Below, in pieces: positions 1 through 64,000 of a stretch of DNA of 64,000 nucleotides; within the stretch, counting starts at the first letter, position 1; the number at the start of each line of letters is the position of its first letter. The notes below the pieces were generated by a model, which was given only the letters and a program-made list of their open reading frames with translations, was not told the DNA's origin and ran no database searches. This stretch comes from Methanosarcina sp. MTP4. GTDB lineage: Archaea > Halobacteriota > Methanosarcinia > Methanosarcinales > Methanosarcinaceae. The stretch is taken from assembly GCF_000970045.1 (NCBI RefSeq), contig NZ_CP009505.1:1-64000 (forward strand), in the 5' to 3' direction. Both the position numbers and the translations under genes were made by a program.

Positions 1-21
1 TCCATTGGAAACGGGGGGGTC
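1..21 (+). promoter_or_regulatory. Origin recognition box (ORB), cut by left edge
   Basis: The bases TCCATTGGAAACGGGGGGGT match the archaeal ORB layout: a TCCAxTGGAAAC dyad followed by a G-rich string. Orc1/Cdc6 binds such elements with the winged helix on the dyad and the AAA+ domain on the G-string. It lies about 940 bp upstream of orc1/cdc6, as in many archaeal origins. The element touches the window edge, so its 5' extent is unknown. Confidence 0.6.
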
Positions 22-59
22 TTCACCATAACTATTAATAAGGTTTACTTCCATTGCAT

Positions 60-487
60 CTACTGCAAATGTGGTCCTATGTCGGTTATTTATATACCGA
101 TATCACCTTAAATTTTGGTCAAAGAGGAGGGAAGGGTACAGGAAGTTATCAGGATTTGAGGTTCCTGAAGACTTATGTCCCCAAATCGGTTATGGTGCAA
201 AGACTGCGGAATCCCTATTGTTGAACTCCGATTGCCAGGTCTTTGTCTATAATCGAAACTTCATTTCCATTCACAGGGTCCTTTTTGCCAAATTTCAATC
301 AGGAGTGAATGGTTAAAAAATGGATCTTCCGATTCAAAAAACTTACAAATAACACTTTAATACAATGCTTGGTATCTCTCTCCACTATTCCATTGGTAAG
401 GAAGTTAATTCGGAGGAGCAGGAGATGGGATCAGGCATGGAAAAACCGTGGAAATGAATTAGATCTTACATCGGGTCTGGTTTTTAT
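60..487. other. Intergenic, no convincing gene
   Basis: This stretch lies between two ORB-like sites. Open frames exist on both strands, but none shows a recognisable domain, ribosome binding site or coding-like composition. A reverse-strand frame starting with ATG at 59 could begin a gene running off the left edge; only 19 codons are visible. I see origin-type, AT-rich non-coding DNA. Confidence 0.5.
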
Positions 488-498
488 GACCCCCCCGT
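488..498 (-). promoter_or_regulatory. ORB half-site (G-string), inverted
   Basis: Read on the reverse strand, ACGGGGGGGTC is identical to the G-string part of the ORB at the left edge, in opposite orientation and about 470 bp away. The TTCCA dyad half is degenerate here. Inverted ORBs flanking an AT-rich stretch are typical of archaeal origins, so I read it as part of the same origin, with modest confidence. Confidence 0.4.
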
Positions 499-640
499 GA
501 AAAAACTCTACTTACCTGTCACTCCCAGGGTATGAAGATTGCCTGATTCAAAGGGCTCCGTTTCCGGGGTCCTCAAGATTCAGAACCCGTAATTACAGAA
601 TCCCGGGATGACATATTCTGCAATCCGATGCTTCCGGATA

Positions 641-730
641 TCATAATACATCGAATCATAATACATCGAATCATAATACATCGAATCATAATACATCGAA
701 TCATAATACATCGAATCATAATACATCGAA
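641..730. repeat. Six perfect 15-bp tandem repeats upstream of orc1/cdc6
   Basis: The unit TCATAATACATCGAA is repeated six times without mismatch. The array sits 230 bp upstream of the orc1/cdc6 start and between the ORB-like sites and the gene. It could be origin iterons or simply one of the many short tandem arrays found in intergenic DNA throughout this window. Confidence 0.9.
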
Positions 731-959
731 ATTTGCATGTAATTCCTGCGTTCACGACTAAATTAACCCCAACGACTAACTTGATCTCCGGATCCAGAAA
801 GCTGTAGATTTAAACGGCAGGTTTCAAGTTTAAAGCTGCTAAATTAAATCGTTTGAAAATGAAGTTGTAAAATGCTCGTAGTGGTTTAAAATTGTGCGAA
901 TTCACTCCTAATACATTCCAGTTGTTTGCGATTAATTTGTTGCAAGAAGAGGGTCATTC

Positions 960-2204
960 ATGATGAAAGCTCAATCATTAGACGGGCTGTTCGAAAAATT
1001 ACTTGACGGACAGTCAATTTTCAAAAACAAAGAGGTCCTTCGACCTTCATACACTCCGGACCTGTTACTCCACCGGAATGAACAGATCAATAGCCTTGCA
1101 ACCATTCTGGTCTCTGCGTTGAGGGGTGAGACTCCTTCCAACGTGCTGATCTACGGAAAAACAGGGACTGGAAAAACTGCCGTGACCCGCTATGTGGGAA
1201 AAGAACTGGAAAGGGTGAGTGAAGACAAGTCGATCTTTTGCTCGGTGGTCTACATCAACTGTGAGGTCATCGACACGCAGTACCGGCTTCTTGCAAACCT
1301 TGCCCGGCATTTCGAGGAAGAGGTCCCTATGACCGGGTGGCCCACGGATCAGGTCTTTATGAAGTTCAAGGAGGCGATTGATTCCAGGGACCAGGTCATT
1401 ATCATAATTCTGGACGAGATTGATAAGCTGATCAAGAAAGGGGACGATGTCCTCTACAACCTCTCCCGGATCAACACGGACCTGCGCAAGGCCAAGGTCA
1501 GCATGATCGGGGTGTCCAACGACCTGAAGTTTACGGAGTTTCTGGACCCGAGAGTCAAGAGTTCCCTGGGAGAGGAAGAACTGATCTTCCCGCCCTACGA
1601 CGCCGAGCAGATCAGCGATATCCTGAAGCAGAGGGCTAAGATGGCCTATAACGACGGGGTCCTGGGCGAGATGGTAATCCCTCTATGTTCTGCCTTTGCT
1701 GCTCAGGAACACGGGGATGCCCGGAGAGCTCTTGACCTCCTGAGAGTTTCAGGGGAAATTACCGAGCGGGAAAATCATCCCCAGGTCCTTGAAGAGCACG
1801 TGCGCCGCGCCCAGGAAAAGATCGAAGTCGACCGCGTGGTGGAAGTGGTGAGGACTCTTCCTACCCAATCCAAGCTCGTACTCTACAGCATCATCCTGCT
1901 CCGGAACCGGGGTAAGGAAGGTAAGAACATCACCACAGGGGAAATGTATAACGTCTACAGGCAGCTCTGTCACCACATCGACGTGGATATCCTGACTCAG
2001 CGCAGGGTAACGGACCTCATGTCCGAACTCGACATGCTGGGCATCGTAAACGCAGTTGTGGTAAGCAAAGGCCGCTACGGCCGGACCAAGGAAATTTCCC
2101 TCAGCGTTCCTGTGGAAAACACTCGCAAGGTGCTCCTTGAGGACTACCGCTTAAAGCCTCTTGTTGACTTCAAGACCTCCGTCTTTAACAAGATGTTCTC
2201 ATGA
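960..2204 (+). CDS. cdc6: Orc1/Cdc6 replication initiator
   Basis: This 414-residue AAA+ ATPase is the archaeal Orc1/Cdc6 initiator, which binds ORB elements, opens the origin and recruits MCM. The Walker A motif YGKTGTGKT is at residues 65-73 and Walker B IIIILDEID at 147-155. The last ~100 residues form the winged-helix DNA-binding domain. Length is normal for the family. Two adjacent ATG codons (960, 963) could start it; the upstream AAGAAGAGGG is only a weak ribosome binding site. ORB-like elements and iterons lie directly upstream, as expected when the initiator gene adjoins its own origin. A second Orc1 paralogue may lie outside the window. Confidence 0.96.
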   Translation: MMKAQSLDGLFEKLLDGQSIFKNKEVLRPSYTPDLLLHRNEQINSLATILVSALRGETPSNVLIYGKTGTGKTAVTRYVGKELERVSEDKSIFCSVVYINCEVIDTQYRLLANLARHFEEEVPMTGWPTDQVFMKFKEAIDSRDQVIIIILDEIDKLIKKGDDVLYNLSRINTDLRKAKVSMIGVSNDLKFTEFLDPRVKSSLGEEELIFPPYDAEQISDILKQRAKMAYNDGVLGEMVIPLCSAFAAQEHGDARRALDLLRVSGEITERENHPQVLEEHVRRAQEKIEVDRVVEVVRTLPTQSKLVLYSIILLRNRGKEGKNITTGEMYNVYRQLCHHIDVDILTQRRVTDLMSELDMLGIVNAVVVSKGRYGRTKEISLSVPVENTRKVLLEDYRLKPLVDFKTSVFNKMFS

Positions 2205-2250
2205 AAGAGGTTTATAATTTATAATTGGGCATGGGATGGGTTCTTTCTTC

Positions 2251-2258
2251 CTTCCTTT
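2251..2258. repeat. Target site duplication, left copy (CTTCCTTT)
   Basis: These eight bases directly abut the left inverted repeat and are repeated exactly at 3986-3993 abutting the right one. The target lies in a pyrimidine-rich intergenic tract. Confidence 0.93.
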
Positions 2259-3985
2259 GTAACAATTCACGTTTTAGAAGATTTCCAGATTAATTTTTAA
2301 ACTTTGTTCAAAGGTCCGCAACTAAAAAATAATATTTTCAAAACATTTTTTTACTTTGAAAAATATATTAGCCATTCAATGAAGAACGTTCCTCAAGATG
2401 AAACAAAAAACATGAAGGAACAAGTAAGTGATTTGGAACAAAAAATCACACAATTAAAGGAAGAACTCGAAAAAGAGCGTAACGAGAAGCAAAGCAGTTT
2501 GCAGCACGTAGAAAAGCTCAAAACAGAGAATGACAACCTCACAAAGCAAACTGAACGCTTCAAAGAGCGTGCAAAAAACCTCAGAAATGAAAATAAATAT
2601 CTCAAAAAACAACTTGCTCAATTTTAGGGTTCTGCACCTGTTCTCGCATCATCTGACAAGACTTCTGAAGCAGGTGGTGTTCCATCATCTAAAACTTATT
2701 ACCGGCGAAATAGACAGGAAGGGCCGAAAAAAGCCAGAGGTGGTCAGCCTGGACATGTTGGACACGGGCGAAAAACACCAATTCCCAACTCTCCTCCTAT
2801 ATATATCAAAACGGAAGAATGTCCATGTTGCGGCACTCCTCTGGGCAAACCTGTTAAAGGTGCCAAAGAAACCCGTACCATCACTGAAATCCCAGTTCCA
2901 AAACCTACTATCTTTGAAATTATTTATCAAAGATATTGGTGCAAAAAGTGCAAAAAGATGGTTCGTGGAGAAGTTTCATGGATACCACCAAACCAGGAGT
3001 TTGGACCTTCTATAGCTTCATGGGTTGCTTATCAGCGAATGTTAGGATTGAGTATAGAAAAGATTCAATCCAGCTTGTATGAGACATATAATATCAAGAT
3101 TAGTAGAGCCACTGTGCTTAAACTGGAAAAATGGGTGGCAGATACACTTCAGGAAGACTATGAGAAACTCCATAAAGAAATAGTAAGATCAAAGGCTGTC
3201 AATGGCGACGAAACGGGATTTAGGATAAACGGTAAGAATAGCTGGTTATGGGGTTTTACTTCTTTATTAGGTACTTACTATAAAGTTTCTCCAACTCGTG
3301 GTCACATAGTACCGGAAAGAATACTTGAAGGATTTAAAGGTGTTCTGGGAAGAGATGCCTGGAAACCGTATGATGTAGTAAAATGTGCGGGACATCAGCT
3401 TGACCTTCTTCATGTGAATAGGTGGTTGGAAAGAGCTGAAATTAAACACAAGATAGAACCTCGAAGTCTTTTAACATCCAAGCCTGCAAAAAGGACAAAA
3501 CCTGGAAGACCACCTAAAAAGTTCATAGAATTCGTTGATGGTGTTCGATCAATTCTGAAAAGAGCAATTGAGTTCACGCAGAAAGATCCGCCTCCATCAA
3601 TGGAAAAACGTAAAAATGCTTGTAAAGAGTTCCAAAAAGAGATGAAGGCTCTACTCAATAGACAATGGACTGATGTGGATGTCATCAGAATATCAAAAGA
3701 GCTTCGAAAGAGACAGTCCATGCTATTTACGTTCATGGAATTTGAGGGAGTACCCTGGCACAATAATGACGCAGAGCGTGCGATGCGTAAAGGAGTATTG
3801 CATAGGAAAATTAGTGGTGGGAGAAGGACATGGTACGGTGCTGGAGTATTTGAAGTGCTTCTGAGTATTTATGAGACGTCAAAGATGAGGGGGAAAAGAT
3901 TTATGGAAATGTTGAAGGAAAAATTTGAGATACCTCCGAATGAAAGGAGTAGAAATACCTCAGCTTCTTAAACGTGAATTGTTAC
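2259..3985 (+). mobile_element. IS66-family insertion sequence, complete
   Basis: The element is 1,727 bp. Its ends are 22-bp inverted repeats at 2259-2280 and 3964-3985, starting GTAACAATTCACGTTT and differing at one base; GTAA termini are typical of IS66. It is flanked by perfect 8-bp direct repeats CTTCCTTT (2251-2258 and 3986-3993), the target duplication length of IS66. It encodes a single TnpC-type transposase and no TnpA/TnpB, like the single-gene branch of the family. The transposase stop codon lies inside the right inverted repeat. Perfect duplication and nearly identical ends indicate recent insertion between cdc6 and the next gene. Confidence 0.95.
2379..3971 (+). CDS. tnpC: IS66-family transposase (TnpC) with in-frame UAG
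   Basis: One continuous frame encodes a ~530-residue IS66 transposase, interrupted only by TAG at 2625-2627 (codon 83). Before the stop is a charged coiled coil. After it come a GGQPGH linker, a zinc finger (CPCCG...CKKCKK) and the DDE domain with GDETGFR, and HNNDAERAMRKG near the C-terminus. The downstream frame has no good start for 110 codons, and zinc-finger residues precede its first ATG (2958), so the two halves are one gene. In Methanosarcina, UAG can be decoded as pyrrolysine, giving full-length protein; otherwise this is a nonsense mutant. ATG 2379 is the likeliest start; TTG 2304 and ATG 2412 are alternatives. Confidence 0.88.
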
Positions 3986-3993
3986 CTTCCTTT

Positions 3994-4207
3994 CTTCCTT
4001 CCTTTTTCACTTCCCTTCAGGAAAAACCCACCAGAGTCCTTTACCGGCTCTGCTAGAATTTTTGTGAGTTGTTTTCTTCTTTTCTTCATTTTTTTATTAG
4101 CTTTCACCTTTTTTTTCGTTCGTTCAGGAAATAATATATATGATCCTGTGGTTTGACTACGATCATGTTATAAACTTTATAAATCGGCCTCTACGTTTCA
4201 CGATTCA
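3994..4207. other. Intergenic with putative TATA element
   Basis: This is the remainder of the intergenic region split by the IS66 insertion. It holds pyrimidine-rich tracts and AT-rich elements (AATAATATATATG near 4130), which may be a promoter for the downstream UPF0200 gene. No gene is visible. Confidence 0.4.
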
Positions 4208-4272
4208 AATTAAAAGGTTCAATTAAAAGGTTCAATTAAAAGGTTCAATTAAAAGGTTCAATTAAAAGGTTC
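4208..4272. repeat. Five 13-bp tandem repeats in the UPF0200 leader
   Basis: The unit AATTAAAAGGTTC is repeated five times perfectly, followed by a degenerate copy up to 4285. The array ends about 20 bp before the ATG of the next gene. Each copy carries AAAGGT, which resembles a weak ribosome binding site, so the array is part of the mRNA leader. Confidence 0.9.
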
Positions 4273-4292
4273 AAATTAAAGGATAATTTATA

Positions 4293-4853
4293 ATGAAGAT
4301 CATAGCGTTCGTAGGCATGCCTGCCTCAGGAAAATCCGAAGCTGCCAGGACTGCCGTTGAAATGGGCATTCCCGTGGTTAACATGGGGGACGTGATCCGA
4401 AAGGAAGTGCTGAGACGGGGGCTTGAGCCCAGTGACGCCAACACCGGGATGGTTGCAACGGATCTCCGGAAATGTGAAGGCATGGACGCCGTTGCCAAAC
4501 GTTGCATTTCCCAGATCCAGGAGACAGACTCGGAACTCCTGGTCGTGGACGGGGTTCGCGGGATTGCCGAACTTGAATGCTTCAGGCGGGAATTTGGAAA
4601 AAAGTTTGTCCTGGTTGCCATCTACGCTCCCCTTGATACCCGTTTTGATAGGGTTCAGAATCGGGGCAGAAGTGATGACATGGACAGTATTGATGGCCTC
4701 CGCAACAGGGACGAGCGTGAACTTGGTTGGGGCATGGGAGACGCCATCATAGCTTCCAATGCCGAAATCGAAAACGATTCCACTCTTGAAGTCTTCAAAG
4801 AGAAAGTTATTGCAGTCCTGAAAAACTATTCCGGAGAAAATCCGGTAGAGTAA
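4293..4853 (+). CDS. UPF0200 P-loop nucleotide kinase-like protein
   Basis: This 186-residue protein starts with a P-loop (FVGMPASGKSEAA, residues 6-18) and continues with a DVIRKE segment and an arginine-rich lid region (NRGRSDDMD), like nucleoside-monophosphate and dephospho-CoA kinases. It belongs to the archaeal UPF0200 family, whose substrate I cannot state. It is followed at 129 bp by UPF0201 on the same strand, a pairing that suggests a linked role. The start ATG at 4293 gives a protein that begins exactly at the P-loop strand, as expected. The upstream leader contains the 13-bp repeat array. Confidence 0.85.
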   Translation: MKIIAFVGMPASGKSEAARTAVEMGIPVVNMGDVIRKEVLRRGLEPSDANTGMVATDLRKCEGMDAVAKRCISQIQETDSELLVVDGVRGIAELECFRREFGKKFVLVAIYAPLDTRFDRVQNRGRSDDMDSIDGLRNRDERELGWGMGDAIIASNAEIENDSTLEVFKEKVIAVLKNYSGENPVE

Positions 4854-4981
4854 TTCATTTAATAACCCTGCTCATGTAAACCATTAGTATGAACCCACGG
4901 ATCAGGTCTATCAGCTAAATCCATGTAGTAATTCTATCAGCCAAATCCACGGAGTAATTCTATCAGTTAAGGAGTTAATTC

Positions 4982-5470
4982 ATGATACACGTCGAGGTTT
5001 CAGCAGCCGTATATCCCACAGAAGATCCTGAAAAGGTTTCCGGGGCAATCTTGAAGCTTTTTTCAGGTATTGAAATTGAAAGGATAGCTTCCGAAGCCGA
5101 AAAATCCGAATCAGGAGATGCCGGGTCTTTACCTTCCTTTTACCTCTTAGGGGAGGGAGGTTTTGACCTCCTGTTTACCCTGCACGGGCTCATCCGCAGG
5201 GAATTTATCATAGACAGCATGCGCAATAAAGCCTTCAATAAAGGTCTCTCCTCTGACGGCCTCTCTGTTAACTTTTTGCTCAACAAGCAGGCGGCTTTTG
5301 TGGGGGTCCCCAGCGTTCCTGCAGAAAAAGAGCCTATAGGGTCAATTGAGGTCAGCGTCAGGGCAGACTCTCCCGAGGAAATGGAGCGGCTTTTTGAGTG
5401 GCTCCTGCCTCTTACCGAAGACGGGAAACCGGTTGTTGAAGTGGGAATGGACTACGTGGAAAGGGACTGA
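4982..5470 (+). CDS. UPF0201 (DUF54) family protein
   Basis: This 162-residue protein resembles the archaeal UPF0201 family, small alpha/beta proteins suggested to bind RNA; the biochemical role is not established. It opens MIHVEVSAAVYPTEDPEKV and contains the conserved hydrophobic core with RREFIIDSMR near the middle. The start is set by AAGGAGTTAATTC directly upstream, a good ribosome binding site. It follows UPF0200 on the same strand, with a short duplicated leader (ATCAGC(T/C)AAATCCA...GTAATTCT repeats) between. Function is inferred from family only. Confidence 0.8.
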   Translation: MIHVEVSAAVYPTEDPEKVSGAILKLFSGIEIERIASEAEKSESGDAGSLPSFYLLGEGGFDLLFTLHGLIRREFIIDSMRNKAFNKGLSSDGLSVNFLLNKQAAFVGVPSVPAEKEPIGSIEVSVRADSPEEMERLFEWLLPLTEDGKPVVEVGMDYVERD

Positions 5471-5498
5471 AAAGTTAATTATATCTGACTTCCCGCCA

Positions 5499-5618
5499 AC
5501 ATCTTTACGTCCCATATCTTTACGTCCTACATCTTTACGTCCCATATCTTTACGTCCTACATCTTTACGTCCTACATCTTTACGTCCTACATCTTTACGT
5601 CCTACATCTTTACGTCCC
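5499..5618. repeat. Eight 15-bp tandem repeats
   Basis: Eight copies of ACATCTTTACGTCCT, two of them starting ATATC and three ending in C, fill the space between UPF0201 and the next gene. The array is 43 bp upstream of the next start codon. It has no spacers, so it is not a CRISPR array. Confidence 0.9.
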
Positions 5619-5660
5619 GCACTTCTATGCAAATCAATGGAAAAGGAATGAATTGTCGTC

Positions 5661-6434
5661 ATGCAGCTTCATCGAATCAGTTTTTCTTCGCGGTCGGTTG
5701 TTGAAGACCCCTTCAAATGGGCCTACACGCTTGAAGACCACGGGTATACGGGCTGGGAGATAGTGCAGGAAGGTTCCCAGTGCCTGAACAGTAAGACCAT
5801 CCAGAACGTGCAAAACATTCATGAGACCACAAACCTGGAGCTGACCCTGCACCTGCCCTTCTCGGACATGAACCTGGCAGGTTTGAACGATTCCATCCGG
5901 GGGGAGGTCATCCGTCAGATGAAGCACTACCTGACCCTGGCCTCGAACTACGTTAACCTGGCAGTGGTCCACCCCGGCTACCTCTCTCCCTACGGGGCAC
6001 AGGTCCCGTACGAGGCCTACCAGACAAACCTTGCCTCCCTTACGGAGATCTGTGACTTTGCCGCGGATTTCGGGATCTTGGTAGCCGTTGAAAACATGCC
6101 CGATTTCCCCAAAATCTTTGGGAAATACCCGGATGAAATGCACGAGATGCTCGATGCCGTCGGAAGCCATAACGTGGGTTTCACCTTTGACGTGGGGCAT
6201 GCCAACACCGTGAGGCTTATAGACGAGTTCCTGGACCAGTTAGGGGGCCGGATTTCCCACGTGCACATCCACGACAACATGGGAGAAAAAGACGAGCACC
6301 TCCCCCTGGGGGAAGGCACTGTGGACTGGAAATCAGTCATGGAAAAACTCTCGGATTATAAAGGGATCTTCGTAACGGAAATGGCTTCTGTAGAAGAAGG
6401 GGTCAAAAGCCTTGAATTTTTAAGGAATCTGTAA
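5661..6434 (+). CDS. Sugar phosphate isomerase/epimerase-like TIM-barrel protein
   Basis: This 257-residue protein belongs to the xylose-isomerase-like TIM-barrel/AP endonuclease 2 superfamily. Diagnostic segments are VVHPGY (~94-99), VAVENMP (~141-147), GFTFDVGHAN (~173-182), and HVHIHDN (~199-205) followed by HLPLGEGTVDW. These carry the metal-binding His, Glu and Asp residues of the family. Substrate is unknown; an endonuclease IV-type repair role cannot be excluded but the protein lacks the fuller endonuclease IV signature set. AAAGGAATG about 15 bases upstream is a weak ribosome binding site. The gene stands alone on the plus strand and converges with the next. Confidence 0.85.
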   Translation: MQLHRISFSSRSVVEDPFKWAYTLEDHGYTGWEIVQEGSQCLNSKTIQNVQNIHETTNLELTLHLPFSDMNLAGLNDSIRGEVIRQMKHYLTLASNYVNLAVVHPGYLSPYGAQVPYEAYQTNLASLTEICDFAADFGILVAVENMPDFPKIFGKYPDEMHEMLDAVGSHNVGFTFDVGHANTVRLIDEFLDQLGGRISHVHIHDNMGEKDEHLPLGEGTVDWKSVMEKLSDYKGIFVTEMASVEEGVKSLEFLRNL

Positions 6435-6516
6435 GGTAATGAAGAAGATTATGAAGAAGGTTATCAAGATTATCAAGAAATTGTAATGTAAATTACTCAC
6501 TCGTCTTCTTTCTTCT

Positions 6517-7020
6517 TCAACTTTCTTCTTTTCCTTTCAGGTACTCGACCCAGTCCCCGCTCTCAACCTTTTCAGTCCCGGTTTTATCATCGTAAACGTA
6601 AATGATGGCCCTTAATTTCTGTCCCCCTATTTCCAGACTCACGTATTCCCTGTGGTAGCCCCCGAAAAGTTCCATGTAATCAATGGATTTTGCAATTTCA
6701 AGCTGCTGTTTTCCTGAAAACTTCCGGACTTCGGCGAGTACGGAGTCTCCTTCCGAGGGGTAGACGGCAGGGTAGGGGCCAAGGGAGTAGAGAGCGTACC
6801 CTTTTATTCTGGCGGTCCCCAGGAATTCCGACCTGCCTGACAGGTCAAAGCGCCTGCTGTTGTAGAGTCCTTCTCGGAGGGAGCCGTAAAGGGCCATTAT
6901 CATTTCTTTTTCTTCCGGCCTCTCGTAGGAGCGCTGCCAGCAGATATTTTTATGAAAGACGTTTCCGAAGAGACCCTTCTCCCTTTCCGGGGCTTTTTCC
7001 TGGCTTGAATCGTTTTCCAT
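6517..7020 (-). CDS. Gamma-glutamylcyclotransferase-like (AIG2/GGCT fold) protein
   Basis: This 167-residue protein carries the GGCT/AIG2 fold signature ALYGSLREG at about residues 43-51, followed by YPAVYPSEGDSVLAEV and the LFGGYHREYV segment. Members release 5-oxoproline from gamma-glutamyl compounds, but many have unknown substrates. The fold normally begins at the MALYGSL strand, so the first ~40 residues are either an extension or the true start is Met40/Met42 (near 6903); neither has a strong ribosome binding site. It lies 30 bp downstream of the SelB-like gene and is probably cotranscribed with it. Confidence 0.75.
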   Translation of the reverse strand: MENDSSQEKAPEREKGLFGNVFHKNICWQRSYERPEEKEMIMALYGSLREGLYNSRRFDLSGRSEFLGTARIKGYALYSLGPYPAVYPSEGDSVLAEVRKFSGKQQLEIAKSIDYMELFGGYHREYVSLEIGGQKLRAIIYVYDDKTGTEKVESGDWVEYLKGKEES

Positions 7021-7050
7021 GAAGAATTCCCTTTGAAGAATTCCCTTATC

Positions 7051-8103
7051 TCATTTTGAGAAACCGTAGCCTGCAAAGCGCTGGGTCAGGTCCAGGTTTG
7101 CCAGCAGGAAGCGGTCCTCTTTGCTGTAGGCGACCTTCTTGTTTCCTGAGAGTTCCAGAACGCAGGTACTTCCGGGCAGGGCTTCTTTTGCTTCTTCCCC
7201 GTCCACTAGGATCTTTTCCACGCGCACGGGTTCGGACTGCAGGCCCACGAAGAGGTGAAGCACGCTTGCGAGTTCGACTTTTTTGGTGAACTTCGAGAAG
7301 GTGCACTCCAGGATGTAGTCAGTAGTAACGGTCTCCTTATCCGAGATGATAAAGCCCCTCTCGATATCCTTTGCCTGGACGTTTTTCAGGCGCATCCCTA
7401 CTCTGGTGCCGGTGGGGGCTTCGGTGATGTCTACGTCGTGGCTCTGGATGGAGCGGATTTCGATGTCCCTGTCCAGGGGGAAGATTTTGGTTTTGTCCTT
7501 GTCCTTTGAGATGCCCTGTTTGGTAACCCCGAGCACTACACAGCCTTTCCCGGTAACATTAAAGGCGTGGTCTATGAATACGCGGGCAGGCAGGTCATTC
7601 AATTTTACCTGTTCTGCTTCAATTTCTGTTGCCATGGAGTTGATTAAGGCTTTGAGCTCGTCCACTCCTTCAAAGGGGTTCTTTGCGCTCCTGTTCGTGT
7701 TAATGGCGATGCAGTCCCAGCCCTCCAGTGCGGTACCTGCGGTGATCTGTTTGATCTTTGCCTTGAGTTCGTCAATGGCGAACATGTGGGTGGTATCGGA
7801 CATTGTCAGGGCAATGATCCCATGCTTGAAACCCAGCAGGTCCATGGCGATGATGCATTCTCCCGTATGGGCGTCCATGCCTGTTGAGGGGATACAGAGG
7901 ACTGCCATGTCTGAAATGTTCAGCGCCGTGATCAGGGATTTCAGGGTTTTCGGATAACTGTGGGGGTCGATAAAGGCAAGTTTAGGGGTTTCTTTGTCGT
8001 TGTTGTACAGGGTGATGTCCGAATGCGTTCCTTTTTTCCCGAGGTTTGCGGCAAGGGTGGTCCTTCCGCTCTGTTCTGTCCCGATAATTGCGATATTTGC
8101 CAT
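7051..8103 (-). CDS. SelB/EF-Tu-like protein with degenerate GTPase domain
   Basis: This 350-residue protein has the architecture of archaeal SelB/EF-Tu: a G domain to ~185, then domain II (FIDHAFNVTGKGCVVLG, EIRSIQSHDVDITEA, GTRVGMRLKNV, DIERGFIIS) and domain III. The GTPase motifs are altered. The P-loop is GTEQSGRT, with Arg in place of the essential Lys. The G3 DxxG is DPHS, and the NKxD-like motif reads TMSD. It may therefore bind GTP poorly or not at all. Its role is not established; in an organism likely to read UAG as pyrrolysine, a recoding-related or tRNA-binding role is a tempting inference only. It is short for SelB, lacking domain IV. AAGGGA precedes the start. Confidence 0.8.
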   Translation of the reverse strand: MANIAIIGTEQSGRTTLAANLGKKGTHSDITLYNNDKETPKLAFIDPHSYPKTLKSLITALNISDMAVLCIPSTGMDAHTGECIIAMDLLGFKHGIIALTMSDTTHMFAIDELKAKIKQITAGTALEGWDCIAINTNRSAKNPFEGVDELKALINSMATEIEAEQVKLNDLPARVFIDHAFNVTGKGCVVLGVTKQGISKDKDKTKIFPLDRDIEIRSIQSHDVDITEAPTGTRVGMRLKNVQAKDIERGFIISDKETVTTDYILECTFSKFTKKVELASVLHLFVGLQSEPVRVEKILVDGEEAKEALPGSTCVLELSGNKKVAYSKEDRFLLANLDLTQRFAGYGFSK

Positions 8104-8379
8104 GGTGGGTCCCTTTCAGGTGTTGTGTGAATAGATAGTTCTGTGAATGGATTTGTGTGAACTTGGATAGTTCTGTGGATGGATTTCTGTGAATGATAAC
8201 TCTGTAAATATCCTGTGAATAGGTAGGGATACGTAAATAGAAGGTTTTGTTTCTGCCACTGGTATTAATATACTGCAATATATTTCTTTGCGAAATTTTC
8301 CGGGGAAAAGTCATCAGGACGTCATCATGGCTAGCATTCACGGAAAAAAAGGATTTTGGGTAATTTTCCCCTAACAAAG
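8104..8379. promoter_or_regulatory. Intergenic upstream of the SelB-like gene
   Basis: The region holds degenerate repeats of (A/T)CTGTGAATGGATTTGTGTGAA type near 8120-8225. On the reverse strand AT-rich promoter-like sequence (TATTGCAGTATATTAATACC) lies at about 8262-8281. No gene is visible. Confidence 0.4.
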
Positions 8380-9603
8380 TTACCACAGTTCCCCTTTCCA
8401 GATTGCCTCGGTTTTGTCGTTCGTGCTCTTGTTTACTTTTTTGATGGTTATCCGGTACTCGTCCCCTACAGGCTCAGGGTTCTCGAAGATGGAATCTACT
8501 CCGAGCCTTTTCAGGTAGTCTTCGAATTCTACGGCGGTTTTCAGGTCCTTTACCCTGATCCGGACCTCGTCGTAGAGGCGCTTCCGTTCTTTGACGCTTT
8601 GCACGGAATCCCGGAGAGGGGTCAGGATGCTTTCCCCAAGCTGCATGCAGCGTTTCTTGAACTCGGCTTCGCTTTCTCCCCATTCCACTGCCTGGAATCC
8701 TTCCCTGACGATCCGGGAAAGCATGTAGTCCCTTCCGGACTCGTTGTAGAACTTGAAGGCATGCCTGAGGTCAGAGCAGTTGCTCCGGGAAGAGGTGTAC
8801 TTCACAGAGGGCAGGACCATTGCCGGGTCTTTAATAACCACTCCTTCGTGCTCGATTTGGCCAAGGTTCCGGATTATTTTTGCAATTTCCCCGGGAGCCG
8901 TTTCCAGGGAAATTTCCCCGAAAGACTTCACCTGCAAAAAGCCATATTTTTCCAGGATTTCCCGCCTTCGGGCTGCAGGGAGGGGATCTCCAGTATTTTT
9001 TTTCCGGACGTCGAAGATGTAAAACTCTACGGACTCGACATCGTAGATTTCTTTGGGGACGTAAGGGTTGTCCGGCCCCACCATTTCCCCGTAGAGCACC
9101 AGGTCCGGATAGTCGTTGAAGAAATCCGGGTTTAATTTCGCCCTGGCCTTTTCCGTTGTATAGGGACAGATATATCCGCTCCTGGTAATTGCAAGGACCT
9201 CTCCGTTCACTCCGGTAACACGGACGTTGTAACCGTTCATCTTCTCTTCCACGACAACGCTCCGGAGACCGTCGAACTGCTTTTCGAGGGTTGGATAAAG
9301 TACCATAGCCCTCCGTATTTTCGGGAAACCCAGAACCATTTCGAAACTGTCATCTTTCTCATAAAACAATGTGCCCCTCTCAATATGGGAAATCTCCTTG
9401 TCGAAACGAAAAAGGTGCTCGTGCTCTCCCCAGTTCCGGGCAAGGTATTTTTTTTCGAAAAGGTGGCGTATTTTTTCTTCTTCAAACCCGAGATATCCGG
9501 CCAGCTTTCCGACAAACCCGGCATCAACAGTTTCACTACTCCCCGCAGTGTGCATAAGTATATCTATCTGCTTTCGGGCTTGAAATATGTTGTCCCTTAG
9601 CAT
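8380..9603 (-). CDS. ATP-dependent RNA ligase, archaeal Rnl3 type
   Basis: This 407-residue protein is an archaeal RNA ligase of the covalent nucleotidyltransferase superfamily, which seals 5'-phosphate and 3'-hydroxyl RNA ends. The AMP-accepting lysine is Lys121 in EEKMNGYN (motif I, KxxG). Other motifs are LYGEMVG (motif III), EFYIFDV (IIIa), EGVVIKD (IV) and VKYTS (V). The C-terminal ~130 residues match the dimerisation domain of this family. GAGAGAAACG precedes the ATG. Physiological substrates are not firmly known; RNA repair or circularisation is likely. It lies between the SelB-like gene and a repeat-rich spacer. Confidence 0.9.
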   Translation of the reverse strand: MLRDNIFQARKQIDILMHTAGSSETVDAGFVGKLAGYLGFEEEKIRHLFEKKYLARNWGEHEHLFRFDKEISHIERGTLFYEKDDSFEMVLGFPKIRRAMVLYPTLEKQFDGLRSVVVEEKMNGYNVRVTGVNGEVLAITRSGYICPYTTEKARAKLNPDFFNDYPDLVLYGEMVGPDNPYVPKEIYDVESVEFYIFDVRKKNTGDPLPAARRREILEKYGFLQVKSFGEISLETAPGEIAKIIRNLGQIEHEGVVIKDPAMVLPSVKYTSSRSNCSDLRHAFKFYNESGRDYMLSRIVREGFQAVEWGESEAEFKKRCMQLGESILTPLRDSVQSVKERKRLYDEVRIRVKDLKTAVEFEDYLKRLGVDSIFENPEPVGDEYRITIKKVNKSTNDKTEAIWKGELW

Positions 9604-9621
9604 CGTTTCTCTCGGGGAACG

Positions 9622-9905
9622 ATGTGTTTTTCCTGGGGGAATTATGCTTTTTCTTTGGAGACTATGTGTTTTCCCTTAGGGAATTATGCTTTTTCTTTGG
9701 AGACTATGTGCATTCTCTGGGGTAACTATGTGTTTTCCCTAGGGAATTATGCTTTTTCTTTGGAGACTATATGTTTTCCCTTAGGGAATTATGCTTTTTC
9801 TTTGAGACTATGTGCATTCTCTGGGGTAACTATGTGTTTTCCCTAGGGAATTATGCTTTTTCTCTTTGGAGACTATGTGTATTCTCTGGGGTAACTATGT
9901 GGCAT
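9622..9905. repeat. Higher-order tandem repeat array
   Basis: Two modules alternate. Module A (~42 bp) contains TTTTCCCTTAGGGAATTATG followed by CTTTTTCTTTGGAGA. Module B (~22 bp) contains CATTCTCTGGGGTA. Both are joined by ACTATGTG. There are about five A and three B modules, with small indels, arranged roughly A-A-B-A-A-B-A-B. The array fills the spacer between the RNA ligase start and the AIM24-type gene. Each module contains a short palindrome (CCCTAGGG or CCCTTAGGG). Confidence 0.85.
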
Positions 9906-10063
9906 AAATAGATATGTCAAGAATCTTTTTAAGTCTTGACACTATAATTTTTAACGAAATTTAAATTTACAGTAATGAAGTTTAAACCTGTGGCAAAAAA
10001 TATCTGGTGAAAGTAGAAGAAAAAATAGCTGGGAGAAAGAGATAGCAAAAAGGAGACATCAAA

Positions 10064-10861
10064 ATGGCAGATGAAATTGATTATCAGATCATAGGCGATG
10101 ACCTGCAGATTGTGGAAGTTGAACTTGACCCGGGAGAGGCTGTCCAGGCAGAAGCCGGAGCAATGATGTACATGGGCCCCGGAGTCCAGATGCAGACCAG
10201 TATGGGTGGTGAGAGCAAGGGGCTCCTGGGAGGCCTGAAAAAGGGTCTGAAGCGGGCTCTTACAGGAGAGAGTTTTTTCATCACAAACTTTACCCACCAG
10301 GGTCAGGGCAAAGGCCATGTGGCTTTTGGGGCTCCTTTTCCGGGGAAGGTTATCCCCCTGGATCTTGCCTCAATGGGAGGGAGTATGCTTTGCCAGAAAG
10401 ATGCCTTCCTCTGTGCTGCAAGGGGTGTGGAAGTGGAAGTCGCCTTTACCCGCAAACTCGGGGCCGGGCTCTTCGGAGGTGAAGGTTTCATCCTGCAGAG
10501 GCTCCGGGGTAATGGCATGGCCTTCATCCATGTTGGCGGCACGATTGTCAAGAAGGAACTTGCGCCCGGAGAAACCTACCATGTGGACACAGGTTGCGTG
10601 GCAGCTTTTACCGAAAACGTAAGTTATGACATCACCTGGTCTCGGGACTTCAAAAACGCCCTTTTCGGTGGAGAAGGAGTCGTGCTTGCAACTCTAACAG
10701 GGCCAGGAACCGTGTACATGCAGAGCCTTCCTTTCTCCCGGCTTGCCGACAGGATTTTTGCGGCAGCCAGTTACCAGCAGAACAGGGGAGAAAGGCGTGG
10801 GGTTGCAGGTGCCGGCGACGATCTTCTTGGCGGGTTGCTCGGAGGGGACCGTTCTTTCTGA
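10064..10861 (+). CDS. AIM24/TIGR00266 family protein
   Basis: This 265-residue protein belongs to the AIM24 (TIGR00266) family of beta-helical proteins, named after a yeast mitochondrial protein. The molecular function in prokaryotes is unknown. Family features are VELDPGEAVQAEAGAMMYM near the N-terminus, GGLKKGLKRALTGESFF in the first third, and LGAGLFGGEGFILQ and FGGEGVVLATLTGPG later. The C-terminus is glycine-rich (GDDLLGGLLGGDRSF). A strong ribosome binding site (AAAAGGAGACATC) supports the start. A factor-independent-looking terminator follows at 10965. Confidence 0.88.
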   Translation: MADEIDYQIIGDDLQIVEVELDPGEAVQAEAGAMMYMGPGVQMQTSMGGESKGLLGGLKKGLKRALTGESFFITNFTHQGQGKGHVAFGAPFPGKVIPLDLASMGGSMLCQKDAFLCAARGVEVEVAFTRKLGAGLFGGEGFILQRLRGNGMAFIHVGGTIVKKELAPGETYHVDTGCVAAFTENVSYDITWSRDFKNALFGGEGVVLATLTGPGTVYMQSLPFSRLADRIFAAASYQQNRGERRGVAGAGDDLLGGLLGGDRSF

Positions 10862-10964
10862 GCCGACAAACTAGGAAAATTCAAAAAATAGGAAAATTCA
10901 ATTAAACATCGAAAATTTAGTTAAAAATAAGAATAATTAAACCTCGAAATTTAGTTAAAAACAG

Positions 10965-11000
10965 AAAAAGTCCTGCCCCAGAGGGGAAAGGACTTTTTTT
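10965..11000 (+). terminator. Hairpin terminator after the AIM24-type gene
   Basis: AAAAAGTCCT (10965-10974) pairs with AGGACTTTTT (10989-10998), with an inner CCCC/GGGG stem around AGA. The T-run ends the structure. It lies between the convergent AIM24-type and first CBS genes and may serve both strands. Confidence 0.75.
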
Positions 11001-11015
11001 CACCGTTTTCTTCTC

Positions 11016-11066
11016 TTTTCGCATTGAACTTTTCGCATTGAACTTTTCGCATTGAACTTTTCGCAA
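11016..11066. repeat. 14-bp tandem repeats
   Basis: CTTTTCGCATTGAA is repeated three times, followed by a fourth, truncated copy (CTTTTCGCAATG). The array abuts the 3' end of the first CBS gene. Confidence 0.8.
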
Positions 11067-11071
11067 TGTGC

Positions 11072-11848
11072 TCATTCTGCAATTGCGTTTATAACGTTCC
11101 TTCGTGTAAGGAAACCTACAAGTTCCTCTTCCAGGTTGAGGACCGGGACTCCTCCGAAGTCGTTTTCCAGCATGGTCTTGACAACTTCTGAAAGCAGAGT
11201 GTTGGTATAGACACTGGTCACGCTACGGGTCATGATATCCCCTACCAGGAGGTTCTTGATTCTGGAATCTTGCTGGTTGCCTGCCACCAGATCCCTGAAG
11301 GCGCGCATTGCTGCGACAATGTCTTCTTCTGCGACAAGCCCTACGAGTTTGCCATTTTCGACCACAGGCAGTCTGCCCACGTTGTTGTCGAGGATCAGGT
11401 GCCTGGCGTGGCTGACCCGGTCGGAGGGGCTGACATTGATCGGGTTTCTTTCCATGATTTCCCCGGCGTAGCCCGTAAAGCGGTTTGCTTCCATAAGTTC
11501 TTTCGGGGTGACCCAGCCCAGGATGTCCCCGTTGTTGGTAACGACGATCACTCCTCCTTTTTTCTTCATCAGGGTGAGGGCGTCGCTGAGGTCGGTGTCC
11601 GGCAGGACCTTTACAAAGTTGTCGGATACGGCTGTTGCAACATGCAGAGAGGATGCGGGTTTGCTCAGTTTCTTACGAGTTCCGAGCTCCTTGGTCAGAC
11701 TTCTCATGGTCAGTACACCGAGCATCTGGTCGTTGTGGACTACCATTAGACGCTTTGTGTCCTTTTTCTCCATGAGATCAAGGGCGTGGGATATGGTGTC
11801 TGACTTATCGATCTTGTGTGGCTGTACCATTATATCTTTAACTTGCAT
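11072..11848 (-). CDS. CBS-domain protein 1 (four CBS motifs)
   Basis: This protein of ~258 residues consists of four CBS motifs, i.e. two Bateman modules, with no other domain. Motif starts are [41 protein letters not shown] and [14 protein letters not shown]. Bateman modules bind adenosine nucleotides, S-adenosylmethionine or similar ligands; the ligand cannot be told from sequence. The start at 11848 is set by GAGGTGAATTGC just upstream; a GTG three codons earlier is the alternative. It is the last of five consecutive CBS genes on the minus strand. Confidence 0.88.
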
Positions 11849-12064
11849 GCAATTCACCTCATGCGTATCCAGAATTTTTTAATTGTTGTTTTCTGCTAGT
11901 TTGCGTTTTTACATCGTTTCTTGCTGCCGTTTTCAGTGTTCTTATTCTTTTCATCCTGTTTCACTGTGGGCAGCTTCACGGTTTTCCGTTGCCTGTTATG
12001 GTTCCGGTTATTCAGGCCACGACGCTTAGCTCATATCGCTTTTTTGTCGCCTTCTTATTGCCTT

Positions 12065-12910
12065 TTACATCACCGCTTTCATGATATCGGTCCTGCTGAT
12101 TATTCCCACTATTTCCTCGCCGTTTGTAATGGGTAGGGCTGTAACATCTTCTTCAATCATCTTTTTTGCGGCTTCTTTTGCGCTTTCATTTACATCCAAC
12201 ATAACCACCGGGGAGGACATGATATCTTCCGCAGTCAGGGGTACTTCTTTTATGTACCTGTAGGTTTTCTGGCCTGCCGGGGAGGATTTCCTGGCCATCT
12301 TGATATTTTTTGTGGAAAGTTTGCCTTCACTGTCGGTGATATAGTTTAAGGCAAGGTTTCTTCGGGAAATGATCCCTGCAGGCTTTCCAAGGTCGTTCTT
12401 GACAATCACTCTTTCGATTTCGTTCTTGTTCATCTCATCGAGAACGTGGTTGATGGTGTGATGCTTGTGGACAGAAACAACATCTTCTGTCATCAGCCTG
12501 GAAACCTTCGTGTCCAGGTTTTCTTCTGTTCTGGCAACTTGGCGCACGATGTCGGTCCTTGTAACAATTCCGACAACGTCATTCTTTACCACGGGTATAT
12601 CATGGACTCCATTTTCAAGCATCAGGGCGGCTGCCTGGGATATAGAGGCTTCGGGATAGATGGTGATTACCGATTCTGTCATCATCAGCTTGATAGGGAT
12701 CTGGTCTATGGGTCTTCTCCTCCAGAGCGGTTCTGCCTGAGCCAGACGGTTGCTGATATCGGATTTAGTGACTATTCCCACCATCTTGCCTTCATTCAGG
12801 ACAAGCAGCGTACTGATCTTGTGTCTTAACATCAGATTTCTTGCATGAGACACGGGTTCATCTGATTCTATAACATATACAGGTGAACTCATTATGTCCG
12901 CCACATTCAT
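12065..12910 (-). CDS. CBS-domain protein 2 (four CBS motifs)
   Basis: This 281-residue protein has four CBS motifs, starting [39 protein letters not shown] and [14 protein letters not shown] linker of ~45 residues rich in Lys and Ser separates motifs three and four. It has a strong ribosome binding site (GAAGGAGGTATTTC). It is a stand-alone ligand-binding protein like its neighbours, presumably regulating a partner protein. The gap to CBS protein 1 (~216 bp) and its own ribosome binding site suggest separate transcription is possible. Confidence 0.9.
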
Positions 12911-13486
12911 GAAATACCTCCTTCATTTTTATAATGTATAAGCATCAATAATTATAGTTTTTGAGTCAAATGTGAACTTTTTAATTTTTGGTTGTAACCT
13001 TCTCAATTTTCATTCGTGGTTTGTCTAATTTTTGTAAAAGCAAAGTTCGCATAGCATCAAGTTTATATTATTTAGAACCAGCTGCGCCCTGAGCGGCACT
13101 CCTGAACAACCCTTGGACAACCCCTGAACAACTCCTGAGCGGCACTCCTGAACAACCCTTAGACAACTCCTGAACAACTCCTGAGCGGAACTCCTGAGCG
13201 GAACTCCTGAGCGGAACTCCTGAGCGGCACTCCTGAACCAACCCCTGAACATTCCTGATGCTCCTATCTTTCCGATTCTGAATGTTCCTCTTAAGGCTTT
13301 TTTATCTAAAGTCCTTCTGCCAATAATTCTGAATCCAGGCCGGAAGTGCCGACCCGGGAGTTTCAGCGTAGTATTGATTCAGTGCTGATTTGGCACTGGT
13401 TCTATAGGTTAAGATTGGGATTTATTCAGTTGGGTATTTGTTTTGGAGTTCAGGCACCTGGTCTTAATTAAGAGTCCAGTTCAAAC
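12911..13486. repeat. Intergenic with degenerate ~10-bp repeats
   Basis: Between 13080 and 13262 there are many degenerate copies of CTCCTGAGCGG(C/A)A and CTCCTGAACAAC. On the reverse strand this gives an open frame of arginine/serine-rich sequence, an artefact of the repeats. The rest is AT-rich and holds the promoter region of CBS protein 2. No gene is visible. Confidence 0.7.
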
Positions 13487-14380
13487 TTACAGAGCTCTCA
13501 GGAAATCGCGCTCCGTAATGATGCCGCGGATGAGTCCGTCTTCCAGGATCGGAAGGGATCCTATTCTTTTCCCGAGTATGATTTCCAGGGCTTTTCCCAT
13601 GTCCGTCTCAGGTCCTGTCCAGATCAGTTCCTTTGAAACTATCGAGCCTACAGGCTGGTCGAGGGCTTCGTGGATGTTTCCGGTTACCAGTTTGTGGAAG
13701 GCATCTCCCCTTCCAAGGAAATGAACAATGTCCGAGGCTGTGACCATTCCCGCAAAGATCCCGTCTTTGACCACAGGAAGTCTTCGGAATTCGTTTTCAA
13801 CCATGATCTTTGCCGCTTGTCCGATGGGCGTGTCCGTGGATACCATTGTTACTTTTTTGCTCATGTATTCCCGGACACCAATGTTTGTCACAAGTCCGCT
13901 CATCAGCTCTACAGCGTTTCGTTCGGTGAAAATTGCCACGACCCGCATCTCGTTATCCACAACCGGGAGCCCTCCGGTCTTTCTATCGAGCATCATTGAA
14001 ACGGCATCGTCGAAGTTTGCATGCTCATTGATGCAGGCAACGTCAGTTTCCATGATCTGCCTTACTTCCTCATTTACTGCAGCCAGCAGGTTGCCCTTGT
14101 AGCGGTTTTCAACAAGCAGGTTCCTGCTTCCGCCTCCCAGGAAATCGATGATATCCACGGAAGTGACGATCCCTTCGATCCTCCCTGTCCCGGGATCCGT
14201 AACTGGAATGCGTCTGAATCTCTTTTCAGTCATGATCTTGACCGCTTCCATTATGGTTGCGGTGGGAGGAAGGGTGACTACATCCTTTGTCCCCAGGGCA
14301 AGGATTATCCCCTCATGTTTCGAGATCCTGGATTTGAAATCCACAGGCCCTGTATCCATTGTGCCTGTGCTGCTAATCAT
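13487..14380 (-). CDS. CBS-domain protein 3 (four CBS motifs)
   Basis: This protein of ~297 residues has four CBS motifs: [47 protein letters not shown] and [15 protein letters not shown]. The last carries an unusual Ile-Val in place of the common Ile-Met. I chose the ATG at 14380 because GAGGAAAG lies eight bases upstream; an in-frame TTG at 14476 would add 32 residues without a good ribosome binding site. It is part of the five-gene CBS series, with no transporter, channel or enzyme gene attached. Confidence 0.87.
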
Positions 14381-14736
14381 TCTAGGATCTTTCCTCTGTA
14401 CTCCTCTGTCCACTTTGTTCAGTCTGGCCTGAACTTTCGTTTTTTCGGCTGACGCTAGTGTCTTATTTTTGTTCAATTAGATCACCGAATTCGAGTTGCC
14501 GTTAGTGGTTTTTCATACACCGTTTTTCTCTTCCCGCACTTTTGCAGGATTTCCCCTGAAACATTCGATTTTTCCCGGTTCAGCAGTTTTCCCGGGCTTT
14601 TTTTCAAAAATAAAAATTTTTGGCCAATTTTTTTGGAAAACACCTCTCCAAAACTCTTCCTCTTTTCTTAATCTATAACCATTATTAATTATAATCTTTG
14701 AGCGTTATAATCTTTTTGCGTGAAAAGCTCCGATGG

Positions 14737-15528
14737 TTATCCGGAAACACCACTGACGAAGGCTTCCAGGAGGTCTTGCCTGTCAACTATCCCCACCACT
14801 TTGGTTCCGTTTACCACTGTGACCCTGCCGATGTCATAGTGTATGATCATCTCCCTGGTCCTTTCGATGGAGTCCTCCTCGGCAAGGGTATAAGCTGGAG
14901 TGGACATGATCTTCTCGACCTTTGCCGTCTCGCTCGTCCTCGTGCCCCGGCTGTCTTCGGACCCTATCCGGACAGCTCCGGATTTCAGGACATCCCTGCG
15001 CGTGATCATCCCCTGGATTTCCCCCTTTTCCGAAACTACGGGAATTCCCGTGTAACCGGCTTCGAGCATGTGAGCCCAGACTTTTGTGACCCTTTCATCG
15101 GGGTGGCAGGTTTCTACCTTCCGGGTCATGATCTTTCCAACGTTCTCGGGAGCTCCCTTCGGAAGCTTCATGTTTTTCAGGAGATCGGAGTTGCTCAGGA
15201 CTCCAAGCACCGTCCGGTCCGTGGTAGAAGCAACTACAGGTACTCTGTTCATTTTAGCTTCCAGCATAAGCTTTGCCGCTTTCTGGATCTCCATATCCGG
15301 AGTGACTGTAGGGCATTCCCTGGCATAACCCCGGACCGTGACATTGGAACGTGTTGAAGTGACCCTCAGGATGTCCTGGTCGGTCAGCATCCCCACAAGT
15401 TTATTCCCTTCATCAACGACGACAAGGCCGCGCAGAAAATAGTCACGCATCATCTGACGGGCGTGAGTTACAAAATCCCCCTCTTTCACACAGATAGGCC
15501 CTTCTGACATAATTTCGCTGACTTTCAT
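14737..15528 (-). CDS. CBS-domain protein 4 (four CBS motifs)
   Basis: This 263-residue protein has four CBS motifs starting [42 protein letters not shown] and [14 protein letters not shown]. The second lacks the usual Ile-Met pair. Its closest visible relatives are its neighbours, suggesting that the series arose by tandem duplication. AAAGGGTAAACAG precedes the ATG. The role is likely to be nucleotide or cofactor sensing. Confidence 0.9.
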
Positions 15529-15901
15529 CTGTTTACCCTTTCTCTGCTTTTTTGTGTTACGTTTTCAGCATCACCGGCTAGATTCCCGGTCCGATAGGTA
15601 TCGTATATCCGGCAGATATCGTACATCTGATCGTGAATTCGATCGTGTATCTCCAATACCGTCAGCTTTGATACTTTTCGATACGGTTGACTTAAGATAT
15701 GGTTGGCTTAAGGTACTGTTAATTAGGTATCTTTTCTATTGGTTTGATACTCTCGGACCTTCAGGCCCGGTAAGTGGTAAAATTCGAGAACCAATCATCA
15801 AACTCAATCGTAACAATCTCAATCGTGATAGGTAACGATCTCAATCGTCAATCTCAATCGTGATAGGTAACGATCTCAATCGTCGATCTCAATCGTCGAT
15901 C
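15529..15901. repeat. Intergenic with GATCTCAATCGT-type repeats
   Basis: Between 15590 and 15910 there are imperfect repeats of TCTCAATCGT(C/G) and ATCGTGATAGGTAAC. They run into the 3' end of the fifth CBS gene, whose stop codon lies in a copy of the repeat. No gene is visible. Confidence 0.75.
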
Positions 15902-16525
15902 TCAATCGTAATAGTCTTCTTCGACATCCCGGCAGTCCCTGCACAGCAGTCGGCCGTTTACCATTTCCACGTCTTCGGAATAATAGCCGCAGGACTCGCA
16001 GATCCCGCTGTTGAACTCAGGACCTTCTCCTTCTCCCGTGGTCAAGAGTGGTTCGCGGTTCATCTCGATGAGATCCTTGAGGATGGTGCTGAGTCCCGGT
16101 GTCACCATGAGCATGTCCGTATTCGAAACTATTCCCACTATATCACCGTTTTCCATGATCGGAAGCCTTTTTATGTCGGATTTGAGCATTATCTCCGAAG
16201 CTTCTATGACACTGGTTGTCGGTTTCACGGTGACCAGCGGAGTAGAGACGATTTTGCTTGCATGCATCCGGCTCGGCTTTTTATCCTTTGTGACGATGTC
16301 CCTTACAAGATCCCTTTCCGTGATGATCCCCATTGCTTGTTCATTCTCGGTGATGATCACACTTCCGACATTGTACCTGACCATCTCCCTTGCAATAACA
16401 GGGATATCCGTGTTGATGTCCAGCGTGACCACGGTTTTGTTCATGACTTCCGAAACCGACATCTCCTTTTCAATTTCCTTGATCTGGATATCGGTCTCAA
16501 TTTCTTTTCTGCGGTCAAACACCAT
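15902..16525 (-). CDS. CBS-domain protein 5 with C-terminal zinc ribbon
   Basis: This ~207-residue protein differs from the other four. It has only two CBS motifs (SEVMNKTVVTLDIN and SKIVSTPLVTVKPT). A C-terminal zinc-ribbon-like segment follows, with CESCGYY and CRDCRD about 18 residues apart, and an acidic tail. Zinc ribbons attached to CBS pairs are known in archaea and may contact nucleic acid or a protein partner. I chose the ATG at 16525 because AAGGGGGAAC lies ~10 bases upstream; an ATG 22 codons earlier is possible. It is the first gene of the CBS series and faces the ORB-containing intergenic region. Confidence 0.87.
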   Translation of the reverse strand: MVFDRRKEIETDIQIKEIEKEMSVSEVMNKTVVTLDINTDIPVIAREMVRYNVGSVIITENEQAMGIITERDLVRDIVTKDKKPSRMHASKIVSTPLVTVKPTTSVIEASEIMLKSDIKRLPIMENGDIVGIVSNTDMLMVTPGLSTILKDLIEMNREPLLTTGEGEGPEFNSGICESCGYYSEDVEMVNGRLLCRDCRDVEEDYYD

Positions 16526-16940
16526 TGATTGCCGTTCCCCCTTTTCTTTCTCCGGATCGCAAAAACCAGATAAAATTCGTTTCCCAATCAATTCTACCGG
16601 CTTTCAGGCTTCCTTTCAAAAAAACCTGTCAAATTCCTCCAGTTCCCCTTAATTCAGGTTTTTCTCTGCAATCGGTCAAAACCCGGGCCATGCCCATGGA
16701 AAAATATCTTTCCCCGGATATGCCCAATCCTTCACCCCCGAGAAGATCCTTCCCGCACTTCCCGAGTGCTTTTATAACACTTAATATATACGGGTCACTG
16801 GTACATAATGATAACGGCATTTCTTTCCTTTGTTGGTGGCTCATGTTTACGTAAATCCATTGCAGTATCCTTATTTCTTATTAAATAATTCCGTTTTTCC
16901 AGGGTAAAAGTTCTCACAAATACGGAAAATAATTTTTTTA

Positions 16941-16963
16941 GAACCCCCCCATTTCGACTGGAG
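16941..16963 (-). promoter_or_regulatory. ORB-like element
   Basis: Read on the reverse strand, CTCCAGTCGAAATGGGGGGG followed by TTC keeps the layout TCCAGT-GAAA-G-string of an ORB, with a C in place of one G of the dyad. It is 168 bp from the better match at 17109 and has the same orientation. Confidence 0.5.
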
Positions 16964-17108
16964 ATTTTTGCTAAGACTGAAAAAATATAAAGTGTTTATG
17001 GGGGAGAGCCGAAGGGAAGGTAAAAGGTTTTGGAGAAAGCCCCGGAACAAGGAAAAAGAAGCAATTATATTTCTTATGCCAGCGCTTTTTCTAGGAGGAA
17101 AATTTTCA

Positions 17109-17131
17109 GAACCCCCACGTTTCCACTGGAA
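17109..17131 (-). promoter_or_regulatory. Strong ORB element
   Basis: Read on the reverse strand, TTCCAGTGGAAACGTGGGGG followed by TTC is an almost ideal archaeal ORB: complete TTCCAGTGGAA dyad, AAC and G-string. It lies in the AT-rich region beside RPA and 15 kb from orc1/cdc6, so it may mark the functional origin or a second one. Confidence 0.7.
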
Positions 17132-17438
17132 CGATGGATCTTTAAATTTTTCACATATTTTTTCCGGAAATTTGAATGTTTTTCGAACATTTTTTGAATG
17201 TGATTCGACTTCAAGCAATCACAAAAAACATCGAGTAAAATTAACAAACGTAGAATAGGGTGTTGAATATGTTTGAAAAAAATAGACCGAGTCGTCGAGT
17301 ATAATTGACAGAAACTAAGAAAATTATCGTCTAATCGATAAAACCCGGTAATCTATAACAATCTGGTAATCAATAAAATCCGGTAAAATTGGCGAATTGG
17401 TAAGGAAGGAAGAAAAAAGGATACAGAAAAGGGAAAAA

Positions 17439-18893
17439 TCACAGAATGATTGCCCTACTCCGGTTTCCAACGCTCAGTTCGATTTCTTCGTTCAGGCCGT
17501 ACCTTGCGTATGCGTCTATGATCTGGAGTTCGGAGTCGATGTCCAGGTCTTCAAGCACGTATGCCTGTTCGCCCCAGAGGGTTATGCGGATGCTTCCGGT
17601 TTCGTCCGTGAGTTCAAGGCCTGCCACAACACTCTCGGTCCCGTCTTCCCGTTCGAATTCGCGGAGTTCCCCCAGGTCCGAGACCTTTCCCTGGACGGAA
17701 TAGCTCTCTCCCGGGATGATGTCGGAAATATCCGTGAACTTCTCCCTATATTCGACTGTTTTCTCGCTTTTCCGAATGAGGCCGTGGTTTCCAATCTGCA
17801 GTTCAACCTGCTGGCTGAAGTTGTTTTCCCGGGCGTAGGCATGGATGACCTCGATGGTTTCGTCAAATTCCACTTCATCCAGAAAATCGGTTTTTTCGTC
17901 CCAGAGTGTGACCCTGATTTTTCCTGTCTCGTCCCCTACCAGAAGGTTTCCGACCCTTCCGGGGGACCCGTCCCTTTTCTCAAAAGTGCGGACTTCCGAG
18001 ATGTCGAGGACCCTTCCCGAGATGTTCACGTCGCTAGCATCTGCAACAATGTTTCCTATGGGGATGAATTCCTCTTCGTACTCTATCTCCGTCTCGCTTT
18101 TCCGAATGAGGCCGCGGTTTCCGATCTGCAATTCAACTTTCTGGCTGAAGGCGTTTTCCCGGGCATAGGCGTTTATGATCTCCAGGGTATCTCCGTATTC
18201 AACTTCGTTTAAAAAGTCGGTTTTTTCGTCCCAGAGGGTTACGCGGATTGACCCTGTGCCGTCCCCGATCATCAGGTTCCCGACCTTTCCTTCGGTGCCG
18301 TCTTTGCGCTGGAAGGTCCTGACATCGGAAGTTTCCAGGACTTTTCCGGTGAGGTTCAGATCGCCCATACCGTCCTTGATATCCTTGATCTGCTGGGCAT
18401 TCGCAGCCACTTCCACCTCTTCGTCGCTTTCGGCCAGGACGCCGTTGTTCCCGATATTAACCTCAACCCCGGAATAGCCCTGCTTCGTGTACCCGCTGAC
18501 CTGCACGCTCTCCCCTGCCTGTACTTTCCCGGTCTTTAGCAGGTCCGCCATATTGTCCCAGAGGGTCACCTTGATTCTCCCGGTTTCATCTCCCACTATC
18601 AGGTTTCCGACTCTCCCGATGGTCCCGTCGTTTCGGGTAAATTCCTTTGGCTCGAAGACTGAAATGATTCTGGCAACAAAATTCACGGTCCCGCTCTCGG
18701 CTGTGATGTCGGCAATTTTCACGCTGTCCCGGCCCACATCCGAGAAGCCCAGTTCGTTGGCAACGAGCATGGCAGCCATTGCTTCGTCGCAGAGCCCTCC
18801 CATGTTTTCAACTTTTTCCTTGATGCGCTGCAGGAAATCCTCTTTGCTGATGACGTGGCTGAGCTTTTCATAGATCGCGTCGATATCGGTCAT
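17439..18893 (-). CDS. rpa1: Replication protein A, four OB folds
   Basis: This 484-residue protein is a single-subunit archaeal RPA that coats single-stranded DNA. Four OB-fold repeats are visible at roughly residues 65-165, 180-275, 290-385 and 395-475. Each contains a GxVGNL(L/I)(V/I)GDxTGxIRVTLW-like strand pair (three close copies and one more divergent). The N-terminal ~60 residues are helical. Methanosarcina has one RPA with four OB folds of just this size. The start has GAAGGGAACACC upstream. The third and fourth repeats share long identical segments, indicating recent internal duplication or gene conversion. Confidence 0.93.
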   Translation of the reverse strand: MTDIDAIYEKLSHVISKEDFLQRIKEKVENMGGLCDEAMAAMLVANELGFSDVGRDSVKIADITAESGTVNFVARIISVFEPKEFTRNDGTIGRVGNLIVGDETGRIKVTLWDNMADLLKTGKVQAGESVQVSGYTKQGYSGVEVNIGNNGVLAESDEEVEVAANAQQIKDIKDGMGDLNLTGKVLETSDVRTFQRKDGTEGKVGNLMIGDGTGSIRVTLWDEKTDFLNEVEYGDTLEIINAYARENAFSQKVELQIGNRGLIRKSETEIEYEEEFIPIGNIVADASDVNISGRVLDISEVRTFEKRDGSPGRVGNLLVGDETGKIRVTLWDEKTDFLDEVEFDETIEVIHAYARENNFSQQVELQIGNHGLIRKSEKTVEYREKFTDISDIIPGESYSVQGKVSDLGELREFEREDGTESVVAGLELTDETGSIRITLWGEQAYVLEDLDIDSELQIIDAYARYGLNEEIELSVGNRSRAIIL

Positions 18894-19505
18894 GGTGTTC
18901 CCTTCAAATGTTTCCCTTTAATGTTTGCTGTTAATTTGACCCTTACTTCTATTCACGTATTCCCTGAAAATGCAGTACATCTTCCAGGAATTCATGGAAT
19001 AATATAGATCACTATGGATCAATATGGATTAACATGGATCTGAAATATGTGGAATTTATGCACCTGTACATAAATGGAATTTGGAATTCATGCACCTGCA
19101 TATACATGGAATTTGGAATTCATGCACCTGCATATACATGGAATTATCTAATTTCTGCACCTGCATATGAATGAAATTATCAATGTATTTTTTGATAGTA
19201 TAATATGAATGGTCATGTAAATTAAATATTATTTGGTAAGTCTCCTTTTTTGACATGAAGTCCTGCTACGGTATGCGGGATGTCCTACTAAAAATTACCG
19301 CATGCTGGGTGAAACTATTCCTGGGCACGGTCATTCTTTAGACTGTCCTGGGAGAACTACTACTTGTGATTGTTTTGAGACTCTCTTTTCCCCTCTTGCA
19401 TCTCCTGACCCTTTTCCTAACTCTCCTGACTCTCCTAACTCTCTTGACTCTCTTACTCTGCTCAAACAAAATAGCATATCGGAAAAAATATATTTAAATA
19501 AGCCC
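18894..19505. repeat. Intergenic with 32-bp tandem repeats and promoter
   Basis: At about 19050-19150 a 32-bp unit containing ATGCACCTGCATATACATGG and AATTTGGAATTC is repeated about three times with small changes; the ATGCACCTGCAT core is nearly palindromic. At 19390-19460 there are CTCTCCTGACTCTCCTAACT-type direct repeats. AAAAAATATATTTAAATA (19484-19501) is a likely TATA element for the MFS gene. No gene is visible. Confidence 0.7.
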
Positions 19506-20603
19506 ATGCTTTTCTGGGTGCGGATCGGCTTGATACGAATCAATAACATACAGTTCCTGGCGAACATGGCAAATGTTCTCTCTCTTCTTTTCATTCCAGT
19601 ATTTGCCGAGTCCCTTGGTGCAACTTATCTGGAGATCGGGTTTATCGTGGGGATTTTTTCCGCTTCCACCCTGCTCTCGTCCTTTATTTTCGGGAGGGTT
19701 GCTGACCTTCACCACCTGCGCAGCGTGCTCCTCTTCGGATTTGGAATCGCAGCAGCTTCCTTTTTCCTCCAGGTTTTTGCCAGGGACCCTTCTTCTCTCA
19801 TGCTGGCAAGGGCCCTTGCAGGTTTCAGCGTAGGCATCTACCCCGGAGCCCTGATAGCCTACGTGCACTACCGGAAGCAGAGCCTGGGAAGGTTCATTTC
19901 CCTGGGCTCCTTGGGCTGGATGGTGGGCTTTTTCGCGGCAGGGCTCATCGGGGAAAATATGAACAGGCTTTTCCTGCTCTCTTCCTTTTTCTACCTCATA
20001 TGTTTCCTGCTAGCCTTCAGGCTCCGGGATATTGAAAAACCCCAGGTGAACCTTTCCTACTTTTCCTTGGATACCCTGCTGAAGAATGCAGGGCCCTATT
20101 TCGCCCTCTTCCTGAGGCATACGGGGGCTGTCGGGGTCTGGACGATTTTTCCCCTCTATCTCCTGCAGCTCGGGGCAACTGATTTCTGGATTGGGCTTAT
20201 CTACGCCGTCAATCCGGCGGTCCAGTTCCTGGTCATGCGCAGGCTTGACAGGCTTGGAAACGAAAGGTTGATCCATATCGGCTACTCCCTCTCAGCTGTC
20301 GGCTTTGTAAGCCTCATCCTGGCCCCTTCCTACCTCTACATCATTCCCGGGATGATCATTATTGCCTGTTCCTGGTCTTTTCTCTATGTGGGTTCCACGC
20401 GGCTGGTTGTCGAAAGGAACCCTGACAAGGCCACATCCGCAGGGCTCATCAACTCCATGATCGGGGCTGCCGGGGTTGTTGGGGCTCTCCTGGGAGGGCT
20501 TTTTTCCCAGGTTTTCGGTTTCAGGTCAACAATGTTTGCTGCTGTCTTCTTTTGTCTTGCCGGTTTCTTGCTCTTCAAAGTGCTTGAAAGGCAAAGTGCT
20601 TGA
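19506..20603 (+). CDS. Major facilitator superfamily transporter
   Basis: This ~365-residue membrane protein has about 12 hydrophobic segments and the MFS motif A-like loop FIFGRVADLHHLRSVLLFG between TM2 and TM3. It is a secondary transporter; the substrate is unknown, though the short length and lack of extra domains fit drug/sugar efflux-type members. An open frame extends upstream to 19302, but that part is made of repeat-derived Pro/Ser/Asp sequence, so I start at ATG 19506. No strong ribosome binding site is visible; the TATA box ~15 bp upstream suggests a very short leader or a start slightly downstream (19566). Confidence 0.82.
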   Translation: MLFWVRIGLIRINNIQFLANMANVLSLLFIPVFAESLGATYLEIGFIVGIFSASTLLSSFIFGRVADLHHLRSVLLFGFGIAAASFFLQVFARDPSSLMLARALAGFSVGIYPGALIAYVHYRKQSLGRFISLGSLGWMVGFFAAGLIGENMNRLFLLSSFFYLICFLLAFRLRDIEKPQVNLSYFSLDTLLKNAGPYFALFLRHTGAVGVWTIFPLYLLQLGATDFWIGLIYAVNPAVQFLVMRRLDRLGNERLIHIGYSLSAVGFVSLILAPSYLYIIPGMIIIACSWSFLYVGSTRLVVERNPDKATSAGLINSMIGAAGVVGALLGGLFSQVFGFRSTMFAAVFFCLAGFLLFKVLERQSA

Positions 20604-20691
20604 AAGAACTTCTTCCCCTGAAAGGTCTTCTTCCGGGGAATGCTTTTAACAAAGTATATTTATGTTAAAGTGTCATAATGTACCGGATACC

Positions 20692-21309
20692 ATGATTCGG
20701 AAATGCACTGAGCACGGCTATTTCAGAGGAGCTACATGTCCGCAGTGTAAACATCCTGGCAGGTTCCTGATGGACGACAAGCGGGAAGAGAAGCTCGGAA
20801 GGTTTGTCTCGGGGGCTCTGCGGCACTTCCCGGAATCGGCAGGTGTTGAAATGGATGAATGCGGCTGGGTTAACCTGAACGCCCTCTACGAAATTATGAT
20901 GCGGCGGTACAGGTGGCTGAAAAAAGAGCACCTCTATGCCCTTGTGGAATCCGATGAAAAGGGACGGTATGAGATCAGCGAGGGCTGGGTCCGGGCTCGC
21001 TACGGGCATTCCGTTAATGTTGACCTGGATTATGAGGAAAGTGACTCTCCGTACGTCTACTATGGAGCAAGCCCCGAAGAGGTTGATGTCCTGATGGAAA
21101 ACGGGATTTTCCCGATCAAGCAGCGCTATGTCCACCTGAGCACTTCTCTGGAAAAAGCAACTGAAGTGGCTCTCGTACATACTGAAAGCCCTGTAATCCT
21201 GCAAGTTGATGCCAGAGAGGCCCGGAAAGACGGAATTTCCTTAAAGGTTGCAACCGATTACATTGTGCTTGCAGAAAGAATACCTCCAGGGTATCTGCTT
21301 ATTGTGTGA
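20692..21309 (+). CDS. kptA: RNA 2'-phosphotransferase (Tpt1/KptA)
   Basis: This ~205-residue protein is a KptA/Tpt1-type enzyme, which moves an internal RNA 2'-phosphate to NAD+, giving ADP-ribose 1'',2''-cyclic phosphate. Family signatures are LGRFVSGALRHFPE, YEISEGWVRARYGHS (RxxxGHS active site), YYGASPEEVDVLMENGI and YVHLSTSLEKATEV. The N-terminus adds a small Cys/His-rich zinc-ribbon-like segment (CTEHGYFRGATCPQC). A TATA-like AAAGTATATTTATG lies ~40 bp upstream, so ATG 20692 is preferred to ATG 20662. It converges with rtcA, another RNA end-processing gene. Confidence 0.9.
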   Translation: MIRKCTEHGYFRGATCPQCKHPGRFLMDDKREEKLGRFVSGALRHFPESAGVEMDECGWVNLNALYEIMMRRYRWLKKEHLYALVESDEKGRYEISEGWVRARYGHSVNVDLDYEESDSPYVYYGASPEEVDVLMENGIFPIKQRYVHLSTSLEKATEVALVHTESPVILQVDAREARKDGISLKVATDYIVLAERIPPGYLLIV

Positions 21310-21474
21310 ATTTTCTGATATTTTGCTTATTTTTGCTTATTTTTTCCTTCCTTTCCTTTCCTTTCTTTCACTTATTTCTTCCTTCCTTTCCATATTTTTC
21401 AGATCTTTTTTCGAGCTTTCCAGGTTTAGGTTTCATTTTTTCCGGGTTTGAAGGTTTTTTCGTTTTTGCCCTTT

Positions 21475-22488
21475 TCAGTCCACCGAAACTTCAAAAAGTT
21501 CGCCTTTTTCTCTGATCCGGAATTTAACGTCCAGAAACTGTTCCGTGACCCAGATATTGGTTTTCGTATGCATGGAAAGTTCCCGGACCGTATAGGAACT
21601 GTTTCCTGCCAGGGCCATGTAGGGAATCAGCTGGTCTGCCAGGTGTACATCCACTGCTTCCAGGGACCTGAGTTCCGGAAGGATTTCCCCCGCGGCTTGC
21701 CTTCCAACTTTTTCGGCAGGGAGTCCCTTCTTTCCAAGTGCACTGCCCCCGAAAAAACCCGTCCAGAGGGTTATCCCGCTTCCGGTGGAAAAAAGTTCAA
21801 AACATTCAGTCCCGATGTCAGGGGAATACCCCTCTTCCAGGAGCAGGGTTTTTGCAGCTTCTGCCTGTCGGGCAACCACATGGGAAGGCAGGTTCGAGGC
21901 ATGGGAGATTCCCCGTACTTCAAGATTTAATTTGTTCTTTGGGTGTTTGAAATGGAATCCCCGGAGCTTGCAGGGTTCAAACGTGGCCAGGACCGTTCCC
22001 CCTCCTTTCGGGTAGTAACCGCGCTCCTGGAGTTTTACCCTGCCCGCATAGCCCATTTTTTCCAGGGCCTGGAGGGTCACATGCCGCAGGTAATCAATGG
22101 TAGGGGACCAGGCAACGTCCGTTCCTCCCTTTACCGTAAGTTCGATTTTTTCTTCTGCAAAGGGGAGGGCGGGCATGAGGCACTGCAGGAGAAGGGGTAT
22201 GCTCCCTGCGGTTCCTATATCAATCCGATATTTTCCCCCCTTTATTTCCATTGGACTAAAGGAAAACTCGGTTGAACCCTGGGAAAGCCCCGAGACCCGG
22301 GCGCTGCAGACCATGGCCGCGGTTTCAAGAGCCTTCAGGTGCTGGGGTTTCAGGCCGGGATTCGGGCGGTTTTTCCTGATGTTTGTGATCTTTACCGGCC
22401 TTCCTGTGATCGCAGAAAGAGCCACTGCAGTCCTGACAAGCTGTCCTCCCCCCTCCCCATAGGAGCCATCGATTTCCATCATTTTCAT
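21475..22488 (-). CDS. rtcA: RNA 3'-terminal phosphate cyclase
   Basis: This 337-residue protein is RtcA, which converts RNA 3'-phosphate to 2',3'-cyclic phosphate via enzyme-AMP and RNA-ppA intermediates. The N-terminus IDGSYGEGGGQLVRTAVALS is diagnostic. Other family segments are GGTDVAWSPTIDYLRHV and GYYPKGGGTV. The conserved His near the C-terminus that accepts AMP probably corresponds to VDVHLADQLIPYMAL. It has a purine-rich ribosome binding site (AAGGGGCAGGGAA). Its 3' end faces kptA across a 165-bp pyrimidine-rich spacer. Confidence 0.94.
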   Translation of the reverse strand: MKMMEIDGSYGEGGGQLVRTAVALSAITGRPVKITNIRKNRPNPGLKPQHLKALETAAMVCSARVSGLSQGSTEFSFSPMEIKGGKYRIDIGTAGSIPLLLQCLMPALPFAEEKIELTVKGGTDVAWSPTIDYLRHVTLQALEKMGYAGRVKLQERGYYPKGGGTVLATFEPCKLRGFHFKHPKNKLNLEVRGISHASNLPSHVVARQAEAAKTLLLEEGYSPDIGTECFELFSTGSGITLWTGFFGGSALGKKGLPAEKVGRQAAGEILPELRSLEAVDVHLADQLIPYMALAGNSSYTVRELSMHTKTNIWVTEQFLDVKFRIREKGELFEVSVD

Positions 22489-22552
22489 TTCCCTGCCCCT
22501 TCCATTAAGTTGTTAGTTCCTGGTTTCCACTCCGCTTACCAACCTTCAGGTT

Positions 22553-22672
22553 ATTTGTCTTCAGGTTGCTTGTTATCAGATTATTTGTTTTCAGGTTATT
22601 TGTCTTCAGGTTGCTTGTTATCAGATTATTTGTTTTCAGGTTATTTGTCTTCAGGTTGCTTGTTATAAGATT
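22553..22672. repeat. 15-bp repeats in a 45-bp higher-order unit
   Basis: Variants of a 15-bp unit (GGTTATTTGTCTTCA, GGTTGCTTGTTATCA, GATTATTTGTTTTCA) alternate in fixed order, giving a 45-bp repeat present about 2.6 times. The array lies between rtcA and the reductase gene. Confidence 0.85.
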
Positions 22673-22775
22673 ATTTGCCGCCTCCCCTTTAAACTTCCTG
22701 CCGTTCCTGATAAAGCTGCCTGCCTTTTCCATTCGAGGTTTCCACTCGAGTCCTCTCGAAACTTATAGGCTTTAC

Positions 22776-24164
22776 TTAAGCTTCATTTTCCTGCATCTTT
22801 TTGAAAGCAGCTTTTACTGCCGGATGCAGGGGGTCCACGAGCATGGAGACAGGAGGGGCATAACAGGTCTCCAGGTCCAGAAGTTCCTGAATTGTCGTCT
22901 TTTTCCTGATTGCAAGGGCAAGGGCATCTACGCGTTCTTTCACTCCCTCCCCTCCCACAAGCTGGGCTCCGATCAGCTGTTCGTCCCTGAAAAGGAGTTT
23001 GATGTAAAGGTCTTTTCTCCCGGGGTAGTAGGATGCCCTGGTACGCCCTCTGGAAAAGCCTGTTACAACCTTTATTCCCTGCTTTTCAGCCTGTTTTGAG
23101 CTAAGGCCTACTCCGCCGAACTGCAGCCCGCCGGTAACGGCTACCCAGGGGTCTGTCAGGGGGCCGAAACTGGCTTCTGTACCGGATACGTTGTCCCCGA
23201 TTACGTCTGCCATCCTGCGGGCTGTGGTACCGAGCTGGCTCAGCCTGGGCTTTCCTGTTATGAAGTCCGTCACTTCAGCACATTCCCCTCCTGCATACAC
23301 CCCGGGAAGGAATTTTCCGCCTGCCCTGACCTGAAGCCGTTTGTTTACGATTATTCCACCAGCCTTTCCGATATCAATTCCGGCTGCTCGGGCGATGTCA
23401 ATTTCGGGCTTTGCCCCGCTTGCCAGGAGCACGAGGTCGGCAGGGATTTTTTTCTTTCCACTTTCCCCTTCTTCGCTTTCCTTGTCTGCTGCGTCCCCAA
23501 GGTACACGGCTTTTTTCTTCCAGAACCCTTCCGGGAAGAGTACAGTTCGCCCTGAGATCACTTCCACTCCCAGGGTTTCGAGGTATTCCCGGACGATTGC
23601 TGCCATATCGGGATCGAACTGTCTGGAAAGGAGGTTTATGCTCCTGCTTACAAGTATAGTACCGATTCCTCTCCCTGCCAGGGCAGCTGCGCATTCGATT
23701 CCTATTGTCCCGCCGCCTATGATGCATACTTTTCCTGTCTTTTCTAGGGCTTTTCCGAAGTGTATCCCATCAGCCAGGCTGCGCAGGGTATGGATGCCGT
23801 AGGGGAGGACATTTGCACGGCTTTTGCGCGGCACGAAAGGCAGGCTGCCTGTTGCGATAACCAGTTTATCAAAAGGATAGGTCTCATCCCTGGTCCGGAC
23901 AGTTCCCGATTCCAGGTCTATTTCCCGGACTTCAGTGTTGAGCTGTACGTTAATCCTGTTTTTCCTGAAAAAATCCGGGGGTTTTACCACCAGTTTTTCA
24001 AAACTCTCGATTTCCCGGTCGAAAACAAAAGGAATCCCGCAGTGGCTGTAAGCTGTATGGGAATCCCTGGAAAGCACTGTGATTTCGAAATTGCTCTGTC
24101 TACGGATCTTGGTTGCGGCTGCCATGCCGCAGGCTCCCCCTCCGATAATAATCACTCTTGCCAT
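22776..24164 (-). CDS. FAD/NAD(P) disulfide reductase, CoA-disulfide reductase/NADH oxidase type
   Basis: This 462-residue flavoprotein has the N-terminal FAD dinucleotide fold (IIIGGGACGMAAATKIRR). A single redox Cys sits in SHCGIPFVF (~residue 42), as in CoA-disulfide reductases and NADH oxidases. The second GxGxxG fold (VCIIGGGTIGIECAAAL, ~145-160) binds NAD(P)H. GVYAGGECAEV binds FAD, and a C-terminal dimerisation domain follows. The substrate may be CoA disulfide, another low-molecular-weight disulfide, polysulfide or oxygen; sequence cannot decide. A linker rich in Glu, Lys and Ser (~220-235) is inserted before the motif VLLASGAKPE. It stands alone in its orientation. Confidence 0.88.
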   Translation of the reverse strand: MARVIIIGGGACGMAAATKIRRQSNFEITVLSRDSHTAYSHCGIPFVFDREIESFEKLVVKPPDFFRKNRINVQLNTEVREIDLESGTVRTRDETYPFDKLVIATGSLPFVPRKSRANVLPYGIHTLRSLADGIHFGKALEKTGKVCIIGGGTIGIECAAALAGRGIGTILVSRSINLLSRQFDPDMAAIVREYLETLGVEVISGRTVLFPEGFWKKKAVYLGDAADKESEEGESGKKKIPADLVLLASGAKPEIDIARAAGIDIGKAGGIIVNKRLQVRAGGKFLPGVYAGGECAEVTDFITGKPRLSQLGTTARRMADVIGDNVSGTEASFGPLTDPWVAVTGGLQFGGVGLSSKQAEKQGIKVVTGFSRGRTRASYYPGRKDLYIKLLFRDEQLIGAQLVGGEGVKERVDALALAIRKKTTIQELLDLETCYAPPVSMLVDPLHPAVKAAFKKMQENEA

Positions 24165-24338
24165 GTCTGTTCCCCGGGGTTCCTTTTCGGTCCGGAAGCT
24201 TCCCTTTTCACCCGCTATATTTTCATCAATTTTCTAATCGATTTACCTTCAAATTTTTTTAACCGGTTTGCCTTTCACCGATTTTTTGTGCTGAATTTTG
24301 TGCCGGACTCAGAACCCAAATCTTCTAACACCTTTAAA

Positions 24339-24398
24339 CATCCCTTTAAACATCCCTTTAAACATCCCTTTAAACATCCCTTTAAACATCCCTTTAGA
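24339..24398. repeat. Five 12-bp tandem repeats
   Basis: CATCCCTTTAAA is repeated five times, the last copy ending TTAGA, directly upstream of an AT-rich region. A partial copy precedes it. Confidence 0.9.
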
Positions 24399-24619
24399 AT
24401 GGGACTCAGGTCTATTATAGATTTAGAATTTTACAGGTTTTTTAGATAATAAAAGGGTTTTCGGTCCTCATTTTATGAAAAACTATACTAAAATAATTTT
24501 AAAGAAATATACATTTCTCCGAAGTCATTGCGTCATAACATATAAAATATTTTAAAGATTATTTTCATCTCTGTAAGATCAGGATCCAATGACATTCAAA
24601 CTCTATAGAAGCAGGGGGT

Positions 24620-24682
24620 GAACGAGCGAGTTTGGGAGTGGGGGGTTAGTGTACAAAAATAGTTTATACGTCTCGCCCGTTC
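24620..24682. other. Long-range inverted repeat, possible RNA hairpin
   Basis: GAACGAGCGAG at 24620-24630 pairs with CTCGCCCGTTC at 24672-24682 (10 of 11 positions), and a T-run follows. It is isolated from any gene; it could be a terminator or part of a small RNA. Confidence 0.35.
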
Positions 24683-26061
24683 AATTTTTTACAACTCTCA
24701 TGTTTTATTTATACCTTTCTAAATTAATCGGATTGAAGTTTCCTTTTTCCTCAATTTTCCTGGGTTTTTGGTTTTTAATTTCCAGATTCATGGGGCATGG
24801 GGAAAAAGTCCTAATTGGACACTGCAGTTTTAATCACCACAAAGTTCTTAAGTGCTGCAAGCAATAACCATATGAATTTAAAAATATATGACAACAGAAA
24901 CCAGGTCCGCCGATGTTGCTTTAGAGGTGGGCGAAAACCGTTCTGTTCGGTCATATCATTAATTAACGAGTTCATCCATTCATCATCACGCATTCGTAAA
25001 GATAATCAAACACAGCTAAATGCAATATGCAAATTTAATAGAAATCACAGATTTACATAAATTCACCACTCGCAGTAATCCATCATTCAATGTAACTGAA
25101 ATCAGACATTGCAGCTTCATTAAAGCAGAGGGTAAAGTCAAGCAGGTGCGCGTTTTAATTTGCCTGACATACATGTTCATTTATTGCTTTGCCGCTTATC
25201 GCTATAGGAATCTTTATTAATGGGAGTAAGACGCCTGACACCTTTTGGCTGCCTGTGCCGGAGAATCCCCGGCTTCAGGGGGATTTCTGAAAAAATCAGC
25301 GCTAGCTTGCATTGAATGATATGCATACATATATACACCTGGCCCGGGGGTTTTGAAACACTGAACTTCGGGGCTTTGAACACAGATTAACACAGATTTG
25401 AACACAGCCTGTGTTTCCTTAACAGGGCTTGTCTCAGGGTGAGAGCTTTAAGGCAGGTGCGGAGAGTCACTGGATAAATAACTTTCCATTACCATGCCGG
25501 AGCGAGTAACAGCTTTACCGTCCATTATAAGCCAGATCAGGGAGCAGAATTGGCGCTTCTCTGGTTTATACGTTAAGGTAGGAACTCCATCGAGCAGGAG
25601 AGGGCCGGAAAGGTCGACCGGACTTCGTGCTCGCATAGGCGAGAGTAGAGAGTTGCAGGTAGGTCCGGGAATATCTTCGCTGGTCTTTAAAAACCTTCAA
25701 TTTTATAAATCTGCCGTTCTAAGGTGTATTTGTCTGTCCGGGTTTGAAGAATCTGATTTCTACTATTTTTGTATTTTTGCATTGCATGGCACTTTGCGGA
25801 TCGTCTGGTAGGAGGTTGTGTTATCACCAAATGCCACTCTGTACCAGGGACTTGAGCCTGCAGGTGTTTGTACCTGGATTGCTCGGTGTATTGAAACATT
25901 TCCCGATAAAATCGTCCGGTATAAAATCGTCCGGTAAAACTTCTTTCCCGGTTAAGTCATCCGATGAACAAAATCATCCAATACAATTTCTTTCCCGGTA
26001 AAGTCGTTCAGTTAAACGTCATTCACTATGAATTCGTTCACATAAGTCAAGGAGAATTCAC

Positions 26062-27540
26062 ATGCAAAATACAGATACCACGAAATATATCATTCATTCT
26101 AAAATTAACGCCGACGGGGTCATCGAAAGGCCTGATATAGTCGGTGCGATTTTCGGCCAGACCGAGGGGTTGCTTGGGGCCGATCTTGATCTGCGTGATC
26201 TGCAAAAAACCGGCAGGATCGGAAGGATCGAGGTAATGGTTACCGCCAAAGGGGGAAAAACCAAAGGGAACATCTTTGTTCCTTCAAGCCTTGATAAGGT
26301 CGAGACATCAATTCTTGCCGCTTCGCTGGAAACAATTGACAGGGTAGGGCCCTGCAGTGCCAAGATTGAGGTCTTCCAGATCGAGGACGTCCGGGCTGTA
26401 AAGCGAAAGAAAATTATTGACCGGGCAAAACTCATTTTCACAAGGATGTTCGACGAGAGCGTTCCCGAGTCCCAGGAACTGGCCGAAGAAGTCCGGCAGT
26501 CGGTGCGCATCGACGAATTGACCTACTACGGAAAGTCCAGGATTCCCTGCGGCCCTAATGTGGTCAACTCGGATGCCATCATTATTGTGGAAGGCAGGGC
26601 GGATATCCTTAACTTGCTCCGCTACGGTATCAAGAACACCATCTGCGTGGGTGGAACCAACATCCCTCCCGAGGTGGCCGAGCTTACTAAAAAGAAGACA
26701 GTAACCGCATTCACGGATGGAGACCGGGGAGGAGAACTCATTATCCGGGAACTCTTGCAGGTTGCAGACCTTGACTATGTAGCCCGGGCACCGGATGGTA
26801 AGGGTGTGGAAGACCTTGTCCAGAAGGAAATTATCCGGACTCTGCGCCGGAAGATACCCGTGGAACAGATCATCGAGAAATACGGGCTTCAGGAGAGGGG
26901 TGGAACCAGCTGTGAGCGGGTGGAAAGGCCCTCTAAAAGGAATAGCCTGAGATCTCCGGATGCTATCCCGCGCATTTCGGAAAAGAAGTTGCATAAGAGA
27001 GTTAAAGTGCACCGGGTTTCCCCGAAGAAGGATTCTTTTGAGGAAAAAGAGCTTCCTGAAGAAAAAGTGGAAAAGGCGGTTCATGAAAAACCTGCAGTAG
27101 CAGTGAAAGTTGAGTCCAAAGCTCCGGCTGCAAAACCTGTTCAGACCAGAGCTACCCGGGTCAAAGCTCCTGTGGAGAGGCCTGCCGCAAGAAGGGTTTT
27201 TCCGGCGGAAAGGGCAAAGCCCGTCCCAGCTCCGGCACCTGTTGTTTCTGCAGAGGCCCTCAGGTTCAAGCCCCATGTAGATGCCCTGAAAGGCACCCTG
27301 ACGGCCAGAATCCTGGATCCCGAGGACAAGGTAATTGAAGAAATCGCTGTCCGTGACCTTGCCAGCAAGCTGAAGACCTGCAGGAACAATGTAAAAAGCG
27401 TTGTTTTTGACGGTGTGATCACCCAGAGGCTGGTTGACATCGCTTCCAGCAACTCCATTAAAAAGCTTGTGGGTGTAAAAATCGGGAACCTCGCAAAAGT
27501 TCCTACTGATATGGAGGTTTTGACCCCCAGCATGCTGTGA
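26062..27540 (+). CDS. dnaG: Archaeal DnaG-type primase/exosome-associated protein
   Basis: This 492-residue protein is archaeal DnaG. The Toprim domain is at ~165-260, with [10 protein letters not shown] (catalytic Glu) and AFTDGDRGG (DxD). In archaea DnaG acts as an RNA-binding subunit of the exosome and has primase activity in some species. A linker of ~110 residues (~295-400), rich in Lys, Pro, Ala and Glu, separates the Toprim core from a conserved C-terminal module. AAGGAGAATTCAC is a good ribosome binding site. The stop codon lies in the stem of a terminator hairpin. Confidence 0.94.
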
Positions 27541-27565
27541 GGTTTTTCCAATCCTCACAGTTTTT
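27535..27565 (+). terminator. Terminator overlapping the dnaG stop codon
   Basis: CTGTGAGG (27535-27542) pairs perfectly with CCTCACAG (27553-27560) and is followed by TTTTTG. The TGA stop of dnaG is inside the left arm, which is unusual and ties termination closely to the end of translation. Confidence 0.7.
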
Positions 27566-27939
27566 GTTTTCTCATTTTTTCATTGTTCTCTTCACTTGTT
27601 TTCTCATTTTTTCATTGTTCTCTTCACTTTTTTTCTTTGTTTTTCACTGTTCTCTTCACTTTTCCTCTTTGTTTTTCCCCTTATTGTAAATTATATGTCT
27701 GTTCTTTGTTTTATTGTGTACCTATTTATATAAATCATGCAAAATCACTACGATTTGGTATATTTTCACACTATAGAGTCGAAATTCACACTATAATCCA
27801 TGATTCATCATGATTTATCATATACAATATATGGAAAAGGTTATTATTAATGACTAGGAAGGGGATTTCCTCGGGCAATTCTTTTATTTGATTCAAGGTA
27901 ATATTTAATTGATCTTGTAAAATTGTAGGTCTGTTCGCT
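27566..27939. repeat. Intergenic with ~30-bp pyrimidine repeats
   Basis: TTCTCATTTTTTCATTGTTC followed by TCTTCACTTG occurs twice, with a diverged third copy (27575-27675). Beyond lies AT-rich sequence with CACTATA repeats near 27770-27795 and promoter-like ATATACAATATATGG before the UPF0058 gene. No gene is visible. Confidence 0.6.
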
Positions 27940-28215
27940 ATGCACAAGGAAGAACTCATACAACTGCACACATATATGGCCCAAATGAAAAGGTATTTTG
28001 AACGACATGGAGTAACGCAGGAATTCGATGAGTACAAGTCTTTATCGATAAGTCCTGTCCACATTCACCGGAGCAAGGCGGATCATAAGCGAGCAATCTT
28101 TATTCTAGGAGGAGAACTCGCAAACCTGATGTCCAGGGACGATTCCATCTTCGAGGAGTCTCCCCAGATGAGAGAATCCGTTAATTCCGCCGTTAAGGTC
28201 ATGGGTAATAACTGA
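27940..28215 (+). CDS. UPF0058 family small protein
   Basis: This 91-residue protein matches the archaeal UPF0058 family of small helical proteins of unknown function. Typical features are the start MHKEELIQLHTYMAQMKRYF, the central YKSLSISPVHIHRSKADHK, and the FILGGELANLMS helix. The His-rich middle (HIHRSKADH) could bind a metal. No ribosome binding site is obvious. Its 3' end overlaps the convergent GNAT gene by 17 bp. Confidence 0.85.
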   Translation: MHKEELIQLHTYMAQMKRYFERHGVTQEFDEYKSLSISPVHIHRSKADHKRAIFILGGELANLMSRDDSIFEESPQMRESVNSAVKVMGNN

Positions 28216-28729
28216 CCGGACCCCGGATTGTGGCAAGGAACCCGTTGCTCGAAAGTCCAGGTTCCATATGCCTTTTTTTTGAGATTAACAGGCGGTAAGG
28301 ATGAAGGTGCATTTTCATCACCATTCCGTCTTCTCCGTCTGAATAATATTTTTTTTCGGTCCAGCAGGGTATGAACCCTATGGATATGTAAAGTCTTTGC
28401 GCTTTTAAGTTACTGTTTCTGACTTCCAGCCTGGCGTATTTAAGCCCGTTTGCAATGAAAAGGTCGCAAATAGCATAAATCAGCTCCGTGCCTATTCCCC
28501 TTCCCTGGTATTCCTTTTTGACTCCCAGGGAAAAAATATGCCCCTCGTTTTCCGCAGAACGGTAGCCTACCGCATATCCCACGACTTTCCCGTCTTCTTC
28601 TGCAACAAGGAACCCGTCTCCCACCAATTCGTAAAAATTTATGTAGACAAGGGGGTCATGTTCCGAAAAAGCCTCAGTCTCTATATCAATCATTTCCTGG
28701 AAATCTTCGGGTGTGAAGCGCCTTATCAT
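28199..28729 (-). CDS. GNAT-family N-acetyltransferase (RimI-like)
   Basis: This 176-residue protein is a GNAT acetyltransferase. The acetyl-CoA-binding motif A is LGVKKEYQGRGIGTELIYA (~79-97, Q/RxxGxG/A form). It is followed by ARLEVRNSNLKAQRLYISIGF, typical of RimI/Naa10-type N-terminal acetyltransferases. Archaeal members acetylate protein N-termini; other acceptors are possible. The C-terminal ~25 residues beyond the fold are not conserved in any way I can recognise. A TATA-like ATATATATTA lies immediately upstream of the ATG, so the leader must be very short. Confidence 0.88.
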   Translation of the reverse strand: MIRRFTPEDFQEMIDIETEAFSEHDPLVYINFYELVGDGFLVAEEDGKVVGYAVGYRSAENEGHIFSLGVKKEYQGRGIGTELIYAICDLFIANGLKYARLEVRNSNLKAQRLYISIGFIPCWTEKKYYSDGEDGMVMKMHLHPYRLLISKKRHMEPGLSSNGFLATIRGPVSYYP

Positions 28730-29045
28730 AATCTAATATATATCGCTACCTTTTAATTACTTCTTCGTGTCAACTATTTCTGAACTAAAGACTCAAAGCT
28801 TAAAGGTAACACTTAAACAGTTCCTATTTGCTATTTCGAAACGAAGATCTTTTTTTGAAATGAATGCCTTTTTTGTTTCTACGGAGTTTCGACTTTTCCT
28901 GTTGAAGTTCCTCTTTTGTTGAAGTTTCACTCTTTGAAGGCCTCCTATTATTGAATTTTTTGCTAATCGGAGGCCTTCTAAATAATAAAATATTTTTACT
29001 GACTGTCGAGCCTGTTGAAATTTTACTTTTTTTCCTTTTCAGAAC
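28730..29045. terminator. Intergenic with terminator hairpin downstream of arcS
   Basis: A perfect 10-bp stem, GAAGGCCTCC (28936-28945) with GGAGGCCTTC (28969-28978), encloses a 23-nt loop. On the minus strand it lies ~70 bp beyond the arcS stop and is a likely terminator for arcS. The rest is pyrimidine-rich and holds the promoter of the GNAT gene. Confidence 0.5.
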
Positions 29046-30944
29046 TCAGAGTTTTTTAACATGCCTGAGGGCAATGGCTATTCCCCTGCTCGCCTGTTCC
29101 ATCTCAGGACCACTCATCATAGCCCTTCCCACGCAGAGAGCTCTCTCTCCGAGGACTATCACCTCATCATTCGGGCGAATCCCCGGGTCTGCTCGAATTA
29201 CGCCGGGGGCAAGGATAGAACCCCGTGGTACAAAATCATCAATTTGTACCACTGATTTGCTACTGTTTACCATTAATTGTGCCCCTTCAAGGGAGAGGGC
29301 CAGGGTCCCGTACTGGGGAACCAGGGTAGCCAGCTGTCTTTTTCCTGCAAAAAGCTGGTGTTTCGGAAAGCGGCCTTTTACCTGCACTTTTTCGTCTTTT
29401 TTCTGGAAAAGGAGCCCTGCGTCGTCCCCGAACTGATAGTTTGCAATTCCCTTTAAGAGGTCCAGTTTTGCTTTTTCGGCGTTCCGGCTTTTCCTGTTGA
29501 TATCTTCGGAACTGCAAAGGGTTTCAACAGTGTTCCTGAGCTTCTGGAGAGCAGCCGGGGATGTGAGGCTTTCTCCGGCGCTTGCAGTGTAGGTGATCTC
29601 AAGCCCCAATTTCTCTGCTGTCCGTTCGCAGATTTCCCTGTAGGCTCCTTCGACGTGGGCAACGACTGCTGTATACCTGTTTTTTGAGAGGTAAGCCTCC
29701 AGGCAGCCGGAAACCCAGGCTTTTTCCTCCTCGTCCCAGTGGCCGGTGACCGCGGTGTCATAATGGGCGGCCGGGTAAGTCAGTTCAAGTTCCCTCGGGA
29801 CGATTCCCAGTGGGGATGTGATGATTACCTCATGGACAAATTTTTTGTACCTGCCCAGGGCATGGACGAATTTCTGGTGGGATTGGGAGATGGAGTAAGG
29901 CTTTTTTGCGGCACAGGGGAGCAGGAGGAGAATTCCGGGTCCATGCGGGGTATACCTTTCCTGTATGCGCCGGGCAAACCTGACCACCTCTACCCTTGAG
30001 AGGGATTCGGAGGTATTTGCCAGAAGCTGGTTTTTCCGGAATGTGGGGACTCTTTCTTCCAGATATGTGTATTCGAAGTCGGCAAGGCGGAGCAGAGCCG
30101 TTAACCAGGGCCGTACCCGGCACTGTCCTTCCAGGTAATCCCGAAGGGCGCCTCCCCGGACCTTCTCCCTGACAAGGGCCAGTTCGGCTTCCAGGGCGTC
30201 CCGGTTGTGGGCTGCCAGGAGTCTGGCTCTATCGGTTTTCGGGAGTGCCAGCAGCTTTTCGGGGGTGTTGGAGGCGCAGACTTTGCACCTGCAGGGAAAT
30301 TCGGTCAAGGAATCCAGGTGGAATCTGCCGGCTGCGGTCAGGTAGATATCCGAATAGGCTGAGATTTCCGTTCGGGTATCGTCCAGAACGTCAACGCCGA
30401 GGTAGACGAGAGTTGCCACATTTTCCGGGAGAGCGAGGTTTGGGGTATAGAGGGCGCTGTCCGGGGGGATCCGGCTTTTCAGGTCAAGGACAGTTTCCAG
30501 AAACTTCCGGGCATTGTTCTCTAGGTTCCCTGCCCCTTCCATTACGTAGAGGTCTCTTTTCCCGGGGATTTCTCCTTTCCTGAGGAGAGAACCTGTGGGA
30601 CCTTCTCCTTTCATCTCCTCGTCCCCGGTTCCGGCAGTTCCTTCGGCGGAGGTCCCGGTGTTTCTTCTAGCGTCGGAAGGGACGGCAGGAGGGTACGCCT
30701 GGTGGGGCAGGATTATGAGGGTTTCATCCCCCACTTTTTCACGGATTTCTTTTATGTGTGCTTCCGGTCCCCCGGGCTCTTTCGAGCTCCAGAGGCTTCC
30801 CGCATCCACGATGGAACCCGGGGTTTCAAGGTTTCCGAGCTCTGCCGTGTGCAGGACGCACGGGGTGCGAAGTTCCGGGGAAAACAGGAATTTTCCTATC
30901 CTTGCGGCTCCGTCTCTTTGTTCTACCTCAAAGTATCGTGTCAT
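29046..30944 (-). CDS. arcS: Archaeosine synthase ArcS (TGT-like)
   Basis: This 632-residue protein is a paralogue of archaeal tRNA-guanine transglycosylase, consistent with ArcS. ArcS acts after TGT in making archaeosine at position 15 of archaeal tRNAs. Features are the N-terminal FLFSPELRTPCVLHT, the TGT-like barrel with LVYLGVDVLDDT and CRCKVC, the segment LLLLPCAAKKPYS in the middle, and a C-terminal PUA domain (FVPRGSILAPGVIRADPGIR, DEVIVLGERALCVGRAMMS). A Gly/Thr/Glu-rich insertion at ~100-130 (RRNTGTSAEGTAGTGDEEMK) looks like a flexible linker. It stands alone. Confidence 0.88.
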   Translation of the reverse strand: MTRYFEVEQRDGAARIGKFLFSPELRTPCVLHTAELGNLETPGSIVDAGSLWSSKEPGGPEAHIKEIREKVGDETLIILPHQAYPPAVPSDARRNTGTSAEGTAGTGDEEMKGEGPTGSLLRKGEIPGKRDLYVMEGAGNLENNARKFLETVLDLKSRIPPDSALYTPNLALPENVATLVYLGVDVLDDTRTEISAYSDIYLTAAGRFHLDSLTEFPCRCKVCASNTPEKLLALPKTDRARLLAAHNRDALEAELALVREKVRGGALRDYLEGQCRVRPWLTALLRLADFEYTYLEERVPTFRKNQLLANTSESLSRVEVVRFARRIQERYTPHGPGILLLLPCAAKKPYSISQSHQKFVHALGRYKKFVHEVIITSPLGIVPRELELTYPAAHYDTAVTGHWDEEEKAWVSGCLEAYLSKNRYTAVVAHVEGAYREICERTAEKLGLEITYTASAGESLTSPAALQKLRNTVETLCSSEDINRKSRNAEKAKLDLLKGIANYQFGDDAGLLFQKKDEKVQVKGRFPKHQLFAGKRQLATLVPQYGTLALSLEGAQLMVNSSKSVVQIDDFVPRGSILAPGVIRADPGIRPNDEVIVLGERALCVGRAMMSGPEMEQASRGIAIALRHVKKL

Positions 30945-31358
30945 TGTTTTCCTCTTATTTTTTTCCTTTTATGTCTGTCCGAATGTAAAGAAATGTGATA
31001 TATTTGGGAATGGATGATTGATATCATTCTACTTGGGCTTTAAAGGGGAAGAATGATGGTATTATTCTACTTGGGCTTTAAAGGGGGCGGGTGATTTGTA
31101 TTATTTTACGTGCTTTAAAGGGAAGGATGATGGTATATTCTTATATGCTTTAAAGGGGAAGGATGATGGTATATTTTTATATATTATTAATAGCTTGATA
31201 GTGTGCTGCAAAAAATTATCTGTTGCTCACATAAGCAGTTTGCTGCTCACATAAGCAGTTATTCACCCGATCATCATATGTTACGAAAGTCACCTATTTT
31301 TTGAGATCCGAATTCTGAAAATTGAAAAACCCGAATTTTAAAAACTTGAGGTCTATAA
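30945..31358. repeat. Intergenic with direct repeats of ~35-50 bp
   Basis: Between 31020 and 31180 four related units contain GATGGTAT(T)ATTCTAC, TTGGGCTTTAAAGGGGAAG or shortened versions. At 31222-31260 GCTCACATAAGCAGTT occurs twice in direct tandem. AT-rich promoter-like sequence (TTTTTATATATTATTAATAG, ~31174) follows. No gene is visible. Confidence 0.7.
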
Positions 31359-32729
31359 ATGAATATCACTGAAGAGCTTCTAGAGATCGTTGGCGACCGC
31401 CTCTCTGTCTCGTCTTCGGAACTTTACTGTTATTCTTCCGATGCATCCCAGGTCAAGGGGGTGCCCGATTACGTTGTACGCCCTGAAAGTACGGAAGAGG
31501 TCAGTCGGATTGTCAAACTGGCCTTTGAGCACGAAATCCCGGTAACCGCAAGGGGTGCGGGAACAGGGCTTGCGGGGGGAGCTGTTCCGGTACACGGAGG
31601 GATCGTGCTCGACCTGTCAGGCATGAACCGGCTCCTTGAAATCGACCTGGACAACCTGCAGGTCGTTGTGGAACCAGGGGTCATTCAGGATACCCTCAAT
31701 GATGTGCTAAAACCCCACGGCTTCTTTTTCCCCCCGAACCCTGGGAGTTCTGCCATGTGTACCATCGGGGGCATGATAGCTTACAACGCAAGCGGGATGC
31801 GCTGCGTCAAGTACGGGACCACACGGAATTACGTCCGGGACCTGGAAGTGGTTCTGGCAGACGGATCTGTCATCCACACAGGCTCGAAAATGTTGAAGTC
31901 GGCGGCAGGGTATGACCTGACCCAGTTGATGATAGGGTCGGAAGGCACCCTCGGGATCGTAACGAAGGCGGGCCTGAAAATAGCCCCTCTTCCGAAAGCC
32001 CGGAAACTGGTCATAGCTGCCTTTGAAAATGCCGAACTGGCCGGAAAAGCTGTTATCAAGATCTTTTCAAACGGAGTCGTCCCTTCGGCCTGCGAGATCC
32101 TGGACAGGGTTTCCCTGCAGGTCTTGAAGCGCTACGACCCGAACCTGGTTCTCCCTGCGGAAGGGGATGTCATTCTCTTTGAAGTGGACGGGACGGAAAC
32201 TTCGGCGCGTGAAGCCGCTGAGCAGGTAATGGATGTCTGTTCCCCGCTGGCCCTGACCATCAAGCTTGCGGAAAGCGAAAAAGAAATGGCTGACATCTGG
32301 GCTGCCAGGAAACTTGTAGGCGCCGCGGTTTCCCGTCTGGACCCGACCAAGACCCGGATCTATGTGGGAGAAGATGTAGGCGTGCCCATGAAACAGATCC
32401 CAAAACTGCTCAGGCGCGTGCAGGAAATCTCCGAGGAGTTCGACCTGCCTGCAATGAAGTACGGGCACATCGGGGATGGAAACCTCCACCTTGCCCTTTT
32501 CATCGATGTCCTGAACCAGGATGAGTGGGACCGCCTGAAAAAAGCGGCGGATAAGGTCCACAGGACTGCAATTGAGCTGGGAGGCACGGTCAGTTCCGAG
32601 CACGGCGTGGGTGCCGCCAGGGGAATGTACATGGAAGCCCAGTGGGGCCCTGCGTTTGAAGTGATGCGGACGATAAAAAAAGCCCTTGACCCGAAAGGGA
32701 TCCTGAATCCGGGAAAGCTTGGGTTGTGA
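31359..32729 (+). CDS. GlcD/D-lactate dehydrogenase-type FAD oxidoreductase
   Basis: This 456-residue flavoprotein has a PCMH-type FAD-binding domain (ARGAGTGLAGGAVPVHGG, ~64-81; PNPGSSAMCTIGGMIAYNA, ~126-144). Its cap domain has KYGHIGDGNLHLALF and SSEHGVGAARG, typical of glycolate oxidase GlcD and D-lactate dehydrogenases. It probably oxidises a 2-hydroxy acid. The next gene encodes the iron-sulfur partner; the two overlap by a GTGA, indicating translational coupling. The physiological substrate and electron acceptor in a methanogen are open. Confidence 0.9.
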   Translation: MNITEELLEIVGDRLSVSSSELYCYSSDASQVKGVPDYVVRPESTEEVSRIVKLAFEHEIPVTARGAGTGLAGGAVPVHGGIVLDLSGMNRLLEIDLDNLQVVVEPGVIQDTLNDVLKPHGFFFPPNPGSSAMCTIGGMIAYNASGMRCVKYGTTRNYVRDLEVVLADGSVIHTGSKMLKSAAGYDLTQLMIGSEGTLGIVTKAGLKIAPLPKARKLVIAAFENAELAGKAVIKIFSNGVVPSACEILDRVSLQVLKRYDPNLVLPAEGDVILFEVDGTETSAREAAEQVMDVCSPLALTIKLAESEKEMADIWAARKLVGAAVSRLDPTKTRIYVGEDVGVPMKQIPKLLRRVQEISEEFDLPAMKYGHIGDGNLHLALFIDVLNQDEWDRLKKAADKVHRTAIELGGTVSSEHGVGAARGMYMEAQWGPAFEVMRTIKKALDPKGILNPGKLGL

Positions 32730-33949
32730 GAGCAATGAAAAATGAAAAAACAAAAAATGAAAATGAAGCTTCAGGGGTAAAAAAACAGGCAGAAATGAAA
32801 GCCGAAGAAGGAACCGAAGCAAAAACCGAGGCAAAAACCGAGGCAAAAACTGAAGCCGAAAAGGAAAAAACCGAAACAAAGCCTTTTGAGGTTGATCGCA
32901 GGTCGGTTTACAAGTGCGTGCAGTGCGGGACCTGCCGCTCGGTCTGCCCGGTCTTTGAAGCCGTAGGCTGGGAGTCTGCCAATACCCGCGGTCGCATGCT
33001 GATTATCAAGAGCCTCCTTGAGGGCAGGGTGCCTTCCGAAGACGTCCTCCCGAGCCTTGCAACCTGTACGACCTGCGGGATCTGCGCTGCTAAATGCCCT
33101 GCCGGGGCAAACCCTCCGGAAGTCGTGGAAGAGGCCCGTTCCGAACTCGTGCGGCTGGGCATCACAACGGAAGGTCAGGAAAAACTCCGCTCAACAATTA
33201 CCGGCACAGGCAACTCCTTTGGGGAAAGCAGGGACCGTCTGCACTGGCTGCCTGAGGCCGAACGCTCGAAGCTCCCTGAAAAATCAGATTACGTCTACTT
33301 CGTGGGCTGTTTCGATTCCTACCGCTATCCCGAATTTGCGAAGAAGACCTTTGAAGTCCTGCAGCACTTCGGAGTCACCCTTCTCCCGGACGAACACTGC
33401 TGTGCCTCTCCTCTTCTCCGCACCGGTTTTAAGCCGGACGCTGAAAAGATCATGGAGCACAACCTGGAGCAGATCAGGAAAGTGGGCGCCCACACGCTCA
33501 TCACGGGCTGTGCCGGCTGCTACACCACCCTGAAGAACAATTACCCCGGAAACCTCAGGGTCATAAGTCTTCCCGAGTTCCTGGCCGAGCACCTGGGCGA
33601 CCTGAAGCTCAAGCATCTCGACCTTAAAGTAACCTACCATGACCCCTGCCACCTTGGCAGGCATAACGGCGTCTATGACGCCCCCCGTGAGGTCATCGAA
33701 GCTATCTGTGAGTTAAAAGAAATGAAAAACATCCGGGAAAACTCCCGCTGCTGCGGCGGCGGAGGTGGAGTCAGGATCGGCTATCCCGACATCTCCCTTG
33801 AACTTGCCAGAAAACGGCTTGAGGACGTGCCCGAGGGCGTGGATTACATCGTCACCTCCTGCCCCCTCTGCGTGCGCAACCTCAGGGACGGAGGCGGAGA
33901 TATCGAGGTCATCGATATCATCGAACTTGTGGCAATGGCGCTGGAATGA
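32726..33949 (+). CDS. GlcF/HdrD-type iron-sulfur protein
   Basis: This 407-residue protein passes electrons from the preceding flavoprotein. After a low-complexity N-terminus (repeated EAKTEAKT, ~30-50) it has two 4Fe-4S motifs, CVQCGTCRSVCP and CTTCGICAAKCP. Two cysteine-rich CCG domains follow: CCASPLL with GCAGCY, and HDPCHLGR with CCGGGGG and SCPLC, as in GlcF, LldE and the HdrB/HdrD subunits of heterodisulfide reductase. It starts at GTG 32726 or ATG 32735. The low-complexity part includes a 15-bp DNA repeat (GCAAAAACCGAG-like), so it may have arisen by repeat expansion. Confidence 0.9.
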   Translation: MRAMKNEKTKNENEASGVKKQAEMKAEEGTEAKTEAKTEAKTEAEKEKTETKPFEVDRRSVYKCVQCGTCRSVCPVFEAVGWESANTRGRMLIIKSLLEGRVPSEDVLPSLATCTTCGICAAKCPAGANPPEVVEEARSELVRLGITTEGQEKLRSTITGTGNSFGESRDRLHWLPEAERSKLPEKSDYVYFVGCFDSYRYPEFAKKTFEVLQHFGVTLLPDEHCCASPLLRTGFKPDAEKIMEHNLEQIRKVGAHTLITGCAGCYTTLKNNYPGNLRVISLPEFLAEHLGDLKLKHLDLKVTYHDPCHLGRHNGVYDAPREVIEAICELKEMKNIRENSRCCGGGGGVRIGYPDISLELARKRLEDVPEGVDYIVTSCPLCVRNLRDGGGDIEVIDIIELVAMALE

Positions 33950-34239
33950 ACCTTGGCGGGTTATTAAGCAGCTGATTTCACTGTTCCGGGGTGGCTTTTC
34001 TTTCATTCCGGGCGTTTTTACTTTATAATTTAGCTGCATACTTTTTTTATTTTCATATTTGTTTCATTTTTATTGTTTTTCTTCTCCTGTCTGTATCCCT
34101 CTTATACAATGAAAGCGAAAAATAAAATGGGAAATCGGCCCGGAAATCGGTTTCAAAATGAAAAGGGGTTCGAAATTAAACTGGTTTCCAGATCGGTTTG
34201 AATTATTTGTTCAAATATTTCTGGAAGGAGGAAAGATAT
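33950..34239. other. Intergenic, AT-rich
   Basis: T-rich sequence follows the iron-sulfur gene, then several AAAT(C/G)GG(C/T)-type short repeats (34125-34195) before a strong ribosome binding site for the next small gene. No gene is visible. Confidence 0.4.
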
Positions 34240-34497
34240 ATGGGATGCAGACCGGTTACAATTAAAGATGTCACTCCTGAGGTTTTCAACTGTATGAAGA
34301 AAAAGCTTCAGGGAGCTGGTATCCATGTCCCGCCGGGTAGGAAAGGAGAGCTTTCAGGGCGTGGTATTGTAGCTGATTATGACTGGGACGGGGATTCAAA
34401 GCTTACCGTCACGATCACGGAGAAACCATTCATTATCGGATGTAATGCAGTAGCAGGAAAAATAAAAAATTTCGTGAAGGAATGTCAGAGGAAGTAA
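34240..34497 (+). CDS. Small paralogous protein A1 (unknown function)
   Basis: I do not recognise this 85-residue protein from any named family. It shares the pattern VTPEVFNCMKKKL, AGIHVPPG, GxLSGxGIVADYDWDG, LTVTITEKP and a C-terminal KIKNFVKECQRK with two nearby genes (34931 and 38170), so the three are paralogues. The order of predicted elements (helix, strands, helix) suggests a small alpha/beta cytosolic domain; there is no signal peptide or membrane segment. A very strong ribosome binding site (GGAAGGAGGAAAG) sets the start and suggests high expression. Confidence 0.82.
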   Translation: MGCRPVTIKDVTPEVFNCMKKKLQGAGIHVPPGRKGELSGRGIVADYDWDGDSKLTVTITEKPFIIGCNAVAGKIKNFVKECQRK

Positions 34498-34930
34498 GGA
34501 AAGCGAAGGGTAATTAAAGAAAGTTGAGAGGAAATTGAAGAAGAGACAAACTTCAAAATTTTATTCCTTAAGTAATTTTCGGATATTTAGAAGTTGAGGG
34601 CTTAATTAATTCTTAAGTTTGGTTCATGTATGGAGGAAAAAGATGCAGCAGTCTCTTCCTCTATCCTATCTTACTGTTTTTGCGAAATCCGGCTTTAATT
34701 CTAGAATTTTTTTAAAGAACTCCATAAATTTTTTATACTCTCAAGTGTTACATAATTTTGATTATGTTTGCTTGTGCAAAGGACAGGACCCCCGTCCACT
34801 GCTGTTAGTACCATTTCCTTTTTGGCAGTGTTCCTTTCTGTTGGGTTCACGGCAAACATCCAACCCCCCAATTTCAAAAAACCAGAATGAAAATCCAACC
34901 CTATTAAAACACCAGAAGGAGAAAAAGAAT
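34498..34930. other. Intergenic, left part of segmental duplication
   Basis: From about 34586 this region is duplicated at 36472-36795 (see the duplication entry). Short direct repeat ATGAAAATCC at 34887 matches 35190. An open frame reads from 34619 into the next gene, but the region is shared with non-coding DNA in the other copy, so I read it as leader. Confidence 0.55.
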
Positions 34931-35188
34931 ATGGCATGCAGTCCTGTAACGTTTCACCACGTTACACCCGATGTATTCAATTGTATGAAAAAGAAACTCG
35001 AAGAAGCCGGTATCCACGTTCCCTCCGGAAACAAGGGCGAACTTTCGGGACACGGTGTGGTAGCCGATTTTGACTGGGATGGTACTTCAAATCTTACCAT
35101 CACGGTCAAGGAAAAACCTTTCTTCATCAGCTGCGGCACTGCAACAGGAAAAATTCAGGACTTCGTACACCAGTGTCATGGGAATTAA
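34931..35188 (+). CDS. Small paralogous protein A2 (unknown function)
   Basis: This 85-residue protein is the same length as the one at 34240 and about two-thirds identical: VTPDVFNCMKKKLEEAGIHV, GNKGELSGHGVVADFDWDG, LTITVKEKPFFISC and KIQDFVHQCHGN. Conserved Cys residues near the N-terminus (NCMKKK), in the second half (SCGTATG) and near the C-terminus could bind a metal or form redox pairs, but nothing proves this. The ribosome binding site is AAGGAGAAAAAGAAT. I start at ATG 34931 because the paralogue starts there; the frame is open further upstream. Confidence 0.82.
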   Translation: MACSPVTFHHVTPDVFNCMKKKLEEAGIHVPSGNKGELSGHGVVADFDWDGTSNLTITVKEKPFFISCGTATGKIQDFVHQCHGN

Positions 35189-35608
35189 AATGAAAAATCC
35201 AGGGCAGGGGATCTTCCCTGTCCTCGCCTCTTTAAAAATACATCTTTTTAAAAATGAATTGTTTTCTAAAAAATGTCTCATCCCGGGTTCTGGATGCGGA
35301 AATTTTCTTTTCTCGTATTCCGGGCAATCAGGGTATTTATTCTGTCGTCATTCCGGATGATTAAGGGGAATCTGAATACGCTTGACTCGAAAATTTGTTC
35401 CAAAGAAAAGCTACTTTTTAAGCTCTACAGATTTAAGGAATTTTGTTATCTTTTCTTTAAACAGATATCAATGTTCAGTAGCGTTTTTACTTAATTTTGT
35501 TTCTCATATTCTTTTCTACATACTTGTATTATTTTATTATGTGTATAAAACGACTATTATAAAACATATAGTCCAGAAGAACATTTTTTTTATTAAATCT
35601 GAAGAAAA
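35189..35608. other. Intergenic spacer, duplicated at 36800-37208
   Basis: An AT-rich spacer between the small gene and the secreted-protein gene, matched in unit 2 of the segmental duplication. It contains TATA-like elements (CATATTCTTTTCTACATACT, 35506) and GTGTATAAAACGAC shared by both copies. No gene is visible. Confidence 0.5.
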
Positions 35609-36235
35609 ATGTTTTTACTGGATCTTTTATCCAAAGGGGGTATACTTATAAAAAAGATAAGGTTTGCAGTACCTTTAGCATTATTGCTGGCTTTACTGGT
35701 TTCAATACCAGGAGCCTCAGCGTCCTCTGTTGATGTCAAACCGGCCTCATGGCCCAATTCCATCAACGTGTGCAATAACGGAGTCATTCCTGTGGCTTTT
35801 GCATGTCCCTACAGGGGTCTTACGGCCGAGGATTTAATAAATGATACCTGTAAGATCCAGGTTGCAATTAAAGTTGAAAATGAAAGCGGCTGGGATGTTG
35901 AGTTTTGTGAGAACTTCTCCTCTGATGATTTAAAACTCAACATTGAAGATGTGACAAGCTATGTGAGTTATGTCGTGGACAGAGGAGATCCCGATTATTG
36001 TCCCGATGGTTACCCGGACCTCACAATGAAATTCAGGACCCACGACATCTTTGGCGGTATTAATCCCGCTGATTATGAGGAAGGCAAAGCCATTGAATTT
36101 GAGATGTGGGGATACGACTGTGACGACAATTTGCTCTTTAATTCATTTGACCGTATTCGCTTCGTGCCGGCAAATTGCGACAAAGTTGACAATCCTATGA
36201 AACTAAAACATGAGAAGCTAAAAATGAGAAGCTAA
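35609..36235 (+). CDS. Secreted paralogous protein B1 (unknown function)
   Basis: This secreted protein of ~195-208 residues has a signal peptide (RFAVPLALLLALLVSIPGASA) and a mature start VDVKPASWPNSINVCNNGV. That stretch resembles the (I/V)KPGSxPNxIN motif found near the start of many secreted archaeal and bacterial proteins. A Cys- and Asp-rich body follows (DRGDPDYCPDGYPDLTMKF, FNSFDRIRFVPANC). The start is odd: in the paralogue ATG stands where this gene has ATA (35648-35650). Translation must then use ATA or the ATG at 35609, upstream of the shared GGGGG ribosome binding site. Function unknown. Confidence 0.75.
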   Translation: MFLLDLLSKGGILIKKIRFAVPLALLLALLVSIPGASASSVDVKPASWPNSINVCNNGVIPVAFACPYRGLTAEDLINDTCKIQVAIKVENESGWDVEFCENFSSDDLKLNIEDVTSYVSYVVDRGDPDYCPDGYPDLTMKFRTHDIFGGINPADYEEGKAIEFEMWGYDCDDNLLFNSFDRIRFVPANCDKVDNPMKLKHEKLKMRS

Positions 36236-37247
36236 AAATGAGAAGCTAAAAAATGAAAAGCTAAAAAAGATAATTTGGCAGAAAATTGTCACTCCGGACA
36301 GGAAAATACAAGTGTGAATTGACTTTCAATGCTTTCCTCATATCATGGAATTACTTACTTTTCCTGCCCTGTCTTTTTTCTTTTCACCGGACATTTTTCA
36401 GGCATCTCCTTCAAAATGCTGTTCTTTCATCTGTTTAATCTGTTTTGATTGATTCCAGGCTTTTGAATTTTTTAGAAGTTATAGATTCGATTAATGTCTT
36501 AAGTTTGGTTCATATAGCTAGGAAAAAGGTGCAAATGTATTTTCCCGTATTCCATCATACTGTTTTTCCGAAAATTTGGTGTTAATTTTGGAATTGTTCT
36601 CAAAAAACCCCTTAATTTTTTATACTGTAAAGTGTTAAATAATTCTGGTATTTTTGAATGTGCAAAGGACCGGCCCCAGTCTACTTTTGTTATGCCCAAA
36701 TTTTCTTTTCGGCAGTATTCCTTTCCGTTGAGTTGCGCGGCAAACATCCAACCCTCCCAAGTTTTCAAAAAAACAACATGGAAAATCCGGGACATGGAGT
36801 CCCCCCATCCTCGCCTCTTAAAAATATATCTTTTTAAAAAATGAACGATTCTCTAAAAACGTCTCATCTTCCAGATCCGGGGGGAAGGTTTTCGGGAAGT
36901 TATTTTGCCTCTGATTCAGGATGATCAGGGTATGCGGAACGAAACTGAAAGTGTGGGATAGCCAGGCATGTAACACCTGAAATCGTACCCGAAAATTCGT
37001 TCCAAAGAAAATCAGCTTTTTGAACTCTACAGATTCAAAGAATTTTATATTTTTCTTTAAAAAAAATACCAACGTTTAGTAGTATTTTTTATTAATTCTG
37101 TTTCTCATATCCTTTTTTACATACCGGTATTATTTTACTATGTGTATAAAACGACTGGTATAAAAAAACAAATCAGATGAACATTTCTTCCACGAATTCT
37201 GTAAAAAATGTTTATTCTGGTTCCTATGTCCAAAGGGGGGTATAAAT
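36236..37247. other. Intergenic, unit 2 leader without its small gene
   Basis: About 1 kb without a gene. The first part (to ~36470) follows the secreted gene and includes an AAAAATGAGAAGCTA repeat. The remainder is the second copy of the duplicated leader and spacer; the small paralogous gene expected near 36780 is missing. TATA-like elements precede the next gene. Confidence 0.6.
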
Positions 37248-37835
37248 ATGAAAGGTAGAAAATTTGCTGTACCTTTAGCATTATTGCTAGCTTTACTGAT
37301 TGTCATACCAGGCGCCTCAGCCTGTGACGTTGACGTCAAACCGGGTTCATGGCCGAATTCCATTAATGTATGCAACAACGGGGTACTTCCTGTAGCATAT
37401 GCATGTGAAGATGACCTAGAGGCGGAGTGCTATAAAGAAAATGTTCGTACTATTAAAGTTGTAATTGAGGTTAAGAATGGAAGTTGCTGGTATACTGAAT
37501 TTGATCAAAATTTCTCGTATCTTGATTTAAAGCTCAATGTTGAAGATGTGACAAGGTATGTAAGTCATGTCTGGGACAGAGGAAATTGCAGTTACATCGG
37601 TCCTGACGGTTGCCCGGATCTCACCATGAAATTCAGGACTCAGGATATCTTTGGCTGTATTAATCCTGCTGATTATGAGCAGTGTGAAGCCGTTAATTTC
37701 CGGGTTTATGGATACGACGGTTGTGGTAAGGAACTCTTTAACTCATTTGACCGTATCCGTTTCGTGCCTGCAAACTGCAAAGAAACGCCTGCAAACTGCA
37801 AAGAAGTAAACAATGAGAAAAAGCCGAAAAAATGA
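37248..37835 (+). CDS. Secreted paralogous protein B2 (unknown function)
   Basis: This 195-residue protein is the paralogue of the gene at 35609. It has a clean signal peptide (KFAVPLALLLALLIVIPGASA) cleaved before CDVDVKPGSWPNSINVCNNG. Its body matches B1 through DLKLNVEDVTRYVSHVWDRG, GPDGCPDLTMKFRTQDIFG and LFNSFDRIRFVPANCK. It is richer in Cys than B1 (about 13 in the mature protein), suggesting disulfides or metal binding at the cell surface. The tail holds a short duplication (ANCKETPANCKEV). GGGGGGTATAAAT before the ATG is the likely ribosome binding site. Confidence 0.82.
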   Translation: MKGRKFAVPLALLLALLIVIPGASACDVDVKPGSWPNSINVCNNGVLPVAYACEDDLEAECYKENVRTIKVVIEVKNGSCWYTEFDQNFSYLDLKLNVEDVTRYVSHVWDRGNCSYIGPDGCPDLTMKFRTQDIFGCINPADYEQCEAVNFRVYGYDGCGKELFNSFDRIRFVPANCKETPANCKEVNNEKKPKK

Positions 37836-38169
37836 TGGATCAGAGGGATTTTTTATTCCGGCAGGAAAATGCAAATATATAATTGATGAGGGGCACTTTC
37901 CCTGAAATTATATAATTTGCTTATTTTTCTGCTCTCTTTTTCTTTTCATTGGATTTTATTGTATTCTGCTTAGGGTCAGGTTGAGGTCATTTTTTATAGT
38001 CCCAAACGTTAATAAAATTCTATACTATGTTGTAAACGGCAGAAAAACCGGGACAGTTTGTGGAAAACTTAACTTCATTTTGTTTTTAATGCGTCCCTGA
38101 ATTCACAGCTACCTATGGATAGTCGATTGGAATACTGGAAAATAAGAGAAAACAGGAAGGAAACCGGAC
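37836..38169. other. Intergenic, AT-rich
   Basis: AT-rich sequence between the second secreted gene and the third small paralogue. Near 38142-38170 purine-rich ACAGGAAGGAAACCGGAC is the probable ribosome-binding region of the next gene. No gene is visible. Confidence 0.4.
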
Positions 38170-38451
38170 ATGACCGGAAGGAGATTGGAAGAGGAAGGGT
38201 GCCGGGGGATCAGGTTTAAAAATGTGACTCCGGACGTATTTAAGTGCATGAAGAAGAAACTTGAGGAATACGGGCTGGAGGTCTCGCCCGGAAATTCCGG
38301 TGTACTTGAAGGAAAAGAGATAGTTGCCCACTTTACCTGGGACGGGGAAGAACATCTGGTAATTGAGGTCAAGGAAAAGCCCTGGCATCTCTACTGCGGA
38401 GCATTGAGTGGGCAAATGAGGGCTTTCATGCGTGAGTGCCAGGGGAGATGA
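38170..38451 (+). CDS. Small paralogous protein A3 (unknown function)
   Basis: This 93-residue protein is the third and most diverged member of the small family seen at 34240 and 34931. It keeps VTPDVFKCMKKKLEEYGLEV, GNSGVLEGKEIVAHFTWDG, LVIEVKEKPWHLYCG and a C-terminal MRAFMRECQGR. Its N-terminus is longer by about eight residues (MTGRRLEEEGCRG). The conserved Cys in the KCMKKK segment and the YCG motif match the paralogues. It is outside the segmental duplication, so the family expanded more than once. Function unknown. Confidence 0.82.
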   Translation: MTGRRLEEEGCRGIRFKNVTPDVFKCMKKKLEEYGLEVSPGNSGVLEGKEIVAHFTWDGEEHLVIEVKEKPWHLYCGALSGQMRAFMRECQGR

Positions 38452-38574
38452 AGTAAAAATCCAGAAAAAATCCGGGTTTTGGCTTTCCGGTGCCGTGGAA
38501 TACGTATCTACGCTAAAATAAAATAGAATGGTCGCCAACTAAGCTTTAATAACTATTAGGGTTTGGAGCCAGCT

Positions 38575-38790
38575 ATGAGACAATTCCTCGTATCTATTAC
38601 AAAAGAAGACGACTTCTTTATCGCAAGATGTCCCGAGCTTAATGTTACTTCTCAGGGAGAAAGCCTTGAAGAAGCAGAAAAAAATATCAAAGAAGCCATA
38701 GAGCTCTACATCGAGAGTTTTGGAGTCGACGATCTTCCGCAAAAAGTGTCCAAGCCTTATATCACTTTTGTGGAAGTTGCCCATGCCTAA
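38575..38790 (+). CDS. hicB: HicB-family antitoxin
   Basis: This 71-residue protein has the HicB/UPF0150 fold: LVSITKEDDFFIARCPEL followed by TSQGESLEEAEKNIKEAIEL. In HicAB systems HicB neutralises the mRNA-cleaving toxin HicA and binds DNA when it carries an extra domain, which this short form lacks. The ATG at 38575 has GGAG six bases upstream; a TTG four codons earlier is possible. Its last 8 bp overlap the start codon region of hicA (ATGCCTAA), so the two are translationally coupled. Order is antitoxin first. Confidence 0.85.
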   Translation: MRQFLVSITKEDDFFIARCPELNVTSQGESLEEAEKNIKEAIELYIESFGVDDLPQKVSKPYITFVEVAHA

Positions 38791-39009
38791 ACTACCGGTC
38801 GTTTCTGGAAAAAACTAGTTACTGCATTGCAAAAAGCAGGATTCGTAATAGTGAGATAGAAAGGAAGTCATGTCTCACTTCAAAAAATCACTCCCGAAAA
38901 GGTATATCGAACAGTGGTGCCTTTGCACAAAAGACTTGCTAAAGGCACTCTTCTTGATATTCTTCATCAAACCGGCTTGGACAAAGAGGATCTGAAAAGG
39001 TTGCTATAA
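38783..39009 (+). pseudogene. hicA: HicA toxin gene, frameshifted and with UAG
   Basis: The frame starts MPKLPVVSGK, a typical HicA start, then stops at AAC TAG. One frame back it continues LVTALQKAGFVIVR, a UAG codon, then KGSHVSLQKITPEK and VVPLHKRLAKGTLLDILHQT to TAA at 39007. The canonical His (GSH) is present. A run of six A where seven would keep the frame explains the shift. The run is the heptamer A AAA AAC, a classical -1 slippery site, and a -1 slip would restore the frame. The internal UAG replaces the Gln or similar residue usual before KGSH. A decayed toxin is the simplest reading; recoding is the alternative. Confidence 0.8.
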
Positions 39010-39061
39010 AATTATATCTTTCCCTAATCTTTCCCTAATCTTTTCCTAACCTTTTCTCCTT

Positions 39062-41179
39062 TTACCTTTTTCTTCTCCTTATCAAACAGTTCCAGGCATT
39101 TCCCACAAGGTCCAGTCTCCCCGTTCTTTCCAGGGCCTCATATACAAGGTCGTAGTTTGCAGGGTTCCTGTAGTGCATAAGGGCTCTCTGCATGGCTTTT
39201 TCTTTCTTGCCCCGCGCTACGTAGACCTTTTTGCCGGTGAAGGGGTTGATCCCTGTATAGTACATGCAGGTGGATACCGTCATCGGGGTGGGGGTGAAGT
39301 CCTGGACCTGTTCAGTGTACCCGCCGTGGTCCCGCATGTATTCGGCCATCTCGATCATGTCTTCCAGGGTGCAGCCCGGGTGGCTGGACATCAGATAGTT
39401 AACTATGTACTGTTCTTTGCCGCATTTTTTGTTGAGGGTCTCGAACTTTTCGGCAAAGCGTTCGTAGATTTCCCTGTCAGGCTTGCACATAGCATCCGTG
39501 ACCCGTTTTGAGAAATGTTCGGGGGCGACCCTTAGCTGCCCGCTGATGTGGTGGGCGCAGAGTTCTTCCAGATACTCCTCGTTTTTAAGGGCAAGGTCGT
39601 AGCGAACGCCGTAGCCGGTAAATACTTTTTTAACTCCGGGAAGTTCCCGCAGGCAGCGCATGAGTTCGAGCAGTTTTTGATGGCTTGTGTCCAGGGCAGG
39701 GCAGATGCCGGGGTGCAGGCAGGCTTTGTCCAGGCAGGCGCCTTTTTTCTCCCAGCTTTTGCAGTCCATGCCGTACATATTGGCAGTGGGGCCGCCGACC
39801 CCGTTGATTATGCCCTTGAAGCCCGGCTTTTCCGTAAGCTTTTTTGCCTCCCTGAGGACTGACTCGATGCTCCGGCTCGCTATCATGCGTCCCTGGTGCT
39901 GGGTGATGGAACAGAAGGAGCAGCCGCCGAAGCAGCCCCTGTGTGTTGTCAGGGAAAACTCGACCATCTCAAGGGCAGGGACGGGTTCTTTGTAGGAGGG
40001 GTGGGCTTCTCCTGTGAAAGGCAATTCATAAACGTGGTCCAGTTCTTTTTCGTTCAGGGGGCGCATGGGGCTGTTCTGCACGATCACGGTCTTGGGGTGG
40101 GGCTGGACAACGCCTTTTCCCGTGACCGGGTTCTGCTCCAGGAAGTACATACGGAAAGCTTTTGCAAAGGCGGCTTTTTCCTGGGAAACTTCGGTAAAGG
40201 AAGGTATTTCAACGTGTTTTTCAGTGAATTTTTCAGCGGGTTCCTCAATGGATCCTTCAGTGGATCCTTCAGTGGATTCTTCAGCGGGTTCCTCAATGGA
40301 TCCTTCAGTGGATCCTTCAGTGGATTCTTCAGCGGGTTCCTCAATGGATTCTTTAGTGGAAGGATTATTTTCGGCTTTTTTTGCCTTCCATTCCTTAACT
40401 TCCATTTTCCAGGCAGTGCCGGGGATGTCCCGGATCTCCCTGACGTTTTCCCCTGCCTGCAGCCTCCTCGCAATCTCGGTGATCTGCAGTTCCCCCATGC
40501 CGTAGACCAGCAGGTCGGCGGGGGCATCTGCCAGAATTGACTGCCTGACCTTATCCGATAGATAATCGTAGTGGGCAAAGCGCCGGAGGGATGCCTCAAT
40601 TCCCCCTAGCACGATCGGGACGTCAGGGCAGGCTTCCTTTATCCTGTTCGAGTAGATAATCACGGCGCGGTTAGGGCGAAGCCCTGGCTTGCCCCCGGGG
40701 GAATATGCGTCCTTTGCCCGCGGTTTCAGCCCTGCGGTCAGGTTGCTGACCATGGAATCCGTGTTCCCTGCGCTTACGGAAAAAAAGAGCCTGGGCTTCC
40801 CCAGTTTTTTGAAATCCTCGGGGCTGTTCCAGCGGGGCTGGGCAATAATCCCTACCCTGAATCCCGCGTCTTCAAGCACCCTGCCCACAATTGCGGTCCC
40901 GAAACTGGAGTGGTCCACGTAGGCATCCCCGGTGACAAGGATTATGTCAAGTTCTTCCCAGCCCCGCACTTTTGCCTCGTCCAGGCTCATGGGGAGGAAT
41001 TTTGAAACGGGAACATTGTGTATGTTGGGCATAGGAGATTTGGCACCTTTTGCCGCTTTTATCCCGGTTTTTTCTCTGGTTTTTGTCCCGGTTTTTCCCT
41101 TCTTTTTTCTTTCATATTCTGCTTTTTTTGCGGCGGAAGGTTCCGGGTTCCTGTAGAATTTTTTCCCTGGATTTTTCAT
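39062..41179 (-). CDS. YgiQ-family radical SAM protein
   Basis: This 705-residue protein matches the YgiQ family. An N-terminal cobalamin-binding-like region (FLPMSLDEAKVRGWEELDI, DAYVDHSSFGTAIVGR) is followed by a radical SAM domain with the cluster motif CFGGCSFC (first Cys near residue 416). The biochemical role of YgiQ is not established. The N-terminus is a Lys-rich extension of ~50 residues. A low-complexity insertion at ~275-320 (repeated GSIEEPAEESTEGSTE) is encoded by a 48-bp tandem repeat at 40232-40360. The 3' end is AT-rich spacer after hicA. Confidence 0.88.
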   Translation of the reverse strand: MKNPGKKFYRNPEPSAAKKAEYERKKKGKTGTKTREKTGIKAAKGAKSPMPNIHNVPVSKFLPMSLDEAKVRGWEELDIILVTGDAYVDHSSFGTAIVGRVLEDAGFRVGIIAQPRWNSPEDFKKLGKPRLFFSVSAGNTDSMVSNLTAGLKPRAKDAYSPGGKPGLRPNRAVIIYSNRIKEACPDVPIVLGGIEASLRRFAHYDYLSDKVRQSILADAPADLLVYGMGELQITEIARRLQAGENVREIRDIPGTAWKMEVKEWKAKKAENNPSTKESIEEPAEESTEGSTEGSIEEPAEESTEGSTEGSIEEPAEKFTEKHVEIPSFTEVSQEKAAFAKAFRMYFLEQNPVTGKGVVQPHPKTVIVQNSPMRPLNEKELDHVYELPFTGEAHPSYKEPVPALEMVEFSLTTHRGCFGGCSFCSITQHQGRMIASRSIESVLREAKKLTEKPGFKGIINGVGGPTANMYGMDCKSWEKKGACLDKACLHPGICPALDTSHQKLLELMRCLRELPGVKKVFTGYGVRYDLALKNEEYLEELCAHHISGQLRVAPEHFSKRVTDAMCKPDREIYERFAEKFETLNKKCGKEQYIVNYLMSSHPGCTLEDMIEMAEYMRDHGGYTEQVQDFTPTPMTVSTCMYYTGINPFTGKKVYVARGKKEKAMQRALMHYRNPANYDLVYEALERTGRLDLVGNAWNCLIRRRKR
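40232..40360. repeat. 48-bp tandem repeat inside the YgiQ gene
   Basis: Nearly three copies of a 48-bp unit (starting TTCAGCGGGTTCCTCAATGG) lie in frame, so that each adds 16 residues. Within the unit GGATCCTTCAGT and variants repeat at 15 bp. Copy-number change would alter protein length without breaking the frame. Confidence 0.9.
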
Positions 41180-41229
41180 GATCTGTATTACTCTGTTTTC
41201 AGGTGTTTCCGGCTTTTAAAATCACTTCT

Positions 41230-41874
41230 TTAAAAGCCGCCCTGCATCATCTTCAACATCCGGTACGAAGTCATGATCTGCTTGTTCCCGTCCCTGTTAG
41301 TGGGTTCCCCATGGCCAGAATACAGGTTTTTCACGTCAAGCTTCGTGAGTTTTTCTATGGAGCCTGCCATTTTTTCAGGCTCACAGCCTTCAAAGTCCGT
41401 CCTCCCGAACCCACCTCCAGGAAAAACGGTATCTCCTGAAAAGAGGCTCTTTGAGACGGGTTCGTAGAGGCAGATGCTCCCCCTTGAATGCCCCGGGGTA
41501 TGGATCACTTCCAGGCATTCACCATTCCCGATGGGGATCTTGTCCCCTTCCTCATAGGTGACGGTGGGTTTGATCGTAGGTGCCCGTTCTCCGAAAAGGA
41601 TGGACACGCTCAGGTAATCGTCATTTATGCCTTCCAGGTCGGCTTTGTGGATGCCGACTTTGGCCCCACTCTTTTCCGCAATAGTTGCAGCGGCGGCAGC
41701 ATGGTCGTAGTGGCAGTGGGTCAGGATAATTAGTTCCAGGTCGGTGATTTTGATGTAACTTTCCAGTTCCTTGATGATGAGCTCGCTGCTCATGCCCGTA
41801 TCGATCAGGACCTTTCTGTTAACGAGGTAGACACTGGAATCATAAGCTGTGGGGCAGATATACTGGACTTCCAT
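41230..41874 (-). CDS. Metallo-beta-lactamase-fold hydrolase
   Basis: This 214-residue protein is an MBL-fold hydrolase of the glyoxalase II/RNase Z-like group. The metal-binding motif is THCHYDHAAAA (HxHxDH, ~57-67), then HTPGHSRGSICLY (~130) and LFSGDTVFPGGGFGR (~145-159). The short domain and the GGGFGRTDF segment match glyoxalase II-like archaeal proteins, though the substrate cannot be told. It lies 51 bp downstream of YgiQ's start and may share a transcript with tatD upstream (gap 39 bp). Confidence 0.88.
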   Translation of the reverse strand: MEVQYICPTAYDSSVYLVNRKVLIDTGMSSELIIKELESYIKITDLELIILTHCHYDHAAAAATIAEKSGAKVGIHKADLEGINDDYLSVSILFGERAPTIKPTVTYEEGDKIPIGNGECLEVIHTPGHSRGSICLYEPVSKSLFSGDTVFPGGGFGRTDFEGCEPEKMAGSIEKLTKLDVKNLYSGHGEPTNRDGNKQIMTSYRMLKMMQGGF

Positions 41875-41913
41875 GGTTTTCTTCCTTTTCCTCTTTTCAA
41901 CTATAAAAAAATC

Positions 41914-42672
41914 TTAGATCTTAAAAACCCTGCGTGCGTTTTCAGTGGCCGCTTTTGCAACTTCCGCCGGTTCTATTTCCCTGATTTTTGCGATTACGGG
42001 AACCGAGTCCACGATAAATGCTGGCTCGTTTCTTCCCTTGCGTGGGGACAGGAAAGGGCTGTCGGTTTCCAGAAGCAGGTTTTCAAGGGGAACTTCGGCT
42101 GCCAGGGCCTGGTGGTGTTCGGAAAAACAGACAAGGGTTGCCAGGGAAATGTAGTATCCAGCGTCCACGATTTCTTTCATGGTCTCTAGTGGGCCGCTGT
42201 AGCAGTGGTAAACCACGGTGTCCACGTCCCGGACCATTTCAAGGGCTTCGGCTTCGGCTTCTCGGGCGTGCACAACAAGGGGTTTTTCGAAGTTTTTTGC
42301 AAGTTCGATAACTTTCTCAAAAGAGGCAGCCTGGTATTCTTTTTCGGCATCTGTTTTGCAGTCCTGGTAATCCAGGCCGGCTTCCCCGATCCCTACTGCC
42401 TTTTCGATGGTTGCTTCGATCTGTGCCAGGATAGTATTGATTTCTTCTTCGCTTCCTTCCCTTCCGATATCAGGGCTTAAACCGAGGGTTGCGTGGATGT
42501 CCTCGTACTTTTCCGCAAGTTCGAGGCTCATGCGGTTGCCTTTCAGGGAAATCCCGGAGTTGACCATCCCCACGACCCCGGCTTCCCGGGCTCTTTCGAT
42601 AGCTTCGTGCCGGTCGCGGTTAAATTTTGGAAAATCAAGGTGACAGTGAGAATCAATAATTGGATAAGGCAT
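41914..42672 (-). CDS. TatD-family metal-dependent hydrolase
   Basis: This 252-residue protein is a TatD-family TIM-barrel hydrolase. Metal ligands are seen in DSHCHLDF (~8-15), GIGEAGLDY (~95-103), VVHAREAEAEA (~133), HCYSG (~155) and LLETDSPFLSP (~200). TatD proteins act as Mg-dependent 3'-5' exonucleases in bacteria and yeast; the archaeal role is untested. It is followed by the MBL hydrolase after 39 bp, suggesting an operon. It starts at ATG with no strong ribosome binding site. Confidence 0.92.
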   Translation of the reverse strand: MPYPIIDSHCHLDFPKFNRDRHEAIERAREAGVVGMVNSGISLKGNRMSLELAEKYEDIHATLGLSPDIGREGSEEEINTILAQIEATIEKAVGIGEAGLDYQDCKTDAEKEYQAASFEKVIELAKNFEKPLVVHAREAEAEALEMVRDVDTVVYHCYSGPLETMKEIVDAGYYISLATLVCFSEHHQALAAEVPLENLLLETDSPFLSPRKGRNEPAFIVDSVPVIAKIREIEPAEVAKAATENARRVFKI

Positions 42673-42852
42673 GGGTCCTGTATTCTATTTCATTTTATTT
42701 TACTTTTTATGCATTCGGTCCCAGAATATAAACAGTTCCGGAATGCAAACCCTAAAACCTCACAGGATGCCCGGCCTTATCCGGTGTTTTGTCATGAGTT
42801 GCTGTTTTTCAGTTCTTCAACTGTTCTTCAGCTGTTTTTCAGCTCATTTTTT

Positions 42853-44355
42853 TCAGCTTTTATCTTTATACAGCAGGTTCATGGCATTCACGAGGGCTTC
42901 CACGGATGCCATGACTATATCCGGGTTTGCGGCCCTGGCAGTTACAATCCTGCCTTTTTCGTTTTCAAGGCCGATATACACGTCAGCAAGGGCGTCTGCT
43001 CCCCCTGAGATGGCATCGATCCTGAATTCCTGGAGTTTGAAACGGTTGCGCTCTCCCAGGATATCCCTGACAGCTTTAAGGGCGGCATCCACCGGGCCAA
43101 GCCCTGTGTTTGCGGCAATGACTTCTTTGCCGCCGATGCTTGCCTTGACCACGGCAGTGGGTGTCAGGGTGTTCCCTGTCATCACGGAAACTTCTTTGAG
43201 TTTGATCAGCTCTTCTTCTGAGCTTGCTTTTCCAAGCACGGCAGAAGTAACTGCAAAAAGGTCGGCATCAGTGATCTGTTTGCCCTTATTTGCAATTTCC
43301 TTTATCTTGCACACGATCTCCTCAAGCTGTTTTTCATTGGCTTTTATGCCGGCAGACTCGAGGGACTTCTTGACTGCGTGGGTGCCTGTATGCTTTCCGA
43401 GAACAATACGCCGCCTGTGCCCTACCATCTCCGGGGTCATGATACCCGGTTCAAAGGTATCGGACTTTTCAAGGACGCCGTGGCTGTGGATCCCGGATTC
43501 GTGGGAAAAGGCGTTTTGCCCGACGACAGGTGTATTTGGCGGGAGCCTGACCCCGGTGTAGTTCTCAATCATTTTTGAAGTTTCAACGAGGTATTCAGTC
43601 CTGATATTCGTCTGTGCGCCGTAGATAGCCGTCAGCCCCATCACGGTCTGAGAAAGGTCGGCGTTTCCTGCCCGCTCCCCGATTCCGTTTATTGTGACCT
43701 GTACCTGGGATGCCCCTGCTTCTACCGCCATCAGGCTGTTTGCTACCGCAAGCCCGAAGTCGTTATGGCAGTGCACGTCGATGGGGATTCTGATTTCCTT
43801 TGCTACGTCTTTTATCATCCTGCACATCGCGGATGGGGACATCACTCCGACAGTATCGGGTACGTTGATGATGTCGCAACCTGCGTCCTGTACCGCCTTG
43901 AAAACCTCCAGCATATAACCAGGTTCGGTTCTCGTGGCATCCATGGCAGAAAACATGCATTTCAGCCCGTGGTCCTTGATGTACTCGACGGCTTTCACGG
44001 CCAGTTCAACGACTTCTTCCCGGCTCTTTTTTATGGTGTATACTCGCTGTACATCCGATGTCGGGACGAAAGTGTGCACAAGGCCAACGTCGCTTTCAAA
44101 ACAGGCATCGATATCTTTTGTCAGCACGCGGGAAAGTCCGCAGACTACCGCATCAAGTCCGGCATTAGAAATCGATTTTACGGATTCTTTATCTCCTTCC
44201 GAGGAGATCGGGAATCCCGCTTCTATCATGTCAACCCCGAGTTTATCCAGTTGATGGGCAATTTCCAGCTTCTGAGAAGAAGTCAGGGAAACTCCCGGGG
44301 TTTGTTCTCCGTCACGCAGTGTAGTGTCAAAAACGCTTATCTTTTTATTCTGCAT
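42853..44355 (-). CDS. 2-isopropylmalate or (R)-citramalate synthase
   Basis: This 500-residue enzyme belongs to the LeuA/CimA family, which condenses acetyl-CoA with a 2-oxoacid for leucine or isoleucine synthesis. Signatures are FDTTLRDGEQTPGVSLT (~9-25), PIDVHCHNDFGLAVANS (HxH metal site, ~200-216), and INGIGERAGNADLS. The C-terminal LeuA allosteric domain (~380-495, with ALKAVRDILGERNRF) indicates feedback control. Sequence does not decide cleanly between isopropylmalate and citramalate synthase. A TATA box (GTATTTATATACC, minus strand, 44430-44442) lies upstream, and a near-palindrome sits between it and the start codon. Confidence 0.87.
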   Translation of the reverse strand: MQNKKISVFDTTLRDGEQTPGVSLTSSQKLEIAHQLDKLGVDMIEAGFPISSEGDKESVKSISNAGLDAVVCGLSRVLTKDIDACFESDVGLVHTFVPTSDVQRVYTIKKSREEVVELAVKAVEYIKDHGLKCMFSAMDATRTEPGYMLEVFKAVQDAGCDIINVPDTVGVMSPSAMCRMIKDVAKEIRIPIDVHCHNDFGLAVANSLMAVEAGASQVQVTINGIGERAGNADLSQTVMGLTAIYGAQTNIRTEYLVETSKMIENYTGVRLPPNTPVVGQNAFSHESGIHSHGVLEKSDTFEPGIMTPEMVGHRRRIVLGKHTGTHAVKKSLESAGIKANEKQLEEIVCKIKEIANKGKQITDADLFAVTSAVLGKASSEEELIKLKEVSVMTGNTLTPTAVVKASIGGKEVIAANTGLGPVDAALKAVRDILGERNRFKLQEFRIDAISGGADALADVYIGLENEKGRIVTARAANPDIVMASVEALVNAMNLLYKDKS

Positions 44356-44393
44356 GGGTTCGATGTAAAAATCGATCCCTTCTTTCAGTTTTT

Positions 44394-44422
44394 ACGTCCA
44401 TGATAATCAATTACATGGATGT
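44394..44422. promoter_or_regulatory. Candidate operator upstream of the IPMS/citramalate synthase gene
   Basis: ACGTCCATG (44394-44402) and CATGGATGT (44414-44422) form an 8-of-9 inverted repeat around an 11-nt centre. It lies just downstream of the gene's TATA box, where a bound repressor would block initiation. The regulator is unknown; the half-site is not the GGAA/TTCC of NrpR. Confidence 0.4.
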
Positions 44423-44493
44423 ACGTTTCTGGTATATAAATACCACGTTTATCTCGGAAAATTTCTTTCATGTTGACTTTTTCTATATTTTAA

Positions 44494-44510
44494 TCGAAAC
44501 TTATATATAC
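44494..44510 (+). promoter_or_regulatory. rRNA operon promoter P1 (BRE/TATA)
   Basis: TCGAAACTTATATATAC holds a BRE-like CGAAA directly upstream of a perfect-looking TATA box. It is ~510 bp before 16S on the plus strand, with nothing else to transcribe, so it fits an upstream rRNA promoter. Confidence 0.7.
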
Positions 44511-44772
44511 TAGGTGTGCTATTCTAGGGTTGCTCTCAGGGCGCAATGCGTTCACAGGGAGCGAAAAACGGTATTGGAAAAACGGTTATTAAGGTGCCAA
44601 AAAAACGGAAGTTGAAAAACGGTATTGAAGGTGCCTTGTTGAAAAACAATAATTGTTAAAAACGATACTAAAAAAACGATCAATTGAGTAACTTAGAAAG
44701 TGCCAGTTTTGCTGGGTTCTTTCACCACTCTTCAAAATTATGTTCAATCTTATGTACTTTCCCCTTCAAAGG

Positions 44773-44786
44773 GAAAGTTTATATAC
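44773..44786 (+). promoter_or_regulatory. rRNA operon promoter P2 (TATA)
   Basis: GAAAGTTTATATAC is a second BRE/TATA arrangement ~240 bp before 16S. It shares TTTATATACCAGAAA with the divergent IPMS/citramalate promoter on the other strand. Two tandem promoters would allow high rRNA expression. Confidence 0.6.
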
Positions 44787-45020
44787 CAGAAATGCCTTGT
44801 ATCAATTCCCTCACACGGCTCTGTTGTGTGGGTGGAGCTCATTACATTTCTGTTATCATTTAATGGAGACTGAAGCTTTTTTCAGTCTGACGAGGATTTG
44901 TCGGTTCGGTTAATTCTGGTCGGTGGTTTTTACAAACTATCGAGACTCTGGAAATAGCTGAATTGGCTTTTTGTGCAGTTTCAACGACCAATTTCTTTAG
45001 AACAAGTGTGCGATACATTA
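44787..45020 (+). other. 16S leader and processing region
   Basis: The pre-rRNA leader. It ends with bases that can pair with the 16S 3' flank (a processing stem cut at a bulge-helix-bulge is usual in archaea), but I cannot place the cuts. Between 44560 and 44700 upstream there are A-rich AAAAACGGTATTG-type repeats. Confidence 0.5.
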
Positions 45021-46495
<1,475 letters not shown>

Positions 46496-46581
46496 AAGCT
46501 AAAGAAACTGCCACCGGCCAGAGGCCGAAAAACCGACAGATCCTCAGAGGGGGTCCATTTTATGGATCTCCCGTCTCTCTC

Positions 46582-46653
46582 GGGCTTGTAGATCAGTGGA
46601 AGATCGCTGCCTTTGCAAGGCAGAGGCCCTGGGTTCGAATCCCAGCAAGTCCA
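46582..46653 (+). tRNA. trnA: tRNA-Ala(UGC)
   Basis: A 72-nt cloverleaf lies in the 16S-23S spacer. The acceptor stem GGGCTTG/CAAGTCC has the G3:U70 pair that identifies alanine tRNA. The anticodon loop TTTGCAA holds TGC, and GGTTCGAAT is the T loop. CCA is not encoded. This position is typical for euryarchaeal rRNA operons. Confidence 0.97.
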
Positions 46654-46782
46654 TTTTTAATGCACCCGTCGAATGATATCGCCGGGGAAGGATGGATTGT
46701 CTGCTTCCGTAGCTGGAAGCCGGCGTGTGAAGTCATGTATAGGTGCTGTATACTGGACGCTTACTGGATCTGGTTAGGTATA

Positions 46783-49665
<2,883 letters not shown>

Positions 49666-49778
49666 CACTAACCATCCGTTCCGGTTTACCATTTTCCAGA
49701 TCCAGGCGAAATCCAGTATGCAGCACTGTTATACATGACTATTCATTCACATTTTCCAATCCATTTCACAGGTTGAGT

Positions 49779-49897
49779 ATGGCGGCCATAGCGGCAGGGC
49801 AACTCCTGTACCCTTTCCGAACACAGAAGATAAGCCTGCCTGCGTTCCACACTGTACTGAAGTGCGCGAGCCTTCGGGAACTCTGGCACGCTGCCAT
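49779..49897 (+). rRNA. rrf: 5S ribosomal RNA
   Basis: The terminal stem ATGGCGG/CTGCCAT encloses an archaeal-type 5S with CAACTCCTGTACCCTTTCCG, GAACACAGAAGATAAGCC and GCGAGCCTTCGGGAACTC. A few positions (CTTTCCG, GGCACG in the 3' part) look slightly off the usual pattern; I assume natural variation. It is ~110 nt after 23S. Confidence 0.94.
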
Positions 49898-50403
49898 GCT
49901 CACCTTAATCTACTCCCTTTTTCTAATGTTTTTCTAATGTTTTTTTGAAGAGTTTATTCTCTCTTTGTTTTTTCTCAGTTTGTTTTCTTAGCTTAATGCT
50001 TTACTTCAAAGCTTCTTTGTTTTCTTAGTTTGCTCTTTTTTTTCACTTTTTAGTCCGGCTTTTGACAGTGAAGCTAATAGAAGGCAGCTAGACTGCTCTG
50101 CTTTTTTGATAATCACTTCGATTCTTTCCGGACTCGGGTTTAATCGTGCCTCTTGGAAAATTTACCGGAGGTCCGTCCCCGCCCGCCGAGGCGGGCGGCT
50201 ATGCCCCAAAGATAAATAAATGAAGAATTTCGAACTGAATCTCATCCTGTTTAATTGGAAAATTCTTTTTTATCTTGGGCTTAAAATTCTTTATTCAAGG
50301 CGTTTTTCAATGGATGTGCTGGATGTTAATCTCTAACTTTCCATCTTCTTTTTATAAATTATCTTAAATAATAATCCGGCTTATCTCTATATGGGGTTGT
50401 CCT
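49898..50403. other. Intergenic downstream of the rRNA operon
   Basis: T-rich stretches (49910-50050) with TTTTTCTAATGTT repeats probably end the rRNA transcript. A GC-rich hairpin lies at 50179. TATA-like TTTTTATAAATTATC (50348) precedes the Yip1 gene. No gene is visible. Confidence 0.55.
50179..50198. other. Perfect GC-only inverted repeat (hairpin)
   Basis: CCGCCCGCC (50179-50187) and GGCGGGCGG (50190-50198) surround GA; the whole 20 bp is G+C apart from the single A in an AT-rich spacer. It would form a very stable RNA hairpin. It has no T-run, so it is not a simple terminator. Confidence 0.55.
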
Positions 50404-50943
50404 ATGGATTATATCGATACATGGAAAAGTGTCATGCAGAGTCCTTCAGAATTTTATCGGAAAATGCCGAAAACCGGAGGATACGCTGACCCTCTTATCT
50501 TTGCGGCAATAAACTTTGTAGTATTCGGACTTATGACAGCACTGTTCAACCGTGGAATGTACGGCGGAATTTACAGTGGAAGAGAGTTTGGCTTCTTCAT
50601 TGTGTTCGGGTCCTTGATCATGACCCCTATCTTTGGGATCATTTCCATCTTTATTGAAGGGGTGATTCTTTACGTCATTTACAGGTTGTTAGGGGGAAGC
50701 GGAACTTATGAGGGTACGGTTCGGTTCATATCTTACGCAACTGCCGTACTGCTCCTGTCCTGGATCCCTTTCATCGGCTGGCTCGTGGGGCTTTACGGGA
50801 TATACCTGTATATCGTAGGAGGTATGTACGTCCATGATGTCGGTATGGGAAGGTCTATAATAGCAGTTATCTTGCCCACCATCCTGTTCATCCTGCTGGT
50901 TATTCTGATGGGGGCGTTAGCCTTTTCCCAGTTTTTTATTTGA
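50404..50943 (+). CDS. Yip1-domain membrane protein
   Basis: This 179-residue membrane protein matches the Yip1-domain superfamily: a soluble N-terminus (DTWKSVMQSPSEFYRKMPKT) followed by about five transmembrane segments with FLxYATAVLLLSWIPFIGWL in the middle. The N-terminal motif W...SPSEFYRxMP is typical of prokaryotic members. Function is unknown. The start ATG has weak ribosome-binding sequence; TATA-like DNA is ~55 bp upstream. Confidence 0.82.
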   Translation: MDYIDTWKSVMQSPSEFYRKMPKTGGYADPLIFAAINFVVFGLMTALFNRGMYGGIYSGREFGFFIVFGSLIMTPIFGIISIFIEGVILYVIYRLLGGSGTYEGTVRFISYATAVLLLSWIPFIGWLVGLYGIYLYIVGGMYVHDVGMGRSIIAVILPTILFILLVILMGALAFSQFFI

Positions 50944-51087
50944 GGAAAGCCGGTCTCCTTTTCAGGGGATTTTTCTTTTTAATTTTTAGCTGTCTCGACA
51001 TCGTTAATTTCCTTGAAAAAAAACAGGTTACCCAAGCTAAAAACTTATATATGATTGAGTGCTTAAAGCAGTCTGCATTACCGATAT

Positions 51088-51159
51088 GCCAAGGTGGCGG
51101 AGCGGCTACGCAATCGCCTGCAGAGCGATTCCATTCCGGTTCGAATCCGGACCTTGGCT
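51088..51159 (+). tRNA. trnC: tRNA-Cys(GCA), copy 1
   Basis: A 72-nt cloverleaf has acceptor stem GCCAAGG/CCTTGGC and discriminator T, the usual Cys identity base. The anticodon loop CTGCAGA holds GCA, and GGTTCGAAT is the T loop. A TATA box (ACTTATATATGA) lies ~45 bp upstream. Confidence 0.97.
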
Positions 51160-51242
51160 TCTATTCTCTCTTCGGATCAATGTAAAAATTTATAATCTGA
51201 ATATTTATATATAATGACGTACCTTAAGCACTTCCACAAAGT

Positions 51243-51314
51243 GCCAAGATGGCGGAGCGGCTACGCAATCGCCTGCAGAGCGATTCCATTCCGGTTCGAA
51301 TCCGGATCTTGGCT
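51243..51314 (+). tRNA. trnC: tRNA-Cys(GCA), copy 2
   Basis: It is identical to copy 1 except for the last pair of the acceptor stem (GCCAAGA/TCTTGGC), a compensated change. It has its own TATA box (TATTTATATATAATG) upstream, so it is separately transcribed. The short spacer and identical bodies indicate tandem duplication. Confidence 0.97.
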
Positions 51315-51453
51315 TTTCCTTTTTATTATCTTTTTACCTTTGCTCTTATCGTCGTTTTGCCTTTGTTTTATTATATTTTTTCACCTTTATTTTTTGTCTC
51401 AGTTTTTGCCGGACCCTGAGGGTTTATTACGAATAGGGTGCTAAGTTCGGGGC

Positions 51454-52068
51454 ATGGACATCGATGAACTCATGAAGCGGCTTTTCGAACTCTACCCTGA
51501 AGGGTATACAAACGGTTCGAGAGACCCTTTTTTCGTACTGATCTCAACTGTTATGTCTCATCGGACCCGGGACGAGGTTACTTATCCGACAGCTGTTAAG
51601 CTTTTTGAAACATTTTCAACACCTGAAGAGATGGCAGAGGCTGATGTGGAGGAGATCGAGACTCTGATCAGGGATGTGGGTTTTTACAGGGTCAAAGCCG
51701 GTCGGATAAAGGTGATTTCCCGGATCTTGCTTGAGGAGTATGAAGGCCGGGTTCCGGATGATATGGAATCTCTTTTGAAGTTTCCGGGGGTGGGTAGAAA
51801 GACAGCAAACTGTGTGCTTGCTCATGCATTTTTCCAGGACGCTCTGGCAGTTGATACCCATGTCTACCGGCTTTCTAACAGGATGGGGCTGGTCCGGACA
51901 AAAAGCCCGGAGGAGACCGAAATTGAGCTAAAAAAGGTCTTTCCGCGGTGGTACTGGAAACATATAAATCTCTTGCTCGTAAAGTTAGGGCAAAATATCT
52001 GCCGGCCCATTTCTCCCAGGTGTGAAATCTGCACCCTGAATGATATCTGCCCGAAGATCCTCCGGTAA
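51454..52068 (+). CDS. nth: Endonuclease III (DNA glycosylase/AP lyase)
   Basis: This 204-residue protein is Nth, which removes oxidised pyrimidines and cuts abasic sites. The helix-hairpin-helix KFPGVGRKTANCVL carries the catalytic Lys, and AVDTHVYRL carries the catalytic Asp. The C-terminal iron-sulfur cluster motif is C-x6-C-x2-C-x5-C (CRPISPRCEICTLNDIC). Length and domain order are normal. No strong ribosome binding site is visible; ATG 51454 is the only sensible start. Confidence 0.95.
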   Translation: MDIDELMKRLFELYPEGYTNGSRDPFFVLISTVMSHRTRDEVTYPTAVKLFETFSTPEEMAEADVEEIETLIRDVGFYRVKAGRIKVISRILLEEYEGRVPDDMESLLKFPGVGRKTANCVLAHAFFQDALAVDTHVYRLSNRMGLVRTKSPEETEIELKKVFPRWYWKHINLLLVKLGQNICRPISPRCEICTLNDICPKILR

Positions 52069-52364
52069 TATCGGGTAAATTCTCCTGCAACAGAGGGAAA
52101 ATTATCCTGCAGTATAAAAGTTTCCGGAAATTTCGGAGTAAAAGATTACACGGAATCGGATTCCTGAGAGCCTGCGAGGGGTCTGAAAAAAATATTAGAG
52201 GCGATACGAGATTATTTATATAAAGGCTAGCATTCAAGCAGGCAAAAGGCTGATTCCAATTCCTGAATTCAGCGGCAAATTCATTATCAAAGTACTACAT
52301 TCTCAGAAAATATTACTTGATTAAAACCCCATCTATTACGGTTATCACATTTACGAGGTCAAAT

Positions 52365-53543
52365 ATGTTTCAGATAGGAGAAGCACTTATAGGGCAGGGT
52401 TCCGAACTTGCCCACGTTGACTTGATGATTGGAGACAAGACAGGCCCTGTAGGGCAGGCATTTGCGACAGGTCTGACCCAGCTTTCGGCCGGGCACACCC
52501 CGCTTCTGTCCGTTATCCGTCCCAACCTGCCTCCCAAACCTTCGACCCTGATCATTCCGAAGGTCACTGTGAAGAATATGGATGAAGCAGCAAAGATTTT
52601 CGGGCCTGCCCAGGCAGCGGTTGCCAAGGCAGTTGCCGACGCCGTGGAAGAGGGCATAATTCCAAAGGACCAGACTGAAGATATTGTCGTCGTGGCAAGC
52701 GTTTTCATCCACCCTGATGCTACGGACTACAACAAGATCTACAGGTACAATTACGGAGCCACCAAGCTTGCAATCCAGCGTGCAATGACCGGCTTCCCGG
52801 ACATTGATACCGTGCTTGAGGAAGCTAACAAGTCCACCCACGCCATTATGGGCTTCAAGGTTACCAGGCTCTGGAACCCGCCATACCTGCAGGTTGCCTT
52901 TGACAACCCGAACCTCGAATTCGTGCTGGCTGCAATTTCCCAGATCCCGAAGAGCGATCATGTCATCATCGAGGCAGGCACGCCCCTTATCAAACGCTAC
53001 GGCGTGGACGTTATCTCGAAGATCAGGGATGTCAGGCCCGATGCCTTTATCGTCGCTGACTTAAAGACCCTGGATACCGGGAACCTCGAAGCCAGGATGG
53101 TTGCGGATGCTGCAGGGGACGCCATTGTTGTTTCTGCCCTTGCCCCGATAAACACCATCAATAAACTGATCGAGGAAGCCCACAAGACCGGCATCTACGC
53201 GGTCATGGACACCCTTAACCAGCCTGACCCGATATCCGTCTTGAAGCAGCTTGAAGTCATGCCTGATGTAATCGAACTTCACCGCGGAATCGACATCGAA
53301 GGTACCGAACACGCCTGGGGCAACATTGCCGATATCAAGAAGGTCGCTCCCAAGGCTCTGGTTGCGGTTGCAGGTGGAGTCCGCCTTGACAAGGTACCGG
53401 TAGCCCTGAACCAGGGAGCCGATATCCTGGTGGTCGGAAGAGCCATTGCAGGTGCAAGGGATATAAGGGAAGCAGCCGAACAGTTTATCAACGCCCTTAA
53501 CAAGCCGGAAATCGACCAGTTCAGGGTTATGACGGACTTCTGA
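52365..53543 (+). CDS. fae-hps: Fae-Hps fusion (formaldehyde-activating enzyme/hexulose-6-phosphate synthase)
   Basis: This 392-residue fusion joins formaldehyde-activating enzyme (~1-160: [20 protein letters not shown], with the catalytic His) to 3-hexulose-6-phosphate synthase (~165-392: [46 protein letters not shown]). Fae condenses formaldehyde with tetrahydromethanopterin; Hps interconverts ribulose 5-phosphate plus formaldehyde and hexulose 6-phosphate. In methanogens this is a source of ribose phosphate. The start is ATG 52365 with GAGGTC upstream, in preference to the ATG 16 codons before. It is followed by a hairpin terminator and then tpiA. Confidence 0.95.
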
Positions 53544-53582
53544 GTTCGGATTTTCCAGGATGGAATATTACAGAGTACATAA

Positions 53583-54323
<741 letters not shown>

Positions 54324-54351
54324 ATTTTTTTACATTCTCGTTTTTCGGTCT

Positions 54352-57132
54352 TCAGTATTTCCCGCCAAGGGAATGGATGAGAGGTTCTAAAGACCTCTCA
54401 TCCTCAATTTCAATTAACAGCAGGGCAGAGTTTGTTTGAATATCCAGGTTTTCATCGCTCAGGCCCCGTATAAGGGGTTCTACGGAGTCTTTCCCATCTT
54501 CAATCAGGGCCTTTGAGGCGCAGTTTCTTACTTTTTTGCTATCATCGCTCAAAGCCCGGACAAGAGTTTCCCTTGCTTTTTCATTCTCTATTTTTCCAAG
54601 GGCAGAAGCAGCACAGGCCCGAACTTCTTCACTTTTATCATCCATCGCCAGGCTAAGAGCTTCTGTTGCTTTTGCACTGCCTACTTCTCCAAGCGCTTCT
54701 GCAGCAGCACATCGGACTTCCTCTTTTTCATCTTCCAGTGCCTGGCTAAGTCCTTCAAGGGCACCGTTTTCTCCTATCCTTCCAAGAGCCCAGGCTGCAG
54801 AGCTCCTGACAGCTTCATTTTCATCATTTAATGCTTGCAGTAAAGCTTCTACTGCTTTCTCATCCCCAATTTCTCCCAGAGCCAGGGCTGCACAACTTCT
54901 CACTTCCGGATCTTCATCGGATAAGCTCTGGAGAAGAGGCTCTACAGCTTTCCCATCTCCTATTTCTCCCAGAGCCAGGGCTGCACAGCTCCTCACGTAT
55001 CCATCTTTTTCATTGAGGGCCTGGCTCAGGGGTTCCACCGTCCTCCTGTCTCTTATTTTCCCAAGAGCAATTGCACTGCATCCTTTCACTCTATCATAAT
55101 CGTCCATTTTCAGGGCAAGGGTCAGGGGCTCCACGGCTCTTTTGCTTTCGATTTCTCCCAGAGCAAAAGCAGCACAGGCTCTGATTTCGTTGCAATCTTT
55201 GTGCAACACTTCAATAAGGGCTCCTGTAGCGCCTTCCTCTTCTATTTCTCCAAGTACGAGGACTGCACTGACTCTCACGTAGCCATTTTCATGCTTCAGA
55301 GCCAGCAAAAGATTTTCTCCGGCTTTTTCGTCCCTGATATCCACTCCCGTAATCTTAGCATATTTTTCCAAATCTTGCTCCTCGGCTTCCAGAACCTCAA
55401 TAAGGTCTTTTGCCTCCGGATCTTCGATTTCTTCCAGGGCTTCTACGAGCCCTTCCCGGAGTTCCAGGTCTTTTGATTCCACTGCTTTCAGGGGGACTTC
55501 TTCCCGGTTTTCATCAACTGCCATTCTGGCAAAGACAGAGCCTGTCACCATTTCACAGGTATTTTCATTGAATGATTCAGAGCTCATCTCCGTTTCATCG
55601 GTATTTTCATGGAATAGTTCAATAAGTGCTGGAATTGCTCTTTCGTCTCCTATATCAACAAGAGAAAACGCAGCATATTTTCTAACATTTTTATCTTCAC
55701 TCTCGAGGGCTTCTATCAAAGCAGGGACTGCAGGCTCCCCGAGTTCTCCAAGAGCCCAGGCGCCGCTCATCCTGACGTCTTCACTTTTATCCGATAGGGT
55801 TCGGACCAGAGGTTCCGCTGCCCTTTCATCTCCAATTTGCCCGAGAGCCCAGGCTGCAGTACAGCGTACGTATTCATCGTTATCTGAAAGGGCTTCCATC
55901 AGGAATTCAACTGCCGGGTTTCCTATTTCAACAAGTATGTCGCCGGCATACCACCTGACATCTTTATTTTTATCTTTCAACGCAATTACAAGCGGTTCTG
56001 CACTCCGGTCTCCTGTTTCCACAAGTGTCTCCATTACAAGTTCTCTTACATCCTCATCTGGATCTTTTAACTGCTGGATAAGGGCTTCTATCGCTTTTTC
56101 TCCTCCTATTTTCCCGAGAGCTTCTACAGCAAAGCCTCTTACATCCGCATCTTCGTCGGAAAGGACTTTTATTAGGGCTTCTTCGGCTCTTTCGTCTCCT
56201 ATTTCCCCCAGAGACATGGCTGCAGTGCAGCGCAGGTCCCTGTCTTCATCGGAAAGAGCCTTAATGAGGGCTTCTGTTGCTTCTTCTTCCCGGGCTTCCC
56301 CGAGAGACTCAGCAGCTCTCCTTCTCACTTCCCTGTCTTCGTCACCCAATGCCTGTATAAAGACTTCTGTTGCTTCTTTGCTCTCAATCTCTCCAAGGGC
56401 TTCAACAGCGCGTATTCTGACTTTTCTATCTTCATCGGAGAGAGCCCGTATCAAAACCTCTTCTACCTTCTTATTTTTGAAGTTCCCGAGAGCTCCTGCA
56501 GCGCTTGCCCTGACTTCACGGCTGTCATCTTCGAGAGCCTGGCAGAGGGCTTCAACAATTTTTTCGTCTTCCACGGTCCCTGAAACAAGGTTTTGTTCCC
56601 AGCTTTCTCCTGTTGAAAGAGGAGGTTTTTTTTTCTTGATTTCCCCGAGAGCCCAGGCTGCATTGGAACGTACCAGACGATCTTCATCTGAAAGGGCTTC
56701 TAAGAGTTCCTTTTTTGCCTTTTCATTTCCGGATTTTCCCAGTGCAAGGGCCGCATTGCTTCTGACTTCCGGGTTTTTGTCCTTTAAAAGTCTGAAAAGG
56801 GCTTTTTCTGCCTTCGGACCGCCGAGGTTTCCCAGAGCTAGGGCTGCCTCAGATCTTGCTTTTGGGGTCCCGGAGTCCAGGGTGCCTATTAGAGGACCAA
56901 TAGCCTCTTCTCCCATTTCTTCCAGGGCAAGCCTTGCTTCCTTCCTATCATATGCGTCGTCGTCTCCCAATGCTTGGATCAGAGACTCTGTTGCCTTTTG
57001 ATTTTCAGATTCAAAAACATCGGATGCCGGATTATCGGGGTTTTCCTTGCCACCTTCGACCAGAGCGCCGGCAATTCCTGCGGTCAGCAGCATGACCAGT
57101 AGAATTACGATTTTTGGCATTGAGTGATTCAT
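54352..57132 (-). CDS. Secreted HEAT-repeat (PBS lyase-like) protein
   Basis: This 926-residue protein starts with a signal peptide or anchor ([22 protein letters not shown]). The rest is about 25 HEAT/PBS-lyase repeats of ~31 residues of the form ALxDEDxxVRxxAAxALGxIG. Repeats form a curved superhelix that binds other proteins. A break in regularity at ~520-600 (acidic, containing [10 protein letters not shown]) splits the array into two halves. No catalytic domain is present. Location is predicted outside the membrane, so it may be a surface scaffold. It precedes the ABC importer genes on the same strand. Confidence 0.9.
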
Positions 57133-57187
57133 AAAGTGTCACCCATTTTTCCTGTTAGTGGGACCAGCTTAATTTTTAATGCAATTT

Positions 57188-58075
57188 TCAAATAGCAGGG
57201 ATGATCATCTTTTTCCCTTTATGTTCCAGAACATCCACGTGTATTCCGTATGCTTCTTTTATTTTTTCAGGAGTCATTACCGCTTCAGGTGCTCCCGAAA
57301 CTACTATATTCTCTACCGAAAAGGTAGTTTCTACCTCTTTTTCGGGTGAAGCTTTGTAGCTATATTCTCCGGAGCCGGAAAATTTCCCTTTTCCTGTGGC
57401 TTCCAGTTTTCTCAGCAAAATGATTTCATCCGAAAACAAAAGGGCATGGTTGGGCTCATGCAGGGTCATAAGCACGGTAATGTTCCTGGTCCTGGAAAGG
57501 TTGATGATGGTTTTCAGGACATGTATCTGGTTTTTCAGGTCAAGGAAAGAGGTTGGCTCGTCAAGCAGAAGAAAGTCCGGTTCCTGTGCAAGGGCTTTTG
57601 CAATCATAACCAGTTGCCTTTCTCCCCCGCTTATCTGGGTATAGGGTTTATGAGCAAAATGTGCTATTCCCATGAATTCCAGGACCCTGTGGGCTTTTTC
57701 AATATCTTCTTTTCCGGGTGTTGAAAACATGGAGATATAGGGCATCCGGCCTGTGAGCACAACGTCCAGCACGGAGAAGGGAAAAGAAGATTTGTGCAGC
57801 TGGGATACGTGACCTAAAATCTTTGCAAGTTCTCGGTCTGCTATCTCTTCCAGATTTCGGCTGTCGATGTAGACGGTTCCTTCATTCTGCCTGAGAAAGC
57901 CGTTTATGATCTTCAGGAGGGTTGTCTTGCCACAGCCATTAGGGCCTACCAGGGTAACTACCGACCCTTTTTTTATTGAAAAGTTGATCCTGTTCAATAC
58001 AAGTTCCTTTTCATAGCTCAAGCTTATGTCCTGTATGGAGATGCCGCCTTTTTCCTGGAAAACATTTTCAGTCAT
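57188..58075 (-). CDS. Iron-complex/cobalamin-type ABC transporter, ATP-binding subunit
   Basis: This 295-residue ATPase belongs to the FecE/BtuD group. Walker A GPNGCGKTT (~40-48), the signature QISGGERQLVMIAKAL (~145-160), Walker B LLLDEPTSFLDL (~165-176) and the switch His in LMTLHEPNHALL are present. The C-terminal ~70 residues after the core are an extension. Its start overlaps the permease stop by 4 bp, so translation is coupled. Substrate is an iron complex, corrinoid or similar; sequence does not decide. Confidence 0.93.
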   Translation of the reverse strand: MTENVFQEKGGISIQDISLSYEKELVLNRINFSIKKGSVVTLVGPNGCGKTTLLKIINGFLRQNEGTVYIDSRNLEEIADRELAKILGHVSQLHKSSFPFSVLDVVLTGRMPYISMFSTPGKEDIEKAHRVLEFMGIAHFAHKPYTQISGGERQLVMIAKALAQEPDFLLLDEPTSFLDLKNQIHVLKTIINLSRTRNITVLMTLHEPNHALLFSDEIILLRKLEATGKGKFSGSGEYSYKASPEKEVETTFSVENIVVSGAPEAVMTPEKIKEAYGIHVDVLEHKGKKMIIPAI

Positions 58076-59142
58076 TCCCAGCCTCCTGCTTTCGTGCTTC
58101 TCAGAAGATAGAGGAAAAAGGGTGCCCCAAGGAGAGTAGTAATGATTCCCACCGGAATTTCAAAGCTGAATGCAGATCTTGCCACGTCGTCTACCAGGAC
58201 CAGGAAGGTTGCTCCAAAAGTTATTGACAGGGGTATGAGTTTCTTATGGTCCGGTCCGAAAATCATTCTCAGCATGTGGGGGACAATCAGGCCTGCAAGC
58301 CCTATGATGCCTGCAACAGCCACAGCTGCCGACGCGGCAAGGGATGAAGCTATTATAAATATTGCTTTGTACCGCTCGACGTTCATTCCCACGGCTTTTG
58401 CCTCCTCTTCCCCCAGGGCAAGGACGTTGAGTTTCCAGCGCAAAAGAAAGATGACCAGGCAGCCGACTGCAACAAGCGGGAATGAGTCAAAAAACTTGGA
58501 CCAGCAGGAGGTGTTCAGGCAGCCCATATTCCAGTAGACGATGCTCTGCAGGGCTTTTTCATCAACCGTAAACTGAATTATGGCAAGCAGCGCTCCGAAA
58601 ATGGATGACGTAATCACTCCTGCGAGCACAAGGGCTACAGTTGAAGTCTGCCTTCCGGTCCGGGCCATTGTGTAGGAAAATCCGAGTGCTACAAGGCTGA
58701 ATACAAAAGCGCCTACCTGGACAGGGATTTCCGGGATAATGGCTATGGAAAGTGCTGCCCCGAAAGCAGCTCCCGAAGAGAGCCCGAGGATGTAAGGACT
58801 TACGAGGGGGTTTCTGAAAATACCCTGAAATGTGGCTCCTGATGTTGAAAGTGCTGCTCCTACCATCATGGCAAGGAGAACTCTCGGGAACCGGATATTG
58901 AAGATGACCGTATCATAAACCGACGGATAGCTATATTCATATGCTGTAAAATGGGCCAGAATCACCCTGATTATTTCCGTGGGGCTTAATGGATAGGTCC
59001 CGAGAAACATCGAGAAGAAGAACACAGGTACCGGAAGGAGTAAAAAGACTAAAAATGCCAGATTTCTCCATTCTAAAAAGGAGGGGATTTCCGGCCTCCA
59101 GGCCGGGTACCCATGATTTTTTTCAGTTTCCGATAGCGTCAT
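58072..59142 (-). CDS. Iron-complex/cobalamin-type ABC transporter, permease
   Basis: This 356-residue membrane protein is a FecCD/BtuC-type permease with about ten transmembrane segments. Typical segments are LLAMMVGAALSTSGATFQGI, NPLVSPYILGLSSGAAFGAA and IGLAGLIVPHMLRMIFGPDH, with the EA-type coupling loop near LGEEEAKAVGM. It dimerises with two ATPase subunits. It lies 6 bp after the binding-protein gene and overlaps the ATPase gene, forming a three-gene operon. Confidence 0.94.
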   Translation of the reverse strand: MTLSETEKNHGYPAWRPEIPSFLEWRNLAFLVFLLLPVPVFFFSMFLGTYPLSPTEIIRVILAHFTAYEYSYPSVYDTVIFNIRFPRVLLAMMVGAALSTSGATFQGIFRNPLVSPYILGLSSGAAFGAALSIAIIPEIPVQVGAFVFSLVALGFSYTMARTGRQTSTVALVLAGVITSSIFGALLAIIQFTVDEKALQSIVYWNMGCLNTSCWSKFFDSFPLVAVGCLVIFLLRWKLNVLALGEEEAKAVGMNVERYKAIFIIASSLAASAAVAVAGIIGLAGLIVPHMLRMIFGPDHKKLIPLSITFGATFLVLVDDVARSAFSFEIPVGIITTLLGAPFFLYLLRSTKAGGWE

Positions 59143-59148
59143 GCTCGA

Positions 59149-61434
59149 TCATGTCCCTGATGCAGGTTCGAAGCCCGGATAGTGGACTTCGTATACGTCA
59201 ACGTAGAACTGGTCAGTTTCTTCCGTGAGGTTCAGGTCTGCGAACCTGTCCGGGTGAAGGTCCTTTGCGATGTGTATCATTGCAAGGGGCAGCCTCGGGG
59301 AGTGGAAGTCGTATACGAAGGGGTCCGAGATCTCGTACACTCTTCCGTTTTTGACCGCCTCTATTTCCTGCCAGTCTGCAAAGTTCACGTCATCAATGGT
59401 CCTGCCTTCAATGATGTCTTCCGGATCAATCTTTTCATTGTACCACATGTATATGACATCAGGATTCAGTTCCAGGAGGGTCTCGAGGTTCAGTTTCGGG
59501 TGTTCTATATTCTCAGTACTTTCTTCCCAGTTATTCAGGACGTTTACTCCGCCTGCCCTTTCCATCAGGTCAGTTGCGGTACTTCCCAGGCCGGCAGTAC
59601 CGTAGATGTCTCCCCACATCCAGTACACGGTGGGCTTCTCTTCGGCAGGAAGAGAGCCTGTCACATCAGTTACCTTTTCCATGTTTTCATCCATGATCGT
59701 GAGGACTTCTGCTCCATGCTCTTCTTTGCCTATGAGCTTGCTGAAGGTCTCCATCTGTCTTTGCAGGTCATCCAGGCTGTCAATAAATACCCCGTAGACC
59801 GGCACACCGAGGGTCTCTTCTTTTGACCTTATGGCACTTTCATCCCAGTCTGCTATCCAGAGGAATACGAGTTCAGGGTTCACGCTTGCTATGGTTTCGT
59901 CGGTAGGCTGGGTACTTCCTTCAGAAAGCCTTTTTTTGTCGTAGTTCGGGTCAATTGCCCTGAAGAATGGGGCTTTCTCCTCTTCCCACCAGACAGCGCC
60001 GATTCCTACAATGTTGTCGGCTCCTCCAACAGCGTACATGGAGTTCATGGCGTTTTCGACCAGGAACACTGCCCTTTCACAGGGGTACGGCACGGTGATT
60101 TCCCTACCATTATCATCGGTTACAGTTATTTCAGCCGATTCGTACCCCGGATAATGAACCCCGTACACATCCACGAAAAAGTCATCCGTTTCTTCAGCAA
60201 GGTCCAGGTCTTCGTATTTCTCCGGTTGAAGGTCCTTTGCAATATGCATAAGGGTGAGGGGCAGCCTCGGGGAATGGAAGTCGTACACGAAGGGGTCGGA
60301 GATCTCGTATACTCTCCCGTTCTGTACTGCTGAGAGTTCCTGCCAATCTTCAAAGTTCACGGGGTTTCCGCCGACGGTGACAGTCTCTCCCGAGAGGATG
60401 TCTTCAGGGTCAAGGTTTTCGTTGTACCATATGTATATGACTTCGGGATCAAGCGTGAGCAGGGTCTCGAGGTTCAGGAGGGGGTGTTCCACGTACTTTG
60501 TCTCGTTATTCCACTGGTCCAGGACATTTACGCCTCCTCCCATTTCAATAAGGTCGTTGGCCGTGCTATCCACGCCTGCAGTGCCGTAGATATCTCCCCA
60601 CATCCAGTACACAGTGGGTTTCTCGACGGGGAGAAGCGGGTCAGTTACGTCAGTGACCTTTTCGATGTTATCTTCCATGATTTCAACTACTTCCTCTCCT
60701 CTTTCTTCTTCGCCGATTATTTTTCCGAAGACTTCCATCTGCCTTTTGAGGTCTTCCAGGCTGTCAATAAAGGCTCCGTAGACTGGCACGCCAAGGCTTT
60801 CTTCGATTGCCTTTGTGTTGGCATCTTCAGGGTCCGCTGACCAGAGCACCACAAGCTCCGGGTCTGCAACTGCCAGGGCTTCAAGGTCTACCATTCCCTC
60901 GTTCCGGGAGATCCGGACCATGTCGTCAAAGTCCGGGTCCACTGCCTTGAAGAAAGGAGCTTTCAGGTCTTCTTTCCAGATTCCTCCGATCCCGACAATA
61001 TTATCAGCACCACCCACGGCGTACATTGAGTTCATAGCATTTTCAACCAGAAACACTGTTCTTTCACAGGGGTAGGGAACCGTTATCTCTCTGCCCCTGT
61101 CATCAGTAACCGTTATTGTTACTGTATCGGGTTCACTACTCTTTTTTTCGGAAGAACTTCCACCGCTTCCGGAACTACCGGCAGAAATGACCTTCTTTTC
61201 CACAGGAGCGGTTTGTTCAGGGGTTTCTTCACGCACTTCTCTAACTTCTTTTGGAACTATCCTTTTACTCTTATCCTTATCGTCTTCCTTTTCATTGACC
61301 GGATTAGCCTTTTCTGTAATCTGGTCAGCATCTGCATTTCCTTCATCTGCTGAATTATCCACACAGCCGCTTAAAACGACTGAGACCATGAATATGATAG
61401 TTATGAAGAGAACTTTTATTTTCATGTTCATCAT
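59149..61434 (-). CDS. ABC substrate-binding lipoprotein with two tandem binding domains
   Basis: This 761-residue protein has a lipobox (VVLSGC, Cys24), a charged linker with a Gly/Ser-rich stretch (SGSGGSSSEKK, ~89-98), and two homologous FepB/BtuF-type binding domains (~105-430 and ~435-755). Both contain EITVTDD, VPYPCER, ENAMNSMYAVGGADNIVGIG, TVYWMWGDIYGTAG and YEISDPFVYDFHSPRLPL, about 70% identical. Each conserved VPYPCER holds a Cys, unusual for the family. One importer normally has a single such domain, so the fusion is notable. Ribosome binding site AAAGGTGA precedes the start. Confidence 0.92.
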   Translation of the reverse strand: MMNMKIKVLFITIIFMVSVVLSGCVDNSADEGNADADQITEKANPVNEKEDDKDKSKRIVPKEVREVREETPEQTAPVEKKVISAGSSGSGGSSSEKKSSEPDTVTITVTDDRGREITVPYPCERTVFLVENAMNSMYAVGGADNIVGIGGIWKEDLKAPFFKAVDPDFDDMVRISRNEGMVDLEALAVADPELVVLWSADPEDANTKAIEESLGVPVYGAFIDSLEDLKRQMEVFGKIIGEEERGEEVVEIMEDNIEKVTDVTDPLLPVEKPTVYWMWGDIYGTAGVDSTANDLIEMGGGVNVLDQWNNETKYVEHPLLNLETLLTLDPEVIYIWYNENLDPEDILSGETVTVGGNPVNFEDWQELSAVQNGRVYEISDPFVYDFHSPRLPLTLMHIAKDLQPEKYEDLDLAEETDDFFVDVYGVHYPGYESAEITVTDDNGREITVPYPCERAVFLVENAMNSMYAVGGADNIVGIGAVWWEEEKAPFFRAIDPNYDKKRLSEGSTQPTDETIASVNPELVFLWIADWDESAIRSKEETLGVPVYGVFIDSLDDLQRQMETFSKLIGKEEHGAEVLTIMDENMEKVTDVTGSLPAEEKPTVYWMWGDIYGTAGLGSTATDLMERAGGVNVLNNWEESTENIEHPKLNLETLLELNPDVIYMWYNEKIDPEDIIEGRTIDDVNFADWQEIEAVKNGRVYEISDPFVYDFHSPRLPLAMIHIAKDLHPDRFADLNLTEETDQFYVDVYEVHYPGFEPASGT

Positions 61435-61846
61435 TTCACCTTTTTTGCTGCTTGTGAATATGATCCCTTTTCCGCAGCTCTATTTATTATCTTTTTTACA
61501 AAAAATAATAATTAATAATATCTAAAATTAATTAGGTAATATTAATTTGTAAAATAAAAAAAATAAACCTAATTAAATGTTACTTTTTTAGAAAAAAATA
61601 ATAATTTAACTTACTTAAGCTTGTTGCAATTTCTTAAAATAAATAAATTTATATGCTGTTTCAGATCCTACCGTCTGTTTCTATCGCCCGCGCTTATTTT
61701 TTCAGCATTTTTCCCGATCATTACCATGTCTTGCATTTTTCAAATAAGTGCATAATTTTTCATGCTGCTTACCGGTTATAAGGTTCATAAAAAACGGTTT
61801 TTTTTCTTTCGAACCATGTTCACTTCTCCAGAGAAGTGAATTTCCC
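61435..61846. other. Promoter region of the ABC operon
   Basis: The region is very AT-rich and intergenic. It has several possible TATA boxes on both strands (for example AATAAATTTATATGC at ~61642) and a candidate operator at 61530-61574. The last ~150 bp lie downstream of the methyltransferase. No gene is visible. Confidence 0.5.
61530..61574. promoter_or_regulatory. Candidate metal-regulator operator
   Basis: AATTAGGT (61530-61537) and ACCTAATT (61567-61574) are a perfect inverted pair separated by 29 nt upstream of the ABC operon start. TTAGG/CCTAA half-sites resemble those of DtxR/MDR1-type iron regulators, though the spacing is longer than in a single DtxR box, so I treat it as two half-sites at most. 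Confidence 0.35.
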
Positions 61847-62896
61847 TCAGGTTTTTTCCATTCTCTCCTGAATTTTTCTTGCAATTACCATCCTCATTGG
61901 GAGGTTAGCTCCCATGGAAATATCAAGAACCTGTTCCCCGGAAAGCCCCACTTTGTTGAAGAGCTCGAAAAGCGCGGCATTGGTCATGAGGTGCAACCGC
62001 CTGTGTCCCGTGATTTTTTCTCTGAGGTCGAGGGTGAGGGTGGGAAGAGGAGAGGTCTCGGAATTGTCCAGGATGAAAAGCTGGGTAATAAAAAGTCCTC
62101 CCGGCTTCAGGGCTTCGGCAACTTTCTGGTAGAGGATTTTTGCTTCTTCGGGACCTCCTTCCAGGGAAAGGGCTTCAAAGACAATGTCATATCCGTTCCC
62201 GAAGTCCTCATGTAGATAGTCGCCGGAGAGAACTTTGACCCTTTCCTGGACGCCGTATTTTTCGACATACTGCCGGGTGAGTTCGGTGATTTCAGGCCGG
62301 TCATACACAAAAGCCTCCAGATCGGAGTTTTCCTGAGCAAAGCCAATGGCAAAAAGTCCGTGTCCTCCCCCAAGATCGATCAGGCTTCTGGCTTTTTTAA
62401 ACTCGGGGAGGTCAGAAACCAGTTTGAGGGTTTTTTGAAGTCTCCCGTGCATGCAGTCCCTTGCAGTCCATTCAAGCGAATCCTGGGTATAGGCGAATTT
62501 TTCTTTTTCCGGGTTTGAAAGGGGCTCCTCTACAAGCGCTTCTGTCAGGTTCATCCAGATTTTGCGCTCTCTTACGGCAGATTTCAGATAACGCGAGAAA
62601 TAGGGTTCGCTTTCAACAAGAAAGGGTACAAGTTCAGGGGCTGTCTGGTAGTGTTCGCCTTTTTTACAAAGCAGGTTCATCGCCGTCAGTACGTCCATGA
62701 AGCGGACTGTAATTTCCGAATTAAGCCCCATTTCCCTCATAAGAGCTTCTGAAGTCATTGGCTTTTCCAGTTTTGTAAATATACCCAGTTCAAATGCGGT
62801 AAACAGGACCTGAGCTCTTTCGAACCCCATCGCAATTTCCCGGAGAAATTCTTCCATGTATTTGACCGGCGGGTTAAGGTCAATTAGTCTGGTCAT
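61847..62896 (-). CDS. SAM-dependent O-methyltransferase-type protein
   Basis: This 349-residue protein has an N-terminal winged-helix dimerisation domain (MGFERAQVLFTAFELGIFTK, MTSEALMREMGLN) and a Rossmann methyltransferase domain with the SAM motif SLIDLGGGHGLFAIGF (~170-185) and GDYLHEDFG. Similar plant and bacterial enzymes methylate small molecules; in methanogens such proteins often have unknown substrates. The canonical catalytic His region reads ALSLEGGPEE, so transfer chemistry may differ. It lies upstream of the ABC operon on the same strand, with a ~410-bp gap. Confidence 0.88.
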   Translation of the reverse strand: MTRLIDLNPPVKYMEEFLREIAMGFERAQVLFTAFELGIFTKLEKPMTSEALMREMGLNSEITVRFMDVLTAMNLLCKKGEHYQTAPELVPFLVESEPYFSRYLKSAVRERKIWMNLTEALVEEPLSNPEKEKFAYTQDSLEWTARDCMHGRLQKTLKLVSDLPEFKKARSLIDLGGGHGLFAIGFAQENSDLEAFVYDRPEITELTRQYVEKYGVQERVKVLSGDYLHEDFGNGYDIVFEALSLEGGPEEAKILYQKVAEALKPGGLFITQLFILDNSETSPLPTLTLDLREKITGHRRLHLMTNAALFELFNKVGLSGEQVLDISMGANLPMRMVIARKIQERMEKT

Positions 62897-63101
62897 GTTT
62901 ATTACTATTTTTATTCAATAATTTAACATTTTGTCATAACTTATTGTTTTTAGATAGCATTTATTTATACACACATGATTAAGTTTTTTTCGAAATCTTT
63001 ATCAATATGAGTAACTTTCTCTCTACTTATTAATAACAAATTAAAAATAAATAATACTAATTATGATTTCTATTCATAATTGTGGTATATATGGAGAATA
63101 T

Positions 63102-63812
63102 ATGATTAAAAAATATAATCTCATAAGATATTTTTGCATTTTGATTTTTATATGCCTGCTTATATCTCCTTCGGCGGGAAAAGAGCTCGGTGTCCAGAGG
63201 ACTTTTTCAACCGAGTCCCCTTCCGCCGGTTCGGAGTTTACCGTGACGTTGAGGATTAGCGGGCTTGAAGCAGGCGGTATAGTTGAAAAAGTTCCAGAGG
63301 GTTTTACCTTCGTAAGGACTGATTACCCTGAAAACCATGTGTATCTTTCAGGAAATGAAATTGTTTTTGCGGTTGTGGATTCAGAAACAATTCGTTATCG
63401 TGTAGAAGCTCCTTCTTCGGGAAGCGGAATTTTTGAAGGGTCCTGGGAAGATTTTTTAACCGAAAGTCATGGGGAAATCAATGATTCTTCGGTTTCGGTC
63501 GGATCAAAATCTGGAAAAAGTGCAGGTGCGAGTATTGTCATTCCTGTAGAGGAGCAAAAGCCTTTGGGAAGCCAGGAAGCTGAACACGATGCGATCTCTG
63601 ATATCGGAAAAAGTCAAAACGTTGAAAATTCCGAAATCGCTTCCCGCCTCAGGAGTGGAGATACGAAAGGCCTGCCTGAAAAAGAAAGTTCGGAGGCTCA
63701 GGAAGCAGGACAGGATGCTGAAAAAAGCCCTGTAGGGGTTCTTCATCTGGCTGTAAGTTTCCTTGGTGCTACGTGCATAGCGCTAACAAATAAAAAGGGG
63801 GAGACTCAATGA
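63102..63812 (+). CDS. Secreted protein with C-terminal membrane segment (unknown function)
   Basis: I do not recognise this ~236-residue protein. It has a signal peptide (YFCILIFICLLISPSAGK) and an extracellular beta-rich domain (VTLRISGLEAGGIVEKVPEG, TDYPENHVYLSGNEIVFAVV). A low-complexity Glu/Ser-rich stretch follows, then a C-terminal hydrophobic segment (VGVLHLAVSFLGATCIAL). The topology suggests a surface-anchored domain. The ATG at 63102 has GGAGAATAT upstream; one at 63063 is less likely. The stop overlaps the next start (ATGA), coupling the two genes. Confidence 0.78.
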   Translation: MIKKYNLIRYFCILIFICLLISPSAGKELGVQRTFSTESPSAGSEFTVTLRISGLEAGGIVEKVPEGFTFVRTDYPENHVYLSGNEIVFAVVDSETIRYRVEAPSSGSGIFEGSWEDFLTESHGEINDSSVSVGSKSGKSAGASIVIPVEEQKPLGSQEAEHDAISDIGKSQNVENSEIASRLRSGDTKGLPEKESSEAQEAGQDAEKSPVGVLHLAVSFLGATCIALTNKKGETQ

Positions 63813-64000
63813 ATACATTTAATAGAGCCTTTTTTGCTGCATCTGTACTATCCGTACTCATCCTTCTTTTCGGAGTTTCAGGTCCGGCTTTTGCGCAGAG
63901 TTTTGTTCCTGCGGATGGAAACGGAGACACTCTGGTTTCGGAAGAAGAACTTGTAGAGGCAATTTTAGCCTACATGGAAGCCGAATACCTTGATGAGGAT
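63809..64000 (+). CDS. Secreted protein with EF-hand/dockerin-like start, truncated by window
   Basis: The first 64 residues are visible. A signal peptide (AASVLSVLILLFGVSGPAFA) is followed by FVPADGNGDTLVSEEELVEA, a calcium-binding EF-hand/dockerin-like segment. In methanogens such starts are common before ABC substrate-binding or other surface domains. It is translated directly after the preceding gene via an ATGA overlap. The remainder lies beyond the right edge, so the product is not identified. Confidence 0.75.
   Translation, partial: MNTFNRAFFAASVLSVLILLFGVSGPAFAQSFVPADGNGDTLVSEEELVEAILAYMEAEYLDED

Follow-up and report, generated by a model that had tools for sequence, protein, structure and literature searches.

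An IS66-type insertion sequence downstream of orc1/cdc6

The window analysed here, the first 64,000 nucleotides of contig NZ_CP009505.1, carries a complete IS66-type insertion sequence directly downstream of an orc1/cdc6 gene (960-2204) (Table 1). Its 1727 bp hold a single transposase frame, which matches the Pfam domains zf-IS66 and DDE_Tnp_IS66, the zinc finger and DDE domain by which the family is recognised, and scores 267.8 bits against the NCBIfam IS66 transposase model, whose cut-off is 180. IS66 elements are bounded by 8-bp target duplications and GTAA-type inverted ends, and the window element has both, the duplication being perfect. It lacks the accessory genes tnpA and tnpB of the canonical IS66 group, which the ISBst12 subgroup of IS66 is not known to have either; it belongs to the family by its transposase, and not to the canonical three-gene group. 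Three tandem-repeat arrays (640-730, 4208-4280 and 5499-5617, with periods of 15, 13 and 15 bp) flank orc1/cdc6 on both sides, their repeats matching at 98-100% in the first two and at 93% in the third. These arrays are possibly related to a replication origin.

Table 1. Features of the insertion sequence and its transposase gene (positions in the window)
Feature	Position	Strand	Remark
Left 8-bp target duplication	2251..2258	.	CTTCCTTT
Complete IS66-type insertion sequence	2259..3985	+	1727 bp; inverted ends GTAACAATTCACG/CGTGAATTGTTAC
IS66 transposase frame	2379..3971	+	530 residues if the UAG at codon 83 is read through
Coiled-coil product if the UAG terminates	2379..2627	+	82 residues
Site A, the TAG in frame that is proposed to encode pyrrolysine	2625..2627	+	CAG, CTG or TTG in relatives from other genomes
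Linker and zinc finger, from the TAG to the first in-frame start (ATG 2958)	2628..2957	+	In-frame translation only by readthrough
10-bp RNA hairpin, 21 nt downstream of the UAG	2646..2680	+	Possible stimulator (weak hint)
DDE catalytic domain (PF03050)	3000..3842	+	Residues 208-488 (Pfam)
Right 8-bp target duplication	3986..3993	.	CTTCCTTT

Re-reading the transposase frame confirmed the claim of the sequence-only reading that one frame runs through the gene with a single interruption, a TAG at codon 83, which is its only stop before the terminal TAA. An AlphaFold2 model places residues 6-84 in a single long helix, with a disordered linker beginning at residue 83; the model is of low confidence overall (pLDDT 57.8) and was used only for the N-terminal helix, where pLDDT is about 72-85 over residues 11 to 80, and for the boundary with the linker. 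Helix and frame length agree with the earlier proposal that termination at the UAG would give a short coiled-coil product. Among solved structures we found no relevant relative of the transposase. The hairpin downstream of the UAG is perfect in both UAG copies and weaker in most sense-codon relatives. Over the 100 nt downstream of the UAG the RNA fold is not unusual (z +0.65) and gives no clear PYLIS-like signal; the PYLIS element is not essential (PMC2933860).

The genome, a single contig of 4.21 Mb, contains three copies that are identical over the whole element, including the one in the window. The other two lie between perfect 8-bp duplications, AAATAAAT and GATTTAAT, each different from CTTCCTTT, so the three copies represent independent and recent insertions of the TAG form, in keeping with the recent insertion that had been read from the window copy. 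A fourth, older copy (3267397) is 95% identical to the window element; its codon 83 is likewise TAG, and the 1448 bases that align show no frameshift. This older copy is located within an apparent IS21-type istA gene and is itself interrupted by an insert of ~240 bp (L004 2577-2818; G000:C1 about 3268847-3269085). The insert is bounded by inverted ends, AGCGTGTCTTAAAATTCAA...TTTGAATTTTAAGACAGCCTC, and is probably a mini-element of the non-autonomous kind. A fifth place in the genome, at 2351233, contains a fragment of the element. Within the genus, the related genome G002 carries an internally deleted remnant (L015, about 1343-1985) that has kept its ends and lost its N-terminal half, so codon 83 cannot be scored there.

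Probable pyrrolysine decoding and selection beyond the amber codon

The sequence-only reading had pointed to pylT and pylS as genes that the genome should contain if the UAG is read as pyrrolysine. Both are present, together with pylB, pylC and pylD, in one pylTSBCD cluster. The tRNA-Pyl gene is 100% identical over 69 bases to the tRNA-Pyl sequence used as query, and the adjoining pylS, pylB, pylC and pylD all score over curated cut-offs. PylC was found by TIGR03909; a search of the genome by PF21360 gave no match, an artefact of that model. Two mtmB genes with one in-frame TAG each serve as an internal positive control, and TAG terminates 0 of the roughly 41-42 long non-overlapping frames in the window, barring one spurious frame inside the element.

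A comparison of the window copy with the 95% copy indicates that the frame beyond the TAG is maintained as protein. The neutral expectation was obtained by placing the same transitions and transversions at random in 20000 simulations. Across the whole frame beyond the TAG, the 67 substitutions cause 20 residue changes vs 35.9 expected neutrally, a number as low as that in none (0/20000) of the simulations; over codons 84-193 there are 7 residue changes vs 12.7 expected (P = 0.0036). By a Nei-Gojobori-type count, dN/dS is 0.29 for codons 84-193 and 0.24 for the whole downstream frame. Codons 84-193 of the window copy contain no in-frame ATG, GTG or TTG, the first start being the ATG at 2958, which falls within the zinc finger. 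In the 95% copy there is a single in-frame TTG, at codon 141. By these counts, the frame downstream of the UAG, including the stretch without a usable start, is under purifying selection. In simulation, the frame downstream stays free of new stops with a probability of 0.11. That the diverged copy retains the UAG is by itself weak evidence, as a random codon survives between copies 95% alike in about 86% of cases, and retention at this site is drawn from one genome with four copies, three of them identical, i.e., two sequence types.

These data bear on three explanations in which the UAG is not a pyrrolysine codon of a working gene. According to the first, the TAG is a nonsense mutation, the element is dead or dying, and its copies are pseudogenes that another transposase moved in trans. 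The partial and interrupted copies do show decay in the lineage. However, every IS66 match in the genome at E <= 0.001 is this same element, and none of these matches is an uninterrupted or sense-codon copy, so no source of transposase in trans is visible. The three fresh insertions with TAG, the purifying selection after the TAG and the simulated probability of a stop-free downstream frame also argue against it. This explanation is already largely refuted, and we consider it very unlikely.

According to the second, the gene is split: the UAG is a real stop, and re-initiation at ATG 2958, where a 337-residue frame opens, gives a DDE domain without coil and zinc finger. Such a start removes the zinc finger, the protein of the relatives is continuous, and codons 84-193 precede any in-frame start in the window copy, yet show purifying selection. 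We rejected re-initiation, which we regard as highly improbable. The third explanation accepts readthrough by a route other than pyrrolysine, either near-cognate suppression or a +1 frameshift into the open frame 2530-3015. Neither copy has a stop in the +1 frame across this region, but the frame ends at 3015 without joining the DDE domain and has accumulated 13 residue changes vs 7 in the transposase frame over the same stretch. The frameshift was rejected as a reading that is more changed and falls short of the catalytic domain; with a dedicated UAG-reading tRNA in the genome, we give little credence to any such route.

The earlier suggestion that the UAG may be read as pyrrolysine is supported by the pyl genes, by TAG in all copies that retain codon 83, by selection downstream and by sense codons in relatives without PylS (described below). 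Codon 83 is very probably decoded as pyrrolysine, a conclusion drawn from DNA sequence. With this decoding included, the best explanation, in which we place high confidence, is that the window element is an active IS66-type insertion sequence in a pyrrolysine-decoding relative of Methanosarcina.

Amber codons in IS66 transposases of Methanosarcina and its relatives

The sequence-only reading had also proposed comparing codon 83 among copies. All genome copies that retain the codon carry TAG, and sense codons appear only in other genomes. Neither of the two outcomes that the reading had set against its proposal was observed. The nearest relatives, 62-71% identical, come from ANME-2 genomes, an uncultured Methanosarcinales genome and Methanospirillum stamsii. 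They have CAG (L060, L077 and L078, the first two apparently one genome from two collections), CTG (L059) or TTG (L079) at codon 83. The peptide context in L078 is nearly identical to that of the window element (RLQGSAPVL vs QF-UAG-GSAPVL). The tested genomes behind L077/L060, L059, L078, L079 and L061/L080 contain no PylS over cut-off. They are partly incomplete metagenome-assembled genomes (MAGs), and absence of PylS from a single MAG is not proof; G126, which is 100% complete, and the isolate genome of Methanospirillum stamsii are both without PylS over cut-off. Homologues from genomes without PylS over cut-off are thus found to have sense codons where the window element has UAG. Phylogenetically, the two TAG sequences fall within the sense-codon sequences, with support of 96/92 and 95/98. 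The TAG of site A likely arose from a sense codon, CAG, and the simplest history is one transition, CAG to TAG, after the element entered a pyrrolysine-decoding lineage. A single-protein scan of viral contigs gave no match to the window transposase. L062, a transposase from another family of the order, also has a TAG, which was not counted because it is placed at the extreme C-terminus and the genome has no PylS over cut-off.

Methanosarcina-like genomes and the genus of the window also contain IS66 transposases that are less closely related (about 29% identity); these too have exactly one TAG, elsewhere than at site A. Across the range searched, a family taken as Methanosarcinaceae, we found three TAG sites, each upstream of the DDE catalytic domain. 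Site A, at the end of the coil, replaces Gln or Leu. Site B, just before the zinc finger (NPD-UAG-IIEHS), replaces Glu and is the TAG site in most distant copies; its column is GAA in genera g6, g10 and g14 and a proline codon, CCT, in the window element, which does not belong to the site B group. Site C, inside the zinc finger (HDL-UAG-ETEA), defines a smaller group. Sites A and C form one clade each in the tree, and site B reflects one or two gains. Genera g6 and g10 decode pyrrolysine and have IS66 transposases without TAG, so pyrrolysine decoding alone does not force TAG, a pattern that agrees with a remark on M. burtonii (PMC2933860).

All of about 60 near-full-length copies in the genus containing G082 have TAG. 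At site B, 16 sequences with identities as low as 58% all have the TAG, although only 53/502 codon columns are invariant among them. Unlike these near-full-length copies, decayed IS66 fragments in Methanosarcina-like genomes (L116, L117 and L121) have lost TAG: at site B, two remnants in G098 encode His and Tyr, respectively, and at site C a remnant in G085 encodes Leu. The TAG-less fragments and the near-full-length TAG copies together offer a natural test for selection on UAG. Genome G102 of genus g13 (L119, L120) contains many IS66 pieces of identical length that stop at contig edges, probably collapsed repeats. Several of these start after site B and cannot be scored there, their N-termini being absent from the assembly.

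These observations bear on why the UAG is present, about which a further explanation differs from the one we explore below; pyrrolysine decoding is common to both. Under it, UAG is a tolerated, near-neutral sense codon with no regulatory role, and a CAG to TAG change became fixed by drift in a part of the linker where the residue matters little. Site A lies at the start of the disordered linker in the AlphaFold2 model, relatives tolerate Gln and Leu at codon 83, frames in the window hardly ever terminate in TAG, and the same has been proposed for the tRNA-His guanylyltransferase (Thg1) of M. acetivorans, a precedent (PMC2933860, PMC8211752). What speaks against neutrality is the invariance of TAG at site B, together with the two remnant fragments that have His or Tyr there, and the fact that TAG occupies three different positions within one family and precedes the DDE domain at every one of them. 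The evidence from invariance and remnants applies to site B; site A, taken alone, may be decoded neutrally. We regard neutrality as a serious contender, though somewhat short of probable.

A possible gate on transposition and its known counterparts

In the mechanism that we propose, one message would carry the UAG at the end of the region encoding the N-terminal coiled coil, and release factor and pyrrolysyl-tRNA(CUA) would compete there, giving two products. Termination would release the 82-residue coiled-coil peptide, and insertion of pyrrolysine at position 83 would yield the 530-residue transposase. Only the long form would have the zinc finger and DDE domain and be able to transpose the element. 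More speculatively, the coil of the short peptide may enable it to interfere, and the UAG may be kept by lowering or gating transposase output. No dedicated signal would be needed, because UAG introduced into reporter genes is read through, relatively efficiently and with no special element required, given tRNA-Pyl, PylS and pyrrolysine (PMC2933860).

The residue replaced differs among the three sites, each of which precedes the DDE domain, so their common factor is partial interruption of translation and not residue chemistry. By this comparison, pyrrolysine is more likely to throttle the output of transposase than to act in catalysis, and we suspect that the UAG itself is selected for, acting as a brake or a pyrrolysine gate. 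The three TAG sites in related transposases also make it more plausible that, as the sequence-only reading had suggested, transposition is tied to pyrrolysine supply. In its full form, our proposal is that UAG was gained independently at least three times between coil and DDE domain in Methanosarcina and a sister genus and kept by selection as a programmed switch, with transposition throttled by, and confined to hosts or states with, charged pyrrolysyl-tRNA, and with a coiled-coil peptide that may inhibit. We advance this tentatively; it may well hold, but we would stop short of calling it probable. Almost no natural use of pyrrolysine outside the methylamine methyltransferases is understood, and an amber codon here vs a sense codon in the nearest relatives from genomes without PylS is a clean natural experiment on the entry of UAG into proteins. 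That three positions in one transposase family have become amber suggests that interrupted reading is what was selected. If this is true, the pyrrolysine code would be a regulator of transposition, and Methanosarcina, being genetically tractable, would allow a test.

Four near-full-length amber IS66 copies are found in G074, which we take to be M. acetivorans. Transposases with amber codons have already been reported from M. acetivorans and M. mazei (PMC2933860, PMC1914089, PMC3639795); two transposase clusters were listed (PMC3639795), and some transposases are among the few pyrrolysine proteins (PMC8211752). Because the four copies in G074 match the four amber transposases counted in M. acetivorans (PMC1914089), the published elements are most probably site B IS66 elements. 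In the openly licensed literature we found no paper that treats the lineage of the window element or the existence of several amber sites. The window element adds a separate IS66 lineage, one whose TAG occupies a position of its own.

Like the window element, the known amber transposases occur in pyrrolysine-decoding Methanosarcina and have one conserved in-frame UAG; their lineages are only about 29% identical to it and have the UAG at site B or C, not A. The relatives in ANME-2 MAG HMMV-459A3, Methanosarcinales MAG CSMAG_2503 and Methanospirillum stamsii Pt1 share its domains and are 62-71% identical through the transposase, but have CAG, CAG and TTG, respectively, where it has TAG. With the methylamine methyltransferases MtmB, MtbB and MttB it shares the combination of UAG and tRNA-Pyl in one genome; pyrrolysine is catalytic in those enzymes, whereas in the window transposase it would sit at the junction of coil and linker. 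IS1/IS3-type elements use programmed -1 frameshifting. If the gate reading holds, recoding between the N-terminal and catalytic domains would set the ratio of short to full product in the window element as it does in theirs, although the two are not homologous and the window element would use stop-codon readthrough by a dedicated suppressor tRNA in place of frameshifting.

Follow-up and report, generated by a model that had tools for sequence, protein, structure and literature searches.

Small cysteine-bearing proteins of Methanosarcina

Small proteins act on central steps of methanogenesis, and MtrI (MM_2401) from Methanosarcina mazei is an example. As described in PMC12774963, it is a helical protein of 68 residues with an N-terminal zinc ribbon of four cysteines. 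The family reported here resembles it in being a small, cysteine-bearing protein of the Methanosarcinales that is outside annotation. However, judged against that description, the family is not MtrI: its fold is predicted to be alpha-beta and its cysteines are dispersed.

Most small proteins of methanogens are uncharacterised. Here, a single family under strong selection is found in all 26 sampled genomes of two Methanosarcina-type genera (g1 and g8), and it offers a putatively secreted sister (type C) for comparison with a gene pair (types A and B). Methanosarcina hosts are genetically tractable. With a profile built on these sequences, databases could give the group a name and trace its bacterial members.

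The window, which is the whole stretch of 64,000 nucleotides analysed, contains three genes of the family (s1, s2 and s3), two genes for secreted-type proteins (x1 and x2) and a duplicated unit:

31359..33949, forward strand: glcD-glcF (FAD oxidase; Fe-S/CCG protein), conserved upstream neighbours
34240..34497, forward strand: s1, family member of 85 aa that groups with Methanosarcina type A (tree support 94/86), ribosome binding site AAGGAGG
34586..36178, forward strand: duplicated unit, first copy, holding s2 and x1; aligned stretches 76–79% identical
34931..35188, forward strand: s2, family member of 85 aa, separate lineage
35609..36235, forward strand: x1, secreted-type protein
36471..37778, forward strand: duplicated unit, second copy, holding x2 and no small gene
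37248..37835, forward strand: x2, secreted-type protein with a signal-peptide-like N-terminus, predicted to be mostly beta
38170..38451, forward strand: s3, family member of 93 aa, type B, with an extra N-terminal stretch
39062..41179, reverse strand: YgiQ-type radical SAM protein (Radical_SAM_N, DUF3362), conserved downstream neighbour

The original prediction, made from the sequence, of three proteins of 85–93 residues at these places holds: the open reading frames encode 85, 85 and 93 residues, and in the ORF list s1 and s2 start at an ATG inside a longer ORF. s2 and s3 are 64% and 47% identical to s1. With s2 as the query and a threshold of E 0.001, a search of the genome hits only these three places (E 2e-58 to 1e-25), so the likeness is not due to chance. 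Conserved cysteines had been noticed, and four are invariant across the three proteins, but the motifs that they were said to share are less uniform: VTPDVF reads VTPEVF in s1, and s3 has VLEGKE and TWDG in place of ELSGxG and DWDG. The ribosome binding site of s1 had been called exceptionally strong. It is strong (a seven-base match) but not exceptional, as 2 of the 34 long ORFs of the window reach at least seven when the best start within the first 80 codons is taken. The two secreted proteins are indeed paralogues (63% identical), but they are not interleaved with the small genes: both lie between the second and third copies, in the order s1, s2, x1, x2, s3.

Library searches and a distant bacterial relative

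The small family is real, strongly conserved, and named in none of the libraries searched. As predicted, it appears to be new: neither the three copies nor the 55 members scanned have a significant library match. Pfam returns no family at E 1 for s1, s2 or s3, and for the 55 members nothing in Pfam-A exceeds the curated cut-off (best E 0.0022, for DUF2909, in three members); the commonest Pfam match, Diox-like_N (14 of 55 members, best E 0.003), was taken as chance, like DUF2909. No NCBIfam match exceeds the curated cut-off either (best E 0.14 for the three copies and 0.014 for the 55 members). In PHROGs, the 55 members have no significant whole-domain match. The best one (phrog_30553, E 0.00064, 22 of 55 members) spans only 23 residues, with E 0.019, in the one singly viewed member that showed it, and the other PHROG matches viewed in this way are also short stretches only. 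Among PDB sequences, the 55 members give three matches (best E 0.14), none of which is a KA1, PMM C-terminal or Pcc1 domain. PADLOC has no match for s1, s2 or s3, Rfam gives nothing at the gathering score, and the literature search found nothing that could be tied to the small family.

Outside the archaea, an ORF of plasmid pA from the cyanobacterium Kovacikia minuta (L129:2983-3246), whose record carries no annotation, matches the family profile over the length of the domain. The A3 profile finds a single place in the whole 1.2 Mb plasmid (E 5.5e-4), hhalign gives a probability of 87% (E 3.7e-6), and the score of 21.2 bits compares with at most 8.6 in 5000 shuffles. The protein keeps C18 and C82, like the family, but it is only 25% identical to s2, it is devoid of C3 and C68, its loops contain insertions and its N-terminus is extended. 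Statistics support the view that this single bacterial sequence is a distant relative, probably of the same superfamily. Other weak matches were taken as chance: one in genome G217 overlaps a TPR-type ORF in a different frame, and those in Rhizobium (E 0.06 or worse) lie in frame within nifD where annotated.

Other searches of plasmids, phages and viral contigs gave no relative. Plasmids and phages contain no tblastn match to s2, plasmids contain none to a C-type query that included the signal peptide and was missing the C-terminal part, and scans of viral contigs with A1, a consensus sequence, P0001 and a copy from the second family of the order were also negative.

Distribution, lineages and selection

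Of 185 genomes from the order Methanosarcinales, 45 contain family members. Nine of these 45 come from a second family within this order and have one copy each, away from glcD-glcF. An extra copy of the s2 type occurs in some genomes only. A scan of genome contigs gave eight loci, all named as Methanosarcina(ceae) or Euryarchaeota MAGs.

The tree, from which fragments, disrupted copies and a degenerate B were excluded, groups type B as one clade (100/100) and the ten C rows as another (100/95). The three copies noticed within 4.2 kb do not stem from a recent triplication, and a local amplification is not supported: the tree places them in three old lineages (A, s2 and B). The C clade stands beside or inside A: the first tree suggested that it is nested inside A, but this is not required, as a constraint that keeps C out of a monophyletic A is not rejected (p-AU 0.44, with eight more long-branch rows omitted).

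All 13 loci classed as C have a signal-like N-terminus. There is none in types A and B, in s1 and s2 or in the second-family copies, and the signal peptide of C is therefore read, from the distribution of the sequences, as a gain. It may have been gained more than once, since a further signal-bearing copy, L076, is outside the C clade, on a long branch within A, and since L061 and L068 are absent from the tree. In alignment A4, the C-type rows L062 and L076 are without their C-terminus.

The copies of the family are under purifying selection. The median dN/dS, for sets of chosen copies (that of A being without the clade that lost C3 and C68), is 0.12 for A (16 sequences, 104 of 120 pairs usable), 0.13 for B (21 sequences, 205/210), 0.26 for C (7 sequences, 19/21), 0.35 for s1 (4 sequences, 6/6) and 0.03 for s2 (5 orthologues, 10/10). 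Some genomes have a broken A or B: there is a stop in B in G032 and G001, a frameshift in A in G090 and a degenerate B in G098. This indicates that the A-B pair is not obligate.

Predicted fold and cysteines

The predicted fold is beta-alpha-beta-beta-beta-alpha (pLDDT 84, pTM 0.65). Small alpha-beta domains such as KA1, the PMM C-terminal domain, Roc-COR and Pcc1 have a similar arrangement (Z about 7–9.3 over 70–83 residues). However, their identity to the family is at most 12% and the Z scores are tied among unrelated families, the top matches (Z 8.4–9.3) including KA1, PMM C-terminal and Roc-COR domains; the likeness is one of fold only, and the matches of the modelled structure appear to be generic. 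Foldseek finds no match at E 0.001 in the PDB or in the viral library (best PDB E 0.024). Among viral structures, an uncharacterised phage protein of 86 aa comes closest (E 0.003, TM 0.63).

All four cysteines are kept in 49 of 55 rows. In the model, C68 and C82 are at opposite ends of the helix 68–83, which speaks against a single metal site made of the four cysteines. Three rows of one A clade have lost both C3 and C68, but each of C3, C68 and C18 is also missing by itself from one row, so the pairing is not clean.

Possible roles of the A-B pair

The reading that we prefer, tentatively, is that the family is a compact docking or adaptor domain stapled by cysteines. The proteins are stand-alone domains; docking is a guess based on the class of fold, and each domain would be held by two close cysteine pairs, C18-C82 (the more widely conserved) and C3-C68. 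A and B would be produced together and would probably act together in the cytosol, either with each other or on a common partner, and the C form would have a comparable task in the extracellular space. The x genes would encode proteins that are secreted or displayed on the surface; they would come to lie at the A-B place without being required by A and B. It is rather doubtful that a wider picture applies as a whole, in which an unrecognised small domain is common to archaea and bacteria, an A-B pair is co-expressed at a fixed place where secreted beta-rich genes have accumulated time and again, the C branch is exported after gaining a signal peptide, and one cysteine-stapled module thus acts on both sides of the membrane, perhaps switched by oxidation.

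Among the 28 stretches fetched around family matches, 24 have A and B together beside glcD-glcF, downstream and on the same strand, and A and B are directly adjacent in 20 (gap of 3–103 bp). This position, and the four cysteines kept by A and B although they have no signal peptide, could mean that A and B act as thiol sensors in the cytosol: their cysteine pairs would oxidise in air, after which the proteins would bind to or inhibit a redox enzyme such as GlcD-GlcF. There is a precedent in MtrI, a redox-dependent small protein according to PMC12774963, and distant GlcD/GlcF or GlcF homologues (24–31% identical) are found near the C locus L062 and the distant copy L070. Yet no GlcD/GlcF homologue is near 12 of the 13 C loci or four of the five other distant copies, and none of the nine loci of the second family has any of the neighbours seen in the window, GlcD/GlcF included. 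Moreover, glcF and A are separated by roughly 170–410 bp in most stretches, and by more where genes intervene, and one clade of A proteins is devoid of C3 and C68. We consider this redox switch unlikely.

The content of the interval between B and ygiQ varies from one genome to another. Named by eye from the translations, it includes ORFs resembling transporters, methyltransferases and regulators (three loci), one resembling a reverse transcriptase (one locus), large unrelated ORFs and x-like genes. The pair might thus be a mere passenger beside an insertion spot that collects cargo unlinked to the small genes. This would leave the constraint, the paired layout and the retained position of A-B unexplained, and as a full account it is improbable, even if it is compatible with the cysteine-stapled docking domain.

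The secreted proteins and the duplicated unit

The small genes had also been proposed to form a joint system with the secreted proteins, which is supported in part. Ten of the 11 x-like matches in g1 and g8 do lie in the glcF-A-B-ygiQ interval, but 18 of the 26 genomes have none, the matches coming from the other eight. That s2 is an immunity or partner protein, which guards or helps the producer of the exported x, would agree with this clustering and with the presence of s2 in a duplicated unit with an x gene, but it is very unlikely given the genomes without x, the second unit, where x2 lies without a small gene, a constraint on s2 that is unexpected for an immunity protein, and the lack of a PADLOC match.

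The units of x1 and x2 are duplicates and only the first has a small gene, so either the second unit lost it or the first gained one. In the second unit, the sequences on either side of s2 correspond to about 36775-36788, at a short repeat. x1 has an ATA codon (35648) at the place where x2 starts; x1 therefore uses an upstream ATG or an unusual start, or it is decaying. Neither x1 nor x2 has a Pfam match, and the fold of x gave generic Ig-like rows only (best Z 5.9, pLDDT 71). Both proteins contain the motif VDVKPGSxPNSIN, with which secreted proteins from other genera start; this secreted group, x1 and x2 included, is distinct from the small family.

A new protein family in the archaeal order

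The three small proteins of the locus, s1, s2 and s3 (85, 85 and 93 residues), are encoded downstream of glcD-glcF, together with two secreted-type paralogues, x1 and x2:

Upstream of s1, + strand: glcD-glcF
34240-34497, + strand: s1, family member
34931-35188, + strand: s2, family member
35609-36235, + strand: x1, secreted-type neighbour
37248-37835, + strand: x2, secreted-type neighbour
38170-38451, + strand: s3, family member
38575-38790, + strand: HicB-like ORF of 71 aa after s3, whose weak matches to UPF0150/HicB-like antitoxins stay below cut-off
Beyond the HicB-like ORF, - strand: YgiQ-type radical SAM gene, then metallo-beta-lactamase, tatD and a LeuA-type gene

The other two copies, s2 and s3, share 64% and 47% identity with s1. 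Four cysteines (C3, C18, C68, C82) are invariant across the three, as is the CMKKKL stretch, and on sequence the three form one family; the motifs listed in the original prediction fit s1 and s2 better than s3. The small genes had also been described as interleaved with the secreted ones, which the order s1, s2, x1, x2, s3 contradicts. A search of the MTP4 genome returned these three copies and no more. The window also carries two tRNA-Cys genes (gca) in tandem, at 51088-51159 and 51243-51314.

The proposal of a new family is borne out: s1, s2 and s3 have no match in Pfam or PADLOC and nothing above chance in NCBIfam. The alignment of 55 members (A3) gave only matches taken as chance against Pfam, NCBIfam and PHROGs, and likewise against PDB sequences. 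The family is almost certainly new and real.

It is present in 29 of 100 sampled genomes of its own taxonomic family, including all 22 of genus g8 (which includes Methanosarcina), four of four in genus g1 (a count that includes MTP4 itself), one of two in g2 and both of g12. Order-wide, 45 of 185 genomes are carriers, 36 from this taxonomic family and nine from a second one, which we take to be Methanoperedenaceae; a class-wide sample of 237 genomes gave the same 45. The nine have one copy apiece, with none of the window's tested neighbour genes at any of the nine loci, and share neighbours in small groups only.

A bacterial relative also exists on sequence criteria, as a single plasmid-borne protein of the cyanobacterium Kovacikia minuta. 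The match was first found with an approximate consensus and was retested independently of it. The A3 profile hits one place only over the whole 1.2 Mb plasmid (E 5.5e-4), hhalign aligns the family with this protein over 76 columns (probability 87%, E 3.7e-6), and hmmsearch gives it 21.2 bits, versus at most 8.6 in 5000 shuffles. A further search of plasmids with the Kovacikia protein returned only itself. In the alignment it retains C18 and C82 and has neither C3 nor C68, which makes C18-C82 the wider conserved pair.

Predicted fold and cysteines

AlphaFold2 predicts from A3 a beta-alpha-beta-beta-beta-alpha fold (pLDDT 84, pTM 0.65). Foldseek found no PDB match reaching E 0.001. A second aligner gave Z scores of 7-9.3 to KA1, PMM C-terminal, Roc-COR, BamC, Pcc1 and other domains, the top ones being tied; the predicted fold is a common arrangement. 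All four cysteines are retained in 49 of the 55 rows; C3 and C68 are both absent in three rows of one clade, and C3, C68 or C18 is absent in single rows. In the model, the last helix has C68 at one end and C82 at the other, about 20 Å apart by helix geometry, so that two separate cysteine pairs seem likelier than one metal site.

A fixed place and the A-B pair

Two gene types, A and B, occur together beside glcD-glcF in 24 of the 28 stretches fetched around family matches; the exceptions (L040, L098, L099, L100) have one small gene apiece. In 21 of the 24, ygiQ follows downstream inside the stretch. A directly adjoins B in 20, the gaps in complete pairs being 3 to 103 bp, and the remaining four (three g1 genomes and Methanosarcina sp. 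KYL-1) have s2 and an x-like gene between them. The regions upstream of A align poorly at 12 loci (38% mean identity). Most of them contain a TATA-like, T-rich stretch together with an AGGAGG-type site, which suggests that A may have its own promoter.

What lies between B and ygiQ, or between B and the end of the stretch, varies from locus to locus. Judged by eye from the ORFs, this cargo comprises transporter-, methyltransferase- and regulator-like ORFs (L087, L088, L090), a reverse-transcriptase-like ORF (also L087) and unrelated large ORFs (L089, L091, L095, L097). The HicB-like ORF has a relative in L035 only, and none in the other 27 stretches.

Paralogues, duplication and selection

In a tree of 86 rows, B is a single clade (100/100) that includes s3, s1 groups with type A (94/86), and s2 groups with a KYL-1 copy elsewhere in the tree (88/86). 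The window's three copies are therefore old paralogues. A signal-peptide-like stretch, ending in AQA in 11 cases, precedes each of thirteen copies outside the A-B place, which are classed C. Ten of them form one clade, beside or inside A, and L076 falls apart from it; stop codons occur near the end of L061 and inside L068. The distant copies L069, L070, L075 and L080 have no signal-like stretch.

Five genomes (G084, G088, G074, G082, G071) have incomplete or disrupted copies of B, in the B-ygiQ interval or downstream of B, which shows that duplication and decay are ongoing at the A-B place. In the window, s2 and x1 form a unit with a second copy, 76-79% identical where aligned, which contains x2 but no small gene. 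The sequences on either side of s2 converge on a single point of the second unit, where a short repeat lies; the small gene was either lost from the second unit, by deletion between repeats, or inserted into the first.

In the sets used, median pairwise dN/dS is lowest in s2 (0.03), followed by A (0.12), B (0.13), C (0.26) and s1 (0.35). The family members are working proteins under selection, s2 being the most constrained.

Possible function

The protein could be a small docking domain stapled by its cysteines. A and B would be made together and probably act together, while the C form, given its signal-peptide-like N-terminus, would work outside the cell. As a whole, this reading is tentative, and we would expect at least part of it to fail. 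Its most serious rival is a redox switch. A small point in favor of the switch is that L062, a C copy, has distant GlcD/GlcF-type homologues nearby and L070 has a GlcF-type one. None is present close to the remaining 25 of the 27 distant loci, which weighs more, and against it.

The secreted neighbours

Both x1 and x2 are members of a larger group whose proteins begin with VDVKPGSxPNSIN and which is also represented in other genera. Genera that lack the small family contain x-like genes as well. x2 is predicted to be mostly beta, with generic Ig-like matches. Among the 26 g1 and g8 genomes, eight contain x-like matches, 11 in total, of which 10 lie inside the glcF-A-B-ygiQ interval; the eleventh, in G090, is weak and partial. 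An x-like ORF is found in 7 of 25 intervals, and its position varies: it may precede A, lie between s2 and B, or follow B. If lineages are taken as independent, four of five at the A-B place is very unlikely by chance, a figure that shared descent weakens. The co-location is real and partly supports the joint system first proposed; a dependence between the small genes and x is at most a possibility, and A and B exist without x in most of the 26 genomes.

In 7 of 16 x-like and related secreted genes, ATT or ATA occupies the expected start, just after a GGGGG- or GGAGG-type site (35648 in the window; L004, L038, L082, L087, L048, L050). L038, L082, L048 and L050 have no in-frame ATG, GTG or TTG upstream before a stop, which makes translation from AUU, or decay, possible there. 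Across 976,414 bases (the fetched loci plus the window, with overlaps counted), a strict-filter scan found two such ORFs (L050, L082), versus 35 with a usual start. L048 (G008) and L050 (G033) each have a 519-residue open frame that joins a long N-terminal part to an x-like region further on; in both genomes ATT stands at the expected start.
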